A stretch of 52,393 bases of DNA from Candidatus Rokuibacteriota bacterium (GTDB lineage: Bacteria > Methylomirabilota > Methylomirabilia > Rokubacteriales > CSP1-6): the NCBI GenBank assembly GCA_030647435.1, contig JAUSJX010000141.1, positions 1-52,393 of the forward strand, read 5' to 3'. Made by a program: the position numbers and the translations under genes. A model generated the notes under the pieces. It was not told the origin of the DNA. It saw nothing but the letters and a program-made list of their open reading frames with translations, and ran no database searches. Each line of letters begins with the position of its first letter. Positions within the stretch are counted from its first letter, which is position 1. This document shows positions 1 to 52,393 of this stretch, piece by piece.

Positions 1-97
1 CGGGGAACGACAAGGACGGCAGCAACGGCAGGGAGAGCGCCCGGGCCAGGGCCCGAGCCTCGAGCTCAACCGCCGTCAGGACCAGGATCGCGACCAA
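1..97 (-). CDS. hpnG: Hopanoid-associated phosphorylase HpnG, N-terminal fragment cut by the window edge
   Basis: Reading from a TTG at 97 toward position 1 gives an open frame beginning MVAILVLTAVELEARALARA, which continues off the edge. This hydrophobic first strand followed by a Glu-containing helix is the usual beginning of the MTA/SAH-nucleosidase-like fold to which HpnG belongs. HpnG removes adenine from adenosylhopane to give ribosylhopane, the step directly after HpnH, and the two genes are commonly neighbours. The TTG lies inside the end of the upstream 122-residue gene (32 nt overlap), which suggests translational coupling. No clear ribosome binding site is visible and only about 32 codons are present. 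The call therefore rests on the short motif plus context. Confidence 0.55.
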   Translation of the reverse strand, partial: MVAILVLTAVELEARALARALSLPLLPSLSFP

Positions 98-434
98 GCC
101 GGTCGGCGCCGGACGCCGCGGCCCGGAGCGCCCTCTCCTTCTCCTTGCGCTCGACCCAGGCCTTCCAGCTGTTGCCGGCCGCGGGGTCCTTGCCGGTGAA
201 CTTGATGGTGGCAATGTCACGGTAGGGGATGGTGAAGGGGCCGTCTCCCTGCTCGTCGAAGAGCTGGATGAAGGCCTCGGGCGCGTCGGCCTCCCGGTTG
301 AAGATGTAGCCGACGATTTCGCCGCCGTCCCTCTTCACGACCGTCGTGTTGCCGCGGTAGTCAAAGGCGAAATCGACCACCTCTCGGAGGGACGTGTAGT
401 CGTTGATCTGCGGCACCCACCCCTCGAAACTCAT
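66..434 (-). CDS. Conserved small protein between hpnH and hpnG, function unknown
   Basis: A 122-residue soluble protein with an ATG start 4 nt after the hpnH stop. I do not recognise a named family. The core (about residues 18-95) alternates beta-type segments such as RGNTTVVKRDGGEIVGYIFN and PYRDIATIKFTGKD, which suggests a small beta-barrel of the SH3/Sm-like type; this is an inference from pattern only. The C-terminus is basic, then Gly/Asp-rich. It sits between the genes for two consecutive hopanoid steps, and its end overlaps the presumed hpnG start. It is probably co-expressed with them and may be an accessory or regulatory factor of side-chain assembly. No signal peptide or membrane segment is visible. 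Confidence 0.75.
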   Translation of the reverse strand: MSFEGWVPQINDYTSLREVVDFAFDYRGNTTVVKRDGGEIVGYIFNREADAPEAFIQLFDEQGDGPFTIPYRDIATIKFTGKDPAAGNSWKAWVERKEKERALRAAASGADRLGRDPGPDGG

Positions 435-438
435 GGGA

Positions 439-1455
439 CTACAGCTTTCCGGAGAGCGTGACCGAGACGGTCTCGGCGAAGCCCTTGAGCGAGCTGAACG
501 TGTGGTCGACCGCGGTCGCCTCGTACCCGCAGTGGACCATGCAGTCGCGGCACTTCTCGTTGCCGCTCTTCTTGCCGTAGTTTTCCCACTTCGTGCCGTC
601 CATCAGCTCCTGGAAGCTGGCGGCATAGCCTTCCTGGAGCAGGTAGCAGGGGCGCTGCCAGCCGAACATATTAAAGGTGGGGTTGCCCCAGGGCGTGCAC
701 TCGAAGTCCTTCTTGCCCATGAGGAAGCGCAGGAAGAGCGGCGACTGGTTGAACTTCCAGCGCCGCTTCGGCTTCGAGAGCATCTCGCTGAAGAGCTGAT
801 TGGTGCGCGTCTCGTGCAGGAAGTGCTCCTGGTCGGGCGCCTTCGAGTAGCTGTACCCGGGCGAGAGCATCATGCCCTCGACTCCCAGGTCCATCATCTC
901 GTCGAAGAACTCGCGCATCCTGAGCGGCGAGGCGCCGTCGAAGAGCGTCGTGTTCGTCGTCACGCGGAACCCGCGCTGGAGCGCGGCCTTGATTCCCTCG
1001 ACCGCCTCGTCGAAGACGCCGTCCCGGCAGACCGCCTCGTCGTGCTCCTCCCGCAGCCCGTCCATGTGCACGCTGAACGTCAGATACTTGGACGGCGTGA
1101 AGAGGTGGAGCTTCTCCTTGAGCAGGATGGCGTTGGTGCAGAGGTAAATGTACTTCTTGAGCTTGACGAGCTCGGCCACCAGCTTGTCGATGTCGGGGTA
1201 CATGAGCGGCTCGCCGCCCGGAATGCTCACGATGGGCGCCCCGCACTCCGCCACGGCCGCGAGGCACTGCTCCACGGTCAGGTGCTTCTTCAGGATCTGG
1301 GCCGGGTACTGGATCTTCCCGCAGCCCGCGCACGCGAGGTTGCACCGGAACAGGGGCTCGAGCATCAGGACGAATGGGTAGCGCTTCCGGCGGCGGAGCT
1401 TCTGCTGGAGGACGTAGCTCGCGACGGTGTACATCTGGGAGACCGGCACGCTCAT
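439..1455 (-). CDS. hpnH: Radical SAM adenosylhopane synthase HpnH
   Basis: 338 residues. The radical SAM cluster motif CxxxCxxC appears as CNLACAGC at about residues 38-45, followed by the GGEPL motif typical of SAM binding. The C-terminal part is Cys-rich (FECTPWGN, RPCYLLQEG, NEKCRDCMVHCGYEA), as in HpnH proteins with the DUF3463 tail. HpnH joins the 5'-deoxyadenosyl radical to diploptene, giving adenosylhopane, the entry to C35 bacteriohopanepolyols. The start at 1455 lies 4 nt after the upstream stop, with a GAGG 10 nt before the ATG inside that gene's end. The gene is in an operon with the CruF-like gene upstream and the hpnG fragment downstream. The family call is strong. Confidence 0.95.
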   Translation of the reverse strand: MSVPVSQMYTVASYVLQQKLRRRKRYPFVLMLEPLFRCNLACAGCGKIQYPAQILKKHLTVEQCLAAVAECGAPIVSIPGGEPLMYPDIDKLVAELVKLKKYIYLCTNAILLKEKLHLFTPSKYLTFSVHMDGLREEHDEAVCRDGVFDEAVEGIKAALQRGFRVTTNTTLFDGASPLRMREFFDEMMDLGVEGMMLSPGYSYSKAPDQEHFLHETRTNQLFSEMLSKPKRRWKFNQSPLFLRFLMGKKDFECTPWGNPTFNMFGWQRPCYLLQEGYAASFQELMDGTKWENYGKKSGNEKCRDCMVHCGYEATAVDHTFSSLKGFAETVSVTLSGKL

Positions 1456-1459
1456 CTGC

Positions 1460-2263
1460 TTAGTAACCTCTTTCGTCTATCGTTGTCGTGATCACGGCAG
1501 CCCGCTCCCCCGCGGGCCGCTCAACCGTCCAGCCGCGTGTCACCGATATGGCCTTGAGAGCATAGACTAGCAGAAAAACGGCCACATGCACGAGGATTCC
1601 GGCCCCCAGCAGGACCCTCTCTCCGATCCAGCCGGTGATCCCGAGGTTGAAGAGGACAACCCCGTAGTAGAGGCCGATACCCCCCAACGGCGAGCCCAGG
1701 GCCTGTGGCCGCCTGCCGACCGCCCAGAGGTAGCCGCCGACAATCGCCCAGCCGACAAGGAACCAGCCGGCGAAGTTGGACAGCGGCACCCCGAAGTAGG
1801 TGCCCGGCTCGGTATAGTAGAAGATGCGGCCGAGGAACCAGGACTTCCCGCGGACCGCGAGCGGGTCCACCACGACGTCCAACAGCATCATCAGCGCCCC
1901 GGTGAGCGCGGCCGGCGCCCAGCCGCGGGCCTGCCCCAGCGCCCAGCGCGCCACGCAGTACGAGGCGTAGGCCAGGAACGGGAAGGACAGCGGGTCGAAG
2001 AACGGCACGTTCGAGACGAAGAGCTCACGCCACGCGGTCTCGCCCGTGTAGTGGAAGAGGCCGAACGGGATGCCGATGCGGGTCGACGCGTACTCGGCCG
2101 CGAAGGCGACGGCCCAGCCCCAGCCGAGCCACCCGAAGGCCCGGCGCCACCCAAGATCGCGCCCTGCCAGAACGAGGAAGGCGGCGAGAAAGATGAAGAC
2201 GTACGGGCGCAGCAGAAGCGTCCCCGCGAGCAAAATCGGCCAGCCGGGGGCCTGGTGGGCCAT
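1460..2263 (-). CDS. CruF-like carotenoid biosynthesis (PF04240-type) membrane protein
   Basis: 267 residues from the ATG at 2263; a TTG at 2299 would add 12 residues but has no ribosome binding site, whereas the ATG has a weak AAGG 8 nt upstream. The protein is polytopic with about seven hydrophobic segments. It contains EYASTRIGIPFGLFHYTGE and FFDPLSFPFLAYASYCVAR, which match the PF04240 family that includes the carotenoid 1',2'-hydratase CruF. Members of this family also occur in operons with no carotenoid genes, and none are visible here. It is directly upstream of hpnH, so a role in hydrating or modifying a polyprenoid or hopanoid is plausible but inferred. Transcription diverges from the squalene-hopene cyclase gene. 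Confidence 0.8.
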   Translation of the reverse strand: MAHQAPGWPILLAGTLLLRPYVFIFLAAFLVLAGRDLGWRRAFGWLGWGWAVAFAAEYASTRIGIPFGLFHYTGETAWRELFVSNVPFFDPLSFPFLAYASYCVARWALGQARGWAPAALTGALMMLLDVVVDPLAVRGKSWFLGRIFYYTEPGTYFGVPLSNFAGWFLVGWAIVGGYLWAVGRRPQALGSPLGGIGLYYGVVLFNLGITGWIGERVLLGAGILVHVAVFLLVYALKAISVTRGWTVERPAGERAAVITTTIDERGY

Positions 2264-2330
2264 GGCGGCGCCCTTAGCGGACTTCCTGCGGGTTTTCAAC
2301 GCGTTGCGGGTGCCGACCAGGCGAGGGCTG

Positions 2331-2339
2331 TGCTAGTAT
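2331..2339 (+). promoter_or_regulatory. Candidate extended -10 promoter for the hopanoid/mla operon
   Basis: An extended -10 (TGC then TAGTAT at 2334-2339) lies in the divergent gap between the CruF-like gene and the cyclase gene. No good -35 is seen; the best at 17 bp spacing is TGCCGA. Transcription would begin about 2346, about 32 nt before the preferred cyclase start. Confidence 0.4.
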
Positions 2340-2377
2340 CGGGCGATGTGCGCCACCCACAACTCACGGAGCCAAGC

Positions 2378-4297
2378 GTGACTCCGCCCACCATCGTCCA
2401 GTCCGAGATCGACACCGCCATCGACCGGGCCCAGTCGGCCCTCCTCGCGGCCCAGTCGCCGGACGGCCACTGGCTCGGCGAGCTCGAGGCCAATAGCACC
2501 ATCACCAGCGAGTACCTGCTCTTCTGCCATCTCCTGGACCGGGTGGACCGCGAGCGGGAAGCCAAGATGGTGCGCTACCTGCGGGAGTGCCAGGTCGCGG
2601 ACGGCGGGTGGAGTCTCTACGAGGGCGGACCGGCCAATATCTCGGCGACCATCAAGGCCTACTTCGCTATGAAAGTGGCGGGCGTGGGGGTGGACGACCC
2701 CGCCATGGCGCGGGCGCGGGCGCTCATCCAGGACTGGGGCGGCCCCGTCGAGGCCGACGTCTTCACCAAGATCCTCCTCGCGCTCTTCGGCGAGTACGAC
2801 TGGCGCGGCGTGCCGGCCATGCCGGTCGAGATCATGCTGCTGCCCCGCTGGTCCTACTTCAACCTCCACGAGGTCTCCTACTGGTCGCGGACGGTCATCG
2901 TCCCGCTCCTGATCCTCATGGACTCCAAGCCCGTCAAGCGGCTGGCCGAGTCCTGCCGGCTCGACGAGCTCTGGCCCGTGCCGCGCGAGCGGGCGAGCCT
3001 GCGGCTCAGGCGCATCCCGCGCCCCTTCTCTCCCAAGCGCTTCATCTGGAAGAACCTCTTCATCGGCGTGGACGACGCGCTCAAAGGCTGGGAGCGGCTC
3101 GGCCCCCGTCCCTTCCGCGGGCGCGCTATCGAGGCGGCGCGGCGGTGGCTCGAGGAGCGGCTGGCGGTGCCGGGCGGGCTCGGCGGCATCTTCCCGGCCA
3201 TGACGAACGCGGTCCTGGCCCTCCGTACGCTGGGCTACTCGGACGACCATCCGCTGATCCGCGGCCAGGTCAAGGAGATCGAGAACCTGGGGGTGGAAAC
3301 CCGGGACGCGCTCCACTACCAGCCGTGCGTGTCGCCCGTCTGGGACACCTCGCTCGCGGTCAACGCGCTCATCGAGTCGGGGCTGCCCGCGGATCACCCG
3401 CAGCTCGTGCGGGCCGGCGAGTGGATGATGAACAAGCAGATCATGGTGCCGGGCGATTGGCAGGCCAAGCGGCCCCACGTGCCGCCTGGCGGCTGGCCCT
3501 TCCAATACGACAACGACTTCTATCCCGACCTTGACGATTCGGCCATGGTCATGATGGCGCTGGCCAAGACGCACGGGCTCGACCCCGAGCGCAAGGCGCG
3601 CTGCATCGACCGGGGCCTGACCTGGTTCCTCGGCATGCAGGGCGGCGACGGCGGCTGGGGCTCCTTCGACGCCGACAACGACCGGCTCATCTTCAACAAC
3701 ATCCCGTTCGCCGACCACGGCGCCCTCCTCGATCCCTCGACCGAGGACCTGACGGGCCGCGGCCTCGAGCTGCTCGGCACCCTCGGCCACGGGCTCGAGC
3801 ACCCTGCGGCCCAGCGGGCGCTCGGCTTCATCCGGAAGACCCAGCACGAGACGGGGGCCTGGTACGGCCGCTGGGGCGTCAACTACGTCTACGGCACGTG
3901 GTCGGTGCTGCGCGGCCTGGGCGCCATCGGCGAGGACTGCTCCAGGGACTACATCCAGCGGGCCGTCGCCTGGCTCGAGACGCGGCAGAACGCCGACGGC
4001 GGCTGGGGCGAGACCCTCGCCTCCTACGAGGACGACGATCTGGCCGGCCGCGGCGAGTCGTTGCCGAGCCAGGCGGCCTGGGCGCTCCTGGCCCTCTTCG
4101 CCGCCGGGCGCATCGAGGGGCCGGCTGTCGAGAAGGGCATCCGCTACCTGATCGACCGGCAGAACGCCGACGGCACCTGGGAAGACCCGCTCTGGAACGG
4201 CACGGGCTTCCCGCGGGTCTTCTACCTCAAGTACCACCTGTACGCGAAGTACTTCCCGCTCTGGGCGCTGGGCGTGTACCGGAGCGCGACCGCGTGA
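2378..4297 (+). CDS. shc: Squalene-hopene cyclase
   Basis: 639 residues. It cyclises squalene to hopene/hopanol at the membrane. The catalytic acid motif DxDD(T/S)A is seen as DLDDSA at about residues 384-389, with family QW repeats such as QNADGGWGE, QGGDGGWGSFDADN and RQNADGTWEDP. The GTG at 2378 is chosen because GGAG sits 6 nt before it and the length fits the family. An in-frame GTG at 2348 is an alternative, and it lies only 9 nt after a -10-like TAGTAT, so a leaderless longer form is possible. The stop overlaps the GTG of mlaE (GTGA), so cyclase and transporter are translationally coupled. It is also called hpnF in hopanoid clusters. Confidence 0.96.
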   Translation: MTPPTIVQSEIDTAIDRAQSALLAAQSPDGHWLGELEANSTITSEYLLFCHLLDRVDREREAKMVRYLRECQVADGGWSLYEGGPANISATIKAYFAMKVAGVGVDDPAMARARALIQDWGGPVEADVFTKILLALFGEYDWRGVPAMPVEIMLLPRWSYFNLHEVSYWSRTVIVPLLILMDSKPVKRLAESCRLDELWPVPRERASLRLRRIPRPFSPKRFIWKNLFIGVDDALKGWERLGPRPFRGRAIEAARRWLEERLAVPGGLGGIFPAMTNAVLALRTLGYSDDHPLIRGQVKEIENLGVETRDALHYQPCVSPVWDTSLAVNALIESGLPADHPQLVRAGEWMMNKQIMVPGDWQAKRPHVPPGGWPFQYDNDFYPDLDDSAMVMMALAKTHGLDPERKARCIDRGLTWFLGMQGGDGGWGSFDADNDRLIFNNIPFADHGALLDPSTEDLTGRGLELLGTLGHGLEHPAAQRALGFIRKTQHETGAWYGRWGVNYVYGTWSVLRGLGAIGEDCSRDYIQRAVAWLETRQNADGGWGETLASYEDDDLAGRGESLPSQAAWALLALFAAGRIEGPAVEKGIRYLIDRQNADGTWEDPLWNGTGFPRVFYLKYHLYAKYFPLWALGVYRSATA

Positions 4298-5103
4298 CGG
4301 ACGGGTCGGCCGGCCCTGACACCTGGCCTCTGCCGGCGCGCTGGGTTGAGGCGCTGGGACGTGTCGCACTCTACCTCGTCGAGTCGCTCGGCCGCTTCGG
4401 CCGCTTCCTCGGCCAGGCGGTGGCGCTGGTCTTCATCCCGCCGCTCAAGCTCGGCCGCCTGACCGCGCGTGTGTATTTCATCGGCTTCAAGTCGCTCACC
4501 ATCGTGCTCCTCACCGGCGCCTTCACCGGCATGGCGCTGGGCCTCCAGGTCTTCCTCACGCTGCAGCGGGTAGGCTCCGAGGCCTTCGTGGGACCGGCCG
4601 TGGGCATCGCCCTCGTGCGGGAGCTCGGGCCCGTGCTGACCGCGGTCTTCGTCACGGGCCTGGCCGGCTCGGCGCTGACCGCCGAGCTGGGCATCATGCG
4701 GATCACGGAGCAGATCGACGCGCTCATGGTCATGGCGCTCAACCCGATGCGCTACCTCGTGGTGCCGGCGATTCTGGCGGGGATCATCACCTTCCCGATG
4801 CTCACGGCGATCTTCGACGTCGCCGGCATCTACGGCGGCTACCTGGTCGCCGTCATCCTGCTGGGCATGTCGCCCGGCACCTACTTCGGCCAGATGCAGG
4901 CCTTCGCCGAAATGAACGATGTCTGGGTCGGCTTCTGGAAGTCGCTCTGCTTTGGCGCCCTCGTGCCCTGGGTGTGCACGTACAAGGGCTTTCACTGCGG
5001 CCACGGCGCCGAGGGCGTGTCGCGTGCGACGACGGAGGCGGTCGTCCTCTCCTGCGTGCTGATCCTCGTCTTCAACTACTTCCTGGGCTCGGTGCTGCCG
5101 TGA
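4294..5103 (+). CDS. mlaE: MlaE-type ABC lipid transporter permease
   Basis: 269 residues from a GTG that overlaps the cyclase TGA by 4 nt, with GGAG about 10 nt upstream. It has the MlaE permease family features: an N-terminal amphipathic region, about five to six membrane segments, and the conserved stretch GPAVGIALVRELGPVLTAVF followed by TAELGIMRITEQIDAL. The length is typical of MlaE (about 260). MlaE, with the MlaF ATPase and the MlaD MCE protein, moves lipids between inner and outer membranes. No STAS-domain MlaB and no MlaA gene is in the window. Coupling to the cyclase suggests that hopanoids, or membranes containing them, are the substrate; that is inference. Confidence 0.93.
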   Translation: MTDGSAGPDTWPLPARWVEALGRVALYLVESLGRFGRFLGQAVALVFIPPLKLGRLTARVYFIGFKSLTIVLLTGAFTGMALGLQVFLTLQRVGSEAFVGPAVGIALVRELGPVLTAVFVTGLAGSALTAELGIMRITEQIDALMVMALNPMRYLVVPAILAGIITFPMLTAIFDVAGIYGGYLVAVILLGMSPGTYFGQMQAFAEMNDVWVGFWKSLCFGALVPWVCTYKGFHCGHGAEGVSRATTEAVVLSCVLILVFNYFLGSVLP

Positions 5104-5846
5104 TCCGCATCCAGGGCCTGCAGAAATTCTTCGGCCGGCAGCCTGTGCTGCAGGGCGTGGACCTTGACGTCGCCACCGGCGAGATCATGATCATCATCGG
5201 CCGGAGCGGCGGGGGCAAGTCGGTCCTGCTCAAGCACCTGCTGGGGCTCCTGCGCCCGGACGCGGGCGCCGTCCTCGTCGACGGGACGGACATCACCCGG
5301 CTCCGGGGCGCCGCGCTCGAGGCGGTGCGCCGGCGCTACGGCGTCGTCTTCCAGGGCGGGGCGCTCTTCGACTCGATGTCGGTGTTCGACAACGTCGCCT
5401 TCCCGCTGCGCGAGAAGACGAACCTGGGCGCCGGCGACATCGCCCAGCGCGTCGAGGAGAAGCTCGTCCAGGTCGGGCTCGTGGACATGGGCCACAAGAA
5501 CCCGGCCGAGATCTCGGGCGGCATGCGCAAGCGGGTCGCCATCGCGCGGGCCCTCGTGACCGAGCCCGAAATCGTCTTCTTCGACGAGCCCACGACGGGC
5601 CTCGACCCGATCCTCGTCAACACCATCCACCACCTGATCCAGGATCTGCACCGCAAATTCCGATTCACGGCAATCATGGTCAGTCACGAGATCCCGGAGA
5701 TCTTCGAGATCGCCGACCGCGTGGCCATGCTGCACGAGGGCGTGATCATCGAGACCGGGGATGCTCGCAACATCCAGAACTCGACGAACCCGATCGTGCA
5801 GCAGTTCATCCACGGAGCGGTCGAGGGCGCCAACCATGTCGCGTGA
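5100..5846 (+). CDS. mlaF: MlaF-type ABC transporter ATPase
   Basis: 248 residues, starting at a GTG overlapping the mlaE stop (GTGA). Walker A is GRSGGGKS at about residues 35-42. The ABC signature is SGGMRKR, with Met in place of the common Gln. Walker B is EIVFFDEPTTGLDP, and a switch His is visible in IMVSHEIPEI. The SGGM signature is characteristic of the Mla/Ttg2A subfamily. It energises lipid transport with MlaE and MlaD. The gene is complete and of normal length, in the middle of the shc-mla operon. Confidence 0.94.
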   Translation: MIRIQGLQKFFGRQPVLQGVDLDVATGEIMIIIGRSGGGKSVLLKHLLGLLRPDAGAVLVDGTDITRLRGAALEAVRRRYGVVFQGGALFDSMSVFDNVAFPLREKTNLGAGDIAQRVEEKLVQVGLVDMGHKNPAEISGGMRKRVAIARALVTEPEIVFFDEPTTGLDPILVNTIHHLIQDLHRKFRFTAIMVSHEIPEIFEIADRVAMLHEGVIIETGDARNIQNSTNPIVQQFIHGAVEGANHVA

Positions 5847-5864
5847 AACGAAGGGGGAAGCCGC

Positions 5865-6305
5865 ATGAAACGTTCGGCGCTGGATCTGGCCGTCGGGGTA
5901 TTCGTCCTGCTGGGAATTTTGGCCTTGGGTTGGCTTTCGGTTAGACTCGGGAAAGTCGATTTCTTCAGAGGCGAGAGCTATACGGTGACCGCGGATTTCC
6001 CCACGACCGCCGGCCTCAAGAATGGGTCGAGCATCGAGATTGCGGGCGTGGAGGTCGGCCGGGTGACTTCGATCCAGCTGGCGAACTACCAGGCCCGCGT
6101 GGTCATGTCCATCCGGAACGGCATCAAGCTCACGGAGGACTCGATCGCGTCCATCAAGACCCGCGGGCTCATCGGCGAGAAGTTTCTCCAGATCAGCCCC
6201 GGCGGATCGGAGCGGATCATCAAGCCCAACGGCAAGATCACCGAAGTGGAGCCGCCCATCGATCTCGAAGAGCTGCTGTCGAAATACGTCTTCGGGAAAG
6301 TCTAA
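5865..6305 (+). CDS. mlaD: MlaD-type MCE-domain lipid-binding protein
   Basis: 146 residues. A single N-terminal membrane segment (about residues 8-26) is followed by an MCE domain with the conserved pattern VTADFPTTAGLKNGSSIEIA then GVEVGRVTSI. It ends with the short tail EELLSKYVFGKV, so it is near the minimal size and has no long coiled-coil needle. MlaD forms a hexameric ring on the periplasmic side of MlaE. The start has a purine-rich GGGGGAAG upstream. The stop overlaps by 1 nt an ATG at 6305 that is probably not the real start of the next gene. Confidence 0.93.
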   Translation: MKRSALDLAVGVFVLLGILALGWLSVRLGKVDFFRGESYTVTADFPTTAGLKNGSSIEIAGVEVGRVTSIQLANYQARVVMSIRNGIKLTEDSIASIKTRGLIGEKFLQISPGGSERIIKPNGKITEVEPPIDLEELLSKYVFGKV

Positions 6306-6346
6306 TGAGCCCCGAACCAGCGCCCAGAATCAGTGGAGGATCAGCA

Positions 6347-7021
6347 ATGATTGGTCGTCATTTGTGCCGGCTCGCGCTGGCCTGCCGGCCTGCGCCGGCG
6401 TGGGGAGTCGCGCTCGCGGGCCTCCTCATTTTGTCAACGGCCCAGGGCGGCTTTGCCGCCACGGCCCAGGAGCAGCTCAAGGGCGCCATCGACCGCGTCG
6501 TCAGCACGCTCGATAGCCCCGCGCTCAAGGGCGACGGCAAGGCCGGCGAGCGGCGCAGCGCGGTCCGCAAGATCGCCAACGAGATCTTCGACTTCGCCGA
6601 AATCGCCCGCCGGTCGCTGGGCCGCTACTGGCAGCCCCTGACCGAGGCGCAGCGGACCGAGTTCGTCGGGCTCTTCGGCGATCTCCTCGAGCGCTCGTAC
6701 ATCTCCAAGATCGAGCTGTACGGCGGCGAGAAGATCATCTTCAGCGGCGAGCGCGTGGATGGCGATCTCGCCACCGTGAGCACCAAGATCATCACCAAGA
6801 ACGGCACGGAGGTGCCCGTCGACTACCGGCTCTTCCGGCGGGGCGAGAACTGGATGATCTACGACGTCAACATCGAGGGCATCAGCCTCGTGTCGAACTA
6901 CCGCACCCAATTCAACAAGATCATCCAGACGAGCGGCTACAACACGCTCGTCGATCGCATGAAGACCAAGCAGACCGAGTTCCTCGAGGAAAGCGGCCGG
7001 AAGAAGAAGGTCCAGAACTAG
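6347..7021 (+). CDS. mlaC: MlaC/HpnM-like periplasmic lipid-binding protein
   Basis: 224 residues with an N-terminal signal peptide (hydrophobic GVALAGLLILSTAQGGFA, likely cleavage near AA-TA). The mature part matches the MlaC/Ttg2D family: VRKIANEIFDFAEIARRSLG, LTEAQRTEFVGLFGDLLERSY, VPVDYRLFRRGENWMIYDVN. MlaC carries lipid across the periplasm to MlaD. HpnM, the member found in hopanoid clusters, is in the same family and cannot be told apart here by sequence alone. I prefer the ATG at 6347 because GGAGGA ends 6 nt before it; the ATG at 6305, overlapping the mlaD stop, would put 14 non-signal residues in front. A hairpin follows the gene. Confidence 0.9.
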   Translation: MIGRHLCRLALACRPAPAWGVALAGLLILSTAQGGFAATAQEQLKGAIDRVVSTLDSPALKGDGKAGERRSAVRKIANEIFDFAEIARRSLGRYWQPLTEAQRTEFVGLFGDLLERSYISKIELYGGEKIIFSGERVDGDLATVSTKIITKNGTEVPVDYRLFRRGENWMIYDVNIEGISLVSNYRTQFNKIIQTSGYNTLVDRMKTKQTEFLEESGRKKKVQN

Positions 7022-7030
7022 GGCGCCGCC

Positions 7031-7070
7031 CGCCGCGCCGGCTCCCAGTTTCCGTGGGGCCGGCGCGGCG
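7031..7070 (+). terminator. GC-rich hairpin after the shc-mla operon
   Basis: Positions 7031-7042 and 7059-7070 are perfect 12-bp inverted complements, extendable by about three more pairs, with a 10-nt loop. There is no clear T-run, so this would be a Rho-type or attenuating structure rather than a classic intrinsic terminator. Confidence 0.5.
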
Positions 7071-7093
7071 CCCCGGCCGCCCAGGCCGCAGCC

Positions 7094-8254
7094 ATGACCG
7101 GCCACCAATTCGCCGATCTCCTCGACGCACAGGGCTTCGACTTCTTCACCGGCGTCCCCTGCTCGCTCGCCGAGGGCGTCATCGCGGCGCTCGAGCGCCG
7201 GCCGCGCGGCCGCCGGACACCCTATGTCCCGGCTGTCCGCGAGGACGTTGCACTCGGGCTCGCCGCTGGCGCCTGGCTCGGCGGCCGCGTGCCGGCCGTG
7301 ATCATGCAGAATTCAGGGCTCGGCACGAGCGCGAACGCGCTCGTCTCGCTCTCGCTGCTCTACCGGCTGCCGGCGCTCCTGCTCATGACCTGGCGCGGCT
7401 TCGAGGGGAAGGACGCTCCTGAGCACATCGTGATGGGCGAGATCACCCGGCCCCTCCTCGACCTCATGGGCGTGCCGCACCGTGTGCTCGCGCGCGGGAG
7501 CGAGGAAGCCGACCTCGCCTGGGCCCGCGCCCTAGCCCTGCGCTCGAGCCAGCCCGTGGCCCTCCTGCTCCCGCCGCGCGTGCTGGAGGCAGACACCCCG
7601 GAGCCGGCGGCGCCGGCGCCCGTCACGCCCCAGGCCCCCGTCACGACAGCGCCGCCGTCGGCCTTGCCCTCCTCGCTGTCCCGCTTCGAAGCGCTCCGCG
7701 CCGCCGTCGGGGCTCTCGGAAGCGAGCCCGTCGTCCACGCCAACGGCTACGTCTGCCGCGAGTCCTTCGCCGTGCGCGACCGGCCGGAGAACTTCTACAT
7801 GATCGGCTCCATGGGGCTCGCCTCGTCCATCGCTCTGGGGCTCGCGCTGGCCCGCCCGGAGCGGCGCACCGTGGTCTTCGACGGCGACGGCAATCTCCTC
7901 ATGAACCTGGGCATTCTGCCCATGGTCGGCGGTGGACCGGCGATCGGCCGCGGCCGCCCCGCCAACTTCGTCCACGTCGTCTTCGACAACGGCGTCTACG
8001 GTTCGACGGGCGGGCAGCTGTCGCCGTCGCGCGGCGTCGACCTCGCCGCCGTGGCGGCGGCGTGCGGCTATGCGCGGGCCGAGTCCGTCGACTCGACGGC
8101 CGGGGTCGAGAGCGCGCTTCGCGGAGCGCTCGAGGCCGACGGCCCGAGCTTCATCCTCGTCCGCGTCAACGCCGAAGAGCACCCGGCGCCACGCATCCCC
8201 TACGCCCCCGAGGAGATCCGCGACCGTTTCCGTCGCGCCATCGGGAGCCCGTGA
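7094..8254 (+). CDS. Phosphonopyruvate/sulfopyruvate decarboxylase-like TPP enzyme
   Basis: 386 residues. The N-terminal half is the pyrimidine-binding domain (begins MTGHQFADLLDAQGFDFFTG; conserved VPAVREDVALGLAAGAWLGG and MQNSGLGTSANALVSL). A Pro/Ala-rich linker lies at about residues 155-200. The C-terminal half has the TPP motif VVFDGDGNLLMN at about residue 260, then VFDNGVYGSTGGQ. This is the arrangement of phosphonopyruvate decarboxylase and the related sulfopyruvate decarboxylase, here as a single chain. No PEP mutase or aminotransferase is in the window, so the true substrate is open. Its stop overlaps the GTG of the flippase gene by 4 nt. With inositol-phosphate synthase nearby, a lipid head-group role is possible but inferred. 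Confidence 0.82.
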   Translation: MTGHQFADLLDAQGFDFFTGVPCSLAEGVIAALERRPRGRRTPYVPAVREDVALGLAAGAWLGGRVPAVIMQNSGLGTSANALVSLSLLYRLPALLLMTWRGFEGKDAPEHIVMGEITRPLLDLMGVPHRVLARGSEEADLAWARALALRSSQPVALLLPPRVLEADTPEPAAPAPVTPQAPVTTAPPSALPSSLSRFEALRAAVGALGSEPVVHANGYVCRESFAVRDRPENFYMIGSMGLASSIALGLALARPERRTVVFDGDGNLLMNLGILPMVGGGPAIGRGRPANFVHVVFDNGVYGSTGGQLSPSRGVDLAAVAAACGYARAESVDSTAGVESALRGALEADGPSFILVRVNAEEHPAPRIPYAPEEIRDRFRRAIGSP

Positions 8255-9264
8255 GCGTCAGGCTGCTGCGGCCGCTGCTCCTTGCGGTCGGCCTCGCGGT
8301 CGTCGTGTGGCTCGTCTGGGATCTCGGACCGGCGGCTGTGTGGGAAGCCATCCACACCCTGTCCTGGCGGCTCGGGCTGGTCGTGCTCTTCCCGTTCTGC
8401 GTGGCCGTCGTCCTCGACACGCTCGGCTGGCGCGTGCTCCTCCCCAAGTGCCGCGTCCCGTGGGGGACGCTCGCCGCGGTGCGCCTGGCGGGGGAAGCGG
8501 TAAATCTCCTAACGCCGACGGCCTCGGTCGGCGGCGAGCCGCTCAAGGCCTACCTCGTGCGCGACCGGCTTCCGCTCGACGAGGGGCTTGCCTCCGTGGT
8601 CGTGGACAAGACCACCATGGTCATGGGCCAGGCCGCCTTCCTGGCGGCCGGTCTCGGCGTGGCGCTCCTGGCCCTCGAGCCGTCGAGGACGGTGACCATC
8701 GCGATGGCCGCTCTGCTCGCTGTCGAGATCGTCGGAGTGGGCGGGTTCGCCATGGTGCAGATCCGTGGAGGCATCGCCGGGGCGGGCCGCATCCTCCACC
8801 GGCTGGGTGTGGGACGGGCCGAGAGCCACCAGGAGCTGCTTCGCGAGGTGGACGGACGGCTCGCCCGCCTGTACCGGGAGCGGCGCGCCCGAGTACTGCT
8901 GTCCGCGCTGCTCCACATGCTCGGCTGGGCCGTCGGCGGCCTCGAGATCTACGTGGTGTTGACGCTGGCAGACATCCCGGTGAGCCTCGCAACCGCGCTC
9001 GTCCTCGAAGCCGTCGGCTGTGCCGTCAGGTTCGCGACCTTCATGATTCCGGGCTCGCTCGGCGCGCTCGAGGGCGGCAACGTCGCCGTCTTCGCCGCCT
9101 TCGGGCTGCCGGGAGCGGCGGGACTTTCCTTCTCCCTCGTTCGCCGACTACGCGAGGCGACGTGGGCGCTGATAGGGCTCGGAGCGCTGGCAGCCTTCAA
9201 GTCGCGGCCCGAGGGCCCAGCGGTCGGCGGGTCGAGCCCCGCGGGAGGTTCCGGAGGCGCCTGA
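8251..9264 (+). CDS. Lysylphosphatidylglycerol-synthase-like (UPF0104) flippase-type membrane protein
   Basis: 337 residues with about eight hydrophobic segments and the family's conserved motif LAGEAVNLLTPTASVGGEPL at about residues 80-100. It belongs to the membrane part of the MprF/AglD-type family (PF03706), without any soluble transferase domain. Such proteins are thought to act in flipping or assembly of modified lipids. The GTG start overlaps the decarboxylase stop by 4 nt. It is clearly paralogous to the protein at 18322-19296: same length class and same LAGEA.N..TPTAS.GGE motif. The two probably handle different lipids. Confidence 0.85.
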   Translation: MSVRLLRPLLLAVGLAVVVWLVWDLGPAAVWEAIHTLSWRLGLVVLFPFCVAVVLDTLGWRVLLPKCRVPWGTLAAVRLAGEAVNLLTPTASVGGEPLKAYLVRDRLPLDEGLASVVVDKTTMVMGQAAFLAAGLGVALLALEPSRTVTIAMAALLAVEIVGVGGFAMVQIRGGIAGAGRILHRLGVGRAESHQELLREVDGRLARLYRERRARVLLSALLHMLGWAVGGLEIYVVLTLADIPVSLATALVLEAVGCAVRFATFMIPGSLGALEGGNVAVFAAFGLPGAAGLSFSLVRRLREATWALIGLGALAAFKSRPEGPAVGGSSPAGGSGGA

Positions 9265-9269
9265 CGCTG

Positions 9270-9278
9270 TGGTAATAT
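9270..9278 (+). promoter_or_regulatory. Candidate extended -10 promoter before ino1
   Basis: TGG then TAATAT (9273-9278) just after the flippase stop. A 5' leader of about 30 nt would carry the strong GGGAGG ribosome site at 9304-9309. Confidence 0.4.
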
Positions 9279-9314
9279 GGCCCGTCCTCATTAACGACCG
9301 TCTGGGAGGTCCAC

Positions 9315-10388
9315 GTGGGATCGGTACGCGTCGCCATCGTCGGAGTCGGCAACTGCGCCTCGGCGCTCGTCCAGGGAGTCCATTTCTACAAGAACGCCCC
9401 GGACGACGGTTTCATCCCGGGCCTCATGCGGCCCCGCCTCGCCGGGTACCACGTCGGCGACATCGAGTTCTCCGCGGCGTTCGACGTGGATGTCAACAAG
9501 GTCGGCCGTGATCTCTCCGAGGCCATCTGGGCCAAGCCCAACAACACCGTGCGCTTCGGCGAGGTGCCGCATCTCGGGGTGCCCGTCCAGCGCGGGATGA
9601 CGCATGACGGCCTGGGCCACTACCTGTCCCAGGTGATCACGAAGGCGCCCGGCCCCACGGTGGACATCGCGGGCATCCTGCGCGAGACGCGCACCGATGT
9701 GGTGGTCAACTACCTGCCCGTCGGCAGCGAGATGGCCACCAAGTGGTACGTGGAGCAGGTGCTCGACGCCGGCTGCGGCTTCGTCAACTGCATCCCGGTC
9801 TTCATCGCGCGCGAGGAGTACTGGCGGCGCCGCTTCGAGGAGCACGGCCTGCCGATCGTGGGCGACGACGTCAAGTCGCAGGTGGGCGCGACCATCATCC
9901 ACCGGGTGCTGACCAAGCTCTTCATGGACCGCGGCGTGCGGATGGAGCACACGAGCCAGCTCAACGTGGGCGGCAACACCGACTTTTTGAACATGCTCGA
10001 GCGCTCGCGCCTGGCCTCCAAGAAGATCTCCAAGACCGACGCGGTCCGCTCGCAGCTCGCCCACGACATGATGGACGACGACATCCACATCGGGCCGAGC
10101 GACTATGTACCGTGGCTCCAGGACCGCAAGTGGGCGCACATCCGGCTCGAGGGTCGCTCCTTCGGCGACCAGCCCATCAACGTCGAGCTCAAGCTCGAGG
10201 TGTGGGACTCGCCCAACTCGGCCGGGGTCGTCATCGACGCGATCCGCTCCTGCAAGATCGCCATGGACCGCGGCCTCAAGGGCGCGCTCTTCGCGCCGTC
10301 GGCCTACCTGATGAAGTCTCCGCCCGAGCAGTGGTCGGACGAGACGGCCCGCGTCAAGCTCGAGCGCTTCATCGACGGCGGCGTCTAG
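9315..10388 (+). CDS. ino1: myo-Inositol-1-phosphate synthase
   Basis: 357 residues. It converts glucose-6-phosphate to inositol-phosphate with NAD. The N-terminal dinucleotide motif is [16 protein letters not shown]. Other conserved blocks are [31 protein letters not shown] and [11 protein letters not shown], the last being the family's active-site region. The size is that of the short actinobacterial/archaeal-type enzyme, not the 500-residue eukaryotic one. The start is a GTG with GGGAGG 5 nt upstream. Its place between a lipid flippase gene and hpnN suggests supply of inositol for phosphatidylinositol-type lipids or another polar head group. No PI synthase is visible in the window. Confidence 0.94.
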
Positions 10389-10401
10389 CCCGCTCCGCTC
10401 G

Positions 10402-10456
10402 GCGGGCCACGGCCCGCGCAGGGCTCCGCCAAGTCGGGAATCCGCCAAGTCGGGAA
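10402..10456 (+). repeat. Short hairpin and 16-bp tandem repeat between ino1 and hpnN
   Basis: Positions 10402-10407 and 10412-10417 form a 6-bp GC hairpin just after the ino1 stop. It is followed by two exact copies of TCCGCCAAGTCGGGAA at 10425-10440 and 10441-10456. A -10-like TAAACT is at 10465-10470, so the repeat sits in the hpnN upstream region. Confidence 0.7.
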
Positions 10457-10495
10457 TCCGATGGTAAACTGGGATAGTCGCCCCGCTACCATGCC

Positions 10496-13237
10496 ATGAT
10501 CGCCATCTCGAGAACGGGACGTCTGCTACGCCGCCTGGTCCGGCTCTCCTGCCGCCGGCCGCTCCTTACGACGCTCCTCTCGCTCATCCTGGCCGTCGCC
10601 GGCGTCACCTACACGCTCCACGCGCTCAGCTTCAAGACCTCCGGCCGGGACCTCCTGCCCAAGGACGCCGGCTACGTCGTGCGCTACAACCAGTACGCGC
10701 GGGAGTTCGGCGAGCTCGAGGACATCGTCATCGTCATCGAGGCGCGCACCTTCGAAGCGGCCAAGGACTACGCCGCGCGCCTCGTCCAGGAGCTTCGCGC
10801 GTCACCGCTCAAGTTCCCGCGAGTGGCGTACCGCGTGGATCCGAAGCGCTTCGAAGGCCGCCATCTCCTCTATCTCCCGGAGAGGCAGCTCAAGGAGATC
10901 CGCGACAGGATCTTCGACCACCAGGAGTTCATGGAGAGCTTCGCCGGCGACCCAAGCCTGGCGCGGCTGATCGAGGGCGCCAACGCGGCAATGGCCTCGG
11001 CCTTCGTCTCGAACCTGTTCGACCTCGGGATCGGCCAGGGCAGCGGGGAGGACACGCGCTTCCTGCGCCTGGTGCTCGATCAGATCGCCGGGCGTCTCGA
11101 GCACCCGACGCCCTACCGCTCGCCGTGGGGCACGCTCTTCTCCCTGAGCGAGCGCCCCGCCGACGCGGGCTATTTCCTCTCGGACGACAAGAGCCTGCTG
11201 TTCGTGCTCGTGGAAACGCCGGAGAGCGAGAAGGGCAGCTTCATGAGCGACCGCCGGGCCATCGAGATCATCCGCAGCGTCATCGCGGACCTCAAGCCGG
11301 CGTTCCCCACCGTGCAGGCTGGAGTGACCGGCGGCCCGGCCCTGTCCAACGACGAGATGACGGCGGCCTTCCACGACAGCAGCGTCGCGACCGTGCTCGC
11401 CTTCGGGCTGATGCTCCTCGTGATACTGCTGGCCTTCTGGCGGGCCGGCAAGCCCCTCCTGATGCTGGCTGTGCTGGCGGTGACGCTCGCCTGGTCCATG
11501 GGGATCATCACGCTGACGGTCGGGCACCTGACCATCTTCTCGGTCATGTTCATCTCCATCGTCATCGGCATCGGGATCGACTACGGCATCTACTTCCTGT
11601 TCCGCTACGAGGAGGAGATCTTCCTCGGGCGCAACCTCAAGGAGGCGATCGAGCTGACCGCCGCGCGGGCGGGGCCCGGCATGCTCATCGGCGCGCTGAC
11701 GGCCGGTGGCACCTTCTACGTCCTCATGCTGACCGATTTCCGCGGCATCCAGGAGCTGGGCTTCATCGCCGGCACCGCCATCCTGATGGCGTGGCTCGGC
11801 ATGATGACGCTGTTCCCGGCGCTCGTGGTCGTGGTGGACCGCCGCCACGCCGACCGGCCCCGCAACCAGGCGCCGCGGGCGCACGCGCTCGAGCGCATGC
11901 ACGTTCCTGTGCTCGACCGCCTGACGCGCTACCCAAAGGCGGTGCTCACGATCGCCGGGGTCGCGACGGCCGCCTCGCTCTGGGCCCTTCCGTACGTCGG
12001 CTTCGACTACAACCTGCTGAACCTCCAGCCCAAGGGCACGGAGTCCGTGATCTGGGAGAAGCGCATCCTCGCCAACACCGGGCGCTCGGGCTTCAACGGC
12101 CTGGCCTCGGCCACGACTCTCGAGGAGCTCCGCCGGAAGCAGGAGGCCTTCGAGAACCTCCCGTCGGTGTCCGAGGTGGACTCGGTTCTTCGCGTCATCC
12201 CCGATAACCAGAAGGAGAAGATCGCGATCGTGCGGACCTTCGCGCCTATCGTCGCCCCGGTGCGCGTCGGCCGCTCGAGCCCGGTTGATCTCGACCGGCT
12301 GACGCGGGCGCTCGGCGAGCTCAAGCGACGGCTGGACATCTTCGCCGCGGAGGCGGGGGACAAGCTGCCGGATGACCTCAAGCAGTTACGGACCCGGACG
12401 ATGGCCCTGATCACGGCGCTCCAGTCGACCAGCCGCGAGGTCTCGGAGCCCGCGCTGACCCACCTGCAGTCCCAGCTCTACGGCGACTTCATCACCAACT
12501 TCTTCGATCTGCAGCGCAACCTGAACCCTCGACAGATCGGTCTCGCGGACGTGCCCGACGAGCTCCGGCGCAAGTTCATCGGCAAGCGCGGCGACTTCCT
12601 GCTGCAGATCCACCCGAAGGTGGACATCTGGGAGCGCGAGGGCGCGCGGCAGTTCGTGCGCGAGCTCAGATCGGTGGACCCGGACGTGACGGGGGCGCCC
12701 ATCATCACCTACGAGGCCATCGGCTACATGGAGCGGGCGTACTTCCAGGGCACCGCGTACGCGTTCATCCTCGTGGGGCTGCTCTCCGCGCTGTTGATCC
12801 GCCGGGTGAAGGAGACCCTGCTGGCGCTCCTCCCGCTGGTGCTGGCACTCCTCTGGACGATCGGCCTGATGCGTGTCTTCCACCTGCAGTTCACCATGGC
12901 CAATGTCTGGGGCCTGCCGCTCATCGTCGGCGCGTCAGCCGAGTTCGGGCTCAACGTGATCGTCCGCTACCTCGAGGGGCGCGACCACGGCGGTCCGCTG
13001 ATCGCGCGCAGCACGATCATGGCGGTGGCGCTCAACGGTGTGACAACGATGGTCGGCTTCGGCAGCCTGATGATCGCCCGGCATCAGGGCATCTTCGGGC
13101 TGGGTCTCCTGCTGACGATCGGAGCCTTCTGTGCCCTGCTCGCCTCGCTGGTGGTCCTGCCGGTCATCCTTCGATTGATCGCCCGGCCCGCCGCGGCCAC
13201 GGCGGCCCCTGTGGTCGCCCGCTCCTCCGCCGCTTAG
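10496..13237 (+). CDS. hpnN: Hopanoid transporter HpnN (RND/MMPL family)
   Basis: 913 residues with the RND two-fold arrangement. One membrane helix is near residue 25, then a large periplasmic domain and a cluster of about five helices (about residues 295-440). A second periplasmic domain and a second helix cluster follow (about residues 755-900). The segment FKTSGRDLLPKDAGYVVRYN is typical of HpnN near the N-terminus. HpnN moves hopanoids from the inner toward the outer membrane, and its periplasmic domain can take up lipid. Start ATG at 10496; no strong ribosome site. It is the last gene of the plus-strand lipid block and ends 14 bp from the convergent malate synthase gene. Confidence 0.92.
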   Translation: MIAISRTGRLLRRLVRLSCRRPLLTTLLSLILAVAGVTYTLHALSFKTSGRDLLPKDAGYVVRYNQYAREFGELEDIVIVIEARTFEAAKDYAARLVQELRASPLKFPRVAYRVDPKRFEGRHLLYLPERQLKEIRDRIFDHQEFMESFAGDPSLARLIEGANAAMASAFVSNLFDLGIGQGSGEDTRFLRLVLDQIAGRLEHPTPYRSPWGTLFSLSERPADAGYFLSDDKSLLFVLVETPESEKGSFMSDRRAIEIIRSVIADLKPAFPTVQAGVTGGPALSNDEMTAAFHDSSVATVLAFGLMLLVILLAFWRAGKPLLMLAVLAVTLAWSMGIITLTVGHLTIFSVMFISIVIGIGIDYGIYFLFRYEEEIFLGRNLKEAIELTAARAGPGMLIGALTAGGTFYVLMLTDFRGIQELGFIAGTAILMAWLGMMTLFPALVVVVDRRHADRPRNQAPRAHALERMHVPVLDRLTRYPKAVLTIAGVATAASLWALPYVGFDYNLLNLQPKGTESVIWEKRILANTGRSGFNGLASATTLEELRRKQEAFENLPSVSEVDSVLRVIPDNQKEKIAIVRTFAPIVAPVRVGRSSPVDLDRLTRALGELKRRLDIFAAEAGDKLPDDLKQLRTRTMALITALQSTSREVSEPALTHLQSQLYGDFITNFFDLQRNLNPRQIGLADVPDELRRKFIGKRGDFLLQIHPKVDIWEREGARQFVRELRSVDPDVTGAPIITYEAIGYMERAYFQGTAYAFILVGLLSALLIRRVKETLLALLPLVLALLWTIGLMRVFHLQFTMANVWGLPLIVGASAEFGLNVIVRYLEGRDHGGPLIARSTIMAVALNGVTTMVGFGSLMIARHQGIFGLGLLLTIGAFCALLASLVVLPVILRLIARPAAATAAPVVARSSAA

Positions 13238-13251
13238 CCGGCAGCCGCCTG

Positions 13252-14937
13252 CTAGAACGCGTCGGGGGCGGCTGCGATGTGCTCCAGGTCGGCGTGGGTG
13301 TAGGAGCCGAAGCTCCGGAAGTCGAGCTCGGTGTAGTTCTTGATCCAGCGCATGGCGATCTTGACCGCCTTGCGGTAGCGTACCCCGGTCTCCACGTCCT
13401 TACTCAGCGACAAGTAGAGGATGTCCTGGACCTCTTCCTTCAGGATCCGCTTCACCATCGGAAAGTCGTGGACCTGCGACGGATCGGTCGAGTCCTTCGC
13501 GTGGTGCCGGATGCGCTGGGCGATCTGGGCCACCGACATGCGGCCGGTGGCGAGATCTTCCATCAGCGCCGGATGGATGCCCGGCCTGCCCGCTAGGCTG
13601 TCGATGCCCTTCGCGCCGCGGCCGCCGAGCCAGCCCTCGACGTACTCGATCAGCATGCGCGCGTTGCGCCGCGTCCCCTCGACCGTGACGGGCCCGGCCG
13701 GCACCTCGATCTTGACGGGGTAGTTGTCGGGATTCGCCATCTCGGGGCTCGGGTTCCAGCCGGAGAGGACGAGGCGCTTGAAGGGATCGCCCGCAGTCTT
13801 CATGTGGAAGATATGCGCGACCCACGCGCGGATGAAGCCCTGCTTGGCCTCCCACTCCTTGTCGGCGCGGATCGCCTCCCCGGCGGCCCGGTTGACCTCA
13901 GGGTCATTGCTCGGCAGGGCCGTCGCCATGCCGCCGATGGGCACCGCCCCTCGCTTGAGGCAGATCGCCACCAGCCTCCGGAAGATATTGGCGAGGAAGG
14001 GCGTGGTTTTGATATCCACGCCGAAGCGGTCCGGCCAGACCGACGCCGGGTCGGCCATGATGAACTCGAAGATCGAGGCCTTGAGGTCCCAGCGCGCGGC
14101 ATTGAGGCCGGCGGCGTAGGAACCGAGGGCGTAGAGCATCTCCTCCATCAGGTAGACGGCCGGCAGCGACTCGACCAGCGGGATGCCGCGGATGACCGCG
14201 TCCTTGAGGGACGGCAGATGCCGGCGGCTCGCGTCGAAGACATCACGATACCAGGCGACCTCCTCCACGGTCTCGACCTTGGGCAGGTAGAAGTAGATGC
14301 CTTGTCCGCGCCCCGCCTGGGCGCGCCCCGCGTAGAAGAGCGTCAGCGCCGTGCCGAGGATGGCCGCCGGCACGGGCCGACCGTCCACGGTGACGTCGTG
14401 CTCGTCGAGGTGGAGCCCCCGGTCGCGGTGCATGAAGAACGGCAGCTCGCCGGGCGCGATGCGGTACTCCTTGCCGCGCGCCGCGTCCGTGTAGGCCAGC
14501 TCGCGGTTGACCGCCGCCAGCCGGTTCTGCGCCGCCCGCACCGTGTCCACGAGCCGGTGTCCGCCGGAATCCTCGTCGTCGTCGAGGTCGCCCTCGGCGC
14601 GCTCGCCCTCGGGACCGGGGTTGAGCGCGTTGATGAACATGCTCGTGATCGAGCAGGGCCCGGAAATCTCGATGCCGGGGCGTCTGAGGTCTTCAGGCAC
14701 CGGCGGCACCTTCCAGTCGCCCGTCGTGGCGGCGGAAACCGGCTGAGGCCCGGGCAGCGTCCCCTGCTCGAGCGCGCGCCTGAGCACCGCATCGCGCTGG
14801 CGGCGGAGCGCATGCACGCGCGGCGTGAAGTCATCGTGCACCGTGCAGAGATACTCGCAGAAGTCCGCGGTGAAGAGCTGGGCCGCGCCCTCCACCGGGG
14901 CGAAACGGACACGCGTCGTCGCGCTCGTCGGAGTCAT
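13252..14937 (-). CDS. aceB: Malate synthase (AceB type)
   Basis: 561 residues. It condenses glyoxylate and acetyl-CoA to malate in the glyoxylate cycle. Family blocks seen are GRGQGIYFYLPKVETVEE, IRGIPLVESLPAVYLMEEML, SYAAGLNAARWDLKASIFEF and AVPIGGMATALPSND. Length is close to malate synthase A (about 530). Isocitrate lyase is not in the window. The leader has a duplicated ribosome-site sequence: ACAGGAG occurs twice, about 17 nt apart, the nearer one 8 nt before the ATG. It lies 46 nt downstream of the molybdopterin oxidoreductase gene on the same strand. Confidence 0.93.
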   Translation of the reverse strand: MTPTSATTRVRFAPVEGAAQLFTADFCEYLCTVHDDFTPRVHALRRQRDAVLRRALEQGTLPGPQPVSAATTGDWKVPPVPEDLRRPGIEISGPCSITSMFINALNPGPEGERAEGDLDDDEDSGGHRLVDTVRAAQNRLAAVNRELAYTDAARGKEYRIAPGELPFFMHRDRGLHLDEHDVTVDGRPVPAAILGTALTLFYAGRAQAGRGQGIYFYLPKVETVEEVAWYRDVFDASRRHLPSLKDAVIRGIPLVESLPAVYLMEEMLYALGSYAAGLNAARWDLKASIFEFIMADPASVWPDRFGVDIKTTPFLANIFRRLVAICLKRGAVPIGGMATALPSNDPEVNRAAGEAIRADKEWEAKQGFIRAWVAHIFHMKTAGDPFKRLVLSGWNPSPEMANPDNYPVKIEVPAGPVTVEGTRRNARMLIEYVEGWLGGRGAKGIDSLAGRPGIHPALMEDLATGRMSVAQIAQRIRHHAKDSTDPSQVHDFPMVKRILKEEVQDILYLSLSKDVETGVRYRKAVKIAMRWIKNYTELDFRSFGSYTHADLEHIAAAPDAF

Positions 14938-14983
14938 TGGGACGCTCCTGTGGGGGACACTCCTGTGCTCCGTGGTTGGCGGT

Positions 14984-17035
14984 CTACAGCCTGGCGACCT
15001 GGACCAGGTTCGAGTGCAGCGCCGGCCCCCCGCCCATGTCCGCGAGCCGGTCGTCGGTGATCACGTTGACGCCGCGACCGCCCGCCTGGTGCTTGGACCA
15101 CCAGATGCCCTCGATGACGGCGAGGCCGGGGCGGGTGTCGTCCGTGAGCGTCGCGGTGAACCGCGCCTCACCTCGGGCGCTCCGCACCATCACGGCATCT
15201 CCGTCCGCGATTCCGCGCGGGCGGGCATCCTCGGGATGGAGGAACACCGAGGCGCCCCGCTGGCGGCGCCTCAGCTTGTCCGACTGGCTGAAGGACGAGT
15301 TCAGGAAGAAGCGGTTGGGCGGCACGATGCACTGGAGCGGGTAGCGCCGCGCCGCGGCCTCGTTCTCGGGCCCCTCGACGAGCGGCACGTACGTCGGCAG
15401 CGACGGCAGGCCCGCTCGAGCCATCGACTCGGAGACGAACTCGACCTTGCCCGAGGGCGTCGGCGCGCCGACGGCGAACGGCAGGTACGGCCGGCCGACG
15501 CTGAGGCGCACCGACCGCTCCGCCTTCAACCGCTCGTACGTGATGCCCGCGACCGAAAGGTCGCCGGACGCCAGCGCCTCCCGGATGAGAGCGGGCTCGT
15601 CCTTGGAGAAGTGCGGGTCGGCGAACCCCATCGCGCGAGCGAGCAGCCGGACCACGCGCCAGTTGGAGCGCGACTCCCCGGCCGGCTCGATGACCGGCTC
15701 GGCCAGCTGAAGGTAGAGGTGGCCGAAGGACTTGTACAGGTCCACGTGCTCCATCGACGTCGTGGCGGGCAGCACGATGTCGGCGTAGTCCGTCGTGTCG
15801 GTCAGGTGCTGCTCGTGGACGACCGTGAAGAGGTCCCCGCGGGCGAGGCCGCGCAGCACCAGCTCCTGGTTCGGCACGACCGAAGCGGGGTTCGAGTTGT
15901 AGACGTAGAGCGCTTTGACAGGCGGGCTCATGCCGGGGTCGGTCAGCGCCTGCCCCAAACGGATCATATTGATCGTCCTGGGTAGGCGCGCGGGCATGAG
16001 GTCGCGCCGCTCGAGGGCGGACAGGTCGAGCCCGAAAGAGCGCGTGGAGGACAGGAGCGCCCCGCCCGAGGGATGCGCATACGCGCCCGTGAGCGCCGGC
16101 AGGCACGCGATCGCGCGGCAGGTGCCGCCGCCGTTGTCGTGCCGAGAGAGCCCGATCCCCACGCGCAGGAACGACGCCTTCGTCGCCCCGTAGCGGCGCG
16201 CGAAGCTCACGATCGCCTCCGGCGTGAGCCCCGTGATCGCGGCGACGCGCTCCGGGTCGTACTGCTTGACGTGCTGCGCGAGCGGCCCGTAGCCGAGCGT
16301 GGCGCGGTGGATATACTCGTGGTCCACCAAGCCCTCTTCGATGAGCACGTGCATCATCCCCAGTGCCAGCGCGCCGTCCGTGCCCGGCCGAGGCTGGAGA
16401 TAGAGGTCCGCCGTCTTCGCGGTCTGCGTCCGGTAGGGATCGATGCACACGATGAAGGCGCCGCGCTTCCGCGCCCGCTTCACGAGCGACATGAGGTTGA
16501 TGTGCGTGTAGCTCGCGTTGATGCCCCACAGGACAACCAGGTCGGAACCGACCATCTGCTCGGCGTCGCTGCCGGCGACAGTGCCGAGCGTGGCCGTCCA
16601 TCCGGCGTACGCGGTCGTGACGCAGATCGTGCGGTCGAGCTGCGAGGCGCCCAGTGCGTGGAAGAGCGGGTGCCCGGCCCAGTACTGGAGGAGCCCCAGC
16701 GTGCCGCCGTAGGAGAACGGCAGGATGGCTTCCCCGCCCCACTGCGAGATCACGCCCCGCCACCGGCGCGCGATCAGGTCGATCGCGGCATCCCAGCCGA
16801 TGGGCTCGAAACGCCCCTCGCCCTTGGTCCCGACGCGCCTGAGCGGCGTCAGCACTCGCGTCGGGGCGTAGACCCGCTCGGCGTAGTCGTGAACTTTGCC
16901 GCAGACCACGCCGCGCGTGAAAGGGTGCGCGGGATCGCCGCCGACGTCGGTGACGCGGCCGTCGTCCACAGTGACGACGAGGGCGCACTGGGACGGGCAA
17001 TCGTGGGGGCAAACCGACTTCCGAATTTCATGCAT
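14984..17035 (-). CDS. Molybdopterin-dependent oxidoreductase (DMSO reductase superfamily)
   Basis: 683 residues. The N-terminal [4Fe-4S] motif is CPHDCPSQC at about residues 9-17 with the fourth Cys in RGVVCGKVHDYAERVY. Bis-MGD enzyme blocks follow: WDAAIDLIARRW, VVLWGINASYTHI, FIVCIDPYRTQTAKTADLYL and RPGTDGALALGMMHVL. The molydopterin dinucleotide-binding domain is C-terminal (RYPLQCIVPPNRFFLNSSFS, then FLHPEDARPRGI). No Tat signal is seen, so it is probably cytoplasmic. The substrate is unknown; the single-subunit form without Fe-S partner genes resembles assimilatory or orphan members. The ATG at 17035 is chosen because the Cys motif follows closely. Transcription diverges from the BT1 transporter with a 36-bp gap. 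Confidence 0.9.
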   Translation of the reverse strand: MHEIRKSVCPHDCPSQCALVVTVDDGRVTDVGGDPAHPFTRGVVCGKVHDYAERVYAPTRVLTPLRRVGTKGEGRFEPIGWDAAIDLIARRWRGVISQWGGEAILPFSYGGTLGLLQYWAGHPLFHALGASQLDRTICVTTAYAGWTATLGTVAGSDAEQMVGSDLVVLWGINASYTHINLMSLVKRARKRGAFIVCIDPYRTQTAKTADLYLQPRPGTDGALALGMMHVLIEEGLVDHEYIHRATLGYGPLAQHVKQYDPERVAAITGLTPEAIVSFARRYGATKASFLRVGIGLSRHDNGGGTCRAIACLPALTGAYAHPSGGALLSSTRSFGLDLSALERRDLMPARLPRTINMIRLGQALTDPGMSPPVKALYVYNSNPASVVPNQELVLRGLARGDLFTVVHEQHLTDTTDYADIVLPATTSMEHVDLYKSFGHLYLQLAEPVIEPAGESRSNWRVVRLLARAMGFADPHFSKDEPALIREALASGDLSVAGITYERLKAERSVRLSVGRPYLPFAVGAPTPSGKVEFVSESMARAGLPSLPTYVPLVEGPENEAAARRYPLQCIVPPNRFFLNSSFSQSDKLRRRQRGASVFLHPEDARPRGIADGDAVMVRSARGEARFTATLTDDTRPGLAVIEGIWWSKHQAGGRGVNVITDDRLADMGGGPALHSNLVQVARL

Positions 17036-17059
17036 GACGCAACAGAGTAGCACACGTTG

Positions 17060-17065
17060 TATAGT
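17060..17065 (+). promoter_or_regulatory. -10 element giving a leaderless transporter transcript
   Basis: TATAGT sits 7 nt before the ATG at 17072, so transcription would start at or next to the start codon. No ribosome binding site is present between them. Confidence 0.45.
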
Positions 17066-17071
17066 GCTCAA

Positions 17072-18322
17072 ATGCTCGCCCGGCTCAAGGCGCTGCACCC
17101 GTTCCAGACGCCGGACGCCAAGCGCCTGGCCGTGCTCTTCGGCATCGTCTACTTTGCCCAAGGCATGTGGTACCTGCCGAACCAGACCATCACGATCTCG
17201 CTGAAGGACGGAGGCCTGTCGGCGGGACAGGTCGCCGGCTTTTTCGCCATCACCACGGTGCCGTGGCTGATCAAGCCCGTCTACGGTCTCCTGTCCGACT
17301 TCGTGCCGCTCTTCGGCTACCGCCGGAAAAGCTACCTCTTGTTCACATCGGCGACGGCGGCCGCAGCCGGGCTGTTCCTCGGCGTGACGGGAGATCACGC
17401 GTACTGGCGGATGGCGGCGTTCGTCACGCTGATGGCGCTGGGGCTCGCCTTCACCGACGTGCTGGTGGACGCGCTGATGGTCGAGAACGGCAAGCCCATG
17501 GGTTTGACGGGCGCCTTCCAATCCGTCCAGTGGGGCGCCATCACGACCGCGTCCATCCTCGTGGGCGAGCTCGGCGGGTACCTCGCCGAGCACCGGCGCC
17601 TGCACGCCGCCTTCTTCCTCGCCGCCTGCTTTCCTCTGGTCTCGCTCCTGATGGCCGCCTTCTTCGTCCGCGAAGCCCCCGCGCGGGCGGACCGCGAGGC
17701 CTTCGCGACCACCTGGGCCGCCATCCGGGACGCCTTGCGCGAGCGAGAGGTCTGGGTGGTCGGAGGCTTCCTTCTCTTCTGGACCTTCAGCCCGTCCTTC
17801 GGGCCGGCGATGCTCTACTACCAGACCGACCACCTGCACTTCTCTCAGCAGTTCATCGGCCACCTGGCGGCGATCGCGGCGGTGGGGAGCGTCGCCGGAG
17901 CCTTCATCTACGCGCCGCTGTCGCGCCGGGTGCCGCTCACGCGGCTCATCAACTTCTCCATCGGCGCCGCCGTCATCGGGACGCTGGCCTATCTCGTGTA
18001 CCGCGGCCCCGTCTCGGCCATCATCATCGACGTCGTCTTCGGCTGCGTGGGCATGATCACCCAGCTCGCCTTCCTCGACCTGGCGGCCAAGTCGTGCCCA
18101 CGCCGCGTCGAGGCGACCTTCTTCTCGCTCCTCATGTCCGTCTACAACGGCGGCAGCCAGATCTCGCAGAATGTCGGGGGCCGGCTCTACGATTCCTTCG
18201 GCTTCACCCCGCTCGTCCTGATCTCGACGACGTTCACCGCGGCGGCGTGGCTGCTGGTCCCGCTCGTCAGGATCGACCGCATCGAGGCCAAGGCGAAGCA
18301 GGCCCAGGTGTCCGCCTCCTGA
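17072..18322 (+). CDS. BT1/folate-biopterin-type MFS transporter
   Basis: 416 residues with about twelve membrane segments. The N-terminal half contains GIVYFAQGMWYLPNQTITIS then PWLIKPVYGLLSDFVPLFGY, which is the signature region of the BT1 (PF03092) branch of the major facilitator superfamily. Substrates of characterised members are folates and pterins; bacterial substrates are mostly unknown. A TTG at 17057 would add five residues, but the ATG at 17072 is 7 nt downstream of a TATAGT and is preferred as a leaderless start. The stop overlaps the ATG of the next flippase gene by 1 nt, so the two are co-expressed. Confidence 0.85.
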   Translation: MLARLKALHPFQTPDAKRLAVLFGIVYFAQGMWYLPNQTITISLKDGGLSAGQVAGFFAITTVPWLIKPVYGLLSDFVPLFGYRRKSYLLFTSATAAAAGLFLGVTGDHAYWRMAAFVTLMALGLAFTDVLVDALMVENGKPMGLTGAFQSVQWGAITTASILVGELGGYLAEHRRLHAAFFLAACFPLVSLLMAAFFVREAPARADREAFATTWAAIRDALREREVWVVGGFLLFWTFSPSFGPAMLYYQTDHLHFSQQFIGHLAAIAAVGSVAGAFIYAPLSRRVPLTRLINFSIGAAVIGTLAYLVYRGPVSAIIIDVVFGCVGMITQLAFLDLAAKSCPRRVEATFFSLLMSVYNGGSQISQNVGGRLYDSFGFTPLVLISTTFTAAAWLLVPLVRIDRIEAKAKQAQVSAS

Positions 18323-19296
18323 TGCGGCTGGTTCGCCTGGGCCTGCTCGTCTGCGGCGCCGCGCTCTTCGTGTGGCTGCTCGCCACCATCGGCCCCGGCG
18401 CGGTCGTCCAAGCCTTCGCGGATCTGTCGTGGCGGCTCCTGATCATCCTCGTCTTCCCCTTCGGACTCACCACGCTCCTCGACACGCTCGGGTGGCGCTA
18501 CGCCTTCCGCCGCGACACGGTGCCGTTCAGGGCGCTGCTGGCCTCCCGCCTCGCGGGCGAGGCCTTCAACCTCACGACACCCACGGCCTCGATGGGCGGC
18601 GAGGCCGTCAAGGCCTGGCTCGTGAGACCGTGGGCGCCGCTCACCGAGGGCCTGCCGTCCGTGATCGTCGCCAAGACGACCATCACCATCGGGCAGGCGC
18701 TCTTCGTCGTGGTCGGGCTCGTCGCGGCCCACGCGGCCCTGCCGTCTGACTCCCTCGTCGTCCGCGGCATGGAGTGGCTGCTCGTGGTCCAGGTGCTGGC
18801 CGTAGGCGGCTTCGTCGCCGTCCAGGCCGGCGGAGCCCTCCGCGGCAGCACGCGGTGGCTCCAGAAGCTCGGATGGCTCTCGGGCAGTCGCCTCGAATCG
18901 GTCACCCAGGTCAACGACGAGCTGGCCCACTTCTACCGCCGCGAGCCCAAGCGCCTGGCGCTGTCGATCCTCTTCCACTTCCTGGCGTGGCTCATCGGCG
19001 CGCTCGAGCCCTGGCTCATCCTGCGCTGGATCGGGCTGCCGGTCTCGCTCGCCGAAGCCACCGCCATCGAGGCCTTCAGCAGCGGCATCCGCTTTGCGGC
19101 CTTCCTCGTGCCGGGCTACCTGGGCGCCCTCGAGGCGGGACACGTGGCGATCTTCGCCGCGCTCGGGCTGGGCGCGCCCGCGGGGCTGTCCTTCACGCTG
19201 ATACGCCGCGTGCGCGAAGCCGCGTGGACGGGGCTGGGCTTTCTCGCGTTGGCGCCGCTAAGGGCCCAAGCTCCCCCAACCGCCGACAAACTCTAG
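18322..19296 (+). CDS. Second UPF0104 flippase-type membrane protein
   Basis: 324 residues with about eight membrane segments. It carries SRLAGEAFNLTTPTASMGGE at about residues 75-95 and has the same topology as the protein at 8251-9264, so the two are paralogues. Family PF03706 comprises the membrane domains of lysylphosphatidylglycerol synthase and related lipid flippases; no transferase domain is attached here. It is translationally linked to the BT1 transporter (TGATG-type 1-nt overlap). A common role in exporting a modified lipid or an isoprenoid-linked product is possible but not shown. Confidence 0.85.
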   Translation: MRLVRLGLLVCGAALFVWLLATIGPGAVVQAFADLSWRLLIILVFPFGLTTLLDTLGWRYAFRRDTVPFRALLASRLAGEAFNLTTPTASMGGEAVKAWLVRPWAPLTEGLPSVIVAKTTITIGQALFVVVGLVAAHAALPSDSLVVRGMEWLLVVQVLAVGGFVAVQAGGALRGSTRWLQKLGWLSGSRLESVTQVNDELAHFYRREPKRLALSILFHFLAWLIGALEPWLILRWIGLPVSLAEATAIEAFSSGIRFAAFLVPGYLGALEAGHVAIFAALGLGAPAGLSFTLIRRVREAAWTGLGFLALAPLRAQAPPTADKL

Positions 19297-19338
19297 TCCG
19301 CGCTGTCCACGGCGAGCGGACCAAGACCGGGCGGGTGG

Positions 19339-19461
19339 CGTCGGGGGCGGGGGCTGCGCGGCCGGCTTCGTTCCCCCTTCGCAAGTGCCCGCAGCCCGCA
19401 GGGCTGCGATTCACGCCAGCGTAGGGTGACGTAGCCGGCCGCGCAGCCCCCGCCCCCGACG
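19339..19461. repeat. Perfect 29-bp inverted repeat between convergent genes
   Basis: Positions 19339-19367 and 19433-19461 are exact reverse complements (29 bp). The 65-nt loop holds a second hairpin (GCAGCCC 19391-19397 with GGGCTGC 19401-19407). It lies between the 3' ends of the flippase and pyroglutamyl peptidase genes, so it may be a bidirectional terminator or a small palindromic element. No other gene is seen in 19297-19508. Confidence 0.85.
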
Positions 19462-19508
19462 ACAGGCCCCGCCCGCCTAGCGCGCGGTTAGCTTATGACC
19501 GGACTACG

Positions 19509-20135
19509 CTAGGACGGACGGCCGGCGAGGTGTTCGCTGATTACCCGCAGAGCCGCCTCGACGGCGCGCACGCCGATGGCGGGATCCATGCTCGGCTGGT
19601 CGAGCCCCGAGGCGACGACCATCGCGGGCGAGAGCGGGACGTGCATGAAACCGGCGAGCGTCCCGCTCGACGCAGCGCTCACGGCGTGGAGTGTGGCGTA
19701 GAGCGTCTGGTTGCAGAGATACGTGCCGGCCGTGTTGGAGAGATACGCGGGGACGCCGTCCCGCGTGAGTGCCTCGAGGATGGCCGCCAGCGGCAGCGTT
19801 GCGAGATAGGCCGCCGGGCCGCCCGGCACGCAGGGCTCGCCGCTCGCCTGGTAGCCGGCATTGTCGGCCACCTCGTAGTCCATCATGTTCACGGCCACCC
19901 GCTCGAGCGCGATCCGCGCCCGCCCTGCGGCTAGCCCCACATGCAGCACCGCCAGCGGATCGTGCTCATGGAGGAGGCGCCGGGCCGCGATCCCGGCCTC
20001 GACGTGGTGCACCGGCAGGATCGCGGCGCGGACGGGCAGGCCTCCGACCACGCGGCCGTCCACGGCCTTTGCGATCTCCTCGGAGGGGTTGGACGGATGT
20101 CCGCCGAAGGGCTCGAAGCCCGTGACGAGGATCAT
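19509..20135 (-). CDS. pcp: Pyrrolidone-carboxylate (pyroglutamyl) peptidase
   Basis: 208 residues. It removes N-terminal pyroglutamate from peptides in the cytoplasm. It begins MILVTGFEPFGGHPSNPSEE, the family's signature start. The catalytic triad is visible: Glu about 78 (ALERVAVN), Cys about 141 (NTAGTYLCNQTLY) and His about 165 (GFMHVPLSP), in line with the family's E81/C144/H168. The ATG at 20135 has GGGAGGAG just upstream and overlaps the stop of the TfoX-like gene (ATGA). Length is normal. Confidence 0.94.
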   Translation of the reverse strand: MILVTGFEPFGGHPSNPSEEIAKAVDGRVVGGLPVRAAILPVHHVEAGIAARRLLHEHDPLAVLHVGLAAGRARIALERVAVNMMDYEVADNAGYQASGEPCVPGGPAAYLATLPLAAILEALTRDGVPAYLSNTAGTYLCNQTLYATLHAVSAASSGTLAGFMHVPLSPAMVVASGLDQPSMDPAIGVRAVEAALRVISEHLAGRPS

Positions 20136-20551
20136 GGCTCCTCCCGGTCCTCCCGCTCGACGATCTTCTTTGCCCTCTCGTAGCTCTTCTTGAGCCAGGA
20201 CATCGCACGCCCCGCGTCCCGCAGCTCCTGGACGTGGCAGATGACCCACCCCTGCCCGCCCAGGCGCGGGTGCGGCGTGAAGACGCCGGAATCCACCGCG
20301 CGGCGCTGGTCCTCCGCCGTGAGCCGGATCCAGAGGTCGGTGTCCTTGGTCCGAAGCGGGAAGCAGGCGAAGAGGCGCGGCCCCACGAAGTAGCCCCAGC
20401 GCCCGAACATGGGCGTGATCTTCACCCCGGGCCAGCCGCCGAGGATCTCGTTGAGCGCGCCGCCTGTCCCGGTGCCGCCCTTCTCGAGGCTGCGCCGCGT
20501 GCTGCGCCCCGCGCCGAGCCCGCGTACTCTCCGCGGAGGCGCTATGGCCAG
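20132..20551 (-). CDS. TfoX N-terminal-domain-like protein, start codon uncertain
   Basis: About 115-139 residues. The recognisable part starts at ALNEILGGWPGVKITPMFGR and continues YFVGPRLFACFPLRTKDTDLWIRL, matching the small TfoX N-terminal (PF04993) fold whose MFG motif is diagnostic. The C-terminus (RAMSWLKKSYERAKKIVERE) is a charged helix. In this frame I find no ATG, GTG or TTG between the end of the DABB gene and the domain; a CTG at 20551, overlapping that gene's end, is the only near-cognate start. It could use a non-standard start, or the 5' end may carry a frameshift or sequence error. The gene is coupled to pcp by a 4-nt overlap. Confidence 0.65.
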   Translation of the reverse strand: MAIAPPRRVRGLGAGRSTRRSLEKGGTGTGGALNEILGGWPGVKITPMFGRWGYFVGPRLFACFPLRTKDTDLWIRLTAEDQRRAVDSGVFTPHPRLGGQGWVICHVQELRDAGRAMSWLKKSYERAKKIVEREDREEP

Positions 20552-20853
20552 ACCTGTGTGTACGCGAAGCGCGCCCGCTCCGAGACCTTGCCGAACCAGC
20601 GGTCGTAGTCTCGCCTGAGCGCCTTCATGTGGCCCGACTTCATCAGCGCGCGGAAGGTCTTCTCGTCCTGGACCTCGTAGACGGCCATGTAGCGGAACTT
20701 GTCCTCGCCCATGATGGCCTTGTAGCGCCGCGCGCTCACCGCCCCGGGGTAGCGCAGGAACTGCGGGCAGTGCTTGTAGTTGTACCAGCGGTTGAACGCG
20801 GCTTCCTTCTTCCGGGGGATGGTCGCCTTGACGATGAAGAGCACCGTGGCCAT
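20542..20853 (-). CDS. Small dimeric alpha-beta barrel (DABB/EthD-like) protein
   Basis: 103 residues. The pattern is that of EthD/ABM-type dimeric alpha-beta barrels: strand VLFIVKATIPRKKEAAFNRW, helix with YKHCPQFLRYPG, then RYMAVYEVQDEKTFRALMKS. Such proteins are small oxygenases or decarboxylases of hydrophobic compounds, or have unknown roles; no specific function can be assigned. AAGGAGG stands 4 nt before the ATG, a strong site. Its leader contains a copy of a dispersed repeat (20873-20920). Confidence 0.75.
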   Translation of the reverse strand: MATVLFIVKATIPRKKEAAFNRWYNYKHCPQFLRYPGAVSARRYKAIMGEDKFRYMAVYEVQDEKTFRALMKSGHMKALRRDYDRWFGKVSERARFAYTQVWP

Positions 20854-20872
20854 GGAGCCTCCTTTTCAGCCC

Positions 20873-20920
20873 TCGCCTCACCGCTTAGGCACCTCCGGCG
20901 GCTCGGCAGCGTTTCGGCTC
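20873..20920 (-). repeat. Dispersed intergenic repeat, copy 1
   Basis: On the minus strand it reads GAGCCGAAACGCTGCCGAGC, then about 14 variable bases, and ends AGCGGTGAGGCGA. The same two conserved blocks at the same spacing occur on the plus strand at 48033-48081. This copy lies between the MFS gene end and the DABB gene start. Confidence 0.7.
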
Positions 20921-20941
20921 GAACTTCCTTGGGTTAGCGGT

Positions 20942-22162
20942 TCACCGCTTGCCGCCCGCGAGCCTGCGGGACTCGGGCAGCGCGCGCAGCCAGAGCATCG
21001 AGAGCAGGCCGAGCACGCCGCCCACGCCCAGGACCGAGAAGGCCCAGCCCCATCCGGCGACTGAGGCGCTCCGCCCGCCGTAGAGGTCGAGCACCCATCC
21101 GAAGACGAGCGGCGCGACGGCCCCGGCGCCGAAGCCCAACAGGGAACGCACGGCGAGCGCCGAGCCCAGCCGCTCAGGCCTCACCGTCTCGGTGATCCCG
21201 GTCGAGTATACCGACGAATCGCCGAGGGCGGAAAAGCCGTAGAGACTGCCGATGGCGACGATGAGAAGCAGCGGCGCCGCCAGCATCCAGCCGAAGCTGA
21301 AGGAGCAGGCGGAGCTGACGAGCATCATCGCCGCGATCACGGCAGTGCGGCCCCAGCGGTCGGACAGCGCGCCGCCGACTGCCGAGGCGACGATGCCCAT
21401 GACGTGGAAGAGGGCCGAGAGCGTCGCCCCGAGGCCCGCGGCGCGCTCGACGCCCGTGCCCTGGACGACCAACGCCGCGGCGACGAAGGCCGGCGTCCAC
21501 GCCCACATGCCGAGGAGCTCCCACGAATGGAAGACGTAGCCCACGATCATGAGCTGGGCGGGGCGGTTGCCCGAGAGGTCGGCGTCGAGGCTCCACCCCT
21601 GGCGCGGGCCCGCGCGCCGCGCACGCGAGCGCTCCCCTCGGAAGAGCGCGAGCGACAGGACGAAGCAGAGCAAGGGCCCCAGCGCCAGCACGCCCAGGGC
21701 CGCACGCCACCCCGCCCGCTCCACCATGATGCCGCCGATCACGAGCGCGATCACGTAGCCCATGGAGGAAGCGGCGAGGAACCAACCCACCGCCCGCCCC
21801 CGGCGCGCAGGCTCGAAGCGCTCCGCGAGCAGCATGATGCCCGGCGTGTAGATGCCCGAGACCGCGATGGCGACGGCGCCGAAGAGGAGCAGCGCCGAGA
21901 TGTGCCCTTGGGCCAGGACGGGGATCAGCAGCGACACCACCGCGGTCAGACCCGCCGAGGCGACGAAGACCACGCGCGGGTTCATGTAGTCCGCGAGCGC
22001 GGATACCACGACGAGCGCGACGGCAGTGCCGATCTGGTACGCGGAGGAGATGGAGCCCGCGGCCGTCGCCGACAGCCCCCACTCCTTCTGAACGACGGAG
22101 AGCACGGCCGGGTAGGCCATGGACATGGTGGAGCCGGTGGCCCGCGCCGCGCAGAGACCCAC
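20942..22162 (-). CDS. MFS transporter with an unusual 5' end
   Basis: About 406 residues, with around twelve membrane segments and MFS loop motifs (ALADYMNPRVVF after helix 2; GGALSDRWGRTAVIAA after helix 8). No substrate can be named. The first standard start is a GTG at 22162, which falls inside what looks like the first membrane helix. The same frame stays open upstream (PRALGDTLWLVGLCAARATG) to a TAG at 22211-22213, with no ATG/GTG/TTG in that interval. Either a CTG at 22165 or another near-cognate codon is used, or the 5' end was lost with the adjacent SDR deletion. Function may be impaired. Confidence 0.8.
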   Translation of the reverse strand: MGLCAARATGSTMSMAYPAVLSVVQKEWGLSATAAGSISSAYQIGTAVALVVVSALADYMNPRVVFVASAGLTAVVSLLIPVLAQGHISALLLFGAVAIAVSGIYTPGIMLLAERFEPARRGRAVGWFLAASSMGYVIALVIGGIMVERAGWRAALGVLALGPLLCFVLSLALFRGERSRARRAGPRQGWSLDADLSGNRPAQLMIVGYVFHSWELLGMWAWTPAFVAAALVVQGTGVERAAGLGATLSALFHVMGIVASAVGGALSDRWGRTAVIAAMMLVSSACSFSFGWMLAAPLLLIVAIGSLYGFSALGDSSVYSTGITETVRPERLGSALAVRSLLGFGAGAVAPLVFGWVLDLYGGRSASVAGWGWAFSVLGVGGVLGLLSMLWLRALPESRRLAGGKR

Positions 22163-22210
22163 CAGCCAGAGCGTGTCGCCGAGGGCTCGCGGCCGCGGCG
22201 CTGTGTCCGT

Positions 22211-22321
22211 CTATCTGTCCTTGGGGCGCGAGGCCGGGAGCCCGCCGTCGACGAGCGTGATGGCCCGGTAGAGACCGGTGCCGCCGCCGGTAACCAGCGC
22301 AGCCTTGCCCTGGAGAGTCAC
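22211..22321 (-). pseudogene. Short-chain dehydrogenase remnant, middle deleted
   Basis: A 36-codon open frame reads VTLQGKAALVTGGGTG at its start, the N-terminal Rossmann strand and glycine motif of SDR enzymes. It then goes directly to LYRAITLVDGGLPASRPKDR, the usual SDR C-terminus (VDGG). About 200 residues between the two are missing without frame loss. A GTG start with GGGGAG upstream is still present. Both ends of SDR genes encode TGG-type sequences, so deletion by recombination between short GC repeats is a likely cause (inference). It lies between the VOC protein gene and the MFS gene, on the same strand. Confidence 0.75.
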
Positions 22322-22336
22322 GGAGAGCTCCCCGAT

Positions 22337-23110
22337 CTAGGGGAAGTGGTAGCGGGAGATGTGGACGTGGACGCTGTTCGCCGCCTCGGGCTTGAGCGTG
22401 ATCTCGTTCGCCCCGTAGAACATCATGGCGTCCACCTTCTGCAGCCGCTGGACGAGCGGCGCCATCTCGGGCGCGACCATGGAGAGCGCCGCCATGCCGA
22501 GCGCGCCGCCCACCTCTGCCGCCGGCACCATCATCAGCGTCCCGCCGCCGGACCAGCCGACCATGCTCCGCGGCCCGTCGTTGACGGCGACCTCGGGCAG
22601 CCCGAAGAGCTGCTGGAAGGTCTTCCCCGTCTCCTGCGGATCGCGACAGCCGATGACGAGACGCTTGAAGCGTACGGGTGAGTCCGCGAGGACATCATCA
22701 TGCTGCGGCGTCGCGAGCTCGACCAGCACGCCGGCGCACGCGGTCGGGCTGAGGAAGACGATGCGCCCCGCCAGCCCCTGCCGCGGCGTCTGGTCGATCA
22801 GCGCCACGTTCTGGGCCTTGAGGGTGCCGAGGTCGGTGTCGACGTTCGGCGTCTCGAGGCAGACGTGGTGCAGCCCTTCGCCGTGCTTGGCGAGGAAGCG
22901 CGCCACGCCCGTGTCCCTGCGCGTCGGCTCGAGCAGCTCGATCTCGCTGTCACCCGCGGCCAGGAGCGCAGCGCGCACACCCTGGTCGGCGATTTCCGCC
23001 TCGCGGACGAGCGGGAGTCCCAAGGCGTCCCGCCAGAAGCGGCTGGCGCGCGCCAGGCTCTCGACCACGACGCCGACGTGATGGATCTTCTTGATCATGC
23101 GTTGAGTCAT
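22337..23110 (-). CDS. Methylmalonyl-CoA epimerase-like VOC protein with a second VOC half
   Basis: 257 residues. The first about 135 residues match methylmalonyl-CoA epimerase: IKKIHHVGVVVESLARASRF, then SEIELLEPT and HGEGLHHVCLETPNVDTDL, with metal-binding His and Glu positions in place. A second, weaker VOC-type half follows (RLVIGCRDPQETGKTFQQLF to the C-terminus). Epimerases are usually about 140 residues, so this is an extended form and may act on another acyl-CoA or ring substrate. A downstream ATG at 23098 (MIKKIHH) is an alternative start. The 97-nt gap to the aldo/keto reductase shows nothing clear. Confidence 0.8.
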   Translation of the reverse strand: MTQRMIKKIHHVGVVVESLARASRFWRDALGLPLVREAEIADQGVRAALLAAGDSEIELLEPTRRDTGVARFLAKHGEGLHHVCLETPNVDTDLGTLKAQNVALIDQTPRQGLAGRIVFLSPTACAGVLVELATPQHDDVLADSPVRFKRLVIGCRDPQETGKTFQQLFGLPEVAVNDGPRSMVGWSGGGTLMMVPAAEVGGALGMAALSMVAPEMAPLVQRLQKVDAMMFYGANEITLKPEAANSVHVHISRYHFP

Positions 23111-23207
23111 CCGCTGCCGGGCAGCCGGACGATGCGGCTCCGGCGACGACGTACCAACCTAGCCGAGCCACGGTGGAATTTCAAGCGTTTTCCCCGCGCC
23201 CGACCCG

Positions 23208-24278
23208 TCATGCCGGCGCGAAGAACTTCTGGAATTCCGACCAGGGCACGGGCGACACCGCGCACAGGCGCGCGGCCTCGGCGACGTGGGCGAGAGTCTT
23301 CATGCCCACGAGCGCCGTGCCCACGCCTGGCGTGGAGCGCACGAACTGCAGCGCCCGCTGCGCGTCGGTGTCAAGGCCCGGGAGGAACCGGGGGATCACC
23401 GCCGGAAGGTTCTTCGCGAGCTGGCCCTGGTAGATCGACGCGGAGCTCATGACGTAGACGTCGAGCCGGCGCGCCGACTCGAGCAGCGGGACGGGCTCGC
23501 GCCCGGCGCCCTGGTTGGCAAGCGTGAAGGCCTCGGTCATGGCGAGGTTGTACGGCAGCTGGACCACGCGGAACCGGTGCTCCGGCCCTCCGACCTCCTC
23601 GGCCAGCGCGACGAGATCCGGCAGCGAGAGGAAATCGCGTGCCGACTGCGGCTGGCGGTACCCGCTCCAGGTCGCCGTGCCGTAGAGCCCGATCCTCCGG
23701 TCGCGCGCCGCGCCCTCGAGGAACTCGAAGGCCGCGCGGAGCCGGCGCGTCACCTCGCGCCGCGGCAGCTCGCCCAGCTGAGTTTCCGGGTTGTGGAGGT
23801 AGTAGATGTCGATGGTCTCGAGGTCGAGGTTGACCCGGCTGCGCTCGATCTGGTCCTCCAGATAGCGCGGCGTCATGCAGTGGCAGCCGGCGACAAGATC
23901 GCCGGACCTCAGCAGCCCCGGCGGCGCGGGCCCGTCGAAGGGCAGGAAGCCGCCCTTGGTCGCGACCACGACGCCCTCGCGCGCCGCGCTGCCGGCGCGC
24001 ACGAGGCGGCCGAGCGCCCGGCCAACAGCGCGCTCGCTCCGCTGGTGCCGATAGTTGACCGCGGAGTCGACGACATTGATCCCCGACGCGACGGCCTGCT
24101 TGACGGCGGCCTCGTACAGCGCGTCCGTGGCGTCGTCGTCAGGGCCCAGGTAGGTCCCGATACCGACCGAGGAGAGCGACAGCCCGCGCCACTCGCGGAA
24201 GTGGTCGTCCGCCGCCCCGGCGCCCTGGGCCGCGCGATAGGCCGCAGTGCCCTCGGACGTCGCCCTGCCCTTGAGCAT
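23208..24278 (-). CDS. Aldo/keto reductase
   Basis: 356 residues. The TIM-barrel signature GLSLSSVGIGTYLG is followed by the catalytic Asp/Tyr block VVDSAVNYRHQRSERAVGRA, the Lys in VVVATKGGFL and the His in IDIYYLHNPE. Late blocks include VVQLPYNLAMTEAF and GVGTALVGMKTLAHVAEAA, the NADP-binding C-terminal part. The long loop after the Lys (about residues 110-140) is larger than in most members. Substrate unknown. It starts 15 nt after the CopC-like gene, within a same-strand series that also includes a hydroxyacid dehydrogenase and an acetyltransferase. Confidence 0.9.
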   Translation of the reverse strand: MLKGRATSEGTAAYRAAQGAGAADDHFREWRGLSLSSVGIGTYLGPDDDATDALYEAAVKQAVASGINVVDSAVNYRHQRSERAVGRALGRLVRAGSAAREGVVVATKGGFLPFDGPAPPGLLRSGDLVAGCHCMTPRYLEDQIERSRVNLDLETIDIYYLHNPETQLGELPRREVTRRLRAAFEFLEGAARDRRIGLYGTATWSGYRQPQSARDFLSLPDLVALAEEVGGPEHRFRVVQLPYNLAMTEAFTLANQGAGREPVPLLESARRLDVYVMSSASIYQGQLAKNLPAVIPRFLPGLDTDAQRALQFVRSTPGVGTALVGMKTLAHVAEAARLCAVSPVPWSEFQKFFAPA

Positions 24279-24293
24279 CGGAGAAGTCCGTCG

Positions 24294-24689
24294 CTACTTC
24301 GGCTCGAGCACGGTGAAGCGCAGGGCGCCCTCGGTGATGTGACCGTCGGCCGCCAGAACCTTGTAGCGGACCACGTAGGCGCCGGGGCGGAGCGACCCGA
24401 GCGGCAGCACGATCCGGTCCGGCTTCTCGCTGCCGTCGGTCTTGACGACTAAGGGCACCGGCCGGCCGTCTGCGGCGGTGAGCGTAACGTGGCTGAGGCG
24501 CTTCTCGATCTTGCTGTTGAAGCGGAGGTAGATGCGCGCGGGCGGCTCGGCGAGCTTCGTGCCTGCCGCGGGCTCGGACTCGAGGATGATGGCATGCGCC
24601 CCCGCTGCCCCGGGATCCTGCGCGAGCAGCGCGGCGCAGAGCGCCCAGGCGCGCAGGATCGCGCCCCATCCGCGGATCACCCGCCTCAA
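24294..24689 (-). CDS. CopC-domain secreted protein
   Basis: 131 residues with an N-terminal signal peptide ending near AGAHAIILE. The mature protein begins with the His of the CopC motif (HAIILESEPAAGTKL) and ends DGHITEGALRFTVLE, matching the CopC/PcoC beta-sandwich that binds copper in the periplasm. The expected C-terminal YVVRYKVLAADGH is present. No CopD is seen next to it. The start is a TTG, 4 nt after the GNAT gene stop, so the gene is probably coupled. Its neighbours are cytoplasmic enzymes and give no hint of copper handling. Confidence 0.85.
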   Translation of the reverse strand: MRRVIRGWGAILRAWALCAALLAQDPGAAGAHAIILESEPAAGTKLAEPPARIYLRFNSKIEKRLSHVTLTAADGRPVPLVVKTDGSEKPDRIVLPLGSLRPGAYVVRYKVLAADGHITEGALRFTVLEPK

Positions 24690-24693
24690 CGCG

Positions 24694-25722
24694 CTAGCGC
24701 CAGTCGTCGAGCACCAGGTCGTCCGGGTGCTCGTAGTCTTCCTGCTTGCCCCGCTTCATTCGGACCATGGTGAAGTCCGGATGGTAGCCGCGCTCGAGTA
24801 GCGTCTGGTACGCGGTCCAGTAGTACGTATAGACCGGCGCCACCACGCGCTGAAGCTGGGCCGCATGCGCCATCTCCTCGACGGCCGCGAGCAGGGCGTG
24901 CAGGTTCTCGGGCTTGCGCTGCCGGGAGTCGACCGCGAGGAACTTGACGAAGACGCTGCCGTGCGGGGCCTCGCTGACGCCGGGCATGTGGACGATGGCG
25001 AAGCCGATGACGTCGCGCCCCTTCTCCAGCAGCAGGGTGTCGCCGAGCGCCAGGCCGTCGACGATCTCAATCTCTTTGCCCAGGTCCATGCCGCGCCAGA
25101 TGCCGTTGGTGATGCGCCGCACCCGGAGCATGGCGGCTTTCTTCCTGGCCTCCTCGAGCGAGGAATAGCGACGCACGGCGAGGCCCGGCCTGGGGGGCCG
25201 CGTCGCCTGGACGATCTCGCGCCGGTCCATGGGCTTCGCGGCGATCACCACGAGCCCCTTGGGCTTGTATCCGAACTTTTGGTACAGGGTGATGTGCTTC
25301 GGGCTGTACGGGTAGGTCGATACGCCTTCGAGTGTCGCCTTGTTCTCGCTGAAGAAGCCCTGGCAGGCCGTGAGCAGCTGTTGGCCGATGTCCTGGTTCT
25401 GGTAATTCGTCAGCACGGCGACAGGGCCGACCAGCCCGACCGTGCCCCACATCACCGCCAGCGCCGCGCCGACGATCTTGCCGTCACCCTCCTCGGCGAC
25501 GAAGCAGCCCCACGGCTCCATGAGCCAGCGGTGATGGACGTACTGGGCGCCGCCGAAGACCTGGCGCGGCCGCGTACCCATCTGCCGCTCGAAGAAGTCG
25601 CCGAAGGCCTGCTCGATGACGTCGCGGACCTTTGCGAGGTCGCCCTTGCGCACGCGGCGGATCTTGATAAGCGGCGTGCGTCCCTGGTTGTCGAGCCCCG
25701 GCCGATCCACCGTCGCCCTCAT
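24694..25722 (-). CDS. Double-GNAT acetyltransferase-like protein
   Basis: 342 residues. The first GNAT domain spans about residues 18-165 (IKIRRVRKGDLAKVRDVIEQ; then VGPVAVLTNYQNQDIGQQLL, the acetyl-CoA binding region; then TLYQKFGYKPKG). A second region (about residues 185-335) has RDVIGFAIVHMPG and ends YQTLLERGYHPDFTMVRMKR, a degenerate GNAT fold. Tandem GNAT proteins of this kind have unknown acceptors. The ATG overlaps the stop of the hydroxyacid dehydrogenase gene (ATGA), so the two are translated together. Confidence 0.82.
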   Translation of the reverse strand: MRATVDRPGLDNQGRTPLIKIRRVRKGDLAKVRDVIEQAFGDFFERQMGTRPRQVFGGAQYVHHRWLMEPWGCFVAEEGDGKIVGAALAVMWGTVGLVGPVAVLTNYQNQDIGQQLLTACQGFFSENKATLEGVSTYPYSPKHITLYQKFGYKPKGLVVIAAKPMDRREIVQATRPPRPGLAVRRYSSLEEARKKAAMLRVRRITNGIWRGMDLGKEIEIVDGLALGDTLLLEKGRDVIGFAIVHMPGVSEAPHGSVFVKFLAVDSRQRKPENLHALLAAVEEMAHAAQLQRVVAPVYTYYWTAYQTLLERGYHPDFTMVRMKRGKQEDYEHPDDLVLDDWR

Positions 25723-26609
25723 GACTGGGCCGGGAGCCCTGCCAGCTCCTCGAGAAGTGTGATCACGCCCGAGTGATCGAGGCCGCCCTTGCCCTTGACT
25801 CTCATCGCGTTGAACAGCTCCTGGACGACGGCCGTGCACGGCAGCGGGACGCCGAGCGCCCGCGACGATTCCATGATGAGGCCCAGGTCCTTGAAGTGCA
25901 GGTCGATCTTGAAGCCGGGGTTGTAGTTGCCCGAAACGTAGTTCGGACTCTTCTGGTCGAGGCACTTGGAGCCCGCGAGCCCGCCGCCGAGCGCCTTGAG
26001 CGTGAGCGCGCGATCGAGGCCGGCCTTCTTTGCCAGCGTGAGCGCCTCGCCGAGCGCCGTCAGGTTGACCGCGACGATGATCTGGTTGGCAAGCTTGGTG
26101 AAGCCGCCCGCGCCCAGCGGGCCCAGGAGCGTGATCGTCTTGCCGAGCGCCTGGAAGACGGGCAGCGCCGCGTCGAAGTCGTCCTTCTCGCCGCCCACCA
26201 TGATGCTGAGCGCGGCGTCGATGGCGCCCTTCTCGCCGCCCGACACCGGCGCGTCGAGCATCCTCACCCCCTTGGCGCCGAGGGCTTTCCCGACCTTCTG
26301 CGACACGAGGGGGGAGATCGTGGACATGTCGAGGTAGAGCAGGCCCTTCCTGGCGCCCTCGACTATTCCGTCCCGGCCCAGCGCCACCAACTCCACCTCG
26401 GGAGAGTTGGGCAGCATGGTGATCAGCACATCCACCTGCACCGCTACGTCCTTGGGAGAGGCGGCCGCCGTGGCCCCGGCGCCAACCAGCTCCTGCACTG
26501 GCCCCTGGCTGCGGCTGTGGACAACCAGTGGGTAGCCAGCCTTGAGGAGGTTCTTGGCCATGGGGCGGCCCATGATTCCAAGCCCAATCATTCCAACGAT
26601 TTGCGCCAT
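25719..26609 (-). CDS. 3-Hydroxyisobutyrate dehydrogenase-family enzyme (first copy)
   Basis: 296 residues. NAD(P)-binding start MAQIVGMIGLGIMGRPMAKN; substrate-binding motif MLDAPVSGGEKGAIDAALSI; catalytic Lys region GAGGFTKLANQIIVAVN. The beta-hydroxyacid dehydrogenase family includes 3-hydroxyisobutyrate, tartronate-semialdehyde and succinic-semialdehyde-type reductases; sequence alone does not choose. The ATG at 26609 is preferred because the Rossmann motif starts at once and AGGG is upstream. A second family member is at 34451-35356. The upstream 131 bp (26610-26740) holds no gene. Confidence 0.9.
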   Translation of the reverse strand: MAQIVGMIGLGIMGRPMAKNLLKAGYPLVVHSRSQGPVQELVGAGATAAASPKDVAVQVDVLITMLPNSPEVELVALGRDGIVEGARKGLLYLDMSTISPLVSQKVGKALGAKGVRMLDAPVSGGEKGAIDAALSIMVGGEKDDFDAALPVFQALGKTITLLGPLGAGGFTKLANQIIVAVNLTALGEALTLAKKAGLDRALTLKALGGGLAGSKCLDQKSPNYVSGNYNPGFKIDLHFKDLGLIMESSRALGVPLPCTAVVQELFNAMRVKGKGGLDHSGVITLLEELAGLPAQS

Positions 26610-26740
26610 GGTCACCCTCACGGGGGGAAGAGAATGGGGAACAGCGTCGAACCCGCAACGCGTCAAATAACACGGGCCGTCGCGGTGAGTCAAGCCAGAA
26701 CTGCCAAAAACGCCCGAAAACGCGGGTTTGAGCGCGGGGA

Positions 26741-27310
26741 CTACCCCGCTGAACCGTCCTTCAGGTGGCGCCGGACCCAGTCAGGGTCGAACTCCGTGAT
26801 CCTCCACGAGCGGTCCGGCTGCTGGCTCATCCTGAACCTGGTCTGTCCGCGGCGCGGGTCCGTGTAGGTCACCCAGGCATCCGCGGCGTTCCGCTCGACG
26901 GCGAGCTCGCGGAAAGCCACAACCATGCCGGCAGGCAGCACCAGAACTCCGGGTCCCTGTCCGCCGGTCTCGGCCATCTTCCAGATCTCGCTGCGCACGC
27001 GGGCAGCCACCAGGGGCTTCATCGCCTGCCCCGCCACGGAGCGCGCCGCACCCTGCCCAAGGGCCTCGAGGGCGTGCGCCGCCGTGGCATTCGACCGGAG
27101 GTACTCCGCGACGATCATGTCGCTGGCGGCAAGGGCGACGCGGTCGACGTCGACGAAACGCTCCGCCGCCGCCGCGTCGTGACCCTGGATCGCGAGTGCG
27201 AAGCGGTAGAGCGAGTACTGCGGGGCGCCCATCAGGTAGTACCAGACGAGGAGCGCGGCGAGAACGAGCGTGGCCGCGGCCAGCAGGCCGCGCAGGGCTC
27301 TGCTCGACAC
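26741..27310 (-). CDS. Membrane-anchored DUF2939-like protein
   Basis: 189 residues. One N-terminal membrane helix (about residues 7-27, ALRGLLAAATLVLAALLVWY) is followed by a periplasmic domain. SLYRFALAIQGHDAAAAERF resembles the opening of DUF2939 proteins. The C-terminus RSWRITEFDPDWVRRHL is typical of the same type. Function unknown. The GTG start overlaps the stop of the MoaD-like gene by 1 nt, so it is part of the aldehyde oxidoreductase operon by position, although a membrane-anchored protein is not an obvious partner of that enzyme. Confidence 0.75.
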   Translation of the reverse strand: MSSRALRGLLAAATLVLAALLVWYYLMGAPQYSLYRFALAIQGHDAAAAERFVDVDRVALAASDMIVAEYLRSNATAAHALEALGQGAARSVAGQAMKPLVAARVRSEIWKMAETGGQGPGVLVLPAGMVVAFRELAVERNAADAWVTYTDPRRGQTRFRMSQQPDRSWRITEFDPDWVRRHLKDGSAG

Positions 27311-27597
27311 TAACCGCCCATGAACTGGCCGAGCAGCGTGATGCGGTCGCCGTTCTTCAGCGGGGAGTCGAGCCCGTGCGTGACGCCCAGCACGGCCTCG
27401 TTGACCACGACCTCGATATGCTCGCCCAACTCGGTGCGGTCCGGGCTCCAGAGCGCCGCGTCGAGCTCGGGGAAGCGCGCGGAGCAGCGCCGCAGGACAT
27501 CCCGCACCGTCTCCCCCGGCGCGAAGGCCTCGGTGAAGACCGTGCTGCCGGAGCCGTCACCGCCCACGTGCTTCGTCACCCACGTGGTGACTTCCAC
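27310..27597 (-). CDS. MoaD/ThiS-like sulfur carrier for the pterin cofactor
   Basis: 95 residues, ubiquitin-like, ending in the essential Gly-Gly (ITLLGQFMGG). The core TVRDVLRRCSARFPELDAAL and EHIEVVVNEAVLG fits MoaD-type proteins, which donate sulfur in molybdopterin (here perhaps tungstopterin) synthesis. The GTG start is 26 nt after the oxidoreductase stop. Such dedicated MoaD genes are usual in tungsten aldehyde oxidoreductase operons (compare aorD of Aromatoleum aromaticum). Confidence 0.85.
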   Translation of the reverse strand: MEVTTWVTKHVGGDGSGSTVFTEAFAPGETVRDVLRRCSARFPELDAALWSPDRTELGEHIEVVVNEAVLGVTHGLDSPLKNGDRITLLGQFMGG

Positions 27598-27623
27598 GGT
27601 GGCGCTGAGCGCGGGCGTCGAGC

Positions 27624-29534
27624 CTACTTGCGCCACAGATCCTTCGCGATCGAGTCGAGGCCGAGCGACTTGAGCGTCTCGCGCGTGGGCTTGCCGGTCT
27701 TGATGTCGTAGCCGACCGTCTCGTACCAGACCTCGCGCATGCGCTCCCACTGGTCCATCACGTTGTGGTCCTTCGCCGGCCCGTCCACGGGCTTGGAGCC
27801 GTAGCGCGCCGAGGGGTACTCGACATCCGTGCCGATGCCGCAGCGCAGGTTGAAGGCCCGCAGGATCGCGGCCGTCCGCCGGCCCATCCGCATCGCGTCG
27901 GCCAGCGTGTAGGTCCAACCCGTCGCGGCCGAGAGCGCGCGCGCCAGGTTCTCGATCCGCGTGCGGAAGGTGAAGATGCAGCCGCCGAGGGAGTCCTCGA
28001 AGTGCTTCCGCCCGAGGATGCCACCGACCATCCGCGCCACTTCCTCGCCGTTGAAGGGGTTGATGCGCCCGGGCAGGCCGATCTCGGTCTGGTGGGTCGC
28101 GTTCGCGCTCTCCATGGTGCCGTTGGAGGAGGTACAGGTGTCCAGCATCTCCTCCCAGCGGCCCCGGTGGTCGTGACCCCTCGGAGATGCGCCCTTCTTG
28201 GTGTAGACGGCGCACTTTGCGGCCTCGCCGCCGATCTTCTCGGACGCGCGCTTGACGCCCTCCGCCAGCAGGTCGCCGAACCCCTCGCGGTGGCTGATCA
28301 TCTGGACCAGGCGGTACGCGCCGTCCACGTCGCCCCACGCGAGCCTAAAGCCGACCTGCTTCTCGGTGAGATAACCCTTCTCCATGCACTCCATCACCCA
28401 GCCGCAGACCCAGCCGAACTCGTTGACGTCGAGACAGGCCCGGTCGAGGCGCGTGTTGAGCCACGTGATGGCTTCCTTGTCCGTCAGGCCGATCTGCCAG
28501 CCGGCGCCGGACCATCCTTCGTATTCCGGCTCATCGACCAACTCGCCGGCCTTCGGCCCCTTGCCGATGACTTGGATGTGGCAGTGGTGCATGCCGCAGG
28601 CGTTGCACTGGTGTCCCCGGTGGTCGAAGCCCGCGCGGAGCTTGGCGGGCTCCCACGTCGTCATATCCACCGTCGTCAGGTTCGTCGTGTAGTTCTTGAT
28701 CGGCAGGATGCCCAGCTTGTACAGGTTGGAGACGCCGGGAAGCGTTCCCCAGCGGTAGAGCGTCGAGGTCGCCGGATCCGTCTTGAGGTCGTGCGCGATA
28801 TCGTCCGCCGCCTGGACGAGCCCGCGCGGGTCATGGGGCCTGAGCGCCTTGGTACCGCGCACGATGCACACGGCCTTGAGCTTCTTCTTGCCCATGACGG
28901 CGCCGCAGCCGTTCTTGGAGGCGACGTGACCGTAGTCGCCCTGGATCGCCGCGAAGCGGACGAGGTTCTCGCCGGCGGGGCCGATCGAGTAGACGGAGAG
29001 CCGGTGCCCCGAGAGCGCGTGCTCGGCCTCGAGCGCTTCCTGCGTCTCCCAGGTGTCCTTGCCCTTGAGGTGCGCGGCGTCGCGGATCTCCACGACGTCG
29101 TCGTTGATATAGAGGTAGGAGAGCTTCTTGGCCTGACCCTGGACCACGATCGCGTCATAGCCCGAGTACTTGAGCGCGGCGCCGAAGAAGCCGTTGGCCT
29201 GGGTCGAGGTCGCGCCGTCGGTCTGCGCGCCTCGCGTGACCACGGTCAGCCCGCCCGTGCCCCAGACCGGCAGCCCCGCCAGCGGGCCCGTGGCCAGGAC
29301 GAGCCGGTTGTCCGGATGGTCCCAGTGGACCTTGGGGCCGACTTCTTCGTAGAGGATCTTGGCGCCGAGACCGACGCCGCCGAGATACTCGCGCATAGCC
29401 GAAGCCCAGGGCTGCGTCCAGATCTTCCCGGTCGAGAGGTTGACCCGCAGCAGCTTGCCCGCATATCCGGGCACCGAGGCGGAAGCGGGCGCGGCCTTCT
29501 TGGCGGGACGGGTTGCCGTCGCTGTCGGGCTCAT
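27624..29534 (-). CDS. aorB: Aldehyde:ferredoxin oxidoreductase family, tungsten/molybdenum subunit
   Basis: 636 residues. The N-terminal domain starts KLLRVNLSTGKIWTQPWASA after a Pro/Ala-rich lead of about 20 residues, then YLGGVGLGAKILYEEVG, the AOR family start. The [4Fe-4S] ligands are CxxCxxxC at about residues 310-318 (CNACGMHHC), with a later Cys near DVNEFGWVCGW. Cofactor-contact blocks such as TGPLAGLPVWGTGGL and KNGCGAVMGKKKLKAV are present. The enzyme oxidises aldehydes to acids, or acts in reverse, with two pterin ligands. Sequence does not settle W versus Mo or the substrate. The ATG overlaps the stop of the FAD protein gene (ATGA). Confidence 0.92.
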   Translation of the reverse strand: MSPTATATRPAKKAAPASASVPGYAGKLLRVNLSTGKIWTQPWASAMREYLGGVGLGAKILYEEVGPKVHWDHPDNRLVLATGPLAGLPVWGTGGLTVVTRGAQTDGATSTQANGFFGAALKYSGYDAIVVQGQAKKLSYLYINDDVVEIRDAAHLKGKDTWETQEALEAEHALSGHRLSVYSIGPAGENLVRFAAIQGDYGHVASKNGCGAVMGKKKLKAVCIVRGTKALRPHDPRGLVQAADDIAHDLKTDPATSTLYRWGTLPGVSNLYKLGILPIKNYTTNLTTVDMTTWEPAKLRAGFDHRGHQCNACGMHHCHIQVIGKGPKAGELVDEPEYEGWSGAGWQIGLTDKEAITWLNTRLDRACLDVNEFGWVCGWVMECMEKGYLTEKQVGFRLAWGDVDGAYRLVQMISHREGFGDLLAEGVKRASEKIGGEAAKCAVYTKKGASPRGHDHRGRWEEMLDTCTSSNGTMESANATHQTEIGLPGRINPFNGEEVARMVGGILGRKHFEDSLGGCIFTFRTRIENLARALSAATGWTYTLADAMRMGRRTAAILRAFNLRCGIGTDVEYPSARYGSKPVDGPAKDHNVMDQWERMREVWYETVGYDIKTGKPTRETLKSLGLDSIAKDLWRK

Positions 29535-30877
29535 TGGACCATCACCGAGTGGGGAAGCTGGGGTGATTGGGAGGCCCGCCCGAGGACCGTCTGCGGCAGA
29601 AGCTTCCCGGCCGTGTGGGTCGCGAGGTAGGCGGGCTTGACGTCGAAGGGGTTTTTCTTCAGGTGCGCCTTCCAGCGGGAGAGGTCCGCGCCCGAGTAGA
29701 CGAGGCCCTTGAGCATCCCGACGTCGTTCGTGCCCCAGATCTCCTCCGCAGGGCCGCAGATCATGGCGCCGTTGAGCTTGCCGCCGCGGAAGAGGAGCTT
29801 GCGGTACTGCGAGCGGTCGGCGTGCGTCACCGTGAAGACGTCGGCCTTCGGATCGTCCCACTGGCCGAAGGAGGCGACGTCGAGATGGCACACCTCGACG
29901 ATGTTCATGATGAGGCTGCCGCGGTACGCGAGATCGCGGCCGGCCATGTTGGCGCCGACCACTCGTCCATGCTCCTGGGCGGTCGGCTCGATCGCGTGGA
30001 CCTCGAGGGTGCCCGTGAGCAGGTTCGGTCCGCGCGCGACGTCCCCAGCCGCGTAGACGCTCTTGACGCTCGAGCGCAGATGGTCGTCCACGAGGATGCC
30101 GCCGCCGGGCTCGGCCGAGACCTCGATGCCGGAGCCCTCGAGCCACTCGAGGTTGGTCCTGATGCCGGTCGCCATGATGACGACGTCGGCGAAGACCGGC
30201 TCGCCCTTCTTGAAGGAGAGCTTCCGCTTGCCCTTCCATTCCTCGATCTTCGTCATCGTGGCGCCGACTCGCAGCGTCACGCCGTGGCGCTCGAGCCAGC
30301 CGGCGACGATCCGGGCACAGGCCGGGTCCACCATGCGCGGCAGGATCCGCGGCGCGACCTCGACGATGGTGAGCGAGGCGCCGCGCGCCAGGATGGCGTT
30401 CAGGATCGTGAACGAGATGAAGCCTGCGCCGACCATGACGACCTTCGTGCCGGGCTGGACGCCGGCGATGACGGCCCGCGCCTCTTCGAGCGTCCAGAAG
30501 GAGTGGACACCGGGCCCCTCGGCGCCCGGGATGGGCGGCCGCACCGCGCGCGAGCCGGTCGCGATCAGGCAGTCGTCGTACTCGACCGCCGACCCGTCGT
30601 CGAGCGTCAGCTTCCGGGCCGCGGTATCCAGCGCCTTGGCGCGGCGGCCGAGCGTGGCCTTGACCTTCCACGCGGCGAGCGAGGCGGGCGTGGCGGTGTA
30701 GACATGGGACTCGGCGATGGTGGCGCCGAGGTAGTACGGCAGGACCATGCGGGAATAGGGGCGTTCGGCGGACACGAGGGTGATCTCGGAAGCGCCGCCG
30801 TCCTCTTCCCGGATGGTCCGGATCGCGTTGAGGCCCGCTGTGCCGCCGCCGATGATCAGATGGCGGGCGGCCATCAC
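29531..30877 (-). CDS. aorC: FAD/NAD(P)-dependent electron-transfer subunit for the aldehyde oxidoreductase
   Basis: 448 residues. The FAD-binding start is MMAARHLIIGGGTAGLNAIR, the NAD(P) motif is KVVMVGAGFISFTILNAILA and the second FAD motif is SSVKSVYAAGDVARGPN. This is the class of rubredoxin/nitrite-reductase-type NAD(P)H oxidoreductases. Together with the ferredoxin subunit it would pass electrons between NAD and the AOR subunit, as AorC does in the AorABC complex. The ATG overlaps the ferredoxin gene's TGA, and its own stop overlaps the AOR start. An adjacent ATG at 30874 is an equally good start. Confidence 0.9.
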   Translation of the reverse strand: MMAARHLIIGGGTAGLNAIRTIREEDGGASEITLVSAERPYSRMVLPYYLGATIAESHVYTATPASLAAWKVKATLGRRAKALDTAARKLTLDDGSAVEYDDCLIATGSRAVRPPIPGAEGPGVHSFWTLEEARAVIAGVQPGTKVVMVGAGFISFTILNAILARGASLTIVEVAPRILPRMVDPACARIVAGWLERHGVTLRVGATMTKIEEWKGKRKLSFKKGEPVFADVVIMATGIRTNLEWLEGSGIEVSAEPGGGILVDDHLRSSVKSVYAAGDVARGPNLLTGTLEVHAIEPTAQEHGRVVGANMAGRDLAYRGSLIMNIVEVCHLDVASFGQWDDPKADVFTVTHADRSQYRKLLFRGGKLNGAMICGPAEEIWGTNDVGMLKGLVYSGADLSRWKAHLKKNPFDVKPAYLATHTAGKLLPQTVLGRASQSPQLPHSVMVQ

Positions 30878-31347
30878 ACGGCCTCGCGGGCCAGGACGCG
30901 CGTGGTCCGCTCGGCGGCGAAGTCGCCGATCCAGTCCGCCGTCTCACCCTCGACAAAGGTGATCGCCTCCGTCGGGCACGCCTCGGCGCAGGCCGGGTGC
31001 CCATCGCAGAGGTTGCACTTGTAGGCCTTGGTGGTGTCCGGGTCGTAGAACATCGTCCCGTAGGGACACGCGATCGTGCACAGCTTGCAGCCGACACACT
31101 TGTCGTCCACGACGTCCTTGGCGCCCGCGGCGTTGATCCGGATCGCCCCCACCGGGCAGGCCGTCATGCACCAGCCCTCCGCGCACTGCGTGCACGTGTA
31201 GGGGGCGTAGGACGTGTAGCCCTCGAAGGGCGAGACGCGGATCACGGACTTGGACGGCTGATAGGTGCCCGTCTGCATGTAGGAGCAGGCCAACTCGCAC
31301 CGGAGGCAGCCGGTGCACCTGTCGGGGTGAAGCGCGAGGACTCTCAT
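30874..31347 (-). CDS. aorA: Polyferredoxin subunit of the aldehyde oxidoreductase complex
   Basis: 157 residues with sixteen or so Cys arranged as four [4Fe-4S] sites: DRCTGCLRCELAC near residue 11, CTQCAEGWCMTACPVGAI, DKCVGCKLCTIACPYG, and CNLCDGHPACAEACPTEA. This is the HycB/AorA-type electron-transfer protein. It is the first gene of the five-gene operon, starting at an ATG before a 150-bp intergenic repeat region. Soluble; no signal peptide. Confidence 0.92.
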   Translation of the reverse strand: MRVLALHPDRCTGCLRCELACSYMQTGTYQPSKSVIRVSPFEGYTSYAPYTCTQCAEGWCMTACPVGAIRINAAGAKDVVDDKCVGCKLCTIACPYGTMFYDPDTTKAYKCNLCDGHPACAEACPTEAITFVEGETADWIGDFAAERTTRVLAREAV

Positions 31348-31369
31348 GGTGCGGGATTATAGCAGAAGC

Positions 31370-31461
31370 AGGGGGAGCCGCAGCCCGCAGGGGGAGCCGC
31401 AGCCGGAGGCGAGGCGACCACGCGAACGGCGAGGCGACCACGCGAACGGCGAGACGACCAC
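31370..31461. repeat. Two adjoining tandem repeats upstream of the aor operon
   Basis: A 19-bp unit (AGGGGGAGCCGCAGCC plus 3 bases) occurs at 31370-31388 and 31389-31407. Then the 20-bp unit GAGGCGACCACGCGAACGGC occurs exactly twice at 31411-31430 and 31431-31450, with a partial third copy. GAGCCGCAG and GAGGCGACCA also occur in the dispersed repeat near 48051-48084. Confidence 0.8.
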
Positions 31462-31501
31462 AATATGAGAGAGGCGAGGGAATTTTGTTGCCTACGCTCG
31501 T

Positions 31502-34441
31502 CTACTCCTCCTCGCCCTCGCCGATGGCGAACTCGACGCCGCCCTCACCGGTGGCGGACCTCTTGGCCGCGCCCCCCGGCAGGCGCTTCTCCTGGATGCC
31601 CTCCTTCTTGACCAAGCGCTCCTTCGTCACGGCGAGCCGCTTGTCCTCGAGCTCCTTGACCTTGGCCTCCGGCACGGGCTCGCGGTCCCGCAGGAGCGCG
31701 AGCTGGGCATCCGGCGTCGTCGGCAGCTTCTCGCTCGGCAGCCTGACGGCGAAGTAGCCGCGGATGGCCATCACCTGCTCGGCGATGCCCCGCTCCTTCG
31801 CGAACTGCTGAACCTTGGCCGCCACCGCTTCGGCCTTGATCGCGTCGAGATCGCCCGGCACCACCACCGGGTGTAGTGTCAGCGCGATATACGGTGTCTG
31901 GCGCATGAAATCGGCCACTCGCAGGAGGTGCTGCTCCATCGACGGCGCGAGCACGGCGCTGCCCGCCGGGAAGGTGACGGGGTTGACCTTCGGCTCCTCG
32001 AGCTTCTCCTCGCTCGAGAACATCCGCCCGATCAACCGAAACGGCGAGGCCAGCACGTTGACGAGGACTTTCTTGACGGCGGACCAAATGGTCTCGGACA
32101 GATCGAACTTGGGATCCTTGAGTGAGCCGGAGACCGGGACCTTCACCACGATGTTGCCGTTGCCGTCCTTGATGAGCGCAACGATGAGGCCGAGCGGCAG
32201 CCCGAGCCGCGCCTTGACGTTGTCGTCGGGCCGGCTCGACTTGGCCACGCGCAGCTTCTCCACAAGAACCTCGTTCATGGCGGTGATCTGGTCGTTCTCG
32301 ATCTTGAGGTTGAACTTGTACTTGAGGTTCCCCTGCTGGATCAGCCATGCCATGGTCTGGTCGGAGTACGGGTTGACGATCGGGAGCTTGAGGTCGCGGA
32401 TCTCTCCGACGAGGTCCAGATAGAGCGGAGCCCCGATGGCACCCAGATCGCCCCGGATGTCCAGCTTCCCATCAGCGCCGATCAGACTCGTGAAAACGAG
32501 CTTCGCGCGCTGGTCGGGCTTGTTCCCCAGCCCCGTCACCTGGAGATCCATGTTCGAGAGGTCCTCGGAGAAAACAGGCTCTGTCGACCGGTCGAGGAAG
32601 CGAACGCCGCCCTCTTCGAGACGAATCTCGCCGAATTGGAGATCCATCGTGTCGAGCAGTCCCTTGGGCTTGGGAGCCGGCGCTGGGCCAAGCGTCGGTG
32701 CTGGGTCAGAGGCGGACGGCGCGGGCGCCGTCTGAGCGGGAGCGGTTCCCCCGGCCGGCGCCGCCGGGCCACCGAAGAGCTTCACGATGTCGAGGCTGCC
32801 GTCCTTGCCGCGCTCGATCTCGGCCTGCAGCCGCCGGAAGCCCACCTTGGCGACCTTCGCGCGATTCGGCCAGTCGAGGTCGATGCTGACAAGCTCCATC
32901 CGCTCGATCGTGAGCGAGGGGCGCTCGGCGCCCGGGAATCGCGCCTCGAACTTATCCGCCCAGCTGGTGCCGGTCGACGTGAGGATCATCTTCCCGCCCC
33001 TGAGCGCGACGCGGTTCTTGCTGTCGCCGTTGTAGCGGCCCGAAAAGCGGGCCGGTACCGGCATGTAGGACTGATAGGGCTCGATCGGCGCATCACGCAC
33101 GGTCATGGTCCAGGTCATGTCCAACGGTTGCGGAATCAGCGAGCCCTTGATCTCCACCCGCCCGCTGCCGGGCAGCCCGGCGCCCACCGAGAGCTTGGCG
33201 GGGCCGACCACGGGCCAGGCCACACTCTCAAGCGAGAGCGTGAGGTCGCTGAGCGCCAACGTCGTGGGCGGCGACACCATCTCGTCGACGAAGGTGAGCG
33301 TCGCCTTGCTGAGCGCCAGCTTCTCGAGCAGGAATTTGAAGGCCGGCCCGGTCCTGTCATCCGGAGCCTGCGGCGCCGGGGGAGCCGGTGGCGCGGGCCG
33401 GGCCGCCGTGGGCGGTGGCGCGACGGCAGCCGGCGGGGTCGCGGCGGCCTGGAGCAGATCGATGACGCCGCTCTTGTCTCGCAGCGCCTGCCCCTTCAGT
33501 CCCACGATCTCCACGTCGGAGACGACGATAACGCGAGAGATGAGATCGGCCTCCTTGAGGCGCAGGCCCAGGTGCGGCACCGTCATGAACGGCGCCTTGC
33601 CCCCGGGGCGGATCAGCTGCAGGTCATCGAGGCTCATGTCCCCCGACACCACCGCTCGCGTGACACCTTCAGCCCCGCGCTCGATGCCGATTTTGATATT
33701 GAAGCCGAGACGGCCGCCGTAAGGGCCGGCCGGAGCGGTAGGCGAAACATAGGGCAGGACCTGGATCAGATCGAAATTCTTGATGCCGAGCCCCAGCGAC
33801 ACCGCGCCCGGAGCCAACCGGATCTCGTTCGAGCTCAGCTCGAATGGCGAGTCGCCGACCTTGGATTGGATCGCCAGGCGGCCCGCCGGCTGCCCAGCGC
33901 GCGTGGTCAGATCGCCCGCTTCGATGGTCAGCCCCTGAATGCGCCACGTCGCGGGCGGCGAGACGGCCTCGTCGCGGATGACGATATTCCCCAAGACGAG
34001 GCCGAGCCGCTCCATGGTGAACGTCCACCGCGACGGCTTGGCCTTGGGATCGGCAGGCGGGATCAGGCCGAGAAGGTCGGAGAAGTTGAACTCGCGCGGA
34101 CCCGTGCGGGCGAGCTGCACCGCGGGCGAGACCAGTGTGACGTCTTTGAGGCGGATGTGCGCCGCTAGGAGCGACGGCCAGGACCATCGCGCCTCGAGAC
34201 GCTCGAACTCGACGAAGGCCTTCTGCGGGTCCCGCTCGGCCAGCCGGAAGTTCTTGACGACGAGCCGGCCGGTGAAGAGGTTGAGGTCGATGTCCCCGAT
34301 GCTCGCGGCGCGGCCGGTAATCTTGGGGATCTGCGTCACAGCCTGGCGGCGGATCAGCTCGGGAAGGGCCCAGAGGAAGGCGCCGCCCAGCACCAGCAGA
34401 ACCGCGGCGACGACCAGCCAGATCGTGCGGCGCCGGCTCAT
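31502..34441 (-). CDS. Large AsmA/DUF748-family envelope protein
   Basis: 979 residues. One N-terminal membrane helix (about residues 9-28) is followed by a long beta-rich periplasmic body. ASIGDIDLNLFTGRLVVKNF is the usual opening of DUF748/AsmA-like proteins; later RIMELVS-type strands repeat. Pro/Ala linkers lie at about residues 335-360 and 565-590. The C-terminal part (RVADFMRQTPYIALTLHPVV onward) resembles an OmpA-like fold without a clear peptidoglycan motif. Proteins of this kind are now considered bridge-like carriers or regulators of lipid transport to the outer membrane. It has no neighbour with an obvious shared role, though the window is rich in envelope-lipid genes. Confidence 0.85.
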   Translation of the reverse strand: MSRRRTIWLVVAAVLLVLGGAFLWALPELIRRQAVTQIPKITGRAASIGDIDLNLFTGRLVVKNFRLAERDPQKAFVEFERLEARWSWPSLLAAHIRLKDVTLVSPAVQLARTGPREFNFSDLLGLIPPADPKAKPSRWTFTMERLGLVLGNIVIRDEAVSPPATWRIQGLTIEAGDLTTRAGQPAGRLAIQSKVGDSPFELSSNEIRLAPGAVSLGLGIKNFDLIQVLPYVSPTAPAGPYGGRLGFNIKIGIERGAEGVTRAVVSGDMSLDDLQLIRPGGKAPFMTVPHLGLRLKEADLISRVIVVSDVEIVGLKGQALRDKSGVIDLLQAAATPPAAVAPPPTAARPAPPAPPAPQAPDDRTGPAFKFLLEKLALSKATLTFVDEMVSPPTTLALSDLTLSLESVAWPVVGPAKLSVGAGLPGSGRVEIKGSLIPQPLDMTWTMTVRDAPIEPYQSYMPVPARFSGRYNGDSKNRVALRGGKMILTSTGTSWADKFEARFPGAERPSLTIERMELVSIDLDWPNRAKVAKVGFRRLQAEIERGKDGSLDIVKLFGGPAAPAGGTAPAQTAPAPSASDPAPTLGPAPAPKPKGLLDTMDLQFGEIRLEEGGVRFLDRSTEPVFSEDLSNMDLQVTGLGNKPDQRAKLVFTSLIGADGKLDIRGDLGAIGAPLYLDLVGEIRDLKLPIVNPYSDQTMAWLIQQGNLKYKFNLKIENDQITAMNEVLVEKLRVAKSSRPDDNVKARLGLPLGLIVALIKDGNGNIVVKVPVSGSLKDPKFDLSETIWSAVKKVLVNVLASPFRLIGRMFSSEEKLEEPKVNPVTFPAGSAVLAPSMEQHLLRVADFMRQTPYIALTLHPVVVPGDLDAIKAEAVAAKVQQFAKERGIAEQVMAIRGYFAVRLPSEKLPTTPDAQLALLRDREPVPEAKVKELEDKRLAVTKERLVKKEGIQEKRLPGGAAKRSATGEGGVEFAIGEGEEE

Positions 34442-34450
34442 GAGCCGCCC

Positions 34451-35356
34451 CTACACCGGCGCCTGGTCGGACGACGGCTTGAGGAAGGTGAAGACGCTGG
34501 TGAAATCCTTGCGGCCGAGGCCGTGAGAGGATGCCAGGCGGTAGACCTGCTGGGCCGCGGGAGCCACGAAAAGCGGGATGCGCAGGTTGCGCGCCGCGTC
34601 CACCGCGAGCCCGACGTCCTTGCACATGAGGTCGGTCATGAAGCCGGGCGCGTAGCCGTTGGTCGAAGCGGCGCGCGCCACGATGCCCGGCACCGGATGC
34701 ATCTGCTCCATCAGCCACGTGTTGCCCGATGACTTGGCGATGACCTCGGTGACGACCTTGAGATCGACGCCGAAACCCTCGGCGATGCGAAAGGCCTCGC
34801 TCACCGCCACGGCGGCCACGCCGGCGATGAGGTTGTTGCAGAGCTTGGCGACCTCGCCGCTGCCGACGGGGCCGACGTGGATCACGTTGGCGCCCATGGC
34901 CTGGAGCACCGGCAGCGCCGCCTTGAAGTCCTCTGCCGAGCCGCCCACCATGATGGCCAGCGTGCCGTCGGTCGCGCGCGGCGTGCCGCCGGAGACCGGC
35001 GCGTCGATGAAGCGGATCCCGCGCTCGGCCGCCGCTGCGGCGACGCGGCGCGAAGCGGCCGGGTCGATCGTGGACATGTCCACGCAGAGCGTGCCCTTGC
35101 GCACGGCGTTGATCACGCCGCCGTCACCACCGTAGGCGGCTTCGACGTGGGGCGAGGAGGGCAGCATCGTGATCACGAGGTCGGCGCCGGCGACGGCCTC
35201 CGCCGCCGAGGCGGCGGCCGTCATGCCCGCGGAGGCCGCCGCCTTGACGGCCTCGGGATTGAGGTCGTAGGCCGTGACCGCGAAGCCCTTCTTGACGAGA
35301 GTCGTGGCCATGGGCAGGCCCATGGTGCCGACGCCGATGAAGCCGATCCGGGTCAT
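34451..35356 (-). CDS. 3-Hydroxyisobutyrate dehydrogenase-family enzyme (second copy)
   Basis: 301 residues. Start MTRIGFIGVGTMGLPMATTL with AGGAGA 6 nt upstream; substrate motif FIDAPVSGGTPRATDGTLAI; catalytic Lys region GSGEVAKLCNNLIAGVAAVA; C-terminal MCKDVGLAVDAARN. It is the same family as 25719-26609 but differs over most of the length. NAD(P)-dependent oxidation of a short beta-hydroxyacid in valine or related catabolism is likely; no acyl-CoA genes are adjacent. It ends 10 nt before the DUF748 gene start. Confidence 0.9.
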   Translation of the reverse strand: MTRIGFIGVGTMGLPMATTLVKKGFAVTAYDLNPEAVKAAASAGMTAAASAAEAVAGADLVITMLPSSPHVEAAYGGDGGVINAVRKGTLCVDMSTIDPAASRRVAAAAAERGIRFIDAPVSGGTPRATDGTLAIMVGGSAEDFKAALPVLQAMGANVIHVGPVGSGEVAKLCNNLIAGVAAVAVSEAFRIAEGFGVDLKVVTEVIAKSSGNTWLMEQMHPVPGIVARAASTNGYAPGFMTDLMCKDVGLAVDAARNLRIPLFVAPAAQQVYRLASSHGLGRKDFTSVFTFLKPSSDQAPV

Positions 35357-35402
35357 GTGAGATCTCCTGGTGTGGACCGCAGTTCGATGCCTGCTGCTCC
35401 CG

Positions 35403-35408
35403 TATACT
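35403..35408 (+). promoter_or_regulatory. -10 element close to the EamA start
   Basis: TATACT ends 9 nt before the ATG at 35418, leaving at most a few nt of leader and no ribosome site. This resembles 17060-17065. Confidence 0.4.
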
Positions 35409-35417
35409 ACCGGCGCA

Positions 35418-36344
35418 ATGCTGCTGGGTCTCGTCCTTGTCTGCCTGGCCGCGGTGTCCTGGGGCACCACGGGCTCCGTGATGGCCCTGCTGGCGAGGGA
35501 GGGGACGCCAAGCCCCCTCCTGGTCGGCTGGGCGCGCATGGCCGCAGCCGCGCCCTGCCTCCTCGTCGCGCTCGCGCTCGTGCGGCCCGCGGCCGCCGCG
35601 CGCGGCGAATGGCGGCCGCGCGATCGGGCGAAGGCCGCGCTCCTCGGCGCCGCCATGGCCGCGTATCAAGTCTGCTACTTCTGGGCCGTGGCGCGCACCG
35701 GCGTGGCGCTGACGGCGCTGCTCGCCATCTGCCTAGCACCACTCATGATCGCGGCCGGCGCGGCGCTCACCCTCAAGGAGCGCCCGAGCCCTGCCACGCT
35801 CGCGGCGCTGCTGTTGGCCGTCGCGGGCACCGCCATGATCCTGGCGGGCCCGCGTGCGGACGGCGTCGCGCCTCCCGGGTCCACCGCGGGCACCTTCGCT
35901 GCGGGCGCGTTCGCCGCGCTCGGCGCCGGGTTATCTTACGCTGTGTACGCGGTCACCGCCAAGGGCCTTCTCCGGCGCGCCGCGCCGCTGCCGCTCGCCG
36001 CGCTGACATTCACGCTGGCCGCTCTCCTGCTGACTCCCGTGCTCGCGCTGGAGCGCGGCGCGGCGGCGCAGCTTGTCGCGGGCTGGCCTCTGCTCCTGTA
36101 CCTCGGCGTCGTCCCGACGGCCGCAGCCTACGTGGTCTTCGGCGAGGGACTCCGCCGCGTGACGGTCACGACCGCGGGCATCGCAACCCTGCTGGAGCCG
36201 CTGACCGCGGCGGCGCTCGGCGTCCTGCTCTTCGGCGAGCGCCTGGGCACCGTCGGTTGGGCCGGCGCCGCGCTGCTGCTCGGGGCCCTCGGGCTCCTGG
36301 CGTGGGCGGGCTCAGACAGCCCCAGCTCAGACCACCCCAGCTGA
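35418..36344 (+). CDS. EamA/DMT-family transporter
   Basis: 308 residues, ten membrane helices in two EamA repeats. The first begins LLGLVLVCLAAVSWGTTGSV and the second FAALGAGLSYAVYAVTAKGL. The end of each repeat has the family pattern LLAICLAPLMIAAGAALTL and GIATLLEPLTAAALGVLLFG. Drug/metabolite exporter; the substrate cannot be told. The ATG at 35418 is preferred over an earlier GTG at 35370, since the first helix begins right there. Its last 18 bp overlap the convergent cyclase gene. Confidence 0.9.
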   Translation: MLLGLVLVCLAAVSWGTTGSVMALLAREGTPSPLLVGWARMAAAAPCLLVALALVRPAAAARGEWRPRDRAKAALLGAAMAAYQVCYFWAVARTGVALTALLAICLAPLMIAAGAALTLKERPSPATLAALLLAVAGTAMILAGPRADGVAPPGSTAGTFAAGAFAALGAGLSYAVYAVTAKGLLRRAAPLPLAALTFTLAALLLTPVLALERGAAAQLVAGWPLLLYLGVVPTAAAYVVFGEGLRRVTVTTAGIATLLEPLTAAALGVLLFGERLGTVGWAGAALLLGALGLLAWAGSDSPSSDHPS

Positions 36345-38738
36345 GACCGCCAAAGTCGGCAGCCCCGCCGAAAGACGGAAGACACGCACCGGCTCTTCCA
36401 CGTTCTTGAGCAGCCGCTCGCCCAAGTCCTCTAGGTCGAGCCAGCCGGAGAGCCGCCGGGCGGTCTCAGGCCCGATGAAGACGGAGTCGCCAGCCCCGAG
36501 CGCGGCGAGTCGCGCGGCGACGTTGGTCACGGCGCCCGAGGCCGTGTAGGTCCAGCGGGTGCCGGCGGTGCCCTCGATCTTGGTGGCGCCCACCGCGGCC
36601 GCCCCGGAGTTCACGCCCACGTGGAGGCGGATGGGCTCGTCGACGGCGCCCGCCTCGCCGTTGATCTCGTCCGTCCGGCGCAGGATGCCGAGCGCCGCAT
36701 GGGCGGCGTTCCGCGCGTGACGCTCCGGGTCTTCGTCCTGGAAGATCACCATGAGCCCGTCACCCGCGGTCTCGTTCACGTCGCCGCCGTTGCGCAGGAC
36801 CTCGTCGAGGAAGGCGCCGAAGTAGCGCTCGACGACGAAGTTGAGGCGATCAGGGTCGTGGCGCTCCGACAGCCGCGTGTAGCCGGCGATGTCCACGAAG
36901 AGGACGGACACGTCCATCTCGCGCTTGGCGAGCTCCGGCGCCTCCGGCGCCTGCTCGATGAGCTCCTGGACCCGGCGCGGCACGAACTTGGACAGGCTCG
37001 TCCGGATGGACTCGAGGATCTCGACGCGGCGGAGCGTGTCGGCGAGCCGCCGGTTGGCGGCCTCGAGCGCCGTGTAGGCCCGGGCGTTCTCGAGCGCGAC
37101 GGCGCTCTGGTTGACGACGACGCGCAGCAGGCGAAGGTCGTCCGTCGTGTAGGAGGCGCCCGAGCGCTTCTCGCCGAGGGCGAGGAGGCCCGTGACGCGA
37201 TCGCCGAAGAGCACGGGCATCACCAGCTCGGCGCCGAGGGCACGCATCTGAGCGAGGCAGGTGTCCCGGCAAGAGGCCATGTCCGGGTCGGCTTCGTGCT
37301 GGACGCGAGTGAGCGGCTCGCGCTCCTTGCCCAGGTGCAGGGCCAGCGACGACTCGGCGGCGATGAGACCGCCCGCGCCCATCGGCCCGGCGCTGCCGAC
37401 GACGACGCGGTAGCGCCCCTGCCCCTCGTCGAGCAGCGCGAGCGTCAGCCGCGACGGATGGAAGGCCTCGTCCACCGTCCGGCTGATGAGGCCCGCGATG
37501 CGGTCGAGGTCGAGCACGGTCGTCATGGTGCCGGCGAGCCGCTCGATGGAGCGCTGGACGTCGAGGCGCTGGCGGAAGAAGACCCGGTCCACCACACGCT
37601 GGGCGCGGACGTAGACGGGGTTGAGGAACAGCACGACGGCGAGCGCCAGCACCACGGCCGTGGCGAGCGGGCTCGCGCCCATCCCGAGCCGGGTGAAGAC
37701 CACGTCGAGCAGCGTGATGGCTCCCGCGTAGGCCGCGATCACGACACCGGTCACCAGCCCGTAGATGGTGCCGAGGCGGACGACGGCGCGCACGTCGAAG
37801 AGGTCGTAGCGCACCATGGCGTATGCCACGGCGACCGGGAAGAGGACGTTGAGCTTCCAGAGCAGGTTGAGGTACGGCACCGCCATGCCCGTCACGGCCT
37901 CGAGGGTCGTGCCCATCACGGGAGCGAGCTGGCCCACGGCGAACCCCGCGAGCAGCACCCAGGCGTGCTGGCGGCCAAGAGGGGTCGAGCCGCGCAGCGC
38001 CGTCGTCGCGAGCGCCGCGATCAGGAGGACGAGGGACGAGACCCAGTACACGGCGGCCGCGGTCGGGATCAGCACGAACTCGCTCGGCGGGACGCCGGTA
38101 TGGCGCGTCTGGAGAAGAACGGCCAGGAGCGCCGAGACGCCGTAGGCAAGCAAGATGAGGCGGGGGTGGCGCAGTGACCACGGGCGCCGCTCGGGAAAGC
38201 TCTGGGCCAGGTGCAGGTAGAGCGCGGGCGAGAAAGCCCAGGCCGTGACGAAGATGACGTCGAAGCGGTAGGTGCTGACGGCGTCGTGGTAGAGCGCGGC
38301 CGTCACGAACCAGATGAGACAGAAGAGCAGGAAGACCCGCGCGTCCGGGGCGCCGGGCTTGAGGACGAGGACGGCGGCGCCCAACCCCAGGAAGAGCAGC
38401 CCCGGCAGCAGCCCCTCGAGCAGGAACCGCACGAAGTCGCGGACGGGCTCGACCGTGCTCGTGATGTCCGCCTCGACCAGGCTGCCGCGACGGTTGACGA
38501 GGTAGTGGAAGCTCGTGCCCGCCGGGTGGCGGCGGACCTCGTCCTGGATCTGTCTGCCGGAGGCGAGGAGGCGGCCGTCCATGGCACGCACGAAGTCGAA
38601 AGGCTCGAGCCCGCCGCGCTCGACCCCGAGCCCCACCAGGAGGTTGTCCATCACCGAGAAGCCCGGATAGGGCTGGCCGACGAGCCGCCAGGCATCGACC
38701 GTCGTCCACGCCCCGAGCCCGAGGGCCAGCGTCAGCAC
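36327..38738 (-). CDS. Membrane-bound class III adenylate/guanylate cyclase with GAF domain
   Basis: 803 residues. A short helix is followed by a PDZ-like periplasmic segment (about residues 25-95), then about eight membrane helices (about residues 100-385), a GAF domain (about 400-550), a helical linker and a class III cyclase domain (about 607-760). The first metal Asp is in VLFVDIAGYTRL, the second in NETAGDGLMVIF; the transition-state Asn/Arg are in VTNVAARLAAL. It would make cAMP or cGMP in response to a signal sensed by the membrane or GAF part. The GTG at 38738 is inside the first hydrophobic segment; an upstream CTG at 38765 with a GGGGAC-type site could be the true start. Confidence 0.88.
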   Translation of the reverse strand: MLTLALGLGAWTTVDAWRLVGQPYPGFSVMDNLLVGLGVERGGLEPFDFVRAMDGRLLASGRQIQDEVRRHPAGTSFHYLVNRRGSLVEADITSTVEPVRDFVRFLLEGLLPGLLFLGLGAAVLVLKPGAPDARVFLLFCLIWFVTAALYHDAVSTYRFDVIFVTAWAFSPALYLHLAQSFPERRPWSLRHPRLILLAYGVSALLAVLLQTRHTGVPPSEFVLIPTAAAVYWVSSLVLLIAALATTALRGSTPLGRQHAWVLLAGFAVGQLAPVMGTTLEAVTGMAVPYLNLLWKLNVLFPVAVAYAMVRYDLFDVRAVVRLGTIYGLVTGVVIAAYAGAITLLDVVFTRLGMGASPLATAVVLALAVVLFLNPVYVRAQRVVDRVFFRQRLDVQRSIERLAGTMTTVLDLDRIAGLISRTVDEAFHPSRLTLALLDEGQGRYRVVVGSAGPMGAGGLIAAESSLALHLGKEREPLTRVQHEADPDMASCRDTCLAQMRALGAELVMPVLFGDRVTGLLALGEKRSGASYTTDDLRLLRVVVNQSAVALENARAYTALEAANRRLADTLRRVEILESIRTSLSKFVPRRVQELIEQAPEAPELAKREMDVSVLFVDIAGYTRLSERHDPDRLNFVVERYFGAFLDEVLRNGGDVNETAGDGLMVIFQDEDPERHARNAAHAALGILRRTDEINGEAGAVDEPIRLHVGVNSGAAAVGATKIEGTAGTRWTYTASGAVTNVAARLAALGAGDSVFIGPETARRLSGWLDLEDLGERLLKNVEEPVRVFRLSAGLPTLAVSAGVV

Positions 38739-38782
38739 CGCCCACCAGAGCCGCCTCTCGCGCAGCGGAGTCCCCTCGTCCC

Positions 38783-39844
38783 CTAAGGCCGCAGCTCGAC
38801 GGCCTTGCTCACCGCGCGGCTGAAGGTGCAGTTAGGCACGACGCAGGAGTGCTTGCCCGGGCCGCCGGCGACCATGACGTAGACGTCCTCTGGGGTCGGC
38901 ACCATCGGCAGGAGCGCCTGCTCGTCGGTGACCTTCTGCATCCAGAGGGGCCAGTCGTGCATACCCCACATGCCGCCGAGCTTGAGCCTGCCTAGCGGGA
39001 TGCGGGCGTGCTCGAAGACGAAGCGCTGCACGTCCGCGGCCGAGAAGCCGTCGGCCGCGATGGTCTGCGCGTGCTCGGGCCCCAGCACCACCAGGAGCTG
39101 ACTCTGGGTCATGTACCAGCCGACATTGGAGCCGAGCGTGGCCGCGACGTCCGAGACGTTGTTGAGGATGCCCGCCGCGGTCGTGGAGACGTGGTCGTTG
39201 ACGTTGTGCGGCGCCTCGCCGCCGAAGACCGTCACCACGCTTTGCTCGGCCGCGAACCCGAGCCGCGCGTGGAGCGGAGGCCAAGGCGAGACGTCCTCCC
39301 GCTCGGCGATGGCGTAGGAGAACTTTGCCGGACTGCCCTGGGTCGCCATGTCGTGGCGCCCGGGCCAGCCGCCGCCCACGTTCATGAGGATGAGCCGGAT
39401 GGCGCGGCCGATGGTCGCGTTGGCGCGAAAGCCGGGACCGAAGAGCCCCGCGCCCGCGTGCATGCCGACGGCGCGCGCGGCGGGGCCGCTGACGATGACG
39501 AGCGGTGCGACGGGGTGCGTGGTCGCCTGGACGCCGTAGAGGTTGAAGGCGGGCTCGAGTATGGCCGCGACAGCCGCGAGAACGACCGGGAAGCAGGTGG
39601 GCTCGCAGCCGGCCATGACGGCGTTGACGGCGAGCTTTTCGACGCTTGCCTCGCGCCAGAGCGGCGGCATGAGGCCGAGCACCCGAGCCGGATCCTCCCC
39701 GCCGGCCGCGACCATCGCCCGCACCCGCTCCGGCGTGGGGGGCACGATGGGCAGCCCGTCGCACCAGTCGCGTTTGACGAATTCCGCGAAGATATCTTCC
39801 TCTGGCAGCTGGAGCTCACGAACAGCGGAAGCGGGGTCGGGCAC
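38783..39844 (-). CDS. Conserved protein of unknown function near the selenoprotein
   Basis: 353 residues, soluble, no signal peptide. I do not recognise a characterised family. Visible conserved-looking parts are FAEFVKRDWCDGLPIVPPTP at the start, MAGCEPTCFPVVLAAVAAIL, GPGFRANATIGRAIRLILMN and VAGGPGKHSCVVPNC at the end. The paired Cys in the centre and at the C-terminus could be redox or metal sites. GTG start with AGGAGG 5 nt upstream. It is on the same strand and downstream of the UGSC selenoprotein gene, separated only by a pseudogene. The two may share a pathway, which is inference. Confidence 0.8.
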   Translation of the reverse strand: MPDPASAVRELQLPEEDIFAEFVKRDWCDGLPIVPPTPERVRAMVAAGGEDPARVLGLMPPLWREASVEKLAVNAVMAGCEPTCFPVVLAAVAAILEPAFNLYGVQATTHPVAPLVIVSGPAARAVGMHAGAGLFGPGFRANATIGRAIRLILMNVGGGWPGRHDMATQGSPAKFSYAIAEREDVSPWPPLHARLGFAAEQSVVTVFGGEAPHNVNDHVSTTAAGILNNVSDVAATLGSNVGWYMTQSQLLVVLGPEHAQTIAADGFSAADVQRFVFEHARIPLGRLKLGGMWGMHDWPLWMQKVTDEQALLPMVPTPEDVYVMVAGGPGKHSCVVPNCTFSRAVSKAVELRP

Positions 39845-39871
39845 GGCGTCCTCCTGGCGCGAGATGATCGC

Positions 39872-40544
39872 TTATCGGGGCAGTGTACCTCTCCTGAAAC
39901 GCTCGAGGGCGCCCCGGAACTCGGCGTTCTGCGGCTCGAGAGCGACCGCCCGCTCGAAGAAGCGCCCGGCCTCGTTCGTCTGCCCGAGCCACCACGACGC
40001 GGCCCCGGCCAGGAAGAGCGCCGCCGGCTGCGCGGGCTCCCGCACGAGCGCGCGGCGGGCGAACGCGAACGCGTCGGCGGGCCGGCCCCGAGCTGCAGCG
40101 CGGCCGTGCTGGCTCCGAGCGCCGACACGGCATGGGCGGGGTCGAAGGCCAACGCCCGCTCGAACTGGGCGAGAGCGTCGGCCGCGGCGCCGCGCCGCAA
40201 GCAGCCGACCCCCACCCAATAGCGGCTATCCGCGCGCTCGATCTCCCGCGCGCTCTCCGGCGTGAACTCGGGCAATGAAGCCCGGCGGAACCAGCCGAGG
40301 AGCACGCGGTTCGGCAGCGAGGTGTCGACGTAGGCGGTTTTCGCAAACGGCCCGCGAAGCGGCCGAAGAGGGCGGCTCCTAACGCGAGCCCGGCCATGAA
40401 GGCCGCGAGCACCGCGGTGAGCGCGTCCACCGCGTGTCCCACGACCAGGCCGAGCATGCGCAGCCACACAACCTCGTACACGAGCGCGGCGGCGCCCGAG
40501 AGGACGGCCGCCTTCAGCGCGAGCCGGAGCGCCGTCGCCGGCAT
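39872..40544 (-). pseudogene. Decayed fused MFS/spermidine-synthase-like gene with TPR tail
   Basis: Three successive frames carry parts of one protein. The first, from the ATG at 40544, has VYEVVWLRMLGLVVGHAVDA and AAFMAGLALGAALFGR, the N-terminal membrane region of fused MFS/spermidine-synthase proteins. Near 40350 the reading moves to a second frame (FAKTAYVDTSLPNRVLLGWF, then TPR-like ALAQFERALAFDPAHAVSAL). Near 40085 it moves to a third frame (AFAFARRALVREPAQPAALF, AGRFFERAVALEPQN), ending at a TAA at 39872. Complete relatives are several hundred residues longer, so the central MFS and SpeE domains have been deleted as well as frame broken. One frameshift alone could be a sequence error; the large deletion could not. 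Confidence 0.75.
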
Positions 40545-40552
40545 CTACTCCC

Positions 40553-40615
40553 CGGCCCTGCCCGCCGCCGGCGCGGCCCTGCCCGCCGAGGGCGCGGCCC
40601 TGCCCGCCGCAGGCG
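40553..40615. repeat. Three 21-bp tandem repeats
   Basis: Units at 40553-40573, 40574-40594 and 40595-40615 share CGGCCCTGCCCGCCG and differ only in the next few bases. They lie between the selenoprotein stop and the pseudogene start. Too few and without spacers, so not a CRISPR array. Confidence 0.85.
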
Positions 40616-40639
40616 CGTCGAAGACCGACGCGGGTGGCC

Positions 40640-41170
40640 TCACGCGGAGCCGAGCAGGCTCGCCAGCTGTTCCACCGCCTGCAGCGCGCGCCTACTCACG
40701 GCCTCGGGCTTCTCACCGCCCAGCGGGTGCTGGATCACGATGAGCGGCAGCCCCGTGGCTCCGAGCGCCGCCATCTCGCTCACGGCGAGGTTCTGGAACA
40801 CCGTGGTCCCGATCAGCCCGGACGGCGTCCCGCGCTTGGCCACCTCCAGCGAGTCGTGGAGACTCCACGACGTGCAGGAGCCTCAGTCGCCTGAGCCGGC
40901 GAAGACGAGGTCACAGTCCTTCGCGAGTCCCTCGATGATCTCGTCGGAGGCGGCGGTCGAAGCGTTGGCCTTCTTCCGGTGCACCACGGCCTTGACGCCG
41001 AAGCGCTCCTTGAGGAGCACGCCCATCTCCTGCACCAGCAGGTCGAAGTTGTGCTTCGTGTTGTCCACGAACCCCACGGTGAGGCCGCGAAGGTCGGCCG
41101 GCAGCGGCGGCACGGCCAGGGTCGCCTGGCGCCGCTCGCCGACCGGAGTCAAGACGGTGATCGTGGCCAT
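40640..41170 (-). CDS. UGSC-family selenoprotein (in-frame UGA read as selenocysteine)
   Basis: 176 residues if the TGA at 40883-40885 is read as selenocysteine (U), at residue 96. Before it the frame gives a Rossmann-like region (LRGLTVGFVDNTKHNFDLLV, DCDLVFAGSGD). After it the same frame continues GSCTSWSLHDSLEVAKRGTP and LIGTTVFQNLAVSEMAALGA to a TGA stop at 40640-40642. The motif across the codon is U-G-S-C, the hallmark of the UGSC family. A SECIS-like hairpin follows the UGA. GAGGAG precedes the ATG. Function unknown; the Sec and Cys suggest a redox active site. Standard gene callers would split it into a 95-residue protein and a fragment. No selA, selB, selC or selD is in the window. 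Confidence 0.9.
40853..40885 (-). promoter_or_regulatory. Bacterial SECIS-like hairpin directly after the UGA codon
   Basis: On the minus strand, 11 nt after the TGA, GTCGTGGA (40871-40864) pairs perfectly with TCCACGAC (40860-40853). The top of the stem is GGAGUCUCC, so the small apical loop contains GU. The loop begins about 18 nt after the UGA, inside the 16-37 nt window seen for bacterial SECIS elements recognised by SelB. Confidence 0.8.
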
Positions 41171-41189
41171 CGGGGCTCCTCGTTGAAGG

Positions 41190-41402
41190 TTAGCGGGTGT
41201 ACCGCGTGGACCGGGCGAGCAGGCGCTTGAGGGTGCCCGACATCTCCTCGAGCACGCTCCGCTTGATGCGGACCTGCACCTGTTCGACGGGCTCGGCGCT
41301 GCCGGCCCGATGGATGACGAACGTTCCGACGAATTCGGCGGCGCGCTCGTCCGTCATGCCGAGCCCGCGCACCGTGAGCAGCTCCCACTCGGGTTCAGCC
41401 AT
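41190..41402 (-). CDS. Small conserved protein upstream of the selenoprotein
   Basis: 70 residues from the ATG at 41402 with AGAGGAG upstream. It reads as a short beta/alpha protein (EWELLTVRGLGMTDERAAEF, VEQVQVRIKRSVLEEMSGTL) with a basic C-terminus. No family recognised. The gene ends 19 nt before the UGSC selenoprotein start on the same strand, so the two look like one transcript and it may be a partner protein. Confidence 0.7.
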   Translation of the reverse strand: MAEPEWELLTVRGLGMTDERAAEFVGTFVIHRAGSAEPVEQVQVRIKRSVLEEMSGTLKRLLARSTRYTR

Positions 41403-41479
41403 ACGCTCCTCTCGTCGCCCGGTCGGTGCGAAAACATGCCCCGCGGAAACCGGGGCGTCGAGGAGAATATACCTCACCC

Positions 41480-42964
41480 ATGTGGATCCTCGCGCTGGAT
41501 GTCGGCACGAGCTCGATCCGGGCCATCGGCTACGATGCCCAGGGACAGCCCCTGCCCGGCGCCGACGCGCGAGTCAGCTGCGAGCCCACCGCCACTCCCG
41601 ACGGGGGCTCCGAACTGGATCCCGAGGAGCTCGTGGCCGCGACGGCCTTGGCCATCGACCGCTGCGTTGCCTCCGCGCCCGGCCCACCGGAGGCCGTGGG
41701 CGCCTCGGTCTTCTGGCACAGCCTGTTGGCGCTCGACGCCGACGGCCGCCCGCTCACCGGCGTCATAACTTGGGCGGACACGCGGAGCGCTGGGGCGGCC
41801 AAGGCGCTCCGGGCCCGCCTGGACGAAGCGGCAGTGCACGCCCGCACGGGCGCCCCGCTGCACTCGACCTTCTTCCCGGCCAAGCTCACCTGGCTCCGCG
41901 AGGCCAGGCCCGACGTCTTCGCGCGCGCGGCGACGTGGTGCGGCTTCGCCGAATACCTGCTGCTGCGCCTCACCGGCCGCCTGCGCGCGAGCGTGAGCAT
42001 GGCCTCGGGCACCGGCCTCCTCAATCAGCAGTTCGACGCATGGCAGCGGCCCGGCGCATGGCAGCGGCCCGGCGCATGGGACACCGGCATGCTCGACGCC
42101 TGCGGCATAGGACCCGGGCGCCTCCCGCCCATCGACGATGCGCCGCTGATCGGACTGACGCCAGAGTGGCGCGCTCGCTGGCCCACACTTGGTGGTGCAC
42201 CATGGCTGCCCGCCGCGGGCGACGGCGCGTGCTCCAACCTGGGCACGGACTGCTCGGGCCCCGACCGCATCGCGCTGAATGTCGGCACGTCCGCCGCGCT
42301 CCGCCTCGTCACGCCCGCGCCACGCGCCGTGCCGTGGGGACTCTGGCACTACCGGGTGGACGCCCGCCGCCATCTGATAGGCGGCGCGACATCGGAAGGC
42401 GGCAACGTGCTCGCCTGGGCACGACGCACACTCGCCCTGCCCGGCGACGACGCGGGGCTCGACGCCGCGCTCGCGGCCGTGGCTCCGGACTCCCACGGCC
42501 TCACCGCGTTACCCTTTCTGGCCGGCGAGCGGAGCCCTGGCTGGCGCGGCGACGCGCGGGCGGCGGTGACCGGCATCTCGCTCGCCACAACCGCGCCGCA
42601 GATCCTCCGCGCCCTGGTCGAAGCCGTCGCGTATCGCCTCGCGGCTGTCTACGACCGGCTCGCGCCGGTGGCGTCGCCGGGCCACGCGGTCATCGCCTCG
42701 GGCGGCGCGCTCGGTCACTCCCGCGTCTTCACACAGGTCCTGGCCGACGCGCTGGGGGTGCCCCTCGAGGTACGCGAGGGCACAGAGGCTTCGAGCCGCG
42801 GCGCGGCGCTCCTGGCCCTGGGTGCGCTCGGCCGCCCGGCTCCCCGGCCCGAGCCATCGGGGACTCAGGTGCGTCCCGACCCCCGCCGTCGCGACGTTTA
42901 CGCCGCCGCGCGAGCTCGCCAGGGCCGCCTGTACGACAGCGTTGTGGGGCCCCGCGTATCTTGA
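41480..42964 (+). CDS. FGGY-family carbohydrate kinase (gluconate/xylulose type)
   Basis: 494 residues. The ATP-site start is WILALDVGTSSIRAIGYDAQ; further blocks are HSLLALDADGRPLTGVITWA, LNVGTSAALRLVTPAPRAVP, and ASGGALGHSRVFTQVLADAL with EGTEASSRGAALLALGALG. The TWADTR block is close to gluconate kinases of the FGGY family, but D-xylulose or another sugar is possible. An 18-bp in-frame duplication (42038-42073) gives a repeated RPGAWQ near residue 190. ATG at 41480 lies 7 nt after TATACC, so translation may be leaderless. It is followed 33 nt later by the RpiB-PGI fusion, which fits a pentose-phosphate role. Confidence 0.88.
   Translation: MWILALDVGTSSIRAIGYDAQGQPLPGADARVSCEPTATPDGGSELDPEELVAATALAIDRCVASAPGPPEAVGASVFWHSLLALDADGRPLTGVITWADTRSAGAAKALRARLDEAAVHARTGAPLHSTFFPAKLTWLREARPDVFARAATWCGFAEYLLLRLTGRLRASVSMASGTGLLNQQFDAWQRPGAWQRPGAWDTGMLDACGIGPGRLPPIDDAPLIGLTPEWRARWPTLGGAPWLPAAGDGACSNLGTDCSGPDRIALNVGTSAALRLVTPAPRAVPWGLWHYRVDARRHLIGGATSEGGNVLAWARRTLALPGDDAGLDAALAAVAPDSHGLTALPFLAGERSPGWRGDARAAVTGISLATTAPQILRALVEAVAYRLAAVYDRLAPVASPGHAVIASGGALGHSRVFTQVLADALGVPLEVREGTEASSRGAALLALGALGRPAPRPEPSGTQVRPDPRRRDVYAAARARQGRLYDSVVGPRVS
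42038..42073 (+). repeat. In-frame 18-bp tandem duplication inside the FGGY kinase
   Basis: GCATGGCAGCGGCCCGGC occurs twice back to back, followed by the start of a third copy. It adds six residues and keeps the frame. Confidence 0.85.
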
Positions 42965-42997
42965 GAGAATAGGAAACCGTCAGGAGACCCCGGACCC

Positions 42998-45382
42998 ATG
43001 CGAATCGCGATCGGCTGTGACGACACCGGTTTTCCGCTGAAGGAGCAGGTGGTGGCGGCGCTCGAAGCGAGCGGCCACGACCTCCTCGACCTCGGCACCT
43101 TCTCCACCGACCCGGTGGACCATCCGGACTACGCGCGCGCGGTCGGGCAGGCCGTGCTCCGCGGCTTCGTGGACGCGGGCGTGCTGATCTGCGGCAGCGG
43201 CGCCGGCGCCTCCATCGCCGCGAACAAGATCCGGGGCGTCCGGGCCTCCCTCTGTCACGACCCGGAGGCGGCGCGTCTCTCCCGCGAGGAGGACGACGCC
43301 AACGTCCTGTGCCTGGGCGCCCGCGAGGTGGATGTCGCGCGTGCGGTCGAGATCGCGTCGGCGTGGCTTGCCGCTTCCTTCTCCGGCGAGGAGCGCTTTG
43401 TGCGCAAGGTCTCCAAGGTCGCGCTCCTCGAGGGCGGCCTGGCGCCCCCGGAGAGAGGCACGACGCGCCAGCCGGCTCCGTCGCAGCAGGAGCGCCCGCC
43501 GGCGGCCGCAGACAAGGGCAAGCCGGCCGCTGCCCGCGCGGCGGCGCCCGGCAAGCGCGACACCTGGGAAGAGGTGCCGGTCGAGGCCATAGCCCGGGCG
43601 CTCCAGGAGGCACCGGCCGATGCCCCCAGGGAGCCGGTCACGGCGGGCCCGGTCGAGATGGAGGCGCCGGTGGCCGCGCAGGCGAAGGCGCAGGCGCGCC
43701 CAGCGGACGAGACCTTCAAGCTACCGGCCGTCCAGGAGACCCTGGACGCCCTCGAGAGCCAGGACTTCATGGACCGTCTCTGGGTCAAGGACGCGTCCCT
43801 GTGGAAGGGCGAAACCGCGGCGATCCGCAACCGTCTCGGATGGCTGACCTCGCCGACCATCATGCGCGGCCACGCCGACGACATCAAAGGCTTCGCGGAC
43901 GAGATCCGGAGGCTTCAGTTCACGCACGTCGTGCTGCTGGGCATGGGAGGCTCGTCGCTCTGCGGCGACGTCTTCAACCTGACGTTCGGCTCCAAGATGG
44001 GCTACCCCGACCTCCTGCTGCTCGACTCGACCGATCCCGCGGCGATCAAGTACACGCTCGACCGGCTCAACCTGACGCGCACGCTCTTCATCGTCGCCAC
44101 GAAGTCCGGCACCACGACCGAGACCCTGTCCCTGTACCAGTACTTCCGCGGACAGGTCGAGGCCTCCTCGGTGCCGCGCGCGGGTATCCACTTCGTCGCC
44201 ATCACCGACCCCGGCCGGCCGCTCGACAAGCTCGCAACCGAGTCGGGCTTCCGCCGCACCTTCCTGAACCCGGCCTCGATCGGCGGACGCTACTCGGCCC
44301 TGTCCTTCTTCGGCCTCGTGCCCGCGGCGCTGATCGGCATCGACATCAAGGCGCTGCTCGACCGCTCCCACGCCATGGTCGAGGCGTGCGGCAACGCGGT
44401 GGGCGCCCGCGACAATGCGGCGGTCCGGCTCGGCGCCGCGCTCGCGGGGCTGGGCAAAGCCGGCCGCGACAAGGTGACGCTCGTGCTCTCGCGCAAGCTC
44501 CGCGGTCTCGGCCCCTGGATCGAGCAGCTCCTGGCGGAGTCGCTCGGCAAGGACGGCAAGGGCCTCGTGCCCGTGGACGACGAGCCGCTCGGCCCGCCCG
44601 CGGTCTACGGCGAGGATCGCGTCTTCGTGGCCGTCACGCTCGACGGCGACCTTAGCCACGACGCCGCGCTCAACGAGCTCGAGGACGCGGGCCATCCCGT
44701 GATCCGCATCGCGCTCCGGGAGCCGCTCGAGGTCGGGGCCGAGTTCTTCCGCTGGGAGCTGGCGACGGCCGCCGCCGGCGCCGCGATGGGCGTCAACCCC
44801 TTCGACGAGCCCGACGTCACGCGCGCCAAGGAGAACACGGCGTCGCTGCTCGGGGCGTGGAAGAAGAGCAAGAAGCTGCCGGAATGGCCGGCCGACGCTG
44901 AGGAGAACGGCCTCGTGCTCATGACGAACTCAGCCAAGAAGCCGGCCGGAGTGTCGCCGGGGCTCCAGGCCTTTCTGGGGCAGGCCGTGGCGGGCGACTA
45001 CATCGCCATCCAGGCGTACCTGGCGCCCACGGCGGACACGTGGAGCCGACTGCAGGAGCTCCGGACGCTCCTGCGCGATCGCCTCAAGCTCGCGACCACG
45101 GTGGCCTTCGGCCCGCGCTACCTGCACTCGACGGGGCAGCTGCACAAGGGCGGCCGCCCCAACGGCGTGTTCATTCAGATCACGGGCGAGGACAAGGAGG
45201 ACATGGCCATCCCGGGCGCGGGGTACGGCTTCTCGACGCTCAAAGCCGCCCAGGCCCTGGGCGACCTCCAGGCCCTGCGGGACGCGGGACGCCGGGTGGT
45301 GCGCGTGCATCTGACGGGGAAGCAGACGCAAGGCGTCGAGCAGTTGTTCCAGGTGCTGCAGAAGGCGATCAAGAAGAAGTGA
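42998..45382 (+). CDS. Fusion of RpiB-type ribose-5-phosphate isomerase and phosphoglucose isomerase
   Basis: 794 residues. Residues 1 to about 145 are RpiB/LacA-like: MRIAIGCDDTGFPLKEQVVA, active-site Cys about 65 in LICGSGAGASIAANK, His about 87 in CHDPEAA, and ANVLCLGARE. A Pro/Ala/Lys-rich linker follows (about 146-238). From about 240 the protein is phosphoglucose-isomerase-like: THVVLLGMGGSSLCGDVFNL, ATKSGTTTETLSLYQYF, FLNPASIGGRYSALSFFGLV, and the late block GRRVVRVHLTGK. The PGI part resembles the PGI half of known transaldolase-PGI fusions. Both catalytic parts look complete. It would link ribulose-5-phosphate/ribose-5-phosphate with fructose-6-phosphate/glucose-6-phosphate chemistry in one chain. 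Downstream of a sugar kinase. Confidence 0.9.
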   Translation: MRIAIGCDDTGFPLKEQVVAALEASGHDLLDLGTFSTDPVDHPDYARAVGQAVLRGFVDAGVLICGSGAGASIAANKIRGVRASLCHDPEAARLSREEDDANVLCLGAREVDVARAVEIASAWLAASFSGEERFVRKVSKVALLEGGLAPPERGTTRQPAPSQQERPPAAADKGKPAAARAAAPGKRDTWEEVPVEAIARALQEAPADAPREPVTAGPVEMEAPVAAQAKAQARPADETFKLPAVQETLDALESQDFMDRLWVKDASLWKGETAAIRNRLGWLTSPTIMRGHADDIKGFADEIRRLQFTHVVLLGMGGSSLCGDVFNLTFGSKMGYPDLLLLDSTDPAAIKYTLDRLNLTRTLFIVATKSGTTTETLSLYQYFRGQVEASSVPRAGIHFVAITDPGRPLDKLATESGFRRTFLNPASIGGRYSALSFFGLVPAALIGIDIKALLDRSHAMVEACGNAVGARDNAAVRLGAALAGLGKAGRDKVTLVLSRKLRGLGPWIEQLLAESLGKDGKGLVPVDDEPLGPPAVYGEDRVFVAVTLDGDLSHDAALNELEDAGHPVIRIALREPLEVGAEFFRWELATAAAGAAMGVNPFDEPDVTRAKENTASLLGAWKKSKKLPEWPADAEENGLVLMTNSAKKPAGVSPGLQAFLGQAVAGDYIAIQAYLAPTADTWSRLQELRTLLRDRLKLATTVAFGPRYLHSTGQLHKGGRPNGVFIQITGEDKEDMAIPGAGYGFSTLKAAQALGDLQALRDAGRRVVRVHLTGKQTQGVEQLFQVLQKAIKKK

Positions 45383-45444
45383 CCCGCAGCGCGCCCGCGG
45401 TCGACCGCCCGGACCCGGGGCCCGGACGGCGCACTGAGCCCGGC

Positions 45445-45849
45445 CTACTTCGGCTGACCGGTCGGAGTGATCGCCCGGGTGGCGGACAACTCGACCCAGG
45501 TGTCGTACCAGCCCTCGTAGATCAGCACCTGCAGCGAGCTGCCGGTCTTCTCGTAGATCTGGGTGATACCCTTGTCGGAGGCAGTCGTGGCCGAGATGTT
45601 CCGCCAGCCATTGGCCTCGAGAGTCGTCCGGAAAGCCACGGCCAGGCTTTCGATCTCGACCCGCCCCTTGTAGAACAGGCGGGCGGCCTTGACCGTCGGA
45701 GACTCGATGATCGTGGACTTGTTGAGATCAACGGTAAGACCCTTGGGAACGGGAATGTCTTCGAACTCGCTGCGCTGGACGCGAGACGGGTTGGACGCGC
45801 AAGCCGCCGCGGCCAGCAGGCAAAGCGACAGAACAAGGATACGACGCAT
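45445..45849 (-). CDS. Small predicted lipoprotein
   Basis: 134 residues. Signal peptide MRRILVLSLCLLAAAACASN with a lipobox-type Cys at residue 17, so it is probably lipid-anchored in the envelope. The mature part (FEDIPVPKGLTVDLNKSTII, RLFYKGRVEIESLAVAFRTT) is a small alpha/beta domain I cannot name with confidence. AGGAGGG stands 7 nt before the ATG. The start codon shares its CATG with the start of the M48 protease gene on the other strand. Confidence 0.82.
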   Translation of the reverse strand: MRRILVLSLCLLAAAACASNPSRVQRSEFEDIPVPKGLTVDLNKSTIIESPTVKAARLFYKGRVEIESLAVAFRTTLEANGWRNISATTASDKGITQIYEKTGSSLQVLIYEGWYDTWVELSATRAITPTGQPK

Positions 45850-47164
45850 GGCTAATCCCTCCTGGCGGTCATCGTACAACCGGTGGGGGTGGTCTACCAA
45901 GTTTTTGGCCTGGACCCTGGTCACGGTCCTACTGGCCGGGTGCGCCTCGACCAGCGTCCCCCCCATGGGCTACCAGGGCAAGCCCTTCCGTCCGGAGTCC
46001 GACGAGCGGCAGCTCTGGAGCGACGCCGAGAAGGAGGAGGAGAAGCTCGCCAAGCTCGGCAAGACCTACGACGATCCCCTCCTGGAAGACTACCTGTCCG
46101 GCGTTGCGGCCAAGCTCGTGCCCGACGAGGCGCAGAAGGCGGGCGCGCCCGCCCCCCGCATCGCCGTCTTCCGCGACCCGACGCTCAATGCCTTCGCCAT
46201 GCCGAACGGCAAGGTGTACATCCACACGGGGCTCCTGAGCCGTGTCGAGAACGAAGCGCAGCTGTCCATGATCCTCGGCCACGAGCTGACGCACGTGACA
46301 AACCGCCACGCGCTCATGTTCAACCGCGACGCGCAGAACAAGCAGATCTGGTTCACCGCGCTGGCCATCGCCGCCTCGCTCGGGGTCGCGGTCGCGGCCG
46401 GCACCCAGGCGGGGAAAGGCAACTACGTCTCGGCCGAGGTGCTGCGGACGACGTCGAACATCTTCCTCGGGCTCGGCCTCCAGCTCGCCTTCATCGCCTC
46501 CGTCAACGGCTTCGGGCGTGACCTCGAGCGCGAAGCGGACCGCGAGGGCATGGAGCGCATGGTCAAGGCCGGCTACGACCCGGCCGAGGCGCCGCGCGTG
46601 TTCGCGCTCCTCAAGGACGACCACGGCGACGGGAGCAAGCTCGAGAACTTCTTCTTCGGCAACCACCCGCGGCTCGACGAGCGTATCGCCAACACCCAGG
46701 ATCTCCTGAAGACGAAGTACGCGGCGACGGAGACGGCCGGGGGCGTCCGGAACACGGACGAGTTCGCGATGCGCACCCGCACCGTCGTGCGCGAGAATGC
46801 CGCGCTCGACATCCGCGCCGGCCGCTTCGGGCTGGCCAAGGCCCAGCTCGACCGCGTGCTGCCGCTGGCGCCCAAGGACCCGACAACCCATCTCTACTAC
46901 GGCGACCTCTACCGCCTCCAGGCCCAGCGCGCCAAGAACCCCGCCGACAAGCCGGCGCTCGTCGCCCAGGCGCTAGAGGCCTACGACCGCGCGGCCGCCC
47001 TCGACCCGACCTACCCCGACCCGTTCCGGCAGATGGGCTTCCTCTACTACCAGAGCAAGCAGACGGAGAAGTCCAAGGAAGCGTTCCGGAAGTACCTCGC
47101 CCTCAAGCCGGACGCGGCGGACGCCCGCAGGATCAAGGAGTACCTGGTCGAGCTGGAGCGGTGA
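45848..47164 (+). CDS. M48-family zinc metalloprotease lipoprotein with TPR tail
   Basis: 438 residues. An N-terminal lipoprotein signal ends LVTVLLAGCAS. The zinc site HELTH is at about residues 145-149 (MILGHELTHVTNRHAL), with the third ligand Glu in LEREADREGMERMVKAGYDP. The C-terminus (about 320-438) has TPR-like helices (LAKAQLDRVLPLAPKDPTTH; ALEAYDRAAALDPTYPDPFR). This is the BepA/YfgC-type arrangement, acting in quality control of outer-membrane proteins. The ATG at 45848 has AAGGA 7 nt upstream, but it leaves no space for a promoter apart from the divergent lipoprotein gene; a TTG near 45905 would give a shorter signal peptide. Its stop overlaps the ydcF-like gene (GTGA). Confidence 0.88.
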   Translation: MANPSWRSSYNRWGWSTKFLAWTLVTVLLAGCASTSVPPMGYQGKPFRPESDERQLWSDAEKEEEKLAKLGKTYDDPLLEDYLSGVAAKLVPDEAQKAGAPAPRIAVFRDPTLNAFAMPNGKVYIHTGLLSRVENEAQLSMILGHELTHVTNRHALMFNRDAQNKQIWFTALAIAASLGVAVAAGTQAGKGNYVSAEVLRTTSNIFLGLGLQLAFIASVNGFGRDLEREADREGMERMVKAGYDPAEAPRVFALLKDDHGDGSKLENFFFGNHPRLDERIANTQDLLKTKYAATETAGGVRNTDEFAMRTRTVVRENAALDIRAGRFGLAKAQLDRVLPLAPKDPTTHLYYGDLYRLQAQRAKNPADKPALVAQALEAYDRAAALDPTYPDPFRQMGFLYYQSKQTEKSKEAFRKYLALKPDAADARRIKEYLVELER

Positions 47165-47814
47165 CGCCGCGCGCGCGCCGCCGGCTCGCCGTCGCCGCCC
47201 TTCTGGCGGCGGCGCTGGTGGTTCTGGCTGTGGCCGCTCACCGGCCGGCCCTCCGCCTGATCGGCCGGGCCCTCGTCGTGGAGGATGCGCTGGCGCCCGC
47301 CGACGCCGTCGTCATCGTGGCGGGGGGGATTCCGACCCGCGAGGCCATGGCCGCCGAACTCTACCGCCGGGGCTGGGCGCCCCTCGTCGTCCTCTCCAAC
47401 AACTTCACGCCCGACCGGGTCCGCGAGCTCATCGCGCTCGGCGCGCGCCGCCTCGACTACCAGGGTGAATCCCGCCTCGTCCTCGAAAAGCATGGCGTGC
47501 CGCCCGCGGCAATCGTCCTCCTCGCCACCCAGGTCAAGACCACGGAGGCGGAGCTGAGCGTCGTGGCTGAGACAGCGCGGGCTCGTGGCTGGCGGCGGGT
47601 CATCCTGGTCACGTCGCCTCAGCACTCGCGGCGGGTGAAGCTCGTGTGGACGCGAGAAGCCTCCGGAAGCATCGAGGGCCTGATCGCGCTCGTGAAGGAA
47701 GATGACTTCCCCGGAGACGGCTGGTGGCGGAAGCGCCGCCAGGCCGAAGCCGTCCTGCACGAGTACCTCGGCCTGGCGGCGATCTATCTCGGAGTGTCGA
47801 AGTACCTGAACTAG
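47161..47814 (+). CDS. YdcF/DUF218-family membrane-anchored protein
   Basis: 217 residues. An N-terminal membrane helix (about residues 9-27) is followed by a DUF218 domain: ADAVVIVAGGIPTREAMAAE, ATQVKTTEAELSVVAETARA and RVILVTSPQHSRRVKLVW. DUF218 proteins such as YdcF and SanA act on envelope-related nucleotide- or lipid-type substrates; the exact activity is not known. The GTG start overlaps the M48 gene stop by 4 nt, so the two are co-translated and both concern the envelope. Confidence 0.85.
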   Translation: MTPRARRRLAVAALLAAALVVLAVAAHRPALRLIGRALVVEDALAPADAVVIVAGGIPTREAMAAELYRRGWAPLVVLSNNFTPDRVRELIALGARRLDYQGESRLVLEKHGVPPAAIVLLATQVKTTEAELSVVAETARARGWRRVILVTSPQHSRRVKLVWTREASGSIEGLIALVKEDDFPGDGWWRKRRQAEAVLHEYLGLAAIYLGVSKYLN

Positions 47815-47816
47815 AC

Positions 47817-47993
47817 GGCTGAAAAGGTCCCATCTGCTTCATTTAGCAAGAGGACTGTTGGGGCGCCCTCGGCCGCACGCTCGTGGCCGTTCGAGCTGAG
47901 GGGCGGAGCCCCGAGGCGAGGGCTGAGATGATGGTTCGTATGCCTCGCGTGCGGCCCTTCGGGCGCCGCCTCGCATCTGGACCCTTTTGAGCC
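47817..47993. repeat. Nested inverted-repeat element of about 177 bp between convergent genes
   Basis: The outer ends (GGCTGAAAAGGTCC at 47817-47830 and GGACCCTTTTGAGCC at 47979-47993) are imperfect inverted repeats. A second inner pair, 47861-47880 and 47947-47967, is also complementary with few mismatches. A third small hairpin (GGGGC 47900-47904 with GCCCC 47908-47912) is in the centre. It could be a MITE-like element or a bidirectional terminator. No coding sequence is seen in 47815-48094. Confidence 0.65.
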
Positions 47994-48032
47994 GCCTGCG
48001 TCATTCTCACCAGGCGGTGGGACGGGATTGAG

Positions 48033-48081
48033 GAGCCGAAACGCTGCCGAGGAGCCGCAGGCGACGAGAGCGGTGAGGCGA
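48033..48081 (+). repeat. Dispersed intergenic repeat, copy 2
   Basis: GAGCCGAAACGCTGCCGAGG at 48033-48052 and AGCGGTGAGGCGA at 48069-48081 match copy 1 at 20873-20920 (opposite strand) in both blocks and spacing. It ends just before the cupin gene stop. Confidence 0.7.
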
Positions 48082-48094
48082 CCAGCCGAATGGG

Positions 48095-48520
48095 TTAGCG
48101 CGAACGGGGCCGGGTGACGCCGTCCGCGCGGCCATAGTCGTCGTGGCGGCGGACGATGTCATCCTCCCCGAGATACGGCCCGTGCTGGACCTCGATGATG
48201 ACCACCGGGCGCCGGCCGGGGTTCTCGATCCGGTGCCAGGCGCCGCGGGGCACGTCGACGGTGGCGCGGGGCTTGAGCCGCCGCGCCCTGCCCTTGATGA
48301 CGACGCGCGGGGCGCCGGCCACGACCACCCAGTGCTCCGCGCGGAATCGGTGGCGCTGGAGGCTGATGCGGTGGCCCGGCTGGACCACCAGGCGTTTGAC
48401 CTTGTAGCCCGCGCCCACCTGGAGGGTCTCGAATCCTCCCCACGGGCGCCGCTCGAAGCCGCGCTCGGCGCGGCTCGCGCGGGATCCGGCTCTGGCCCTG
48501 GGCGCAGGCTTGGCTGGCAT
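48095..48520 (-). CDS. Cupin, mannose-6-phosphate isomerase type II C-terminal-like
   Basis: 141 residues: a basic N-terminal tail, then a single cupin barrel starting RPWGGFETLQVGAGYKVKRL. It continues HRISLQRHRFRAEHWVVVAG (metal-binding His/Glu), RATVDVPRGAWHRIENPGRR and VQHGPYLGEDDIVRRHDDYG. This is the C-terminal phosphomannose isomerase domain normally fused to mannose-1-phosphate guanylyltransferase; here it stands alone. It would interconvert mannose-6-P and fructose-6-P or act as a related epimerase or regulator. The ATG overlaps the serA stop by 1 nt (TGATG). Confidence 0.85.
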   Translation of the reverse strand: MPAKPAPRARAGSRASRAERGFERRPWGGFETLQVGAGYKVKRLVVQPGHRISLQRHRFRAEHWVVVAGAPRVVIKGRARRLKPRATVDVPRGAWHRIENPGRRPVVIIEVQHGPYLGEDDIVRRHDDYGRADGVTRPRSR

Positions 48521-50112
48521 CACGCCTCCAGCCGGATGACGCGGGCGAAGTCGGCCTCGACCGCTTTCGAAACTTCCTCCATGACCTCGGGCGGGACGTC
48601 CTCGTCCAGCAGCAGCACGACGATGGCGCGCCCGCGCTTCGTGCGGCGGCCGACGTGCATGGAGGCGATGTTGACGTTGTGGCGGCCCAGGATGGAGCCG
48701 ATCTTGCCGACCATGCCCGGGCGGTCCTCGTACGAGAGCACGAGGACGTACCCCTCGGGGATGAACTCGATGTGCAGGTCCCGGAGCCGCACGATCCTCG
48801 GCGCGCCGTCGAACACGGTGCCGGCGATGATCTTCCGCCCGGCACCGGCCTGGGTGGTGACGGTGACGAGGTTGGTGTAGCCCGACGGCGCGTTCTCGTC
48901 GGTCCGGATCACGACCTCGAGCCCGCGCTCCACCGCCACGATGCGCGCGTTGACGAGGTTGACCGCCTGGGTGGTGACGCCGTCGAGGAGGCCCTTGAGC
49001 ACGGCGCGGCCGATCAGCTCCGGGTCCCGCCTGGCGACCAGCCCCGCGACGTCCACCTCGACGCGCTCGACATTGTCCTTCTCGAGCTGGAGGCAGAAGC
49101 GGCCGAGGATCTCCGCCAGCGTCACGAACGGTCGGATCTCGGCCATGCTCTCGCGGTCGCCCACCGGCACGTTGACCGCGTGCTCGATCAGCTCGCCGTC
49201 GCGGAACGCCGCCAGCTGCCGCGCCACGTCCACGGCGACGTTGACCTGCGCCTCCTGCGTATTGGCGCCCAGGTGCGGCGTCACGACCACCCGCGGGTGC
49301 TGGACCAGGCGCGTGACGAGCGGCGAGACCGGCGGCTCTTCCGTCCAGACATCCATCGCCGCCCCGGCGACGTGCCCCGACTCGAGCGCGGCCAGGAGGT
49401 CGGGCTCGCTGACGATGCCGCCGCGCGCGCAGTTGACGATGCGGACGCCCGGCTTCATCAGCGCGATCTCGCGCGCGGCCAGCATGTTCTCCGTCTCGTC
49501 CGAGAGCGGCACGTGCACCGTGACGATGTCGGCCTGGGTCAGCAGCGTCTGGAGATCGGTCAGCCGCACGCCCAGGTCCCGCGCGCGGCCCTCGGGGATG
49601 TACGGGTCGTACACCAGAACGTCCATGTCGAAGGCGCGCAGTCGCGCGGCAACCCGCGAGCCGACCTTGCCGAGGCCGATCACGCCGGCGGTCTTCCGGA
49701 ACAGCTCGGAGCCGTAGATGCCGCGGTCCCACTCGAGCCGCTTGAGCGCCTCGTGGGCGGGCGGGATCTTCCGCACGAGGGCCAGGAGCATGCCGACCGT
49801 GTGCTCCGCGGCCGACACCACGTTGCCGTAGGGGGCATTGGCGACGACCACGCCCTGGCGGGAGCAGGCCTCGACGTCGATATTGTCCACGCCCACGCCC
49901 GCCCGCCCGAGGAAGCGCAGGCGCCGCGCGTGGCCGAGGAACTCGGCATTCACAGTGGTGGACGAGCGGGTGATGATGGCCTCGTAGCCCGCGATCTTCT
50001 CGAAGAGCTCCGCCCGCGGGATCTTGGACGAGACCTGCTCGACGTCGAACCCGCGCTCCGCGAGAAAGTTGATTCCCTCCTGCGCGATCGCGTCGATGAC
50101 CAGGACACGCAT
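48520..50112 (-). CDS. serA: D-3-phosphoglycerate dehydrogenase
   Basis: 530 residues, the long form with three domains. The substrate/nucleotide-binding part begins MRVLVIDAIAQEGINFLAER and has the NAD motif GVIGLGKVGSRVAARLRAFD. The catalytic residues are in NCARGGIV (Arg), WTEEPPVSP (Glu region) and VVTPHLGANTQEAQ (His). An intervening domain lies at about 315-450 and a C-terminal ACT domain begins at about 455 (HIEFIPEGYVLVLSYEDRPG). It oxidises 3-phosphoglycerate in serine synthesis; the ACT part suggests serine feedback. serC and serB are not in the window. Translationally coupled to the cupin gene. Confidence 0.96.
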   Translation of the reverse strand: MRVLVIDAIAQEGINFLAERGFDVEQVSSKIPRAELFEKIAGYEAIITRSSTTVNAEFLGHARRLRFLGRAGVGVDNIDVEACSRQGVVVANAPYGNVVSAAEHTVGMLLALVRKIPPAHEALKRLEWDRGIYGSELFRKTAGVIGLGKVGSRVAARLRAFDMDVLVYDPYIPEGRARDLGVRLTDLQTLLTQADIVTVHVPLSDETENMLAAREIALMKPGVRIVNCARGGIVSEPDLLAALESGHVAGAAMDVWTEEPPVSPLVTRLVQHPRVVVTPHLGANTQEAQVNVAVDVARQLAAFRDGELIEHAVNVPVGDRESMAEIRPFVTLAEILGRFCLQLEKDNVERVEVDVAGLVARRDPELIGRAVLKGLLDGVTTQAVNLVNARIVAVERGLEVVIRTDENAPSGYTNLVTVTTQAGAGRKIIAGTVFDGAPRIVRLRDLHIEFIPEGYVLVLSYEDRPGMVGKIGSILGRHNVNIASMHVGRRTKRGRAIVVLLLDEDVPPEVMEEVSKAVEADFARVIRLEA

Positions 50113-50181
50113 GGCCTTATGCTAACACGTGCCTTTCGCACGGCTGGCTTCGCGCGCGGTGCGACGTGCGTGCCCGCGAGG

Positions 50182-50409
50182 CCGGCGTGGCCGGGGGCCG
50201 GGGGTGCCCCTCGTCCGCTCAACCTCCTCGCCTCGCGCGCCTCCTCGCTCGGGCGCCTCCACCTGCCCCCCATCCCCCGAGACGGGGGTGCGCTCGCCGC
50301 CCCGCTTCGCGGGGACGGCTCGCGCGGCGGAGGCGCCCTGCGCTTCGGGGCGCGCTACGGCTCGTCGGATTCGCTGCCGATGGGCACCCCCGGCCCCCGG
50401 CCACGCCGG
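50182..50409. repeat. 228-bp element bounded by perfect 28-bp inverted repeats
   Basis: Positions 50182-50209 and 50382-50409 are exact reverse complements. Between them are at least two more hairpins (CCCCCG/CGGGGG at 50274-50288 and CCCCGC/GCGGGG at 50300-50314). No protein-coding potential is convincing in 50113-50479, so this 367-bp gap between hpnJ and serA holds only the element and the serA leader. No obvious target-site duplication. Confidence 0.8.
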
Positions 50410-50479
50410 GCAGCGGCTGGAGGATGATGCCCAATATGCAAGCGGGAACCGGGGTCCGGCGCGGGACTGGGATTGCTGG

Positions 50480-51919
50480 TTAGCTGGCGGGGACTTCGGC
50501 GCGGTGCTTGCGGAGAAAGCGGAGGAAGTCGCGCCCCTCGGAGAGGCGGCGCCGCATGACGTCGCGGTCGCGCAGCATCTCGGCGCCGAGCGAGATCATC
50601 TTGCGCGGGCGGAAGTAGAAGCGCCGGTACACCTCGTCCACCGAGCGGTAGATCTCGGTGCGCGGGAGATGCGGGTAGCCGATGGTGCTCAGCTGCACTC
50701 CCGTGTCGTCCACCAGCTCCTCGGCCTCGATCCAGCCGTTGCGCCGCGCCTCGGCATACAGCGACGTCCCCGGATAGGGCGCGGCCAGCGAGACCTGGAT
50801 GGTGGTCGGGTCGATCTCGCACGCGAAGCGGATGGTCTCCTGGATAGTGTCGCGGGTCTCGCCGGGCAGCCCCAGGATGAAGGTGCCGTGGATGGCGATG
50901 CCGAGCGCCTTGCAGTCGCGGGTAAAACGCCGCGCAAGGTCGAGGCGGACACCCTTCTTGATGTTGTTCAGGATCTGCTGGTTGCCGGATTCGTAACCGA
51001 CGAGCAGGAGCCGGAGCCCGTTGTCCTTCAACACCTTGAGCGTCGCGTACGGGACGTTGGCCTTGGCATTGACCGACCAGGTGATGCCGAGCCTGCCCAG
51101 GCGCGCGGCGATGGCCTCGGCCCGCGGCAGGTCGTCGGTGAACGTGTCATCGTCGAAGAAGAACTCCTTGACCTGCGGGAACAGTCGCTGCGCCAGCGCC
51201 ATCTCCTCGGCGACGTGCCCGACGCTCCGCGTCCGGTAGCGCTGGCCGCCGACCGTCTGGGGCCAGAGGCAGAAGGTGCATTTGGAGCGGCACCCGCGTC
51301 CCGTGTAGAGGGAGACGTACGGGTGCTTGAGGTAGCCGATGGCGTAGTGCTCGACCGTGAGGTCGCGCTTGTAGACAGGCGTGACGAACGGCAGGAGATC
51401 CATGTTCTCGAGGATGGGCCGGGCGGGCGTATGCGCGACTCGCCCGTTGACGCGGTACGAGAGGCCCTTCACATCCCGGAGCGGGCGCCCAAGGGCCACC
51501 TCCTGGATGGTGAAGTCGAACTCGCTGCCCGCCACGAAATCGAGCGCGCCACCGGCCGCGAGGCAGGCCTCGGGCGCCACGGCCACCGCCGCGCCGACCA
51601 TGCCGATCATCAGGCGCGGGTTCTCGGCCTTGAGCGCCTCGGCGACCGCGATGTCGCCGGGGAAGGACGGCGTGCTCGTGTGCATGACGCAGAGGTCGTA
51701 CTGGCGCGCCAGCGGGCGGATATCGTCCAGCGTGAGGCCGTCAGGAGCGGCGTCGACCAGTCTCGAGCCGGGGCAGAGCGCCGCCGGCTGGGCGAGCCAC
51801 GTTGGATACCAGAAGGAGCGGATCTCCCGCTTCGCCTGGTAGCGCGAGCCGGCGCCACCGTCGAAACCCTCGCGCGAGGGCGGGTGGAGGAACAGGGTGC
51901 GGAGATAGTCGGCCGCCAT
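50480..51919 (-). CDS. hpnJ: Hopanoid biosynthesis radical SAM protein HpnJ
   Basis: 479 residues. The N-terminus (TLFLHPPSREGFDGGAGSRY, then REIRSFWYPTWLAQPAAL) is characteristic of HpnJ. It has a B12-binding-like domain followed by a radical SAM core with CxxxCxxC (CRSKCTFC, about residues 209-216), YESGNQQILNNIKKGV and GTFILGLPGETRDTIQETI. In Burkholderia cenocepacia HpnJ is needed to turn the amino sugar of the hopanoid side chain into the cyclitol ether, after HpnI and HpnK. Neither hpnI nor hpnK is visible in the window. ATG at 51919; 89 nt after the glycosyltransferase gene. Confidence 0.92.
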   Translation of the reverse strand: MAADYLRTLFLHPPSREGFDGGAGSRYQAKREIRSFWYPTWLAQPAALCPGSRLVDAAPDGLTLDDIRPLARQYDLCVMHTSTPSFPGDIAVAEALKAENPRLMIGMVGAAVAVAPEACLAAGGALDFVAGSEFDFTIQEVALGRPLRDVKGLSYRVNGRVAHTPARPILENMDLLPFVTPVYKRDLTVEHYAIGYLKHPYVSLYTGRGCRSKCTFCLWPQTVGGQRYRTRSVGHVAEEMALAQRLFPQVKEFFFDDDTFTDDLPRAEAIAARLGRLGITWSVNAKANVPYATLKVLKDNGLRLLLVGYESGNQQILNNIKKGVRLDLARRFTRDCKALGIAIHGTFILGLPGETRDTIQETIRFACEIDPTTIQVSLAAPYPGTSLYAEARRNGWIEAEELVDDTGVQLSTIGYPHLPRTEIYRSVDEVYRRFYFRPRKMISLGAEMLRDRDVMRRRLSEGRDFLRFLRKHRAEVPAS

Positions 51920-52008
51920 GTCCGGCCCACCATAGCAGGACGCGGCCGGACGGACCATCTCTACCTGCGGGCCATCTCGACCTGCGGGCCACCTCCACGT
52001 TCGGGCGG

Positions 52009-52393
52009 TTAGCGCGTCGCCGCGGCGGCAGCCGGAGCCGGGGCATAGAGCCAGCGGCCGTTCTCGGCGCGAAGCAGCCTCACGCGGTCGGAGGGCAGCG
52101 TCGAAACGACACTCCGCCGAGGCTCGCGCGACGTCACTAACAGGATGGGGCGGCCCGACAGCCACGCCGCGGCGAGCTCCTCGGCCGTCCAGAAGGTACC
52201 CGCGGCATCCGGAAAGGTCGCGCCGATGCCCAGCACGCTGCGCCGCGCGTCCACCAGCACCGGGCGGCGGCCCGAGTAAAACTCGAGCGCGCCCGAGTTC
52301 TCGATTGCGCCCTCGTGGGCCAGCAGCGCGCCCTGCGCCGTGAGGCGCCGCACCTCGGCTGCCATGCCCGTCACGGCGCGGGCGCCGGCGACG
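52009..52393 (-). CDS. C-terminal part of an ArnT/PMT-like glycosyltransferase, cut by the window edge
   Basis: About 127 codons stay open to the window edge, so the N-terminal membrane part is missing. The segment VRRLTAQGALLAHEGAIENS then GALEFYSGRRPVLVDARR, and the ending RLLRAENGRWLYAPAP, resemble the periplasmic C-terminal domain of ArnT-type polyprenyl-phosphate-sugar transferases (GT39/GT83). Its place directly upstream of hpnJ on the same strand raises the possibility that it modifies a hopanoid or lipid head group. The family call is tentative because only the tail is seen. Confidence 0.6.
   Translation of the reverse strand, partial: VAGARAVTGMAAEVRRLTAQGALLAHEGAIENSGALEFYSGRRPVLVDARRSVLGIGATFPDAAGTFWTAEELAAAWLSGRPILLVTSREPRRSVVSTLPSDRVRLLRAENGRWLYAPAPAAAAATR

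Follow-up and report, generated by a model that had tools for sequence, protein, structure and literature searches.

The window analysed here, a stretch of 52,393 nucleotides, is contig C141 of a soil or groundwater Rokubacterium (genome of 5.79 Mb, 98.5% complete), and it carries on its minus strand a gene of the UGSC family, hereafter U, followed downstream by a partner gene, P (Table 1). The frame of U opens with an ATG at 41170-41168 and closes with a terminal TGA at 40642-40640, giving 176 codons with a single interruption, and the read-through sequence around the interruption is ...LVFAGSGD-U-GSCTSWSLHD... (motif D-U-G-S-C). The initial annotation had placed the gene at the correct coordinates and omitted the strand from its text; besides the strand, what is described below on the partner gene P, on the SECIS hairpin and on the expansion in paralogues goes beyond it. 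Ordinary ORF calling splits U into a 95-aa ORF (40883-41170) and a separate, GTG-started 67-aa ORF (40640-40843), which reproduces the truncated 95-residue product predicted for an automatic annotation. Among the other genes of the window, an adenylate/guanylate cyclase gene with a GAF domain (36327-38738, minus strand) lies directly downstream of P and is kept in the sister locus L056, and the plus strand encodes at 42998-45382 a 794-aa protein in which ribose-5-phosphate isomerase B (LacAB_rpiB) and phosphoglucose isomerase are fused.

Table 1. Features of the U-P locus, with positions counted from the first nucleotide of the window.
Feature	Position	Strand	Description	Basis
UGSC-family selenoprotein gene U (predicted)	40640..41170	minus	176 aa, one TGA read through	Translation; NF041046; PF24696; selection on both halves
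Predicted Sec codon of U	40883..40885	minus	TGA, residue 96, first residue of U-G-S-C	TGA in 28/28 aligned Rokubacteria orthologues
Cys99 of U	40874..40876	minus	Second residue of the UxxC pair	Invariant together with position 96 in a 74-sequence alignment
bSECIS-type hairpin (predicted)	40853..40871	minus	8-bp stem GUCGUGGA/UCCACGAC, loop GUC, UGA-to-apical-loop 19 nt	Fits the bSECIS model (PMC13188914)
Spermidine-synthase/TPR gene remnant	39816..40544	minus	Between U and P; internally deleted	TPR piece
Partner gene P	38783..39844	minus	~353 aa, GTG start, motif W[CT]DGLP[IV]VPPT ... NAVMAGC	Adjoins or is fused with nearly all UGSC genes

The read-through protein matches the Pfam family UGSC (PF24696) over residues 5-174 with 159 bits against a cut-off of 25 (E 1.6e-46), carries the U/C-G-S-C motif of the family, and scores 121.4 bits, narrowly below the cut-off of 125, with the NCBIfam model NF041046 'UGSC family (seleno)protein'. 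Only two columns, U/C96 and C99, are invariant among 74 UGSC sequences. In a codon-wise alignment of 28 Rokubacteria orthologues the TGA is kept at the Sec codon in every sequence, and the median pN/pS is 0.50 before the TGA and 0.40 after it; both halves are therefore under purifying selection and probably translated, in agreement with the earlier remark that sensible protein flanks the TGA on both sides. Cys (CGSC) homologues, which had been proposed as a check, occur in haloarchaea and read straight through. The continuation of the frame across the TGA is more than chance and U is, judging from sequence, a true UGSC-family selenoprotein, which confirms the in-frame TGA and the U-G-S-C signature first noted. 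Since UGSC selenoproteins have been known since 2008 and are abundant in environmental data (PMC2398784), U adds one more member to a known family.

The decoding machinery was found in the same genome: a tRNA-Sec (71.3 bits against an Rfam gathering score of 47), SelA (492 bits) encoded directly upstream of SelB (380 bits), and SelD (343 bits), the last with an in-frame TGA of its own. Together with 11 further TGA-bearing UGSC paralogues, these genes support the earlier claim that the organism makes selenocysteine. SelB is nearly universal across the class of the host, so that its co-occurrence with UGSC has no discriminating power. The notion that the TGA is a real stop or a sequencing error, with the second half of U as a separate gene or pseudogene, has almost nothing left to recommend it and is already refuted at the sequence level: the downstream GTG-started ORF does exist, but all 12 host paralogues carry one TGA, Cys homologues run past this point, a SECIS and the Sec machinery are present, and a misread TGC or TGT is countered by independently assembled orthologues, in which the TGA is conserved at this codon.

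The hairpin predicted downstream of the UGA agrees in spacing and loop G with the bSECIS model, which specifies 16-37 nt and a G in the first two loop positions (PMC13188914). Across UGSC sequences the stem is formed by columns 15-22 and 26-33 (numbered from the UGA), with the loop GUN, and in an A..R group it is shifted. Holding the structure fixed, we redrew the codons with the protein kept unchanged; 7.12 of the 8 stem pairs form in 131 distinct Sec sequences, compared with 4.69 ± 0.12 after this shuffling. Free-energy z-scores of single hairpins are weak, and it is the fixed-structure test over the 131 sequences that is decisive. At the junction where the stem ends and the loop begins, Ser is encoded by AGT in 102 of these sequences, while AGT makes up ~6% of the Ser codons in the neighbouring P genes, and the residues encoded by the stem swap jointly (W..H, G..L, C..H), in the way that base pairing demands. 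Synonymous divergence among Rokubacteria orthologues has a median pS of 0.27 at the hairpin vs 0.48-0.51 on either side. By these measures the predicted hairpin is conserved beyond codon constraint. Among the Cys sequences, which are few (8 distinct), the stem is partly kept in three haloarchaeal cases, and a loss of the SECIS in the Cys forms is suggested. Rfam yielded no relevant RNA family at the U locus.

The host has 12 UGSC genes, each with exactly one in-frame TGA. Its relatives are Candidatus Rokubacteria, judging from the best matches of the neighbouring gene. Among 40 relatives, UGSC genes occur in 30 genomes, mostly at 4-12 copies (within the same family), and a single TGA is present in each copy listed. 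Larger numbers were found in two betaproteobacterial genomes, with 22 UGSC matches in G058 and 58 in G052 (5.7 Mb, holding locus L108), where nearly all of the listed matches have one in-frame TGA. In G052, a MAG for which co-assembly is possible, the UGSC genes by themselves would compete with the largest selenoproteomes on record. In the literature, 63 selenoprotein genes are predicted for one Methylomirabilota MAG (PMC13188914). Copy numbers such as those of G052 and G058 are what would be expected of substrate-specific paralogues. One divergent paralogue of the host (L033:8562-9041, plus strand) has U-S-T-C in place of U-G-S-C, is fused to P, and sits directly downstream of a TauD-family dioxygenase gene.

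A copy of P lies on the same strand beside each of the 12 host UGSC genes, separated by 24-145 bp except at the present locus, where the gap is ~0.8 kb. Here U and P are held apart by a decayed spermidine-synthase/TPR gene, an insertion of this lineage that is still full length in the sister locus L056 (~0.9 kaa; Spermine_synth + TPR). Across 106 pairs, U and P are a median of 72 bp apart, and UGSC stands beside P in almost all loci that P retrieved from 80 GTDB contigs. A wider set was drawn from relatives and 20 other genomes; it consists mostly of weaker copies, the 20 genomes were found via P and a few loci were fetched twice. In this set P accompanies 90 of 91 assessable UGSC copies, with 34 fusions in one frame, always U then P, and fusion is seen in about a third of the UGSC copies examined. 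A natural fusion of this kind lies at L025:7548-9134. The distance matrices of U and P across the 12 host paralogues are correlated (r 0.69, Mantel p 0.0002), which indicates that the two co-diverge. On this evidence P is a near-obligate partner of UGSC, and from linkage and fusion we infer that the two products would form one enzyme. The sole assessable UGSC gene that has no P neighbour (L226:2308-2889) is followed by a gene weakly like 5-aminosalicylate 1,2-dioxygenase.

No Pfam or NCBIfam family was found for P, either with the single sequence or with 53 homologues. Its invariant residues are D29, P32, G79, G120, N142, R147, A148, E181, G327 and G328, with C80 near-invariant. P has no detectable similarity to GrdE/PrdA (PF09338 proteins; hhalign probability 0.1%) or to the GRDB profile (probability 0.5%), and its assignment to either domain was rejected for lack of profile similarity. 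Foldseek returned no close PDB relative, the best match being a fumarase subunit (7xky, E 5e-4, TM 0.25); a fumarase identity, which has the Foldseek E-value alone behind it, was likewise rejected at this TM. Sequence searches found no PDB relatives of U or P below E 0.09.

The AlphaFold2 (AF2) model of U (pLDDT 92.9) has five strands alternating with helices in a Rossmann-type arrangement, with the Sec after the third strand, and thioredoxin is absent from the PDB fold matches listed for U. According to this model UGSC is Rossmann-type and not thioredoxin-like, so that the Trx fold was rejected. When profiles were compared, U matched GRDB with a probability of 95% (E 3.7e-8) over about 90 columns, with UGSC aligned on CGTC and HPLGG on HPCGNP, the GRDB profile being built from 7 sequences only, GrdB-family proteins of the same clade. 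As negative controls, 25 unrelated families reached at most 16.6% probability and E 1.5e-3 against U. A Pfam scan of U with E up to 10 returned UGSC alone, the GRDB cut-off not being reached. The profile alignment argues that U is homologous to the C-terminal active-site region of GrdB/PrdB, with its Sec falling where these proteins have Cys or Sec. Elsewhere in the host genome (G000:C106:47718-50214; L136, L175) a full-length gene of the GrdB family, in its Cys form (CGTC), stands beside a Gly_reductase (GrdE/PrdA-like) gene, although this host is not an amino-acid-fermenting clostridium.

These results bear on the idea of UGSC as a redox protein of thioredoxin-like or peroxidatic type (a general oxidoreductase or antioxidant) with P as its substrate or adaptor. 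The 2008 GOS survey called UGSC a likely Trx-fold protein with a UxxC redox motif (PMC2398784), and U96 and C99 as the sole invariant columns are what a dithiol or selenolthiol pair would be expected to show; against this stand the confident Rossmann-type model and the profile similarity to GRDB, and up to 58 paralogues with their own partners suit substrate-specific metabolism better than a general redox duty. We regard such a role as unlikely.

The operon-like neighbours of UGSC genes comprise CoA transferases III, MmgE/PrpD, enoyl-CoA hydratases, HpcH/HpaI aldolase, a TRAP transporter and TctC receptors; they are not uniform, yet are consistent with organic-acid metabolism. TctC is the commonest neighbour family, and at least 127 TctC matches occur in each of five out of six of those genomes; TctC/Bug neighbours were discounted as a sign of tricarboxylate substrates on account of this extreme abundance. 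The presence of MmgE/PrpD, CoA transferases, enoyl-CoA hydratases and HpcH/HpaI, along with a fumarase subunit as the best PDB match of P, would also suit a lyase, dehydratase, racemase or thioester enzyme whose selenolate serves as a base or covalent nucleophile, with no net redox. However, at its TM the fumarase match is structurally not significant, and a UxxC in which Sec is paired with an invariant Cys is usually the sign of a redox cycle; this non-redox chemistry seems to us improbable.

The reading that we prefer, a serious possibility that we put forward with caution, is that U and P make up one enzyme, a substrate-specific Sec/Cys reductase of organic acids with P as the substrate-binding subunit. 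In such an enzyme P would bind the organic-acid substrate, the selenolate of residue 96 would attack the carbon bearing the leaving group (amino, hydroxy, halo or similar) to give a selenoether, Cys99 would resolve the selenoether, releasing the reduced acid and leaving a selenenylsulfide, and the U96/C99 pair would then be reset by a dithiol of the cell. The UGSC paralogues, 12 in the host and up to 58 in one genome, would each be specific for a different substrate. From homology, the chemistry would resemble that proposed for glycine and D-proline reductase, in which the selenolate attacks the carbon next to the carboxylate to form a selenoether and a Cys thiolate then yields the selenenylsulfide (PMC10298544). 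Since P has no similarity to GrdE/PrdA or GRDB, the pyruvoyl half would be missing and substrate activation would have to differ. On a broader scale, we tentatively suggest that UGSC and P could represent a large, so far unrecognised superfamily of selenoenzymes, two-component or fused. Its members would be Sec-dependent reductases that descend from the active-site domain of GrdB/PrdB and have gained a new subunit for substrate binding, and in free-living bacteria of soil and freshwater they would have expanded to tens of paralogues in a genome for the catabolism of different organic acids.

The description of the family as of unknown function holds for the literature, but it can be narrowed through P and the GrdB/PrdB likeness; the partner, this homology and the 12-58 copies provide a hypothesis that biochemistry can test. 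The glycine and D-proline reductases form the one selenoenzyme class known to break carbon-heteroatom bonds via a selenoether. Standard annotation truncates every such UGSC gene and, in the fusions, also splits P. The 2008 survey reported UGSC fused with a domain named 'Unknown_1' (PMC2398784), which may be P. A literature search, mostly outside subscription journals, found no report that U and P are a near-obligate pair, that UGSC is related to GrdB/PrdB or that it reaches such copy numbers; as far as checked, the pairing and fusion with P, the non-Trx fold with the GrdB/PrdB alignment, and the copy number of up to 58 are new.

With the known UGSC family (PF24696; NF041046; type ABI76733.1 in reviews) U shares the sequence family, the U-G-S-C motif, the existence of Sec and Cys forms and a length of ~175 aa, and what goes beyond it are the 12 copies in the host genome and P as a near-obligate partner. 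The likeness to GrdB/PrdB (PF07355 GRDB) lies in the C-terminal ~90 residues, where UGSC falls on Cys/Sec-x-x-Cys, in the dependence on Sec and in the occurrence of paralogues with different neighbours. In contrast to GrdB/PrdB, U is devoid of the GRDB N-terminal domain, its partner P is unrelated to GrdE/PrdA, the partner of GrdB/PrdB, and many UGSC hosts lie outside the amino-acid-fermenting clostridia. A further parallel is offered by FarB/FarE of Cloacibacillus, in which a GrdB-like paralogue is proposed to cleave fluoroacetate (PMC10838667): FarB/FarE is a true GrdB/GrdE pair that has no UGSC or P proteins, and yet, like UGSC, it is a Sec enzyme paralogue proposed to act on a non-amino-acid carboxylate.
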